Shown: in pieces, positions 1 through 27,648 of the stretch
Numbering within the stretch: the stretch's first letter is position 1
Layout: every line of letters begins with the position of its first letter
Source of the DNA: a virus
DNA length: 27,648 nt
Virus record (IMG/VR): IMGVR_UViG_3300010403_000046
Location: 1 to 27,648 of that record
Reading direction: 5' to 3' (one strand)
Notes under the pieces: model-generated
What the model saw: the letters and a program-made list of their open reading frames with translations, nothing else
Databases searched by the model: none
What the model was told of the DNA's origin: nothing
Made by a program: the position numbers and the translations under genes

Positions 1-75
1 ACAACGCTTGCAGTAACCTTCTTTCACGCGGTCATAGGGATCTCGTGCGAACTTCTTGTTAATTGCTTTTTGCAT
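1..75 (-). CDS. Partial small protein, cut by the left edge, possible zinc-ribbon
   Basis: The start codon lies inside the window and the gene continues past position 1, so only 25 residues are visible. They are basic and end in Cys22-x-x-Cys25 (GYCKRC), which could be the first half of a zinc knuckle or of an HNH-type nuclease finger. The ATG sits one base past the stop of the preceding gene, so it is the last visible member of the tiny-gene chain at 77-805. Function is unknown; the zinc-binding idea rests on one CxxC pair only. Confidence 0.5.
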   Translation of the reverse strand, partial: MQKAINKKFARDPYDRVKEGYCKRC

Positions 76-76
76 A

Positions 77-235
77 TTAGTTTTCTTCACTTAGTAAACC
101 CTCTAACAAATGATGTGCATGGGCTACTTCAACTTCCTTATCCTGTTTGTTGCATCTTTCTACAAAGTCCAATACTTTTGCTAATGCCTCTTTGCAATCA
201 TCAGCTAGAATTGAAATCCCAAATTGTGTTTTCAT
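77..235 (-). CDS. Hypothetical 52-aa acidic helical protein
   Basis: A 52-codon frame whose ATG overlaps the stop of the upstream gene by four bases (ATGA at 232-235). The protein is acidic and predicted helical, with a two-cysteine stretch (Cys14, Cys29) and a His-rich segment (AHAHH, 39-42). No family is recognised. Support comes from the tight coupling on both sides and from codon use that gives a plausible soluble protein. No strong ribosome binding site is seen, as expected if translation is coupled. Confidence 0.55.
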   Translation of the reverse strand: MKTQFGISILADDCKEALAKVLDFVERCNKQDKEVEVAHAHHLLEGLLSEEN

Positions 236-390
236 ACGTGTTGAATTAAATACCTCACCCCTATTGCGAACATCCCGACAACGATAATCGCAAGCGCTAC
301 CTTTACAATTTTGACTTCTAACTCTCTGCTCAACCGCTCCCGTACCCGTTCGTTGCCCACTTCTAGTTTTGCTTTAAGTTCTGGTGTCAT
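232..390 (-). CDS. Hypothetical 52-aa single-pass membrane protein
   Basis: The first 27 residues are charged and helical; residues 28-48 form one hydrophobic segment (KVALAIIVVGMFAIGVRYLI), so this is probably a bitopic inner-membrane protein with a cytoplasmic charged N-terminus. An AGGGAG Shine-Dalgarno lies about ten bases before the ATG. The start overlaps the upstream stop by ATGA (387-390) and the stop overlaps the next start by ATGA. Function is unknown; small phage membrane proteins of this kind can act in exclusion or lysis timing, but nothing in the sequence decides this. Confidence 0.6.
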   Translation of the reverse strand: MTPELKAKLEVGNERVRERLSRELEVKIVKVALAIIVVGMFAIGVRYLIQHV

Positions 391-539
391 GCTTTTTTCT
401 CCCTTAACAAGACTACCCTTCCGCCATCGGCGTCATAGCTTTCAATCTTCTCGTACCGTTCTTCGTTGAAAATATGATTGCTAGAAGTTGGCCTGATTAC
501 AGTGATGGTTTCTTGGATGAATGTTGGTTCTGGGTTCAT
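387..539 (-). CDS. Hypothetical 50-aa protein
   Basis: A 50-residue frame with a beta-like N-terminal half (TFIQETITVIRP) and a charged C-terminal half ending in REKKA. No family is recognised. Its start overlaps the stop of the winged-helix gene (536-539) and its stop overlaps the next start, both as ATGA, which is the main reason for calling it. It is part of a five-gene chain that would be translated by coupling from one upstream ribosome entry. Confidence 0.55.
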   Translation of the reverse strand: MNPEPTFIQETITVIRPTSSNHIFNEERYEKIESYDADGGRVVLLREKKA

Positions 540-805
540 GCTTTTAAGATGACTGGCACGAATTTATCCATCCCCTCCACTTTCATCATGCGCACTTTCG
601 GGGCCGAAGGGCTGTCGTTCAAAAAGAACCGCTCAAATTTCCCCTCCCGTTCTCCGCGCAACAGTCCTTTTTTCCTCAATTCCCTGCACCGCTTGGAAGT
701 TTCGCTCCCGAACATCTCTCCCAAGAAGACCGACCCAGCCATTTTAGCTGGCAAGATGCTTCCCTTTTGCTCAATGTATTTGATGACCAATTCGTGTTGT
801 GTCAT
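536..805 (-). CDS. Small winged-helix-like DNA-binding protein
   Basis: This 89-residue protein has the layout of a short winged-helix regulator: an N-terminal helix (HELVIKYIEQKGSI), a second helix with GEMFGSETSKRCRELRKKG, which reads as turn plus recognition helix, and a 'wing' (GLLRGEREGKFERFFL) followed by a beta-rich tail. MarR/LexA-type N-terminal folds have the same order. It heads the chain of tiny genes to its left and sits just downstream of a terminator hairpin, so it probably starts its own transcript. It may be a phage transcription regulator; the fold assignment is by eye only. Confidence 0.6.
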   Translation of the reverse strand: MTQHELVIKYIEQKGSILPAKMAGSVFLGEMFGSETSKRCRELRKKGLLRGEREGKFERFFLNDSPSAPKVRMMKVEGMDKFVPVILKA

Positions 806-843
806 GTTATGTTTTCGTTACCCGCTGCCTCGGCCTTTACAAC

Positions 844-875
844 AAAAAAAGACAGCTAACTTTTAGCTGTCTTTT
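844..875 (-). terminator. Bidirectional intrinsic terminator
   Basis: Nine perfect pairs, GACAGCTAA with TTAGCTGTC around a 3-base loop, extended by four A-T pairs. Seven A's at 844-850 give a U-tract for leftward transcripts; four T's follow for rightward ones. It separates the 994-1143 gene from the winged-helix operon. Confidence 0.75.
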
Positions 876-951
876 AAAACTGTACTACCGCTATTTTTCT
901 ACTTGTACTCCCATATATCTAGGAGCCTGAGAAATAGCGAAGTATAGTTTT
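876..951. repeat. Long imperfect inverted repeat (extended hairpin)
   Basis: Bases 876-886 pair with 941-951 and 889-899 pair with 929-939, separated by a small internal loop, giving about 22 pairs. Two of them are G-U wobbles if the plus strand is transcribed (882/945, 897/931) but would be mismatches on the minus strand. The 29-base loop contains a further CTCC/GGAG pair. No ORF lies here. It directly abuts the terminator at 844-875. Confidence 0.55.
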
Positions 952-993
952 CAGATTGCTAAAAGTCGGTTACTATTCGGTATGCTGAACGGA

Positions 994-1143
994 TTAAACC
1001 TTAATCTCTTTTATTTGACTAAGAATTTTCCAGGCTTTCTCGACGTGCTTTTTGACTTCAAGGAGCCTCTTCCGATCGCGCTTGCGTTGCTGATAAGCAA
1101 CCTCAACCCTCTTCTCATATGTATCTCTGTTCATATCGTTCAT
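994..1143 (-). CDS. Hypothetical 49-aa highly basic helical protein
   Basis: A 49-residue frame, strongly charged and predicted to be one long helix (EKRVEVAYQQRKRDRKRLL...). Either of two ATG codons three apart could start it. No family is recognised; the composition would fit a small nucleic-acid-binding or coiled-coil protein. It is flanked by the hairpin and terminator at 844-951 downstream and by the DnaA-box region upstream. No clear ribosome binding site is seen, which lowers confidence. Confidence 0.45.
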   Translation of the reverse strand: MNDMNRDTYEKRVEVAYQQRKRDRKRLLEVKKHVEKAWKILSQIKEIKV

Positions 1144-1185
1144 TTACTAGTGTATTAGAATCCGAACACCCTGTCAAGCGTGGGG

Positions 1186-1259
1186 TGTGGATAAACTATA
1201 TTTTCATTGACTTTTAATGAGTATTGGATAGTATGGTGTATACCCTACCCTTATCCACA
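1186..1259. other. Pair of perfect DnaA boxes in opposite orientation: candidate replication origin
   Basis: TGTGGATAA at 1186-1194 and TTATCCACA at 1251-1259 are exact copies of the bacterial DnaA-box consensus, facing each other across 56 bases. The right-hand box is followed at 1276-1308 by an A/T-rich, nearly G/C-free stretch that could unwind. Related TTGGATAG words at 1224 and 1272 repeat a similar pattern. Two further boxes with one mismatch lie at 1846 and 2102. The segment holds no gene. It could also be a DnaA-controlled promoter region, since promoter elements overlap it. Confidence 0.55.
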
Positions 1260-1287
1260 TTGACAAGGGTGTTGGATAGAATAAAAT
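1260..1287 (+). promoter_or_regulatory. Plus-strand sigma70-type promoter
   Basis: A perfect -35 TTGACA (1260-1265), a 16-base spacer and TAAAAT (1282-1287, 5 of 6 consensus bases). It abuts the second DnaA box. A weaker copy (TTGACT, TAGTAT) lies at 1207-1234. No plus-strand gene follows, only a hairpin and a terminator. Confidence 0.5.
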
Positions 1288-1303
1288 AAAGAAAAAGAAA
1301 ACG

Positions 1304-1331
1304 AAAAAGGCACCGCTCTAGAAACAGTGCC
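1304..1331 (-). terminator. Leftward intrinsic terminator after the 48-aa gene
   Basis: GGCAC (1309-1313) pairs with GTGCC (1327-1331); five A's at 1304-1308 make a U-tract on the minus strand. It lies 23 bases beyond the stop of the 1355-1501 gene. Confidence 0.5.
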
Positions 1332-1354
1332 AATTTCGTAAAAATACCTAGCAA

Positions 1355-1501
1355 TTAGACTGCCAACTTGGTAGTCTTTTTGCTTGAACGCTTTTTAATA
1401 GGAAAGCATTTAAAACCCTTGTCCCGTGCGTAAAGCCTTTTTCCGTTTTTCAACGTGATATAGGCGACACACGCTACAATCCTTTCTTCCGGGTCTATCA
1501 T
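1355..1501 (-). CDS. Hypothetical 48-aa basic protein
   Basis: A 48-residue frame starting MIDPEERIVACVAYITLKNG and ending in a Lys/Ser/Thr-rich tail. The first half looks like a two-strand beta hairpin ('ACVAYITLKNGKRLYARDKGFKCF'-like pattern, residues 10-33) with two cysteines; the tail is basic. No family is recognised. There is no clear Shine-Dalgarno. A perfect TATAAT on the minus strand near 1826-1831 could drive a transcript with a roughly 310-base structured leader ahead of this gene. Confidence 0.45.
   Translation of the reverse strand: MIDPEERIVACVAYITLKNGKRLYARDKGFKCFPIKKRSSKKTTKLAV
1358..1381 (+). terminator. Rightward intrinsic terminator
   Basis: GACTGCC pairs with GGTAGTC (one G-U) around AACTT, followed by five T's. 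It overlaps the 3' end of the minus-strand gene at 1355-1501. Confidence 0.45.
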
Positions 1502-1617
1502 TAAAGTCTGATTTTTTTGCGCCAATGGCGACCAACTCCACTCGAGGGTTTGGCTTTTTATAATTCCCCCGTAGAAAGAATTGACCTAAGAATTCCTTCT
1601 ATAGAGGCTATAAAAAC

Positions 1618-1770
1618 AAAACAACAGCTTCAGAGGGCAACACTTGTGGGTGGTTTCACCTTGAAACACTCCCCCGTTCTCACGGAGTCAATGACCCCGC
1701 AAGTATTACCCCCTACTGCTGTTGTTTTAAAAACGCTAGCTAATTAGTTAATAATACTTTGTGTTGCCCT
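1618..1770. ncRNA. Highly structured non-coding element with two competing folds
   Basis: Perfect pairings seen: 1618-1628 with 1718-1728 (11 bp), 1642-1650 with 1696-1704 (9 bp, one U-G on the plus strand), a hairpin GTTTCA/TGAAAC at 1653-1667, and ACTCC..CGT/ACGGAGT (a 7-bp stem with a 2-base bulge). Together they make a closed three-way junction. Two other perfect pairings, 1634-1643 with 1761-1770 (10 bp) and 1701-1708 with 1752-1759 (8 bp), interleave with these, so they are either a pseudoknot or an alternative conformation. No convincing ORF covers the segment. Strand is unresolved: it could be a plus-strand RNA or the leader of the minus-strand gene at 1355-1501. Confidence 0.5.
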
Positions 1771-1845
1771 GCCCTTTTTCCGAGAAAATGTGGCACAAAA
1801 TCTTTATTCAATTGACTAATTATATACCCGCCAAAAATTTCTGCA

Positions 1846-1854
1846 AGTGGATAA
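1846..1854 (-). other. DnaA box, one mismatch
   Basis: AGTGGATAA on the plus strand, i.e. TTATCCACT on the minus strand, differs from the consensus only in the last base. Confidence 0.4.
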
Positions 1855-1865
1855 CTTTTGCAACC

Positions 1866-1887
1866 AAAAACAGCCCTAGAAGGGCTG
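1866..1887 (-). terminator. Leftward intrinsic terminator
   Basis: CAGCCCT (1871-1877) pairs perfectly with AGGGCTG (1881-1887); five A's at 1866-1870 form the minus-strand U-tract. It would stop integrase read-through. Confidence 0.7.
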
Positions 1888-1906
1888 TTCTCGTTCCCTA
1901 TTCATC

Positions 1907-1915
1907 TGGTATGAT
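1907..1915 (+). promoter_or_regulatory. Extended -10 promoter
   Basis: TGGTATGAT matches the extended -10 pattern TGnTATAAT with one change; no good -35 is needed for this class. Predicted start near 1921, exactly where the first hairpin of the RNA begins. Confidence 0.5.
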
Positions 1916-1920
1916 GGGAA

Positions 1921-2063
1921 TGCGGAAGTGATAACTCCGCAAGTGTTGTATGGATCTGCTGTCATATCCAAACTATGACAAACGACACGCTCTACTTAGT
2001 TTTGCTCATCATACTGGTGAGGCAATTAACTAAGTAACCACTGGCCGCCTTCGGGCGGTTTTT
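1921..2063 (+). ncRNA. Candidate stand-alone structured small RNA, possibly encoding a 20-aa hydrophobic peptide
   Basis: Four structures follow the promoter: TGCGGA/TCCGCA at 1921-1941; TGTCAT/ATGACA at 1960-1980 (alternative TGGAT/ATCCA at 1951-1970); a long hairpin of 8 perfect plus about 7 further pairs at 1994-2035; and the terminator at 2045-2063. The ORF 1975-2037 would encode MTNDTLYLVLLIILVRQLTK, one transmembrane-sized segment with a basic end, and its start codon is inside the second hairpin. Small hydrophobic peptides on structured mRNAs are typical of type I toxins. No Shine-Dalgarno is visible, so a purely regulatory RNA is equally possible. Confidence 0.5.
2045..2063 (+). terminator. 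Rightward intrinsic terminator
   Basis: CCGCC, a TTCG tetraloop and GGCGG, followed by five T's: a textbook intrinsic terminator with no plus-strand gene before it other than the candidate small RNA. Confidence 0.85.
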
Positions 2064-2075
2064 GGTTGGTGCAAT

Positions 2076-2098
2076 AAAAAATAGCCTATTAAGGCTAT
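2076..2098 (-). terminator. Integrase terminator
   Basis: ATAGCC (2081-2086) pairs with GGCTAT (2093-2098); a run of A's at 2076-2081 gives the U-tract for leftward transcripts. It lies 51 bases beyond the integrase stop. Confidence 0.75.
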
Positions 2099-2101
2099 CT
2101 T

Positions 2102-2110
2102 TTATCCACT
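2102..2110 (+). other. DnaA box, one mismatch
   Basis: TTATCCACT differs from the consensus only at the last base; it lies between the integrase and its terminator. Confidence 0.4.
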
Positions 2111-2148
2111 GCGTTTACTTTACCTCAATTCCCATATGAGTACAAGTA

Positions 2149-3120
2149 CTACCTCAATCTTTTGCGCAACATGGCATTTAAGTCATCATTTTGAATCTGT
2201 GTATATTGGTATGATGAGGCTAACTGTGAATGACCTAGTGCCTCAGATATCACTGAATTATTGAATCCACGTTTTGCCAGATCTGAACCAAAATGGTGTC
2301 TTAGTGAGTGGGCATTGATGTAGGGAAGATTGGCCTTGTTAGAGTATTTACGGAATATCTCGCTGGCGGCGGACGAGGCCAATCTCACGCACTGCATTCC
2401 TGATTTTGACCTCAATCCGATAAACAAAGCATCTGTATCATCTAAATCATATGCTATGTTTTTTCTTGCATCTAACCATTTTTTGAGCGAAGTTTTGGTT
2501 TCTTTACCAAAAGGAAGTTTTCGAAATGGCCGCATACCTCTACTTTTTTCAGTTTTGATAATCAGTGTCTTTTTCTGTAAATCCACATCAGCTATATTTA
2601 ATGCTACAATTTCTCCTATCCTGGCCCCAGTATCCCACGCGATGTTTATAAGGCATCTATTGCGCATATGATTATGCTTGCCGTTCTTAGGAATCGCTTT
2701 TAATAACTTCTTGTAATTCTCCTCATTGCAAACCCTGGGCATGTTATAGGTCTTGGCTGGCATAGGGATGAGCCAATGGTCTAAGACGTGATACTTTCTC
2801 CTGCCGTAATATTCAAAGAATTTACGCAAGGCCATAGCTTTTTTGAGTACTGTCCATGGCTCAAACCCTAAATTCTTATACCACCCTATCCATTCTGTCA
2901 CATCGTTAATGTTGACATCTTCTATGCTTTTGTTCTTAACAAAGATACAAAACTGCCTTAGATCAAGGTCATACCCATCTATTCTTTTAACTTTAAGCGC
3001 CCGCCATTCGTTAAATTCCTGTAATGCTTGATAAAACTGCATAAACGTAAAAGCCATAGGTCTGACCCCATGGCTTAATACCCGTTTCCGATTTTCTCGG
3101 GCGTTGATTAAGTTTACCAT
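2149..3120 (-). CDS. int: Tyrosine recombinase / integrase
   Basis: A 323-residue member of the phage integrase (XerC/D-like) family, which breaks and rejoins DNA at attachment sites through a 3'-phosphotyrosine. An N-terminal SAM-like core-binding domain (about 25-120) is followed by the catalytic domain (about 130-323). All active-site residues are visible: Arg167 (DTGARIGE), Lys192, His271 and Arg274 (HSLRH), His297 (LGHS) and the nucleophile Tyr306, nine residues after His297 as usual. A promoter lies 64-92 bases upstream and terminators downstream, so it is a separate unit. It indicates a temperate phage, or a resolvase for a circular episome. Met22 is an alternative start. Confidence 0.93.
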   Translation of the reverse strand: MVNLINARENRKRVLSHGVRPMAFTFMQFYQALQEFNEWRALKVKRIDGYDLDLRQFCIFVKNKSIEDVNINDVTEWIGWYKNLGFEPWTVLKKAMALRKFFEYYGRRKYHVLDHWLIPMPAKTYNMPRVCNEENYKKLLKAIPKNGKHNHMRNRCLINIAWDTGARIGEIVALNIADVDLQKKTLIIKTEKSRGMRPFRKLPFGKETKTSLKKWLDARKNIAYDLDDTDALFIGLRSKSGMQCVRLASSAASEIFRKYSNKANLPYINAHSLRHHFGSDLAKRGFNNSVISEALGHSQLASSYQYTQIQNDDLNAMLRKRLR

Positions 3121-3130
3121 TGGTCAGACA

Positions 3131-3166
3131 TCTTCTACAAGAAGACGCACCATTAGGTGCAATGGT
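3131..3166. promoter_or_regulatory. Two inverted repeats in the integrase leader, candidate operators
   Basis: TCTTCT/AGAAGA around a 3-base loop (3131-3145) and ACCATT/AATGGT around 6 bases (3149-3166). Both lie between the integrase promoter and its start codon, where a repressor or a translation-blocking hairpin would act. Confidence 0.4.
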
Positions 3167-3183
3167 TAATTAATTAGTTTCAC

Positions 3184-3212
3184 ATACTAAGTTTATACCT
3201 TATTATTGTCAA
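3184..3212 (-). promoter_or_regulatory. Integrase promoter
   Basis: On the minus strand a perfect TTGACA (3207-3212), a 17-base spacer and TAGTAT (3184-3189, 4 of 6 consensus bases). The start would be near 3177, giving a leader of about 57 bases. Confidence 0.65.
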
Positions 3213-3255
3213 TACCTAATTAAATACTTTATCTTTTCTTTATCAGCCGCTAAAT

Positions 3256-3341
3256 CGGCCACCTCACGCCTAAAGGCGGAAATTAAAGATTACCTCATAG
3301 TTCCACAAGGGAAAACGTATGAACTTAAATTTAGGTGGCCG
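3256..3341. ncRNA. Three-way-junction structured element
   Basis: CGGCCACCT (3256-3264) pairs perfectly with AGGTGGCCG (3333-3341). Inside it are a CGCC/GGCG tetraloop hairpin (3267-3278) and a second arm, 3280-3288 with 3324-3332 (8 of 9 pairs), stacking directly on the outer stem and capped by CATA/TATG and TTCC/GGAA pairs. The 86-base element fills the gap between the lysozyme stop and the integrase promoter; no ORF is present. It could be a small RNA, a structured 3' UTR or part of attP. Strand is unknown. Confidence 0.5.
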
Positions 3342-3354
3342 GTTCAGAGGCTAA

Positions 3355-3705
3355 TTACCTCTTTCCCGTATAACAGTCCCATCTTCCCTGCAATCCCCTA
3401 CTCCACATCATCGCCATCACATTAATTTGCGCGTATGGATTCATAATGTCCCCGTAACCGTAGTCTTTCCACGTGGACGGCGTAAACTGTGCCACTCCCC
3501 AACTGATACTATTATGGGGCAACGGATCCACTTGAAACCCGCTCTCGCATTGAATCGTTTGGATTGCGACAGGTAACTGTTCTAAAATTCCGTATTTAGC
3601 GAACGCAGATTCCAATGCCTCCGTTAGTCCTTGCTTGCTTACATATATTCCTAGATAGTGACGAGAATCGGTAAGGGGTGGTTTTTCAGGCACCGTAGGC
3701 TGCAC
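3355..3705 (-). CDS. Lytic transglycosylase / lysozyme-like domain (SLT fold)
   Basis: This 116-residue frame holds a lysozyme-like transglycosylase domain: the catalytic-Glu helix (IQTIQCESGF, Glu54 region), then the Gly/Gln motif SWGVAQFTPSTWKDYG and NPYAQINVMAMMW, all standard for SLT-type enzymes that cleave the MurNAc-GlcNAc bond. It begins at a GTG only because the frame is broken upstream. The same frame continues back through a secretion signal to 3801-3804, where a one-base shift is needed to reach the expected ATG at 3818 (see next entry). It follows two holin-like genes, completing the lysis cassette. Confidence 0.85.
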   Translation of the reverse strand: MQPTVPEKPPLTDSRHYLGIYVSKQGLTEALESAFAKYGILEQLPVAIQTIQCESGFQVDPLPHNSISWGVAQFTPSTWKDYGYGDIMNPYAQINVMAMMWSRGLQGRWDCYTGKR

Positions 3706-3818
3706 GCTTTCTTGTTGGGTTGGTTCTCCTTGGTTCAGGGCCGGGGTCAGGCTGCTAGGCGGGAAGAGGGCTGCGCCGACAAAGAAGAGAACCCATACTG
3801 AAAATGGAACTTACTCAT
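3706..3818 (-). pseudogene. Frameshifted N-terminus (signal peptide) of the lysozyme gene
   Basis: An ATG at 3816-3818 overlaps the holin stop as ATGA, the rule for this genome, and starts MSKFHF. That frame closes at codon 24. Shifting by one base at the AAAA run 3801-3804 gives a hydrophobic segment (SVWVLFFVGAALFPPSSL) and a Gln/Pro linker that runs without a stop into the lysozyme domain. Joined, this is a normal signal peptide. Either a one-base deletion (mutation or assembly error in a homopolymer) or a ribosomal -1 shift is required. Confidence 0.6.
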
Positions 3819-4042
3819 TTGATTTTCACTCCTGCAAACTTACCCTTTTCGGTTGTTCCTAACGCTTTTAAGATTGATGTTACTCCTGCAATGACTACGG
3901 CATTCACTAGTGCCTTCCAATCAATAGAAAACACATCTCCAACCTGTAATATGTAAATCCCCGCTGCTACAACAGTGGCAATACCCACCGTAACTAACGC
4001 ACTCTTGATGTCCTCTGCGCTCACTTTGAATAAATTGCTCAT
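3815..4042 (-). CDS. Holin-like small membrane protein (75 aa)
   Basis: A 75-residue protein with a short charged N-terminus (SAEDIKSALVT), a hydrophobic segment at about 15-33 (VGIATVVAAGIYILQ), a loop with DVFSIDWKAL and a second, weaker hydrophobic helix at about 45-60, then a Lys-rich tail (GTTEKGKFAGVKIK). The layout is that of small phage holins, which form the membrane holes that release endolysin. It is ATGA-coupled to the other small membrane protein upstream and to the lysozyme start downstream. The pair may act as holin and antiholin. Confidence 0.65.
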   Translation of the reverse strand: MSNLFKVSAEDIKSALVTVGIATVVAAGIYILQVGDVFSIDWKALVNAVVIAGVTSILKALGTTEKGKFAGVKIK

Positions 4043-4242
4043 TGTGTCATTTTAATTATTTTATTTGCCACCAAACTTGCTAACGCTATTACGATAATTA
4101 CTGCCCCAACCCATGCCATTTTTATGTCTATGTTCACGTGCCACTTTGCGAAGACTTCTATCAAGAACTCGCTAACCGCCCATATGAGTATCACCCCTAA
4201 TAGAAGTGCTATATCTACCGCCCAGAAAGGAAATTTAGGCAT
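4039..4242 (-). CDS. Holin- or antiholin-like membrane protein (67 aa)
   Basis: Two clear transmembrane segments, about 9-28 (AVDIALLLGVILIWAVSEFL) and 43-61 (AWVGAVIIVIALASLVA), separated by a charged loop (EVFAKWHVNIDIKM), with a basic C-terminal end. Size and topology fit a class II holin or an antiholin. It overlaps the endolysin stop by eight bases and the next gene by ATGA. No family-specific motif is recognised; the function comes from topology and position in the lysis cassette. Confidence 0.6.
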   Translation of the reverse strand: MPKFPFWAVDIALLLGVILIWAVSEFLIEVFAKWHVNIDIKMAWVGAVIIVIALASLVANKIIKMTQ

Positions 4243-4954
4243 ACAGTTCGTTCATTTTAGTCCTGCTTACGGGGCCGAAGAATCCCGTGACTGGAATGAT
4301 ATATTTACGTTGGAACCTTTGAAGCGCTTCAAACGTCTGTGGCCCGAATACTCCCGTAAACCCTTTGAATCCCACCTGGCCTAGAAACCCTTCGTGAGCT
4401 AAGGCGATCTGTAAGTTCTTAACATCCTCCCCGCTCATGCCAATCATCAGGTTCCTATCAAACGTGAAATTCGGCCTTTCTATGATATATGGCAGCGGGT
4501 CAACTGCGCCGTCGTAACCGTTGTTCTTGGGTTCTCCGGTAGGATACAAGCCAAAGTGTAAATGGTTTCCAGTGCTGTTTCCTGTACTGTCAGCCAAACC
4601 GATTAAGTCAAAAGCTTTCACCTTCTGCCCCACCGTAACCAGAATCTCTTTTAAGTGCCAGTAAATGGTTACGAACGAGCCATCATCGGGCTGTAGGGTT
4701 ATTCCTAGGCCGTAAGAAGGCTTGGTGGAAAGTCTAACGACAGTTCCCTCATGGGATGCGAATACCGGTGTCCCTTCTTTACAAGGGATATCCAACCCGT
4801 TATGGCCCTTTAATCCCATGCCTGCGTAGGTAGGGTTCAGGTTCTCCCCGAACTTCTGGCCTACAACGATCCGGCTGTTAGGGAGATACTGGTTCTTGTA
4901 CATGGGGATGTACCCGTTATCTCTCGCTGGGAAAATAGGTTTGTATAATTTCAT
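4235..4954 (-). CDS. Endolysin: M23 metallopeptidase with peptidoglycan-binding domain
   Basis: A 239-residue zinc endopeptidase that would cut peptidoglycan cross-bridges. The M23 (LytM/lysostaphin) motifs are complete: H51-x3-D55 (GHNGLDIP), H100 (YWHLKE) and the HLH motif H131/H133 (GNHLHFG). A PG_binding_1 repeat follows at about 170-239 (GMSGEDVKNLQ ... TGVFGPQTFEALQRFQ). There is no signal peptide, so export would depend on the holins. The binding-domain style is the one I associate with Patescibacteria cell-wall proteins, which hints at the host. It lies four bases from the small upstream gene. Confidence 0.9.
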   Translation of the reverse strand: MKLYKPIFPARDNGYIPMYKNQYLPNSRIVVGQKFGENLNPTYAGMGLKGHNGLDIPCKEGTPVFASHEGTVVRLSTKPSYGLGITLQPDDGSFVTIYWHLKEILVTVGQKVKAFDLIGLADSTGNSTGNHLHFGLYPTGEPKNNGYDGAVDPLPYIIERPNFTFDRNLMIGMSGEDVKNLQIALAHEGFLGQVGFKGFTGVFGPQTFEALQRFQRKYIIPVTGFFGPVSRTKMNELYA

Positions 4955-4958
4955 ATGT

Positions 4959-5105
4959 TTAGAATTTAATAACTAGTTTACCCTTGTAATAAATCGCCTT
5001 TAGCTCGGTAAAATCCGCCCAATCAAACTGATAAAGCTCTCCTTTCATAATTGATTTTACCAAGTAGATATACTGAAGCTTTTTATAGTGCCTTTGTTTT
5101 TTCAT
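4959..5105 (-). CDS. Hypothetical 48-aa basic protein
   Basis: A 48-residue frame beginning MKKQRHYKKLQYIYLVKSIM and ending IYYKGKLVIKF, rich in Lys and Tyr, probably a small beta/alpha domain. No family is recognised. It sits immediately before the endolysin gene (4-base gap) and its ATG is overlapped (ATGA) by the end of an open frame that contains the hairpin cluster at 5113-5317. No Shine-Dalgarno is visible upstream; translation may depend on the upstream structure or on re-initiation. Confidence 0.5.
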   Translation of the reverse strand: MKKQRHYKKLQYIYLVKSIMKGELYQFDWADFTELKAIYYKGKLVIKF

Positions 5106-5112
5106 AAAAGGT

Positions 5113-5317
5113 GGAGAGAGTAGCTGGGCGAACTACTCCCTCCTATAATAGCGCCCGTTAGTGTCCGTAAACACCGCAAGGCGGTTATTTTTGTGTGCAG
5201 CTTTTCTTTGATGGAGAGCTGCACGAACTCCTGACGGCCACCGGTAGCAGGTGGACGATGGGGCAGGCTATTTGATGTGCTTTTGAAGTGATTATCGGGG
5301 CGGACAATCCTTTGTCC
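5113..5317. other. Intergenic cluster of five hairpins
   Basis: In order: 5113-5123 with 5133-5143 (10 of 11 pairs); a plus-strand terminator-like ACCGC/GCGGT with five T's (5173-5192); GTGCAGCT/AGCTGCAC (5195-5224); CCACC/GGTGG (5238-5254); GGACAA/TTGTCC with a 4-base loop (5302-5317). A perfect TATAAT lies at 5144-5149 on the plus strand. The 220 bases hold no gene I trust. They may control stability or translation inside the lysis transcript, or encode a small RNA. Confidence 0.45.
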
Positions 5318-5326
5318 TGATGTGAA

Positions 5327-5434
5327 TCACCTCCTTCCGAGAAATGGTTTTACAAACTTGAGCCAGGAAGTCCATACGCCGTGTTTAATGGCAATGCGGA
5401 GCTTCGGTTTCTTAGGCCGCTTTTTCTGGGCCAT
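5327..5434 (-). CDS. 35-aa strongly cationic amphipathic peptide
   Basis: A short frame with a strong ribosome binding site (GGGAGG, seven bases before the ATG), overlapping the end of the upstream gene by 23 bases. The product has a Lys/Arg/Pro-rich head (MAQKKRPKKPK) and a tail alternating hydrophobic and basic residues (LRIAIKHGVWTSWLKFVKPF). It resembles membrane-active cationic peptides and lies in the lysis cassette, so a role in membrane disruption is possible but unproven. Just before its TGA is a perfect AAGGAGGTGA sequence with no usable start codon behind it; the same frame then stays open for 74 codons. Confidence 0.6.
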   Translation of the reverse strand: MAQKKRPKKPKLRIAIKHGVWTSWLKFVKPFLGRR

Positions 5435-5609
5435 AGGCCACCTCCCATAGTTCAAATTCCAGTTCTTCCCCCGCCGCAATAGCGTCAGATAATATGGCAT
5501 GTAACTGCCACAGGTCATCCTTGGTTTTGATGGGCTTGCAGAGCCTAAGGGTGCGTTCCTTGTCGGGAACCTCCTCAAGCACGCTGTGCTCAATCGTGTG
5601 TACTATCAC
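5412..5609 (-). CDS. Hypothetical 65-aa acidic protein
   Basis: I start this gene at a GTG (5607-5609) because a GGAGG Shine-Dalgarno lies six bases before it; the frame is open further upstream, but that part is Cys/Gly-rich, overlaps the previous gene and has no start signal. The product is acidic and mostly helical (DKERTLRLCKPIKTKDDLWQ-type first half, AAGEELEFELWEVAYG second half). No family is recognised. It lies between the coiled-coil membrane protein and the cationic peptide gene in the lysis region. Confidence 0.6.
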   Translation of the reverse strand: MIVHTIEHSVLEEVPDKERTLRLCKPIKTKDDLWQLHAILSDAIAAGEELEFELWEVAYGPEKAA

Positions 5610-5674
5610 TTCACACCTCCAATTGTAAGATGCCCCGCGCTGGCCGAATCTGGATTTGACCAACCCAGGACAAC

Positions 5675-6040
5675 TTACCCGATATGGAACCAATATTTTA
5701 AAATAACCGGTGAAAGGAACGAAAGGACAAATAACGCCGCTGCCAAGATAGCTCCCCATCTTAACAAGGTGTCCCGTACCTCTTGTTGGCCTTTTGCAAG
5801 CCCTCCGAAACTGGTCTTGTCGTCTTCGTTGTGTTTGGCCTGGGCTTCTTCCATGCGTTTGATGGTGGCGGTGAAATCCTTCTTCACTTCTTCCACTTCC
5901 GTCTTTAAAGCATAGGCGATATTGGCAGTTTCAATCCGCAGCAAAGAAGACTCAATGTTCTTGAACCGGGTATCGGTCAGCTCTTTTAACCCGTCAATTT
6001 TCGTTTCAAGCACTTTGTTTGTGGTCTCCGTTTCCTCCAT
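5675..6040 (-). CDS. Coiled-coil protein with C-terminal membrane anchor (XhlA-like layout)
   Basis: A 121-residue protein: a long heptad-rich helix at about 1-90 (ETTNKVLETKIDGLKELTDTR ... VKKDFTATIKRMEEAQAKH) and one hydrophobic segment near the end (about 95-115, AILAAALFVLSFLSPVILKY). This is the layout of haemolysin XhlA-type proteins that accompany holin and endolysin in many phages, though it is longer than the usual 70-90 residues. The location at the head of the lysis cassette agrees. It probably anchors to the host membrane. The call rests on architecture rather than on a recognised signature. Confidence 0.6.
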   Translation of the reverse strand: MEETETTNKVLETKIDGLKELTDTRFKNIESSLLRIETANIAYALKTEVEEVKKDFTATIKRMEEAQAKHNEDDKTSFGGLAKGQQEVRDTLLRWGAILAAALFVLSFLSPVILKYWFHIG

Positions 6041-6042
6041 GT

Positions 6043-6246
6043 TTATTCGGGGGTTTCAATCCCGGCGTTATTTAATTCGGCTATCTGCGTCTCAACCCGT
6101 GCAATCTCCGCGCTCAGGGCATCGCGCTGGATCATGAGCCTCTCTTTTTGGGCAATTAAATCCCGGATGTCCAAAACCACCGTCTGGGCCACCATGGAAG
6201 TCCTCTCTACACTAAACTCGTCTAACACTTGTATTTCTACTGACAT
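6043..6246 (-). CDS. Hypothetical 67-aa coiled-coil protein
   Basis: A short protein with a beta-like start (MSVEIQVLDEF) and a helical coiled-coil stretch (about 25-58, DLIAQKERLMIQRDALSAEI). It sits two bases from the neighbouring genes on both sides, between the tail-fibre accessory proteins and the XhlA-like protein. Small coiled coils here often act as trimeric linkers or chaperones for tail fibres, but nothing in the sequence proves this. Confidence 0.55.
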   Translation of the reverse strand: MSVEIQVLDEFSVERTSMVAQTVVLDIRDLIAQKERLMIQRDALSAEIARVETQIAELNNAGIETPE

Positions 6247-6247
6247 A

Positions 6248-6598
6248 TTAAATGGCTGATTTTATTGAATGCCACCGTGAATCTGTGGAAGCATACCCTA
6301 GCTCCAAAGCTTCAAACGGCGGTATCGTTACATCAGCCCCGTTATATATTAATATTCTATTCTCGGCCGTTGACCCGGCATCGTCGTGCTTAATCACCAA
6401 GCTGTTAGTGGGGTCAACGTTTACGATGATAATCCTCGCCCCTGCTATTCCGCCCGTTAGTCCCGTGATAGCATCGTTATTGTTGGCAGGGGTTACATAC
6501 ATTAATGAACCGTCCAAAACCACGTCATCATTAACTGAAGAAACCGTGGTGTATGTTGTTTCGTCTAAAACCTCAAACCCGTTTTGAAATCCAGCCAC
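6248..6598 (-). CDS. Probable small tail-fibre / virion beta-domain protein (116 aa)
   Basis: Beta-rich and low in cysteine. The second half follows a pattern also seen at the C-termini of the fibre at 6976-8946 and of the 14014-14466 protein: a Gly-rich turn, then 'ARIIIVNVDPTNSLVIKHD', a Gly/Asn loop and a final 'SRWHSI' with a conserved Trp. I read this as a shared receptor-binding or capping beta module. It lies in the fibre cluster with one- to two-base gaps. Virion location is inferred. Confidence 0.55.
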   Translation of the reverse strand: MAGFQNGFEVLDETTYTTVSSVNDDVVLDGSLMYVTPANNNDAITGLTGGIAGARIIIVNVDPTNSLVIKHDDAGSTAENRILIYNGADVTIPPFEALELGYASTDSRWHSIKSAI

Positions 6599-6599
6599 G

Positions 6600-6974
6600 T
6601 TATATATTTTTAGTGGTTATTACTAATCTATGGTTGATAGTCGTTAACAGCAGTCCGGTGATTTTCACATCAATCGCATTGGTTCCTGTGTTTGCTACCA
6701 AATCTACCGTTACCCCTACAGGAAACAAACTCAAGGTGTTTTTAATCAATCCCTGTGAACCTCCGAATACCCTGGTAACGCTTCCGCTATTGGTGCGATA
6801 AAAAGCCGATGTATAGGTTCCGTACAAAACGTTTGAATAGTCGTCCTGGGCTGAGAACAGTTCTACGGTAACCACTAGCCCGCTGTTTTTAGCAACGGCA
6901 ATGGAAAATACCGTTTGCTGGGTGCCGTCGGTAGTTTGGTAAGTTAAATTGGCTACGGGAGTTCGGTATGACAT
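6600..6974 (-). CDS. Probable virion-associated beta protein (124 aa)
   Basis: A Thr/Val/Asn-rich protein predicted to be almost entirely beta strand (TVFSIAVAKNSGLVVTVELF ... DVKITGLLLTTINHRLVITT). It is one base from the collagen-like fibre gene upstream and from the next small beta protein downstream, so I place it in the tail-fibre set. No enzyme motif or signal peptide is present and no family is recognised. Confidence 0.55.
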   Translation of the reverse strand: MSYRTPVANLTYQTTDGTQQTVFSIAVAKNSGLVVTVELFSAQDDYSNVLYGTYTSAFYRTNSGSVTRVFGGSQGLIKNTLSLFPVGVTVDLVANTGTNAIDVKITGLLLTTINHRLVITTKNI

Positions 6975-6975
6975 G

Positions 6976-8946
6976 TTAAAGGATTATCCATGCACTTCCG
7001 GTGCTTTGGACGATAATAGTTTGGTATTGGACTGCTAATGTTTGGGTAGTAACCCCATCAATGGTCTGGGAAGAAGTAGTGGCCACGGTAATTACTCCGG
7101 TTCCACTGTTTTTAATTTCATACACCTGTCCAGTGATTCCCACCGCACTTGGCAAAGTAACGGTAAAGGTTCCGGTCTTGCAGTCAACGGTGTAATCACT
7201 GCTCAAAACTGAATACGTTCCACCCACCTGTACATAGGTATATCCGACGCCTCCGTTGAAAGTTTGGGTTCTCGTCCAGGTATTTGCGTTACTCATATTA
7301 AGAATAATCGTCCTTGCGGTGGCTCCCGTGTAAGAACCCGAAAACGTTAGCGAACCATCTCCAGCAGTTAAGGCTGCTAAGGTTCCTCCCAGAGATACAC
7401 CGCTGATGGTGGAATTGGCCAAAAAAGCATTGGCAATAGCAGTTCCATGCCATACTCCCGTAACAATCGTACCTACCGAAGTCAAAGAAGAATTGACTAT
7501 GGATGCAGGCAATGTGGTTCCTGTTAACGAAGCTGCTGCCAGTGTCGGGCTGGTAATTAGTCCGTAATTGGTAAGCGCAGTGCCAATATCCCCGCTCTGC
7601 TGGGCTACGGGAGTTGCAGCAAACCAGGCTTGTCCGGTGGCGTTCACTTGATATCTCAAAGTCCCTCCACTGTAAATTGAGTAAGCCCCCAGGACAACAG
7701 AAGCGTTTGAACCGTTGATGTTAAAAACAATCCCACCGTTGCTTCCCTGAATGTTCGTCCCTCCTCCGCTGGCTATCCCTCCAATTCCGGCGCTATAAGT
7801 CAACGAACCGCCATTTCCCGCGGTATTGGTGGTTCCTCCCCCTGTGGCAGTTCCTCCGTCTCCGGCGACAAAGGTAATTGGCGAACCAGCTCCGCCGGTA
7901 ATGGTCGTGGGCGCACCAGAAGCTAAGGCATTTCCGCCTACACGTCCAACGAACGAAATCGTACCTCCTGCTCCTCCTGTAGAGTTTCCATTAACCGTGC
8001 TGGTAGCGCCTCCAAATCCGGCAGAAAACGAAACACCTCCTCCGTTCGCACCCGTGGCACGTACCGCGCCTGTACCTCCCGGCGAACCTCCGCTTCCTGC
8101 TGAAAAAGAGATATTCCCTCCAATGGCTCCGCGATTTTGGGTGGTTCCATTAATACCCACTCCCCCAGAACCGCTACTGAAACTTATGGCAGCTCCAAGG
8201 CCTCCGGTGGGGTTTCCCGCCACTTGGGTTGAGTTGCCTCCATCACCCAATTGGACAGTAACGGTATCAGCTCCCGTGCCGTTCCCTGAAGGATTTGTAG
8301 CAGGCTGGGTTCCAAGAATATGCAAAATGCTTCCTGAGGGGGCCAGACCAATACCCACCCTTCCGGTAGAAGTATCTACTACTAGGGTGTTATTGAATAC
8401 TCCCGTCTGTTCGACTACCAGCGCAGAAGCGCTGTTGACGTTGATTTTTTGGTCAGCTAGCCAGGTATTTGAGTGGGAGAGATTGAGATCAGCAGTGAGG
8501 CTTGTTGTGCCACCGACAGTTAAGGTGTTGTTGGGGCTGGTGAAGGAGGTAACACCACTGCTAGAAGCACTTGTTTGCTTGTTTATTAAAAACTGTGTCC
8601 TTTGATCTAATATAGAGAGAGCTCTATCTATGCGGGCTACATCGTCTATTGATTTGTTGAAACCCTCTACTTGGGTGGCTTTTATCTTTACATCATTTTC
8701 CGAACCAGTGTTTATCTTTTCTACAATTTGGAGCCTGGTATCGGGCGAGCCATCCCTACCATCCAAACCATTAAGGCCATCCATGCCTGGAATCCCCTGC
8801 TGCCCTTGGTCTCCTTTATCTCCCTTCGGGCCAAAAATAGATTTACCAGGATCTCCTTTGGGACCCACAGGACCAACTCCCCCATCCTTCAGGTTGAGTT
8901 TTTTCTTCAAATCTTCAGCTGCAATTTTTATAGTTATCTTTTTCAA
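6976..8946 (-). CDS. Collagen-like, glycine-rich tail fibre
   Basis: A 656-residue adhesin. After a short helical N-terminus come about fifteen Gly-X-Y triplets (21-67, e.g. GPKGDPGKSIFGPKGDKGDQ), which form a trimeric collagen helix; a coiled-coil at about 95-125; then a long Gly/Ser/Thr-rich region (about 230-420) with repeats of the type GG..ISFSAGxGG; and a beta-rich tip ending in SAWIIL. It starts at a TTG that overlaps the upstream stop (TTGA) with GGAA seven bases before. It would bind the host surface. The repeats suggest variation by recombination. Confidence 0.88.
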   Translation of the reverse strand: MKKITIKIAAEDLKKKLNLKDGGVGPVGPKGDPGKSIFGPKGDKGDQGQQGIPGMDGLNGLDGRDGSPDTRLQIVEKINTGSENDVKIKATQVEGFNKSIDDVARIDRALSILDQRTQFLINKQTSASSSGVTSFTSPNNTLTVGGTTSLTADLNLSHSNTWLADQKINVNSASALVVEQTGVFNNTLVVDTSTGRVGIGLAPSGSILHILGTQPATNPSGNGTGADTVTVQLGDGGNSTQVAGNPTGGLGAAISFSSGSGGVGINGTTQNRGAIGGNISFSAGSGGSPGGTGAVRATGANGGGVSFSAGFGGATSTVNGNSTGGAGGTISFVGRVGGNALASGAPTTITGGAGSPITFVAGDGGTATGGGTTNTAGNGGSLTYSAGIGGIASGGGTNIQGSNGGIVFNINGSNASVVLGAYSIYSGGTLRYQVNATGQAWFAATPVAQQSGDIGTALTNYGLITSPTLAAASLTGTTLPASIVNSSLTSVGTIVTGVWHGTAIANAFLANSTISGVSLGGTLAALTAGDGSLTFSGSYTGATARTIILNMSNANTWTRTQTFNGGVGYTYVQVGGTYSVLSSDYTVDCKTGTFTVTLPSAVGITGQVYEIKNSGTGVITVATTSSQTIDGVTTQTLAVQYQTIIVQSTGSAWIIL

Positions 8947-9131
8947 ATTATTTCCAATTCTACGGTTATGTCTTCGTTCGCTTCGTTTATTAGGGTGTTT
9001 AGCGTGTCTTGCAAACTAACCATATTGTTTTCAATGGCAATAAACTCTTTTGCCAAAGCCACTTCCTTGCCTTTTTCAAGATTTGAAGCTTTTTCCAGTA
9101 TTTTTGTTAGTTTTTCCTTGGCTATTGACAT
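8943..9131 (-). CDS. Small coiled-coil protein before the tail fibre (62 aa)
   Basis: I begin at the ATG at 9129-9131 (MSIAKEKLTKILEKASNLEK) rather than at an in-frame TTG 42 bases upstream, which lies inside the inverted-repeat leader of the divergent gene. The protein is one long helix with heptads and an acidic end. Its stop overlaps the TTG start of the fibre, so the two are co-translated; a fibre chaperone or attachment linker is possible. No Shine-Dalgarno is visible. Confidence 0.6.
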   Translation of the reverse strand: MSIAKEKLTKILEKASNLEKGKEVALAKEFIAIENNMVSLQDTLNTLINEANEDITVELEII

Positions 9132-9152
9132 ATGTGATTTAAGGAGTAATAT
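9125..9152 (+). promoter_or_regulatory. Promoter of the plus-strand cargo cassette
   Basis: A perfect TTGACA (9125-9130), 16 bases, then TAATAT (9147-9152). Transcription would start near 9159, at the edge of the leader inverted repeats. Confidence 0.55.
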
Positions 9153-9163
9153 ATAGATATTAT

Positions 9164-9210
9164 TAACCTTCAATTTTTAGGAGCCAGTTTTCTTGAAGGT
9201 TAGCTGGCTC
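9164..9210 (+). promoter_or_regulatory. Leader with two mutually exclusive hairpins
   Basis: TAACCTTCAA (9164-9173) pairs perfectly with TTGAAGGTTA (9193-9202), and GAGCCAG (9181-9187) pairs with CTGGCTC (9204-9210). The arms interleave and only one base separates 9202 from 9204, too short for a pseudoknot, so the two hairpins compete. The element lies directly between promoter and start codon. Confidence 0.5.
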
Positions 9211-9224
9211 TTAAAATACAAATT

Positions 9225-10172
9225 ATGAAAAAACTTATTGCTATTGCGGCGTTGCTGTTCGTACCTCTTTTCGCTTCGGCCTCAATTGACCACAATCTCT
9301 ATTATGGGATGCGCAACAACGATGATGTCCGTGAGCTTCAAGAATTTCTTATCTCTAACGGGGATCTCGTCGGTACTCCGGCCACCGGGAACTTTCTCTC
9401 CCTGACTTTGGCGGCGGTAAAGCACTATCAAAGTACTCATAATATCTCAACCACCGGCTATGTAGGGGTTCTCACTCGCACCTCCGTAAACAGTGAACTT
9501 AATCTGGCTTTGCAAGGTTCCAATGAAGCTTCCACCCAGGAAACGGGTACTCCGCCCCCTGCGCCTATAGTCCAGAACACTACTAACGATGTAGTTTCTC
9601 AACTCCAAGCGCAGAACGCGTTGTTACAGCAGCAGTTAAATGCCCTTAACAGTCAGAACTCCACTATTCAGCAGCAACAGACTATCATTAATCAAATTGT
9701 CCAAAATACGAACCAAATTGCGCAGAATACGGCTCCTACGCCGACACCTGCACCAACTCCTACTCCAGTTCCCCCTGTCCCACCGGCTCCGATAGTATAT
9801 GTTCCAGCTCCAACCACTCCTCCGGTTATTAACTTTGAACCAGGAACTGGCAATTATTTGGGAAAAATTACAGTAAACTCTAGTTGGTCTTACACTGCTA
9901 TGGAAGTAAGATATGAAATTATTTCTTCTAATTTTTCTACCGGAGATATTCAAGTTCATGTAGGTACAGTAAGCGGCCAAGGTTCAAATTTTGGCATTAT
10001 CTCTGGATTATCCTTACCTCTAAACTCGGGAATATCTTTTTTTGCTTCTCGTCCCCTAACCGGAACTGGGTCATTTGTATTTCATCTAACCTCTGTTAAA
10101 GTCTCTAATCAGGATGGGATTATATTTAATATTCCCCTAGGCTATTCCAGCCAGACAGTTACTTTTAATTAA
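9225..10172 (+). CDS. Secreted peptidoglycan-binding protein (candidate moron)
   Basis: One of only two confident plus-strand genes. Residues 1-20 are a standard signal peptide (MKKLIAIAALLFVPLFASAS). A PG_binding_1 domain follows (about 25-92, DVRELQEFLISNGDL ... TGNFLSLTLAAVKHYQ ... TTGYVGVLTRTSVN), then a Gln/Asn-rich coiled coil (about 120-168), a Thr/Pro linker (171-200) and a beta-rich domain (205-315). The arrangement matches secreted cell-wall proteins of Patescibacteria and is not a lysis enzyme: no catalytic residues are present. With its own promoter and opposite direction it looks like a cargo gene altering the host surface. Confidence 0.85.
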   Translation: MKKLIAIAALLFVPLFASASIDHNLYYGMRNNDDVRELQEFLISNGDLVGTPATGNFLSLTLAAVKHYQSTHNISTTGYVGVLTRTSVNSELNLALQGSNEASTQETGTPPPAPIVQNTTNDVVSQLQAQNALLQQQLNALNSQNSTIQQQQTIINQIVQNTNQIAQNTAPTPTPAPTPTPVPPVPPAPIVYVPAPTTPPVINFEPGTGNYLGKITVNSSWSYTAMEVRYEIISSNFSTGDIQVHVGTVSGQGSNFGIISGLSLPLNSGISFFASRPLTGTGSFVFHLTSVKVSNQDGIIFNIPLGYSSQTVTFN

Positions 10173-10196
10173 ATGAACTAAGCGACATTCTCTAGG

Positions 10197-10224
10197 ATTC
10201 AAGTTTTGTGTATTTGTCTTGAAT
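10197..10224 (+). repeat. Inverted repeat between the two plus-strand genes
   Basis: ATTCAAG and CTTGAAT pair perfectly around 14 bases. No U-tract follows, so it is not a clear terminator; it may be an operator or a transcript-processing site. Confidence 0.35.
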
Positions 10225-10239
10225 AAATCGCGGTAAGAT

Positions 10240-10413
10240 ATGTTTGAAGGCCTATCTAAGTACAAAATCAATCACCCTGTTATATTTTTCTTTGTCTTAG
10301 GTTGCATAGTTTTGGTAATCCATGATTACGGAGTCCAAGATGGTACGATGTATATCATTGATTTTTGTTTAGGCATATTTCTCTATAAGTTCATTGCTGG
10401 GATTCGCGACTAG
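10240..10413 (+). CDS. Small two-helix membrane protein (57 aa)
   Basis: A 57-residue plus-strand frame with two hydrophobic segments, about 14-27 (PVIFFFVLGCIVLV) and 38-53 (YIIDFCLGIFLYKFIA), joined by a charged loop (IHDYGVQDG). It follows the secreted protein gene by 67 bases and overlaps the 3' end of the convergent virion gene by 23 bases. A weak GGTAAG lies before the ATG. It could be a superinfection-exclusion or anchoring partner; this is inference from topology and neighbourhood. Confidence 0.5.
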   Translation: MFEGLSKYKINHPVIFFFVLGCIVLVIHDYGVQDGTMYIIDFCLGIFLYKFIAGIRD

Positions 10414-12046
10414 TGCTAATAGCAGGCATCTTATTCGGAAGGTCGTTCACTTTTTTAGCGTATTTCTTAAGTGTTTCTAAAATTACACTATCTGAAGCAT
10501 TTGTTAATTTCTCAATAGTCTTGAGGTTTTTTCCTAATGCAGATTCTAAATCAAGGGAATTCATCGTTTTTAGCCCAACGTTAGAGGGGAATAACTTAGC
10601 GACAAAACCCTTTACTGATCCCAATGTTGCCCAATCCCCTACTATGCCCAAAGCCCTGCCTATCTTTTCCCCAAGGCTTCTTTTCATAATGCGATTAGAA
10701 AGTTGCTCAACTTTTGTAGCCATTCTATCGGCCATATCTTTTACTTTAATCAAAGAACTGGCATTTTTATCCATTGCTACAGCACTTTCATCCTTCAAAA
10801 AGCTTCGTGCCTCATCTTTTACGGCCGTTCTGGTATTTTCATAGGCTTTGGAATTTACACTAGTTAGGGGTTGACCTGTTTTATCAGAAAAAGCTTTAAA
10901 TCCTTTGCCATATTCCTTAGCAATATTATTTATTTCAACAGGAGTTAAGCCTTCTGTATTTGCTTTTTTAATTAATCCGCTAATTCTGCTAACATCAGCC
11001 TTGCTTCTAGTTTTTGTATAAAGTTCTTTTAGATCTGATAACGCTGTTTTCGTGCTAGGTAAATTCTTTAACTTAGCCGATCCACCCACTTTCTGATATT
11101 CAGCATCAACAGCCGATATTTTTTCATTTACTTTATTTTCCAAAAAGTCCTTGAGCTGTTCATACGTTGGCTTCTTGGGTAACCCACTAAAATCAACATT
11201 AGCCGCTACCTTCTGGGCGGTTTTTGTTTCAAAGGCATTCTTGGGTTGAAATATCTTGCCGGTAGCCTCTTTAAACTGATCAGCAGCTGGAACTCCCTTT
11301 GGCGTTACTGTATCAACAATCTTCGGTATTCCTTTGGTTACCGGACTTGCGACTTTGCTTATGGCATTATTAAATTGTTCTCCGGCCCCTGCTTTTTCAG
11401 CTAATCCACTTGCAACAAGTACGAGGGGAGCAATATTCTCCACGGGTTGTTCTACGATATGTTTTGTTGCTGCTTCAAAATTGCCACTAAAAATATCCTG
11501 TAAAAATTGCGGAGTTACTGCTTTTAATGCATTTTTATAGATATCAGGCATTTGTCCTGGTTTATCCCCACCTGACGTAAGGGCTTTTCCTAGAATAGAT
11601 AATGGATTTTCTCCCGTTTCTTTTGAATAATTCTGGATCTGTTGATAGGTTTCTCCTACGTGCTTTGCAATATCAACCACATTCTTTACCGGATTCAGGA
11701 AATTGAGAGCTCCAGTCCCTGCGTTAACTGTAGAAGTAGGTAAGTTCCCAGCCGTTTTCAAAGCAGTTTTAAGGGTGCCGTCTTCGGGAGCAGCCTTAAA
11801 GGGAGCTGGAATAGCGGGTATTCCTTCGGTCAGTACCCTGGCAGCTGCGGTCTGCTCAGGAGCTACAGGATTGCTTTGTTTTACAGGTTCTACTGTTTGG
11901 GATCCTTTTAAAATATAATTCCCGGTTTCATCTTTTGTGTAGTTATCTACATAAGCCTGAACATCTTGCCTGCTTTTATTGGCCTTAATTAGAGCATCTA
12001 TGTTCTGCTTTAATTGTGTTTCGTTTAATGTTTGTGTTAGTGGCAT
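10391..12046 (-). CDS. Probable internal virion / ejection protein (551 aa)
   Basis: A long, Ala/Lys-rich, mostly helical protein with no signal peptide. The N-terminal 60 residues read like a small packing domain (LNETQLKQNIDALIKANKSR); about 90-300 contain amphipathic helices with Gly/Pro breaks; about 300-500 are helical bundles (EQLKDFLENKVNEKISAVDA). In podoviruses such proteins are stored in the head and injected to build the channel across the envelope. It sits one base after the transglycosylase-containing protein, as in the T7 gp14-gp16 block. No sequence family is recognised, so function is by size, composition and position. Confidence 0.6.
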   Translation of the reverse strand: MPLTQTLNETQLKQNIDALIKANKSRQDVQAYVDNYTKDETGNYILKGSQTVEPVKQSNPVAPEQTAAARVLTEGIPAIPAPFKAAPEDGTLKTALKTAGNLPTSTVNAGTGALNFLNPVKNVVDIAKHVGETYQQIQNYSKETGENPLSILGKALTSGGDKPGQMPDIYKNALKAVTPQFLQDIFSGNFEAATKHIVEQPVENIAPLVLVASGLAEKAGAGEQFNNAISKVASPVTKGIPKIVDTVTPKGVPAADQFKEATGKIFQPKNAFETKTAQKVAANVDFSGLPKKPTYEQLKDFLENKVNEKISAVDAEYQKVGGSAKLKNLPSTKTALSDLKELYTKTRSKADVSRISGLIKKANTEGLTPVEINNIAKEYGKGFKAFSDKTGQPLTSVNSKAYENTRTAVKDEARSFLKDESAVAMDKNASSLIKVKDMADRMATKVEQLSNRIMKRSLGEKIGRALGIVGDWATLGSVKGFVAKLFPSNVGLKTMNSLDLESALGKNLKTIEKLTNASDSVILETLKKYAKKVNDLPNKMPAISTSRESQQ

Positions 12047-12047
12047 A

Positions 12048-14012
12048 TTAGTTAGGTAAAGTTACCCCTTGAAAAGTGTTAGAAGAACTATTTCCCGGTA
12101 AGGTAATTCCATTATATGTAGTGCCCTGATCTGTAGAAACATTGCCCTGTAATCGGTTTATTATTTCATTCAAGGTAGTTCTAAATTCAGGTTCACTCTG
12201 TGATAGATTAAGCTTCGTAACAGCCTGGGCAAGTAATGCTCGTTCTGAGTCTGAAACTGTACCTTGTCCCTTAAGATACTTAACTCCTTCCAACGAAAGT
12301 TGAGCTTTAACCGAATTAAAATCGTTGACAAAGTTTGCTCGGTCGGTTCCGGGAATAAGACCATATCCAAAAGAATTAAGGAAACTGCTTTTACCAACAG
12401 CACTTGTGCCCTTCCCGGCATCAAATTTATTCAAAAGACTTTTTGCAGTTTGTAAGGCAGACTTTCCTAATTCCGTGGTTGTAGGTTTGCCTTCTGCTGA
12501 ATTTCCCATGGCCTGAAGCGCTACAGTAACTTTGTTTCTTAGTGCTGCCTGAGAAGCTGGAATCTCAGTAATCTTTGCAGTGCCGTTTTGGATTCTTTGA
12601 GCCCATGAATCAACAGTAACATCTGTACCAGGCGTGTAAGCTCCGGCAGCACCAGAAGTACCGGTATAAGTATTAAGGGCATCTTGGAAAGACATGCCCT
12701 TGTTGGCGTATATTTGAATTTGATCAGCAATAGCTTTTTTGCCTGCGGCCAATGTTGCATAGTTTGCATACGTTCCACCATCAGAAGCCTTAACTCCACT
12801 ATCAGTTTGGCCGGGAGCTCCAACAAATTTCATATTACCGGGATTATTTTTAACTCCAGCCAAAGAACCTCCTTCATTATTAATGATACCTGCCACTATT
12901 TTATCTATGCCTACATCTGAAATAGCCTGTGCCAAAGAAATGGTAGTATCAGTAATACCAGCACTGCTAGCAACATTTAAAGCACCACTTCCAGCTCCAC
13001 CCCCAAGCCCTGATTTTGAATTTAATGCTGCCGTTTGAGCTTGTTTATAGAGAAAATCAGGGCTTACTTTAATTTTTGCTTGTAATTTGGATAAGTCGGC
13101 ATTGAACGTCTTGCTGGAAGGATCAAGAGCAACAATTTGACTAGCAATATCTGGCTGACCGCTATCAAAAGCATTCTTTGCCCATTCGTGAGCTAATGCT
13201 GAATTATCTTTTGCCTTCTCCTTTGCATCAGCTATGGCCGTCTTCTCCTTATCAATCGCCAATCCCAAGGCTTCTGTCCGCTTTTTATCAATACTAGCTA
13301 AAACATCCTTATTCAGTTCGTACTGTTTCTCTTTAATAGCCAAGGCATCTTCAATAGGCTTGTATTTAAGGTCAATGATCTGCTGGGCCTTATCTTTGGC
13401 AGCTTGCAGGCGTAGCTGTGAGCCTGTAGCGGCTGCCGCGGCAATATCTGACTGTTGGCCAATAGACAGGGCTTTGAGGGCGTTTAAACGCAATGCCCCG
13501 GCATCTTGAGGAGCCACTCCCCTATCGGTTGCACCGGTATTGGCATTTCTTTCTTGGGTTTGAATAGGAATTGCTTGTGCTTCCCTGTTCAGAGAAGAAG
13601 CCTTGGCGTTTAAATCAGCTAATTGTTGGACATAGCGGTTCAGATTGGCTGTTTCGGTATTTACTCCCGCTGTTTCATTGGCTGCAGCGGTATCAGCAGT
13701 CCGGCCAGTCAGCTGTTCCATTAAGTTAGTGATTTCGGTTCCCGTTTTATTCTGTTGATTCTGTGAGGCAGTAAGTTGGTTATTTAAGGCGGTGTAGTCG
13801 TTGATAATGGAATCGGTAACGCCTCCGGTAATGGAAGGATAATTAGTGGTATCTGGCGTAGGCGCAGTAATCCGTAGAGGCGTTGCAGGAGCAATATTAG
13901 AAGCGGGAATAACACTAGAACCCAAGTTGCTAGTAGCCTCCGCCCTAGCAGCGGCGGTAGCAGTGGGGTTAGCGAGAACTGATTGATAATAGTTTGTAAA
14001 ATCTGTTGGCAT
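12048..14012 (-). CDS. Internal virion protein with transglycosylase-like domain (654 aa)
   Basis: Residues 1-60 are Pro/Thr/Ala-rich; about 65-330 are coiled coil; a lysozyme-like module at about 365-455 carries a candidate catalytic Glu380 (IINNEGG), the NNPGN motif (389-393) and the ANYATLAAGKKAI segment typical of phage structural transglycosylases; about 500-620 is a helical domain with the KGQGTVSDSERALLAQAV motif found in many virion-internal proteins. It would open peptidoglycan locally during DNA entry. Neighbouring nozzle and adaptor genes and the second large helical protein support a T7-like ejection complex. Membrane or tape-measure roles are less likely because no tail tube genes exist. 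Confidence 0.75.
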   Translation of the reverse strand: MPTDFTNYYQSVLANPTATAAARAEATSNLGSSVIPASNIAPATPLRITAPTPDTTNYPSITGGVTDSIINDYTALNNQLTASQNQQNKTGTEITNLMEQLTGRTADTAAANETAGVNTETANLNRYVQQLADLNAKASSLNREAQAIPIQTQERNANTGATDRGVAPQDAGALRLNALKALSIGQQSDIAAAAATGSQLRLQAAKDKAQQIIDLKYKPIEDALAIKEKQYELNKDVLASIDKKRTEALGLAIDKEKTAIADAKEKAKDNSALAHEWAKNAFDSGQPDIASQIVALDPSSKTFNADLSKLQAKIKVSPDFLYKQAQTAALNSKSGLGGGAGSGALNVASSAGITDTTISLAQAISDVGIDKIVAGIINNEGGSLAGVKNNPGNMKFVGAPGQTDSGVKASDGGTYANYATLAAGKKAIADQIQIYANKGMSFQDALNTYTGTSGAAGAYTPGTDVTVDSWAQRIQNGTAKITEIPASQAALRNKVTVALQAMGNSAEGKPTTTELGKSALQTAKSLLNKFDAGKGTSAVGKSSFLNSFGYGLIPGTDRANFVNDFNSVKAQLSLEGVKYLKGQGTVSDSERALLAQAVTKLNLSQSEPEFRTTLNEIINRLQGNVSTDQGTTYNGITLPGNSSSNTFQGVTLPN

Positions 14013-14013
14013 A

Positions 14014-14466
14014 TTATGTTATGGCTAGAGTCCTAAATTGTTCGTACCAATTAGCACCGTCGCTGATAAAACTTATTAACGCTGATTTGCTTGCGGTTCC
14101 CGTTAGGGTTCCTGATGATTTAAAATTTGTTCCAAAGGTGATAACTTTTCCTGATGTGGCGTCGTTGGTAATTAGAATTTTCAATTCTTGCCCGGCTTGT
14201 CCTGCGGCAGAAGCGTTAATCGTGGCGTTTCCTGTGGCATTTACCGTGGTGGTTTTTTGGAGCAAAGTTTTGCTTACATCCAAGGAAATCGTGGCAGCAT
14301 AGGCAATCGTCAGCCATGTTTTTTTAAAAAACACATTGTTGTTGAAATATACCGGGTTTGCAAAAACGTCCTGGGTAATACTATGTGTCCGGTAATAAAC
14401 ATCTCTCAGTTGGTTAAGCTGGTTCTGGACGCTATCTATTTGTTTTTTTAATTCCTCATTGCTCAT
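14014..14466 (-). CDS. Small tail protein: coiled-coil stem and beta tip (150 aa)
   Basis: A trimer-like coiled coil at 1-28 (NEELKKQIDSVQNQLNQLRD) followed by a beta-rich C-terminal domain (about 70-150) containing 'GQELKILITNDATSGKVITF' and a late Trp (GANWYEQF). The same plan recurs at the tip of the large fibre and in the 116-aa protein. It overlaps the upstream stop by ATGA and is one base from the internal virion gene. Probably a short tail spike or a fibre joint. Confidence 0.6.
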   Translation of the reverse strand: MSNEELKKQIDSVQNQLNQLRDVYYRTHSITQDVFANPVYFNNNVFFKKTWLTIAYAATISLDVSKTLLQKTTTVNATGNATINASAAGQAGQELKILITNDATSGKVITFGTNFKSSGTLTGTASKSALISFISDGANWYEQFRTLAIT

Positions 14467-15935
14467 TGGTTCAAAAAGTCATATTCGTATTCATAGTATT
14501 TGATCTCCACTCCCCCGGTGCTTTCTAGTTGGAACTGTATCTCCCTGCCTGCGGTAAATGCCAATCCGTCAACTTGCATGGTGGTTTGTTTCATTTCTTC
14601 TGCTGCTGCGGTGGTTTCACTTAATATAGAAGTCATAGTGGACGTATCAACCGCATACTTTACAGTAATAGTTCCGCTGCTTTTTCCAGTGTAATAGATC
14701 CTAAACGCCTTTAACTGTTTCATTTTCCCCCTATCATCAATAGGCATATCCGGGTTAATAGTGGTTTTATACACACTCGTGTTGGCATATGTGGCGGTTG
14801 TTTTGGTGCGCATAAAAACGTACGTTCCTATTGCAGAAACTCCAGTCCATAGAATGTCCCCTATCATGGCCAATCCCTGGAAAACTACTGCGGTAGTGCC
14901 ATTCAATAGGTATCGTTCCTTGGCAATGATATATCTTCCTTCTTTGTTTTGTCCTACCGTGTATACGCAATCATCTCCGGCGAATCCAAAATATAATCTA
15001 TTCCTATTCTTCAACTTCAAAAAAGTTGCGATTAATGATGTGGAAATTGAAAGTTGCCGTATAGTTTGGATTTGGCCGCCAGAATATACTTTGACAATCA
15101 AATAACTAACACTTGGTTCATATCCGGTAACAGAAACCTTGTGGGACTGCATTACCCCGATAAGATCATTGTTTAAGTTTTCTAAAATGTTAATTGAGCC
15201 TTCTCCAAAATCTAATGCTTGCTGGAAAGTATTTAAGGTCATATCCCTGCCCCACAAGTAAACTACTGAGTTCCCTGTACCCCGTAGTGGTTTCATTGCA
15301 ATGGCAAGATAAGTTCCGTAATCAGTCATAGAAACCGGCTGCTTACCTGCTGGGATTAGAGTTGTGCTTTTAGTGAAAGTCGTTCCATCCCAGCTAAAAA
15401 TAGTCGTCCCAATGATACCGTAAAGAACATTATCCTCTGGATGAACAAAAGGCCGTACAAAAGGCGATGCGCCAGCGCTTGTCACGGTATCTATGTTTGT
15501 AACTACACCTCCGCTGTCGTACCGAATCAAAGTCCATGTAGTCCCAGAAAGGCTCAAAGCAAAGTATTTATCCTTGTAAACCACCGCGCTGCCTTTCTGA
15601 TATACCCCAGCTGGACCATCTGCCTGCGGGTTAAACCCAGAAGAACTATCTGTTGCATCTTTGGTAAAAAATTCAGCCACTGAAGAACCTCCTGCCTTAT
15701 ACCCGCTGGCGGTTAAGTAATAAGTTCCTGCGATCAAAGAATATTCAACAAAATCAAGCTCAATATCGTCCATGGTTCCTACCACAGTTTCAGCAACTGA
15801 ATCAGGATAAGGGATGAGCTTATGGGGGTTAGTAAAAATATCAAAATTCTTTGAGTATTCAGATTCATCAGTAGCAAAAGTCCTTAAGTCTTCTGCGTGT
15901 CCCCCATCAAATTTGTTTTGTTTGGCTAGTGGCAT
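14463..15935 (-). CDS. Beta-propeller-like tail protein, candidate tail nozzle (490 aa)
   Basis: A beta-rich protein in which blade-like segments repeat (VVYKDKYFALSLSGTTWTLI, ILWTGVSAIGTYVFMR, TYYLTASGYK), preceded by the N-terminal FDGGHAEDLRT...SEYSKNFDIFTNP stretch. T7-type nozzle proteins (gp12) and P22 gp10 carry similar propellers. The order adaptor (17437), then this protein, then internal virion proteins agrees with the podovirus tail. No tail tube or tape measure is present. The assignment is structural inference. Confidence 0.55.
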   Translation of the reverse strand: MPLAKQNKFDGGHAEDLRTFATDESEYSKNFDIFTNPHKLIPYPDSVAETVVGTMDDIELDFVEYSLIAGTYYLTASGYKAGGSSVAEFFTKDATDSSSGFNPQADGPAGVYQKGSAVVYKDKYFALSLSGTTWTLIRYDSGGVVTNIDTVTSAGASPFVRPFVHPEDNVLYGIIGTTIFSWDGTTFTKSTTLIPAGKQPVSMTDYGTYLAIAMKPLRGTGNSVVYLWGRDMTLNTFQQALDFGEGSINILENLNNDLIGVMQSHKVSVTGYEPSVSYLIVKVYSGGQIQTIRQLSISTSLIATFLKLKNRNRLYFGFAGDDCVYTVGQNKEGRYIIAKERYLLNGTTAVVFQGLAMIGDILWTGVSAIGTYVFMRTKTTATYANTSVYKTTINPDMPIDDRGKMKQLKAFRIYYTGKSSGTITVKYAVDTSTMTSILSETTAAAEEMKQTTMQVDGLAFTAGREIQFQLESTGGVEIKYYEYEYDFLNQ

Positions 15936-17008
15936 TAACTTTTTGTTCTATTTACCCATGTTGAAACTGCATTTTTGGCTTGGTTTACAACGCTGCTGGC
16001 ATGCTTGATAATGTTTGTCATAGAAGAAGTGCTGCTTTTGGCTAAATTGGTAATAACAGATCCTATAATCCGTATTGTAGGAACAAGAGCCTGGATGTTA
16101 AGGGTTGCCAATGGCACAGAAATAATTTGCTTTACTGTAGGAACAAGAGCCTGGATGTTAAGGGTTGCCAATGGCACAGAAATGGTTACGTTCCCTAATA
16201 CACAGGTAAAGGTGCCGTTTGAAGTAAAGGTATGGATGGTATAGGCTCCCGAAGTGGTAATAGTTCCTCCCGTAGAAGAAGTGGAAACTCCATCGCTTCC
16301 ATCGGTCTTATAAGCAATAATCACTACACCGCTTCCTCCTGCCCCTCCAGTTTTTTGGCCACTGGAACCGTTGTTAGTTCCGGCTCCCCCACCGCCTCCT
16401 CCGGTATTGGCGGTTGCGCTAGAGCCATTGGCGTTTCCCGAACCTCCTGCCCCTCCGCCGCCAGAAGCCGTACCTCCCGTAGTTCCACCCGCGCCATCTC
16501 CGGCTCCGCCGCCACCTGCGCGTTGCACTGAAGAACCAGAAATAGAACTTGAAGTTCCGGCTCCCCCATTGCCACCGTTTCCACCTGAACCTGCAGAGCC
16601 TGCTGCCCCAGATCCCCCACCGCCTCCGCCTGCGTTTGCACCGCTATAAGCTCCACCATTGTTTCCTTGGCTTGCAGTTCCATTTCCAGGACTGCCACTT
16701 TGGGTTCCACCTCCTCCTGAACCTCCGTTAGCTCCACCGTTGTTTTTATTAGCACCACCGCCTCCGCCTACCGCCGTTAAGCTGTCAAAGACCGAATTAC
16801 CTCCACTTACCCCCACTCCTGTGTCAGTAGTGGCTCCGGCTCCGCCACTTCCAACAGTGATTGAATATGCCTGCTGGGTAACAGTATGGGTAAGGTCTTC
16901 AAGATAGCCTCCGGCTCCGCCGCCAGAAGCTCCAACTTGTTCATTGTTGGAAGTGGCACCTCCTCCACCCCCACCGCCTATAACTAATGCCCAAACTGTT
17001 GCTGGCAT
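15935..17008 (-). CDS. Glycine-rich adhesin-like tail protein (357 aa)
   Basis: After a short beta start (MPATVWALVIGGGGGGG) about 200 residues consist mostly of Gly with Asn, Ser, Thr and Ala in blocks such as GGGGGGSGAAGSAGSGG, predicted to form a polyglycine-II bundle as in T4-like gp38 adhesins. It closes with GSGVVIIAYK, then a beta segment and two copies of a 20-residue repeat (SVPLATLNIQALVPT). The C-terminal 45 residues are helical and basic. It is probably exposed at the tail and binds the host. Its Gly codons give a high-GC island and long false reading frames on the other strand. Confidence 0.75.
   Translation of the reverse strand: MPATVWALVIGGGGGGGATSNNEQVGASGGGAGGYLEDLTHTVTQQAYSITVGSGGAGATTDTGVGVSGGNSVFDSLTAVGGGGGANKNNGGANGGSGGGGTQSGSPGNGTASQGNNGGAYSGANAGGGGGGSGAAGSAGSGGNGGNGGAGTSSSISGSSVQRAGGGGAGDGAGGTTGGTASGGGGAGGSGNANGSSATANTGGGGGGAGTNNGSSGQKTGGAGGSGVVIIAYKTDGSDGVSTSSTGGTITTSGAYTIHTFTSNGTFTCVLGNVTISVPLATLNIQALVPTVKQIISVPLATLNIQALVPTIRIIGSVITNLAKSSTSSMTNIIKHASSVVNQAKNAVSTWVNRTKS
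16076..16183 (-). repeat. 60-bp tandem duplication inside the adhesin gene
   Basis: Bases 16076-16123 recur without a mismatch at 16136-16183 (period 60, 48 identical bases), duplicating exactly 20 codons. The lack of silent differences points to a recent or gene-converted duplication. Confidence 0.95.
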
Positions 17009-17009
17009 G

Positions 17010-17426
17010 TTAACTGCTGGTTATATTAAATATTCCACTGGCGTTCCAAGTTAAAGTAAACGTAGCTGAAGATGTCTGGTCTGAACCAAAATCCACATAA
17101 GCGATCACCCTGCTGGTTCCCGTTTCATAAATCACCGCATAGCGCATGGTTTTGGAAGCCGTGAACGTCCACGTAGAATCATCGGCATCAAAAACTACCG
17201 TGGTGGTTCCCGTAAAAGCAGGACTACCTAAAGCAATTCCACCGGTAGTGTATCCGTTTCCAGTAGCCACCTCCCCCGAAAGCCCAGAATATAAAGTGTC
17301 AGTCAGAGCCGGTGTGTAGGTATTGGTGAACAAAGCTACCTTCACGGTGCCTCCGTCAAAATCCAAGGCATTACCGTTAAATTGGCGTAGCTTGGTTTGG
17401 TTATAAATGTTGAATGTTACTGCCAT
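17010..17426 (-). CDS. Phage structural protein, tail/decoration type (138 aa)
   Basis: A beta-rich protein of a widespread phage type: 'NGNALDFDGGTVKVALFTNTYTP', a loop ending in 'SGEVATGNGYTTGG', then 'ALGSPAFTGTTTVVFDADD' and a closing 'MRYAVIYETGTSRVIAYVDF'. Such proteins occur beside neck and tail genes. It lies one base from the adhesin and ten from the adaptor gene. Location in the virion is well supported; the exact position (fibre base or decoration) is not. Confidence 0.7.
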   Translation of the reverse strand: MAVTFNIYNQTKLRQFNGNALDFDGGTVKVALFTNTYTPALTDTLYSGLSGEVATGNGYTTGGIALGSPAFTGTTTVVFDADDSTWTFTASKTMRYAVIYETGTSRVIAYVDFGSDQTSSATFTLTWNASGIFNITSS

Positions 17427-17436
17427 AGTTTTTTAG

Positions 17437-18171
17437 TTAACGTGAGCTTCGGTACCTTGGGAGGATTTGCGTCCTTTCGTCTTTATTTCTCTTGGAATAG
17501 TATCCCTCAATTAATCCGGTGATTCCTCTATCTTCATCGCCTTCAAATTTTATTAGTTCATTTGCCAGCGCAGCTGTTTGGGGCAATCCTTTATCTAAAC
17601 AGTAAAAATACGAAGGCCTAATGGCTAAATATTCATGAAGCGTCCAAGGGATTCCGGGCTTCTTCGTTCCCGTGGATACATCTCCTGAAGTGAAATAAAC
17701 CGGGGTGCGGTTGATGTAAATTTCTAAAGCGTTTGCTAAGGAGTAGTTGGGGATGTCTATTAAAAATATCCCATTGGCGGTAACGCGGTATTTTGAAGGG
17801 ATACTCTGAACCGTTGAATTTAAATCGTTATCATCACCGGTCTGCAAATCCACTTGCCTCAACGTGGTCCAGTTACCTGCGCTATCTTTAATTCTTACCT
17901 TATAAACATCTAAAATTTGGTTTCCTGTCTGGTCTGTCAGGAAAGAATAATCCTGTTGGCCTGATACAAGTGCTGTGGTGATGATCGGATAATCAGATTG
18001 GTTGGAATCATCCACCTGCCATTTTCCTTCTGCTGCAATGGCCTTGAGCATAAATATGTTCAAGGTGTTATTGATAGCTAAAGTTTTTTGGACAGTCGTA
18101 AAACTGCTCGTAGTGTTATTCTGAGTATTGGTGTGCTGTTGAATCTGATCTAAGATCTCGGTAATAGTCAT
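17437..18171 (-). CDS. Head-tail adaptor / tail tubular protein A-like (244 aa)
   Basis: The N-terminal 60 residues are helical; a central beta segment (SDYPIITTALVSGQQDYSFL ... LDVYKVRIKDSAGNWTTLRQV) has the form seen in T7 gp11-like adaptors, and the C-terminal part is helical again (LHEYLAIRPSYFYCLDKGLP). These proteins form the 12-fold ring between portal and nozzle. Gene order fits: it lies between the capsid module and the propeller protein. It overlaps the coiled-coil gene by ATGA. Confidence 0.7.
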   Translation of the reverse strand: MTITEILDQIQQHTNTQNNTTSSFTTVQKTLAINNTLNIFMLKAIAAEGKWQVDDSNQSDYPIITTALVSGQQDYSFLTDQTGNQILDVYKVRIKDSAGNWTTLRQVDLQTGDDNDLNSTVQSIPSKYRVTANGIFLIDIPNYSLANALEIYINRTPVYFTSGDVSTGTKKPGIPWTLHEYLAIRPSYFYCLDKGLPQTAALANELIKFEGDEDRGITGLIEGYYSKRNKDERTQILPRYRSSR

Positions 18172-18707
18172 TGGTTCTTCTTGGCGAAATTAGTTTTGAA
18201 ATCCTCTAAATGGTTAAAAATGGTAGCTACAATCTCCCCATTTTCAAACTTTATGGATTCGTAGTCTTCATAACTGTCTTCTAGCAAAGGCTTCATCAGC
18301 TTTCTAGATAAAGGAATAATCTTGTCATTGTATTTCTGGGCTTTTATGGCTATTTTATTCCGTTCTCCCTCTAATTCTTCCTTTTTCTTTTTAATCTCAT
18401 CATATTTATCGTGAAGCTCAGAAGGCACCTGGGCTTTCATTCGGTCATAAATCTCCTTTTTAATAAGGTTCATTTCTTCTACACACTGGCTTACCCTTTC
18501 AGTGAGGGATTTTTCTTTTTCGTGCAAGTCGCTAATATCCACTTTCTTTTCTTCTTCTTGGAGCTTTAAATCGATTTCGGTGAGCTCTTTTTCTAATGCT
18601 TCAATCTCTTCTGATTTTGCCCTCCCTTTGGTAATGAAATCAGACTTTTCTAAAAGCAATTTCTTCAATTTTTCACTCTCTAGTTTTACGGTTCGGGGAT
18701 AGCTCAT
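18168..18707 (-). CDS. Hypothetical coiled-coil protein (179 aa)
   Basis: Highly charged, almost all helix: coiled coil at about 5-130 (EEIEALEKELTEIDLKLQEE ... KKKKEELEGERNKIAIKAQK), then a short globular end (LEDSYEDYESIKFENGEIVA). It is ATGA-coupled on both sides, between the glycosyltransferase and the adaptor. It may be a minor head protein or an assembly factor. No catalytic motif is visible. Confidence 0.6.
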   Translation of the reverse strand: MSYPRTVKLESEKLKKLLLEKSDFITKGRAKSEEIEALEKELTEIDLKLQEEEKKVDISDLHEKEKSLTERVSQCVEEMNLIKKEIYDRMKAQVPSELHDKYDEIKKKKEELEGERNKIAIKAQKYNDKIIPLSRKLMKPLLEDSYEDYESIKFENGEIVATIFNHLEDFKTNFAKKNQ

Positions 18708-19777
18708 TTAAGTAAGGATTCATAGGCTTCCTGCCAAAGGTGAGCCTTATTATTAATGTTATAGTTTTCAAGAACGTACTCATGGGCTTGTTTTCCTAGC
18801 GCCCTACGGTATTCTTTGTCGTTGATCAGTTTTTCAATCTGATCAATCCAGCTTGCGGTGTCAGTTGCCAGCAATAAATGTTTCTGGTCTTCTGGATTTT
18901 GCTCATAGGGACTGTCCTTAGTCGGAAAGCTTTGGGCAATAGTGGCGATTTTAAGCATTGAGTTCTCCAAAAACTTCAAATTGCTCTTGCATCGGTTAAA
19001 AAGGCTGTCGTAACGGGGAATAATCACCATATCTAGCTTTAGCTCGTTCAACTTTTCGTAGTATTCGTGGGCTGAAGTAAGAGGATGCCATTCAATATTG
19101 ATTTTGCTAAGCCAATCGTATTCGTCTACGTATAGCTGGCGATAAATCTCATTATTGGAAGGCGTGGGAACCGACAAAAGTACTATTCTTACCCGTGGGT
19201 CGTTCTGGTAATGCTCTACAATGGGCTTTAAGACTTCCATATCAGCAGTCATAGCCACACTGCCGGTAATGCCAATACGCACTACGTCAGTTTCGTTTTT
19301 TAAAATTTCGTCAGGCCAATAAAACGGATCAACTGTGTTGTGTAAAACAATAGTATTTGGATTTATGGCTTCATATTCTTTTTTGAGAAATTCTGTGGAG
19401 CAAGTCACTAAATCAGCTTCTTTTAAGAATGCGTCTACGTTTTCATTTAAGACTCCCAGTCCCCTTTTGAGCATCTGCTCATTCATGTATTCGTTAAATT
19501 TGAAGCCACCATGATCCTTGTAGGTATCATCATTATCAAAAACAATTTTTTTGCCTTGTTTCTTTAGCATTCTGGCCATTTCCAGCTTTTCTTTCCTTTC
19601 TGGGCGGTGAAATACCACAATGTCGGCATCTAAAACGGCCTTGGCTTTGTTTTCAGGCGTCATTTGGTTGGGATTCAAAGTCGTCCTATCTCCATCCCAG
19701 CCATTTGCTTGTAAAGGAAAAAGGCATCGTACGTTGTAGCATCCCTGCAGTTCTGAATTTACGTAATAGACTTTCAT
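18704..19777 (-). CDS. GT-B glycosyltransferase inside the virion operon (357 aa)
   Basis: A GT4-like glycosyltransferase: a Rossmann N-terminal half with 'DADIVVFHRP' and 'KKIVFDNDDTYKDHG', a linker 'ADLVTCSTEFLKKEY', then 'TIVLHNTVDPFYWP' and the start of the second Rossmann domain 'VRIGITGSVAMTAD', with a donor-binding region near 'CKSNLKFLENSMLKI' and a closing helix. It would transfer a sugar from a nucleotide-sugar donor, in the cytoplasm. It sits between capsid and tail genes and is ATGA-coupled on both sides, so the acceptor is plausibly a virion protein, for example the Ser/Thr-rich adhesins; modifying host polymers is the alternative. Confidence 0.8.
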   Translation of the reverse strand: MKVYYVNSELQGCYNVRCLFPLQANGWDGDRTTLNPNQMTPENKAKAVLDADIVVFHRPERKEKLEMARMLKKQGKKIVFDNDDTYKDHGGFKFNEYMNEQMLKRGLGVLNENVDAFLKEADLVTCSTEFLKKEYEAINPNTIVLHNTVDPFYWPDEILKNETDVVRIGITGSVAMTADMEVLKPIVEHYQNDPRVRIVLLSVPTPSNNEIYRQLYVDEYDWLSKINIEWHPLTSAHEYYEKLNELKLDMVIIPRYDSLFNRCKSNLKFLENSMLKIATIAQSFPTKDSPYEQNPEDQKHLLLATDTASWIDQIEKLINDKEYRRALGKQAHEYVLENYNINNKAHLWQEAYESLLK

Positions 19778-20064
19778 TGTTCAAGAAGTTCTAATTCTTT
19801 CTTTTTTTCAGCGATCTTTAGCTTTTTTAATTCCTCCAAAGCTTTTAAATTCCTCTTGGCTTCTTCTATCTGTTCAAGAATGGATAGTGACCCACTTGCC
19901 GGGTTTGCGCTTGATACAGAGGCTTTTTGGGACTCTGCCGTTGGCTGTGGAATTTCCTCTTGGTTAGATTCAATCACCTCCTTTGTTTTAGGATGCACCA
20001 CATCCCCTTTGGCGTTGATACGCACGCTCGTTTTTTTTATATTTGCTCCCATTACTACTGGCAT
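19774..20064 (-). CDS. Hypothetical 96-aa protein with C-terminal coiled coil
   Basis: A basic beta-like N-terminus (ANIKKTSVRINAKGDVVHP), a Ser/Pro/Gln-rich linker (about 35-60) and a charged coiled coil (about 62-96, EQIEEAKRNLKALEELKKL). It overlaps the glycosyltransferase by ATGA. An alternative start is Met5. It follows the capsid genes, so a minor capsid or assembly role is possible. No family is recognised. Confidence 0.55.
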   Translation of the reverse strand: MPVVMGANIKKTSVRINAKGDVVHPKTKEVIESNQEEIPQPTAESQKASVSSANPASGSLSILEQIEEAKRNLKALEELKKLKIAEKKKELELLEQ

Positions 20065-20073
20065 AATTGTTTT

Positions 20074-20116
20074 CAGATTTACTCCTATCTCGCAATCTGA
20101 ATTGAGTAGGAGTAAA
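20074..20116. other. Stable hairpin / possible pseudoknot after the capsid genes
   Basis: TTTACTCCTA (20078-20087) pairs perfectly with TAGGAGTAAA (20107-20116), while CAGATT (20074-20079) pairs with AATCTG (20094-20099). The arms interleave with loops compatible with an H-type pseudoknot, or alternate. No U-tract follows, so it is more likely a stabilising or processing element than a terminator. Confidence 0.5.
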
Positions 20117-20133
20117 CAATTACTAATTAATTG

Positions 20134-20295
20134 CTAGGTATAACTCTCTTCGTCGTATAAGACATAGTTAGCTGGTACCGTTTTAAAGGTGCTATCTTTT
20201 GTCTTAACCGTCCGAGTGTCCGGATCGCCATAAAGTGTTTGCTCAGCCTGAGTCCGCACTTTTTGCGATTGCTGATTGATTGAGTTATTGGCCAT
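20134..20295 (-). CDS. Hypothetical 53-aa protein next to the capsid gene
   Basis: A 53-residue frame 18 bases after the major capsid gene. It is polar, Gln-rich at the start (MANNSINQQSQKVRTQAEQT) and ends 'TVPANYVLYDEESYT', with several Thr/Asp and no hydrophobic core. Such short polar proteins beside a capsid gene can be head decoration or completion proteins, but no family is recognised. Codon use matches its neighbours. It is followed by the 20074-20116 structure. Confidence 0.55.
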   Translation of the reverse strand: MANNSINQQSQKVRTQAEQTLYGDPDTRTVKTKDSTFKTVPANYVLYDEESYT

Positions 20296-20313
20296 GGTCT
20301 TTTACTTTAATTA

Positions 20314-21231
20314 TTAAGCCGGGCTCAATACCGCTACTCCAGCGTTATCCCTATTTTCAATTACACCGTAGAGCAAGTCTGCAGTAGTAACCGTTGAAAG
20401 GTATTCTGGAATGTAGTTTGACTGAACACGTACTCCATAGCGTCCGGTCATAGTAGTTCCCCTATCGCCTGCTTGTGAACCTCCTGAACCCAATGGAGAA
20501 GTTGCAAAGTGCAAAGCATCCCTATGAGCTAAAGCGTTCCAGCGGCCGGTGATACCAGAAACATACTGAATGTTGTTTGAGATATATACCGGGATGCCGT
20601 ACAAGCTTCCAGCTGGCCTCTTGGCGGTAGGATCGTTTACTGGAGAGTTAATAGCCAGTGAGAACTTGTCAATGTTCTGAATCTGTTTCCAGAACACGTT
20701 CGGGGTAACAAAGAAAGCAACATCGGAAGTGGTATCAATACCAACTACTTCCAAAGCGGCAATGGCTGCGCGGATATCGCTATCAGCCAAGTTAGTGGTT
20801 GAAGAACCTACTGTGGTGGAAAATCCATTAAAGAGGGTTGCAAGGGCAACTTCTAACTTTTTCGCCATGGTGTATCCAGCGTTCATAGCGTACTTCTCTT
20901 GGATGTAGTATGAATGCTTGACCTGGGCAGCTTCTTTATCTTCAATGGCGAATGAAACTTCATACCATTGGTCAACCGTCAAAGTAATCTTTGTTTCGGT
21001 TGGAGCGTTCAAAGTAACTGCTGTAGCGTTAGACTTTGAGTTAGCACTCATTTCGGTCAAATTAGGCGTGTAAAGAGCCGAACCTCCATTTGCCAATTCT
21101 GAACTGCGGTCAGTAAAGAAGTCAGCAATCATCAGCTTTAATTTGAAAAAATCATTGATTCTTTCTCCCCAAAGCAAAGGGATAAGTTGAGCTAAAGTTG
21201 TTGAACTTTCGCTCGTTGTTGGAAATGCCAT
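20314..21231 (-). CDS. Major capsid protein
   Basis: A 305-residue protein with the order expected of an HK97-fold coat: an N-terminal arm (about 1-40, TTLAQLIPLLWGERINDFFK), an E-loop-like beta region (about 60-95, KSNATAVTLNAPTETKITL), the long spine helix (about 100-145, EDKEAAQVKHSYYIQEKYAM), then 'FFVTPNVFWKQIQN' and a P-domain and beta belt with 'GSLYGIPVYISNNIQY'. It follows a scaffold-like gene by TAATG overlap and lies three genes past the portal. The fold is inferred from order and composition; gene position makes the call secure. Confidence 0.85.
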   Translation of the reverse strand: MAFPTTSESSTTLAQLIPLLWGERINDFFKLKLMIADFFTDRSSELANGGSALYTPNLTEMSANSKSNATAVTLNAPTETKITLTVDQWYEVSFAIEDKEAAQVKHSYYIQEKYAMNAGYTMAKKLEVALATLFNGFSTTVGSSTTNLADSDIRAAIAALEVVGIDTTSDVAFFVTPNVFWKQIQNIDKFSLAINSPVNDPTAKRPAGSLYGIPVYISNNIQYVSGITGRWNALAHRDALHFATSPLGSGGSQAGDRGTTMTGRYGVRVQSNYIPEYLSTVTTADLLYGVIENRDNAGVAVLSPA

Positions 21232-21734
21232 TATTTTTTACCCACGATCTTTTTGAACTTTTCTTGATGTTCGTCTCGCGTCATACCAGGCTTTACTTCG
21301 GGTTCGTCTTCTTGTCCTTCCCCTGAACCCTTTGAAGCGCCGAGTTTGGCTTTCTCCTTGCGTTCTTTCTCTTTCAGGTCTGCCTGATAAGTTAAGAACA
21401 AAGGGTCTTTCACTGCTTCGGTTAAGGCGATACCTTTTCCCCTGGCAATTACTTTGGCCTGCTCAATCTCTTCGTCTGATAAGCCGCGAGCCACTAATTT
21501 TAGTTCATCTTGAAACTGTGGGTCATTATTAGTTTCTTGAGGCTTGGCTTTTAAGGTTTTGAGTTCTTCTTCAGCCTTTTTTGCCCTGGCAGTAAGTTGA
21601 GATTTTGCCTTTTCGGCAGCTTCTAACTTTTCTTTTAAGGCTACAGCATCCTCTTGGCCGTCTTCGTTGGTATTGGCACCTTCCTTATCCTCTGCATCTT
21701 TGACTGCAGCGTCGTCTTGGATTTCTTCATCCAT
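21231..21734 (-). CDS. Capsid scaffolding protein
   Basis: A 167-residue acidic protein: disordered Asp/Glu-rich head (about 1-30), coiled coil (about 31-68, ALKEKLEAAEKAKSQLTARA), a middle segment, a second charged helix (ADLKEKERKEKAKLG) and a basic tail (DEHQEKFKKIVGKK) that would bind coat protein. This charge layout and the place immediately before the coat gene are typical of phage scaffolds, which are expelled or cleaved after prohead assembly. Confidence 0.8.
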   Translation of the reverse strand: MDEEIQDDAAVKDAEDKEGANTNEDGQEDAVALKEKLEAAEKAKSQLTARAKKAEEELKTLKAKPQETNNDPQFQDELKLVARGLSDEEIEQAKVIARGKGIALTEAVKDPLFLTYQADLKEKERKEKAKLGASKGSGEGQEDEPEVKPGMTRDEHQEKFKKIVGKK

Positions 21735-21746
21735 AGATTGTTACCA

Positions 21747-21797
21747 GAATATGCTTACTGGCGAGCGTTTAATGCAGGAATATGCTTACCTGCGAGC
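21747..21797. repeat. Two-copy direct repeat before the scaffold gene
   Basis: The 20 bases at 21747-21766 recur at 21778-21797 with 18 identities (period 31). They lie in the 118-base gap 21735-21852, just upstream of the scaffold start, together with a GTGGG/CCCAC hairpin. No ORF longer than 23 codons is seen there. Confidence 0.6.
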
Positions 21798-21852
21798 TTG
21801 TGGGTATTCCCCACTATGATGCCCACCTCGTAAGATGAGCAATAAGTGGCGA

Positions 21853-22182
21853 CTACATCCTTCCCCCGGTAGCTTCGTCCCAAAACCCTTTCCCTTTTTT
21901 CTTGTGGTAACTTTTCACCTTGTCAGCAGGGATAATCAGCTCTCCCTTGTGTACCAAGGCTAATCCTGTCTTTTTCACAATGCCGCCTTTTTTGTAGCTA
22001 CCGACGGTCATTAACTTGCTGACATTATCATCCACTTGGTTGGTCCATTCTTTGCTAAACGGCTTTGCAGTCACTCCCCGTTGGCCTGCGTTGTATATCC
22101 TCGCCCCAGTGGGAGAGAATACCTTATTGTTTTTATTCATCTTCCCCACTTGGGATAAATTAGGATACTTTGGAATGTTCAT
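21853..22182 (-). CDS. Hypothetical virion-associated protein (109 aa)
   Basis: A basic protein with an N-terminal polar half (PKYPNLSQVGKMNKNNKVFS) and a C-terminal motif 'GGIVKKTGLALVHKGELIIP' followed by a Lys-rich end. The 'TGxALVHKGExxxP' pattern recurs in phage structural proteins, for example near tape-measure termini, and probably marks a self-assembly contact. It lies between portal-side genes and the scaffold. Exact role unknown. Confidence 0.55.
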   Translation of the reverse strand: MNIPKYPNLSQVGKMNKNNKVFSPTGARIYNAGQRGVTAKPFSKEWTNQVDDNVSKLMTVGSYKKGGIVKKTGLALVHKGELIIPADKVKSYHKKKGKGFWDEATGGRM

Positions 22183-22186
22183 AACT

Positions 22187-22420
22187 TTATCGCGCTTCGT
22201 TTATTGGTAATTTTTTGGTGACCTTTGGTTGGAATAATATATCCATGTTTTCAAATGCTTTTTGCACCAGATCCGTGGCATCAGCTAGAGCTACGGCATC
22301 TTCCCTGTTCATTAACCTTCGCACCGCTTCTTCTTGGAAAAACTGAATTAGATAGTTTTTGACATTGTCTTTGGTGGCCGTATCTTTCCAAAATTCAAAT
22401 AAAGGTTTTGGTTCTTTCAT
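22187..22420 (-). CDS. Hypothetical 77-aa helical protein
   Basis: I start at Met 22418-22420 (MKEPKPLFEFWKDTATKDNV), which overlaps the upstream stop as ATGA; an in-frame ATG 30 bases earlier lies inside the previous gene and is less likely. The protein is mostly helical with 'LIQFFQEEAVRRLMNREDAV' and ends KKLPINEAR. No family is recognised. Position after the portal suggests a head-completion or connector part. Confidence 0.55.
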   Translation of the reverse strand: MKEPKPLFEFWKDTATKDNVKNYLIQFFQEEAVRRLMNREDAVALADATDLVQKAFENMDILFQPKVTKKLPINEAR

Positions 22421-22662
22421 AAAATTGCCGCTACATCTTGTAATTGCCATCCCACGGTACCTGCTTTTGAATTAAGGGCATTTTGTATTGATAAACCACT
22501 GGTATTGGCGTACACATTGGCTGCTTCTTGTTCTGTTCCCGCCCAAGTAGATGACACTCTTCCCGTTTGTCGGGCTAATAAAATCAAACAATCTTTTGGA
22601 AGCCATCCTACAGTTCCACATTTTAGATTCAGTAGGTCCTGGTATGTTCTAAGTGTTGCCAT
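22417..22662 (-). CDS. Hypothetical 81-aa protein with an internal repeat
   Basis: Two related motifs occur: 'LLNLKCGTVGWLPKDCLILL' near the start and 'ALNSKAGTVGWQLQDVAAIL' at the end. The DNA has diverged, so this is an old duplication. Each copy may form a small helical unit. It overlaps the portal 3' end by 14 bases and the next gene by ATGA. Function unknown. Confidence 0.55.
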   Translation of the reverse strand: MATLRTYQDLLNLKCGTVGWLPKDCLILLARQTGRVSSTWAGTEQEAANVYANTSGLSIQNALNSKAGTVGWQLQDVAAIL

Positions 22663-24523
22663 TGGCGTTTGCAGTTAATGATAATGGTTCAGGCTGGGCT
22701 GCTGGCTGTTGTGCTGCCATGGCCTGTTGCTTGGTGCTGTTCTCGCTAATAGCAGAAGTAATCGCTACCGGGCTGATTCCTGCACCAGAGGTTTCAATAA
22801 TTTCGTTCAACAAAAGGGTAAACACCGGATCCTGGCCTAGATTAATTCCACTCTTTAAAGCGTTCATGTAAGTCACCAGCACGCTGTTTAAGCTCTCCAA
22901 AACTGCTGCTTTGTTCTTTTGTTCCCCGGTGATATTTACCGTTACCTTCGCTTTTAAATTCTTGTAGAAATTCTTGGGGATTTGGATAAACCTCTGGCCT
23001 TTGGTTCCTTTAATGAAGGAATCGGCTTGATGTAAGAAAGCATCATATTGCTCTTGGGTTACAATCTTGCCTTGCAACATTAACTCGGCGGCTTTTTGGT
23101 TAGCATTCCGGATAGAGAAGTTCTTATCAATTTCTTTCAACTCTTCAGCACTGAACTCATAAGCTAAAATATGCTCTTGGTTCATCTGTGAAGCCAAGTA
23201 AGGCATAATCCAGTCGTTGAACAATTCCCCTACAAAGATTCCTAAGTCCTCTAAGAGGTTCACAAACACACTGTTAGACTGGTTGATAATCGTGGCTTCA
23301 AGTCGGTAAGGAGTGCCACTTGGGGGCTGTTCACCACGTTGGGCAGCATAAGCCGAAGTAGTTTTTTCTAGTTGGTTATTCCACTGAACAATCAAATTGT
23401 TATACTGTTGCAATCCCCCTGCTGGCAAAAGATTGAGTGAAGTGACGGGTTTACCATCTTCATGCTCTAAAATCATTCCATCATCAGTTTCGGTCAAAAG
23501 GTTCCTTCCCTTCAATTTCTTTGAAGCAGACTGCCCGATCACCTTGCTGGTGTATTCCATGGCCCTGTATTGGGCTAATACAGCGGCATTGGTATTTACC
23601 TGGGCTTCCTCGCCTTCTTCAAACACCCCTACCCCAAAATCCCTGCCTGCACGCTTTTTACGGGCTTTGTATTTGTAAACTGGCTCGGTATCTTCTTCCC
23701 AGTAAAGAACACAGAGCGTGTCTAAAAAGTTGTTGCGGCCGCTATCTACCGGGCTTCCAGCAATATAGTAAAGCTGGTCTGAATAGGTCTTTTTATCCTT
23801 GGCGGTAATCTTATTTTTCCCTCCTGCATACTCATTCTCAACCTGCTTAATAACACTCTTTGGAAAATTCCCTCGCACCTCGTAAATCGGAACGCGCTTG
23901 TTTGAGCCTTGGTCTTTCAGTTTCTCTAAAACTTCGTCTATGTTCTTCCATTCAGTCATTTTTATTAACTGGCTGGCAGTTAAAAAATGTAGTTCTACTT
24001 TAGCTCCTTGCAAAATATCCACTTGGTCGGTGATCATATTCTTCCATTCGGGGAGCTCAATTTGCAAAATCTTTTTGCCGTCTTTCTCTTTCAGAACCTT
24101 TTTAGCTAACACAGAGCCATACCGCGTATCGGCATCGCGAATCTCATTCAAAGTCTTGGCGAAATTCACTTGTTTCATCCATACTTGGATGTCTTTTGAG
24201 AGAAGGTAGGCTTCTAAGTAATGGTTCCCATCGTCAGAGGTAACCGTAATGTCTTTGGTATCTAAATCCTTGGCGGCGTTTTCTACATCGCAAATGCCGT
24301 TAAGAATGTTAAAAAATGGCTTCTCACGTCCCAGTTCATCCAGTTGGCCATTAAGGTATTTGCTGTTGGTATAGAACTCAATCATATTGATGAGTCCTTT
24401 TTGGTTAAAAAGTAATGGTGCTGAACTTTGCTGTCCCACTACCGTAGAACCACCACCAGAAACTAGTTGGATGGTCTTGTCGTAGTTGGTTTTGATGATT
24501 TCTAGCTCTTGTTGTATCTTCAT
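22649..24523 (-). CDS. Portal protein
   Basis: A 624-residue protein at the right place between terminase and capsid. It has the portal layout: an N-terminal helical part, 'KPFFNILNGICDVENAAKDL' (wing entrance), beta-rich wing segments (about 100-290), 'QYRAMEYTSKVIGQSASKKL' and a long C-terminal helical region (about 330-480, PAGGLQQYNNLIVQWNNQLE, then 'PPSGTPYRLEATIINQSNSV') and a Gln/Ala-rich disordered tail. The 12-mer would form the vertex through which DNA enters and leaves. Cysteine-poor and acidic like other portals. Confidence 0.82.
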   Translation of the reverse strand: MKIQQELEIIKTNYDKTIQLVSGGGSTVVGQQSSAPLLFNQKGLINMIEFYTNSKYLNGQLDELGREKPFFNILNGICDVENAAKDLDTKDITVTSDDGNHYLEAYLLSKDIQVWMKQVNFAKTLNEIRDADTRYGSVLAKKVLKEKDGKKILQIELPEWKNMITDQVDILQGAKVELHFLTASQLIKMTEWKNIDEVLEKLKDQGSNKRVPIYEVRGNFPKSVIKQVENEYAGGKNKITAKDKKTYSDQLYYIAGSPVDSGRNNFLDTLCVLYWEEDTEPVYKYKARKKRAGRDFGVGVFEEGEEAQVNTNAAVLAQYRAMEYTSKVIGQSASKKLKGRNLLTETDDGMILEHEDGKPVTSLNLLPAGGLQQYNNLIVQWNNQLEKTTSAYAAQRGEQPPSGTPYRLEATIINQSNSVFVNLLEDLGIFVGELFNDWIMPYLASQMNQEHILAYEFSAEELKEIDKNFSIRNANQKAAELMLQGKIVTQEQYDAFLHQADSFIKGTKGQRFIQIPKNFYKNLKAKVTVNITGEQKNKAAVLESLNSVLVTYMNALKSGINLGQDPVFTLLLNEIIETSGAGISPVAITSAISENSTKQQAMAAQQPAAQPEPLSLTANANGNT

Positions 24524-24672
24524 CTTGAACTTTTGTTATGTTGGCGTGAATTCATGCGCTCAAGGCGTTCCTCTGGGTCAATCTCTTCCTGAAATCCATT
24601 ACTGTCATCAAAATACATACTTCGGATGATCGCCCATTCTGCCGGGTCCTTGAGTGTTGGTCTGTTTTCCAT
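24520..24672 (-). CDS. Hypothetical 50-aa protein before the portal
   Basis: A 50-residue frame, MENRPTLKDPAEWAIIRSMY..., acidic in the middle and basic at the end, which overlaps the portal start by ATGA. Its ATG lies 12 bases past the U-tract of the terminator at 24684-24709, so it is the first gene of the portal-to-fibre operon and is expressed only by transcripts that pass the terminator. Function unknown. Confidence 0.6.
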   Translation of the reverse strand: MENRPTLKDPAEWAIIRSMYFDDSNGFQEEIDPEERLERMNSRQHNKSSR

Positions 24673-24683
24673 GTTTGTATACA

Positions 24684-24709
24684 CAAAAAAAGAGGCTCAT
24701 TGCTGAGCC
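24684..24709 (-). terminator. Intrinsic terminator in the leader of the virion operon
   Basis: GGCTCA (24694-24699) pairs perfectly with TGAGCC (24704-24709) around TTGC; seven A's at 24684-24690 give a strong minus-strand U-tract. Confidence 0.85.
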
Positions 24710-24760
24710 CCCCTTTGGTTTCGGTTAGGCGAAAAATATATTTAAATTGTACTCACCTTA

Positions 24761-24790
24761 ATCGTACTGCTAAACCAACCCACTTGTCAA
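24761..24790 (-). promoter_or_regulatory. Candidate late promoter
   Basis: On the minus strand a perfect TTGACA (24785-24790), an 18-base spacer and TACGAT (24761-24766). The start would be about 24754, some 45 bases before the terminator stem. No gene is seen in 24673-24786. Confidence 0.5.
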
Positions 24791-25023
24791 GATGTACGCT
24801 TGTGAATAACTACATCCTCAATTTTTTGTATCATTTTCAGGTGATCTGCGTGCAATACGGAGGCCTGGGAAGCTTTCTCCAATGTCTTACATTCCCTAAT
24901 AAACTCTAAATTCTCTATATTCTCCATGCACCAGTTAAGAAATTCAGACTTGCTAACCTCCAGTCCCATGACCGTAAAGTCTATCTGTTTTGGCTTATAA
25001 AATGAAGAAGTCTTATTAAGCAT
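24787..25023 (-). CDS. Hypothetical 78-aa protein after terminase
   Basis: A helical protein (GLEVSKSEFLNWCMENIENL ... HADHLKMIQKIEDVV) coupled to the terminase large subunit by a TAATG overlap. Two cysteines (about 32 and 45) are not arranged as a metal site. No family is recognised. It ends over the -35 of the candidate late promoter. Confidence 0.6.
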   Translation of the reverse strand: MLNKTSSFYKPKQIDFTVMGLEVSKSEFLNWCMENIENLEFIRECKTLEKASQASVLHADHLKMIQKIEDVVIHKRTS

Positions 25024-26354
25024 TACCTTGTTTGCGTTTTTGTGTTTTTAAGTCGTGATAGCAACCTGTCGGCTTTCTCGGCTTCATTTACTTCTACATC
25101 GTTAACAAATAAAGTTTCTACCAACGAAGCGTACCCATGTTCATCAGCATAATGGGAAGTCCAGTCATGCAATGGTATATCTTTAAAAATCTTGCGTTCT
25201 TCATCGTATTCTCTCGTATACTGTGGTATGGCTTCTAAAAACTCTGCACATTTTGTTTTATCAACATAAAGCTTTTTAAAAAATCTTTTACCAGCATCAA
25301 TCCTATCTTGGATTGATAATCTTGGTACGATAGTGAATTCAATTCCCAGATCTTTTGCCACTTCTAAACGTGACTGATTACCCGTTAAAGAATAATCACT
25401 CACCGCAATATCGTGCGGGGCAAAGTGCTTTCCAAAGTTATATGGCTTTTCTTTGACCAGCTTAATCCAATCTGGTAAGCCTTTACCATTCCCCGATAAG
25501 TAATCAATCTTCCTTACGGTCAATCCATTGCTCTGGTAAAAGCCTATGCAGTTGGTGTCGTTCTTTCCTAAATCCCAGACGGTATGGACCAAGAGGCGCG
25601 GATCATAGGCCACATCGGTAAACTGATTATTAAGTTCAGCATCGTTAACTTCCTTCCAGTAAATTGAGCCTATAATGGCTGAAATGAAAGAGCAGTAGAA
25701 CTCTTGTTGGATTAAATCCTCAGTCATGCCAGCCTTTCGTTCTTCTTCAATGTCTTCCTTGGTTAAAACATTCGTATCATCAACGGTAAGCTTAGAAACC
25801 CACCACTTGGGATTGGTCCTAGCCATTTCAAACAGATTATAGCCATGATTCTTGCCTCTGGGAGTGAAATTGAAGATAGCCCAGCCTTTGTTTTCGGCTA
25901 AAATAGGCCGCATATATTCCCAGGCCTTCGGATTCTGGAGGCTATATTCTGAAAACACAATGCCCCGTGGATTGGTTCCCACAATCTTATCAGCATCCTC
26001 CACTCCGATAACCTGAAACAAAGAGCCGTTCTTGTACTTAATCTTCATCTCAGTGTCGTTCGGCTTGCCATCCAGTAATTCTTTGGGGAAATGGTCTAGA
26101 TATTTTACTCCGTCTTTACCACGGCCTTCCCACAAAGCTTTCTTGCCCTGTGAATAGGTGGGAAACGTATAATAATAATTCCCTACCTTTTCCCACATCT
26201 CTCTGGCTACTAAATTGATATCTGTTAAATCTTTGCCGCTTCTACGATGCCAAAGCTGGACTAATCTGTCGTATCCTTTATCAAACGCCTCCCACAGAGG
26301 AATCTGGTAGCTTCTCGGTTGGTATAGATGTGGTAGGGTTATCTCCTTTGGCAT
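25023..26354 (-). CDS. terL: Terminase large subunit
   Basis: The packaging motor ATPase and nuclease, 443 residues. ATPase half: Walker A at 36-42 (HRRSGKD), Walker B at 131-136 (GIVFSE) and a motif III segment at 163-167 (FTPRG). Nuclease half (RNase H fold): Asp261 (VWDLGKND), Asp315/Asp320 (HDIAVSDYS) and a late acidic pair in HDWTSHYADEH (Asp397, Asp404). The Walker A has Asp in place of the usual Thr/Ser after Lys41, which is unusual but found in some phage terminases. It overlaps the small subunit by 74 bases. Confidence 0.93.
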   Translation of the reverse strand: MPKEITLPHLYQPRSYQIPLWEAFDKGYDRLVQLWHRRSGKDLTDINLVAREMWEKVGNYYYTFPTYSQGKKALWEGRGKDGVKYLDHFPKELLDGKPNDTEMKIKYKNGSLFQVIGVEDADKIVGTNPRGIVFSEYSLQNPKAWEYMRPILAENKGWAIFNFTPRGKNHGYNLFEMARTNPKWWVSKLTVDDTNVLTKEDIEEERKAGMTEDLIQQEFYCSFISAIIGSIYWKEVNDAELNNQFTDVAYDPRLLVHTVWDLGKNDTNCIGFYQSNGLTVRKIDYLSGNGKGLPDWIKLVKEKPYNFGKHFAPHDIAVSDYSLTGNQSRLEVAKDLGIEFTIVPRLSIQDRIDAGKRFFKKLYVDKTKCAEFLEAIPQYTREYDEERKIFKDIPLHDWTSHYADEHGYASLVETLFVNDVEVNEAEKADRLLSRLKNTKTQTR

Positions 26355-26622
26355 ATTTTATAACCGTTACGGTTGAATCCACGCTCCCCGAATGTTCAGT
26401 ATCTTGTTTAGGATTTCCTTCCGCCATGCGCCACTGTAAATCTTTAGGAATATCTTTTAAAAATTCTTCACGCTGCTCTTCGGTCATAGTCAAAAGCTTC
26501 TCTCTCATCCATTCTTTAAGAGTTTTGCCTTTTGGTCTCCCGTTTGGATTGGCATTATTATTGGGACCAAATGTTCCATCGGGATTCCGATTATCTACCG
26601 GTTTTATCGGATGTCGTTCCAT
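26281..26622 (-). CDS. Terminase small subunit-like protein
   Basis: A 113-residue protein directly before the large subunit. It begins with a Pro/Asn-rich linker (NPDGTFGPNNNANPNGRPKG), typical of DNA-contacting N-termini, followed by helices (KTLKEWMREKLLTMTEEQRE, DLQWRMAEGNPKQD) that could form the helix-turn-helix and oligomer ring that recognise packaging sites. The 3' end overlaps the large subunit by 74 bases in another frame. Assignment rests on position and the GRPKG-type start. Confidence 0.7.
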   Translation of the reverse strand: MERHPIKPVDNRNPDGTFGPNNNANPNGRPKGKTLKEWMREKLLTMTEEQREEFLKDIPKDLQWRMAEGNPKQDTEHSGSVDSTVTVIKYAKGDNPTTSIPTEKLPDSSVGGV

Positions 26623-26753
26623 CTAGTTTTCTCTTTATAACAATAGCGACACTTAAATAATGTATGACTAAACTGTATCCCCACTAGCTTTCCTGATGAT
26701 TTAAAAAACATGAATTTATGAAAACCCAAAAAACAAAAAACTTTCTTGATCAT
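26604..26753 (-). CDS. Hypothetical 49-aa protein with CxxC
   Basis: A 49-residue frame whose ATG overlaps the glycosyltransferase-like stop by ATGA and whose end overlaps the small terminase start by 19 bases. It has a Phe-rich basic first half (MIKKVFCFLGFHKFMFFKSS) and a 'FKCRYCYKEKTRW' segment giving a CxxC pair with Cys7 as a possible third ligand. It may be a small zinc-binding protein. No family is recognised. Confidence 0.55.
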   Translation of the reverse strand: MIKKVFCFLGFHKFMFFKSSGKLVGIQFSHTLFKCRYCYKEKTRWNDIR

Positions 26754-27328
26754 GGATGTTCCTTACTCCTAATAAAAGTCCCCTTCCATTTTTTCATATA
26801 ATCGTTCTCCAATAACATCCGGTTCTGGCCATGCACGGTTTCAAACACATTCGTATGCACGGGTAGATCTGGCGTGAACTCAGTATATGGCTGTGGTAAC
26901 CATCTCGTTTCCACCATAATCGCCACATCCTTGTTGAATATCTTTGGCAGTGTCGGTAATAAACTGCTAACGAACTTGCCCATATAGTGAAAATTCCCCT
27001 TGGTAAGTACTACGTTACCTTCTAAGGCAAATAGCTTATCAAACAAATTTATATCCTTAACTACGGTGGTGTCCATTAAATGCACAAACTCATCAAAATG
27101 TTTCTTTGCTTCCATGATCACTGCCGGTTCCCAGCCATTCCAGTCATTTACAATTAATTTATACTCTTTTCCTTCTGGCCGATAGTGTTCATAGGCATCA
27201 AAGTTTGGCTTGTATCCCCCATTACTGACCACCAAAACATCATAAGGGGTTTCCTGCAAAGAATCCAAACAATCCTTTAGAAAATCTTTCGTATATTCAC
27301 TTGTACCTATGACAATGCCTTTTTTCAT
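26750..27328 (-). CDS. Glycosyltransferase-like GT-A fold protein (192 aa)
   Basis: I start at the ATG at 27326-27328 because it overlaps the previous stop (ATGA); an in-frame ATG nine bases earlier is the alternative. The N-terminus follows the GT2/GT-A plan: 'GIVIGTSEYTKDFLKDCLDS', 'YDVLVVSNGG', then 'EFVHLMDTTVVKD', where the usual DxD metal motif is D-T-T. The remainder, with 'PKIFNKDVAIMVETRWLP', is consistent with an acceptor region. If active it transfers a sugar; the changed DxD makes activity uncertain. Probably acts on virion or host glycans. Confidence 0.6.
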   Translation of the reverse strand: MKKGIVIGTSEYTKDFLKDCLDSLQETPYDVLVVSNGGYKPNFDAYEHYRPEGKEYKLIVNDWNGWEPAVIMEAKKHFDEFVHLMDTTVVKDINLFDKLFALEGNVVLTKGNFHYMGKFVSSLLPTLPKIFNKDVAIMVETRWLPQPYTEFTPDLPVHTNVFETVHGQNRMLLENDYMKKWKGTFIRSKEHP

Positions 27329-27579
27329 AAAATCCATTGAACTTTGCCCGTTCTCGCATTAACTCTTGACCCTCTTGCTCCATATGGATTACCTACTGTA
27401 GCCATTACCTCTGGAGCCAAGGGTTCTATCTTAATCCCTTTTAGTTCTGCGAATACATCTCCATGAGTGCTGTGGGTTCTATCAAATCGTATATTGTGAG
27501 TTTCCTTTAAAGCATCTTCAATTAGTGGGATCTCTTTATCCCCATGCCATTCGCCTCTGAATTACTTAACCATTTTCAT
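27325..27579 (-). pseudogene. Small gene interrupted by an in-frame stop at codon 6
   Basis: The ATG at 27577-27579 overlaps the preceding stop (ATGA) and the frame ends in a TGA overlapping the next ATG, so both borders follow the genome's rule. Codon 6 is TAA (27562-27564); after it the same frame stays open for 78 codons with a natural-looking protein (FRGEWHGDKEIPLIEDALKE ... TVGNPYGARGSRVNARTG). No alternative start exists before 'EVMATVG'. A point nonsense mutation or sequencing error is the simplest reading. Function unknown. Confidence 0.6.
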
Positions 27580-27648
27580 TTAGGGCTTAAATGTTTGCAG
27601 GTTCTGCCCTTCCATTCTTTCGGTATCAATTTTGAGAAGATTTTTTCT
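27576..27648 (-). CDS. C-terminal end of a gene cut by the right edge
   Basis: Only the last 23 residues are visible (IFSKLIPKEWKGRTCKHLSP, basic). The TGA overlaps the next ATG as ATGA. The rest lies outside the window, so no function can be given. Confidence 0.5.
   Translation of the reverse strand, partial: EKIFSKLIPKEWKGRTCKHLSPK

What the first reader, a model, noticed from the sequence alone, without database searches (positions are those of the whole stretch)
1907..2063. Stand-alone structured RNA unit that may encode a 20-residue hydrophobic peptide
An extended -10 promoter, four consecutive hairpins and a textbook terminator form a complete plus-strand unit of about 145 bases in a minus-strand genome. 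Its only ORF with sense is a hydrophobic, basic-tailed peptide whose start codon is paired in a hairpin, and the coding part is itself a long hairpin. Such a layout is known for type I toxins and for regulatory RNAs. In a temperate phage, either could serve addiction, exclusion or lysogeny control.
Basis: partly seen in the sequence, partly recalled or inferred. Interest (0 to 1): 0.72.

Follow-up and report, generated by a model that had tools for sequence, protein, structure and literature searches.

The report
Structured phage RNA with hydrophobic peptide
Next to the integrase gene of a phage that probably infects tiny parasitic bacteria (Patescibacteria) lies a compact 145-base RNA unit that folds unusually well and also spells out an unusually greasy 20-residue peptide, which looks like the message of a small membrane toxin, but no relative, no transcript and no antitoxin could be shown.

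Summary
The anatomy is real and at the stated coordinates. The plus strand 1919-2064 folds to -51.3 kcal/mol (z -4.9; 0 of 200 shuffles) into the four hairpins described, ends in a good terminator, and has an extended -10 (TGGTATGAT, 1907-1915) in the right place, without a -35. It contains MTNDTLYLVLLIILVRQLTK (1975-2037), with its AUG paired. A two-way test suggests structure and peptide are both constrained: hairpin 3 is more stable than 99.95% of synonymous encodings, and only 0.01% of structure-preserving resamples hold so hydrophobic an ORF. The phage's genes lack Shine-Dalgarno sites, and this AUG's context scores at the median of real starts. Best reading (about 0.4): a self-silenced mRNA for a type I-toxin-like membrane peptide. 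Rivals: an untranslated sRNA, or DNA-level attachment-site features. The antisense antitoxin that defines a type I system is not shown; only a leftward terminator upstream and a weak -10 hint at one. No sequence or structural homologue was found in 42 related phage contigs or about 360-380 Patescibacteria genomes, so covariation is untestable. Only one relative covers the same place; it carries a different small promoter-ORF-terminator unit. Interest moderate; a new member of a known kind, unproven.

The parts
1866..1890 (-). leftward terminator-like hairpin (AACAGCCC-TTCTA-GGGCTGTT, T5) just upstream of the unit; would end an antisense transcript
   Evidence: read from sequence; 16-nt inverted repeat with the plus terminator, 1861-1876 / 2053-2068; folds as a 13-pair stem in the antisense strand; the consensus scan did not list it, because its stem absorbs the T-run
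1907..1915 (+). extended -10 promoter element TGGTATGAT, no convincing -35
1921..1941 (+). hairpin 1
1943..1988 (+). hairpin 2, with inner hairpin 1960-1980 that pairs the AUG
1975..2037 (+). 20-codon ORF MTNDTLYLVLLIILVRQLTK
1993..2036 (+). hairpin 3, overlaps most of the ORF
2008..2013 (-). weak -10-like TATGAT that could start an antisense RNA over the ORF start (speculative)
2043..2064 (+). intrinsic terminator
   Evidence: 19-24-base matches to terminators in many Patescibacteria genomes
2079..2100 (-). terminator-like hairpin after the integrase gene, read from the minus strand; the scan lists it on the plus strand, where it is also terminator-like
2149..3120 (-). tyrosine integrase, neighbour
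   Evidence: PF00589 E 2.7e-31
1604..1738 (-). second, separate structured RNA element; short stretches of it recur in, or are complementary to, hairpins 1/2 of the finding

Best explanation
A small gene of its own: RNA polymerase starts near 1921 from an extended -10 promoter and stops near 2064, giving a 145-nt, tightly folded mRNA. Its only plausible product is a 20-residue peptide with a 10-residue hydrophobic core and a basic tail, which would insert in the host membrane. Translation is kept low because the AUG sits in a stem and the reading frame itself is a long hairpin; unfolding (during transcription, or through a trigger) would release it, with toxic or growth-limiting effect, as in type I toxin systems. 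Shown: the anatomy, the fold, and the double constraint on fold and peptide. Inferred: transcription, translation, membrane action. Not shown: an antitoxin RNA; a leftward terminator and a weak antisense -10 leave room for one of about 140 nt covering the start codon.
For: Fold z -4.9. Promoter element and terminator correctly spaced. Peptide hydrophobicity (3.51 over 10 residues) reached in 0.02% of dinucleotide shuffles of the unit and in 0.3% of shuffles of the whole non-coding stretch 806-2148 on both strands. Hairpin 3 (-18.0 kcal/mol) beats 99.95% of synonymous encodings, and 0.01% of structure-preserving resamples hold so hydrophobic an ORF. The phage lacks Shine-Dalgarno sites throughout, and the AUG context scores 0.88 against a median of 0.81 for real starts, in the top 10% of non-gene ATGs. 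Known membrane-associated type I toxins are under 60 aa, hydrophobic, usually with cationic C-terminal residues; IbsC has 19 aa, and 15 residues with at least 10 hydrophobic ones suffice (PMC8309996).
Against: No homologue of RNA or peptide anywhere searched. No -35. No antitoxin RNA shown. A second ATG ORF as hydrophobic arises in the window in an alternative frame of a structural gene (12976, minus), so one in about 100-200 small ORFs looks like this by chance. All tests are post hoc on a site already chosen by eye. The hydrophobic core (about 10 residues) is short for a membrane span.
Confidence: 0.4

Rival explanations
1. A non-coding regulatory RNA: same promoter and terminator, but the hairpins act by pairing with phage or host transcripts (possibly with the neighbouring minus-strand RNA 1604-1738, with which it shares short complementary stretches), and the ORF is accidental.
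For: Strong fold and terminator; 12-nt inverted match 1638-1649 / 1937-1948 and the 17-nt direct repeat 1691/1931.
Against: The hydrophobic ORF is improbable given the structure. The whole-molecule duplex of the two RNAs is no better than for shuffled sequences.
Confidence: 0.28
2. No separate gene: the stems are DNA-level features next to the integrase gene (attachment-site inverted repeats, integrase or regulator binding sites) plus ordinary terminators that insulate the integrase.
For: Position beside the integrase; GTATGATGRG occurs only three times in the window, all within 310 bases, one of them being the supposed -10; TTAGTTAAT-like inverted repeats including the arms of hairpin 3.
Against: The TTAGTTA repeats are not more frequent than in shuffles (4 copies, against maxima of 2-4 in ten shuffles). 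No attachment site could be located. A terminator with correct strand and spacing after an extended -10 is not expected of an attachment site.
Confidence: 0.2
3. A complete cis-antisense type I toxin-antitoxin pair (the strong form of the best explanation): plus-strand toxin mRNA 1921-2064 and minus-strand antitoxin RNA about 2000-1866.
For: Outward-facing terminators at both ends; TATGAT on both strands; stable antisense fold.
Against: The antisense -10 has no -35 and no TG; the leftward terminator was not listed by the consensus scan; nothing tested.
Confidence: 0.12

Closest known systems
Ibs/Sib type I toxin-antitoxin loci of E. coli
   Same: 19-20-residue hydrophobic peptide; small RNA unit (the Sib length of about 140 nt is recalled, not tested)
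   Different: here the structured RNA is the sense strand and no Sib-like antisense RNA is shown; no Rfam match; peptide ends in basic residues; different host phylum
Membrane-associated type I toxins in general (TisB, Ldr, Fst, AapA1; PMC8309996)
   Same: under 60 aa, hydrophobic core, cationic C-terminus, structured mRNA with a sequestered start
   Different: no antitoxin identified, no Shine-Dalgarno to occlude, shorter hydrophobic core, no homology
Stand-alone phage small RNAs near immunity or integration regions (such as lambda OOP; from general knowledge)
   Same: own promoter and terminator, opposite strand to the surrounding genes
   Different: no target known; contains an improbable hydrophobic ORF

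Membership tests
Type I toxin-antitoxin system | short hydrophobic peptide, under 60 aa, with a putative membrane helix | tested here: met
   20 aa, best 10-residue mean 3.51 on Kyte-Doolittle; core only about 10 residues; helix not predicted by a structure tool
Type I toxin-antitoxin system | cationic residues towards the C-terminus | tested here: met
   VRQLTK end, read from the translation
Type I toxin-antitoxin system | antisense RNA antitoxin | tested here: inconclusive
   leftward terminator 1866-1890 and weak minus-strand TATGAT 2008-2013; not listed by the consensus scan
Type I toxin-antitoxin system | peptide toxic on overexpression, relieved by the RNA | not testable with these tools
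   needs bench work
Ibs/Sib and other Rfam small RNAs | match to a curated Rfam model | tested here: not met
   no gathering match in the window; the hits to the unit at E-value level (sR33, Hrs13; E above 2) are chance
Integrase attachment site (attP) | repeated arm or core sites beyond chance | tested here: inconclusive
   repeats present but not above shuffles, except GTATGATGRG x3, found post hoc
Conserved structured RNA | homologues with covarying stems | tested here: inconclusive
   no homologue in 31+11 phage relatives or 362 Patescibacteria genomes; only G524 covers the syntenic place, so covariation is untestable

The most novel reading that the evidence does not exclude
First type I-like toxin (or toxin-antitoxin pair) in a phage of Patescibacteria, in a genome whose genes lack Shine-Dalgarno sites, so that silencing must work by pairing the start codon itself rather than a ribosome-binding site. 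A small unit at the same genome position may be a recurring feature of this phage group (relative G524 has another promoter-ORF-terminator unit there).
Probability: 0.2. Interest if true: 0.65.

Novelty: new member of a known kind. Interest (0 to 1): 0.4.

Why it matters
A paper of 2025 states that type I systems were known only from Proteobacteria, Firmicutes and Tenericutes before its own candidate in Cyanobacteria (PMC12390103). A case from a Patescibacteria phage would widen that, and it would show silencing in a genome without Shine-Dalgarno sites. If it is only an sRNA or attachment-site structure, it is ordinary.

Tried and rejected
Integrase and M23 lysin as anchors in viral contigs, and integrase in genome contigs: no close relative. 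Exact 18-mers of the RNA in viral contigs: none. blastn of the unit against phages, plasmids and 380 Patescibacteria genomes: terminator hairpins and short chance matches only. Covariance model of the unit: five hits in 362 genomes with per-genome E 0.005-0.45, as expected by chance for that many genomes. Flanks of four Patescibacteria integrases of 37-41% identity: no similar RNA. Trans-pairing with the neighbouring minus-strand RNA as a whole: not better than shuffled. Peptide against Pfam, PHROGs, PADLOC and phage genomes: nothing. Absence of a Shine-Dalgarno as an argument against the ORF: dropped, because this phage's genes have almost none. Replication-origin idea from four TTATCCAC boxes: dropped, since two of them sit directly before TTGACA promoters, and the same is seen in Patescibacteria loci.

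Full report
Setting. The window is a complete IMG/VR virus record of 27,648 bases. It encodes a tyrosine integrase (2149-3120, minus), a lysis cassette (M23 peptidase, holin-like and lysozyme-like ORFs), structural genes and a terminase, nearly all on the minus strand. The nearest integrases found (37-41% identity, E at or below 1e-62, next best 1e-25) lie in genomes of the phylum of a Paceibacterota MAG, so a Patescibacteria host is likely, though not proven.

Observation. The plus strand 1919-2064 folds to -51.3 kcal/mol against a shuffled mean of -32.8 (z -4.9, 0 of 200). Among 2752 windows scanned over both strands, the one at 1921 ranks 8th after GC correction; the first is the minus-strand element near 1604-1738. 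The extended -10 is as common in the window as chance predicts (2 against 2.35); its weight comes from lying 6 bases before the first hairpin. No -35 is present.

The peptide. An ATG ORF of 15 aa or more is common in shuffles (68%), but one as hydrophobic is not: 0.02% of shuffles of the unit, 0.3% of shuffles of 806-2148 on both strands. The one comparable ORF elsewhere lies in an alternative frame of a structural gene, so the empirical background is near 1 in 100-200 small ORFs. The phage's genes lack Shine-Dalgarno sites; a start-context matrix built from 31 genes scores the ATG at 1975 at 0.88, with 0.81 the median of real starts left out one at a time. That is mild support.

Structure against peptide. 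If the peptide alone mattered, hairpin 3 could be a by-product of the code: it is not, since 0.05% of 2000 synonymous versions fold as well. If the structure alone mattered, the peptide could be a by-product: 0.01% of 20,000 sequences that keep every pair hold so hydrophobic an ORF. Both features therefore need explaining, which an mRNA with a silenced frame does. These tests are post hoc and rest on one sequence.

Relatives. Terminase (31 contigs) and portal (12 contigs) bring in relatives, but the unit is absent from all of them by blastn and by a covariance model built from this one sequence. Most are fragments that do not reach this part of the genome. Only G524 (39 kb) was seen to run from the structural genes past the lysis cassette. 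No integrase was found at that place in G524; instead, at L197 14751-14903, it has TTGACT-16-TAAAAT with an extended -10 TG, AGGAG, a 38-codon ORF with a hydrophobic middle (METKSKQLNQQKELCVMILSVGLVTKNKDHFARGGFCV) and a terminator-like hairpin, with a sub-threshold Rfam resemblance to SSRC34_2 (36.8 bits, cut-off 48). This is a positional parallel, not homology.

Mechanism. My best reading is a self-silenced mRNA of a type I-toxin-like membrane peptide (0.4). An antisense antitoxin is possible: a leftward terminator lies at 1866-1890 and a TATGAT on the minus strand at 2008-2013, which would give an RNA of about 140 nt over the start codon, but the promoter is weak and the terminator escaped the consensus scan. 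Untranslated sRNA (0.28) and attachment-site or regulator-site DNA (0.2) remain open. Membership in 'type I toxin-antitoxin system' is not claimed, because the antitoxin is unproven and toxicity untested.

Noticed in passing
window 1604-1738 (-): Most structured element of the window (z -6.15): 12-pair closing stem, 16-pair inner stem, two hairpins, U-rich tail; a minus promoter TTATCCAC-TTGCAG-TATAAT lies upstream at 1854-1821. No Rfam match, no homologue by covariance model.
   Followed up: partly
window 1149-1287: Divergent promoter pair (TTGACA-17-TACACT minus, TTGACA-16-TAAAAT plus), each closely preceded by TTATCCACA, within an inverted repeat ATCCGAACACCCTGTCAA / TTGACAAGGGTGTTGGAT; looks like a two-way control region.
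   Followed up: partly
window 1187-2109; L161: TTATCCAC boxes sit 0-16 nt before TTGACA far more often than expected (2 of 4 in the window, 2 of 20 in Patescibacteria loci, expected 0.01 and 0.06): possibly a promoter-associated element of these bacteria.
   Followed up: partly
window 536-27337, gene starts: No Shine-Dalgarno before nearly all genes; starts have an A-rich upstream context.
   Followed up: partly
L197 14751-14903: Phage relative G524 has, at the syntenic place, a unit of extended -10 promoter, AGGAG, 38-codon ORF and terminator-like hairpin, resembling Rfam SSRC34_2 below threshold.
   Followed up: partly
L160 11298, L161 11115, L162 10878: Downstream of three Patescibacteria integrases, a promoter-like site is followed by TTGAAANNNGAATA and then a hairpin with 12-15-base arms; a possibly conserved small RNA or leader.
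   Followed up: no
window 3221-3340: Another inverted repeat (GGCCACCT...AGGTGGCC) between the integrase start and the lysozyme-like gene.
   Followed up: no
window 9225-10172 (+): The only long plus-strand gene: secreted-looking protein with a PG_binding_1 domain.
   Followed up: no
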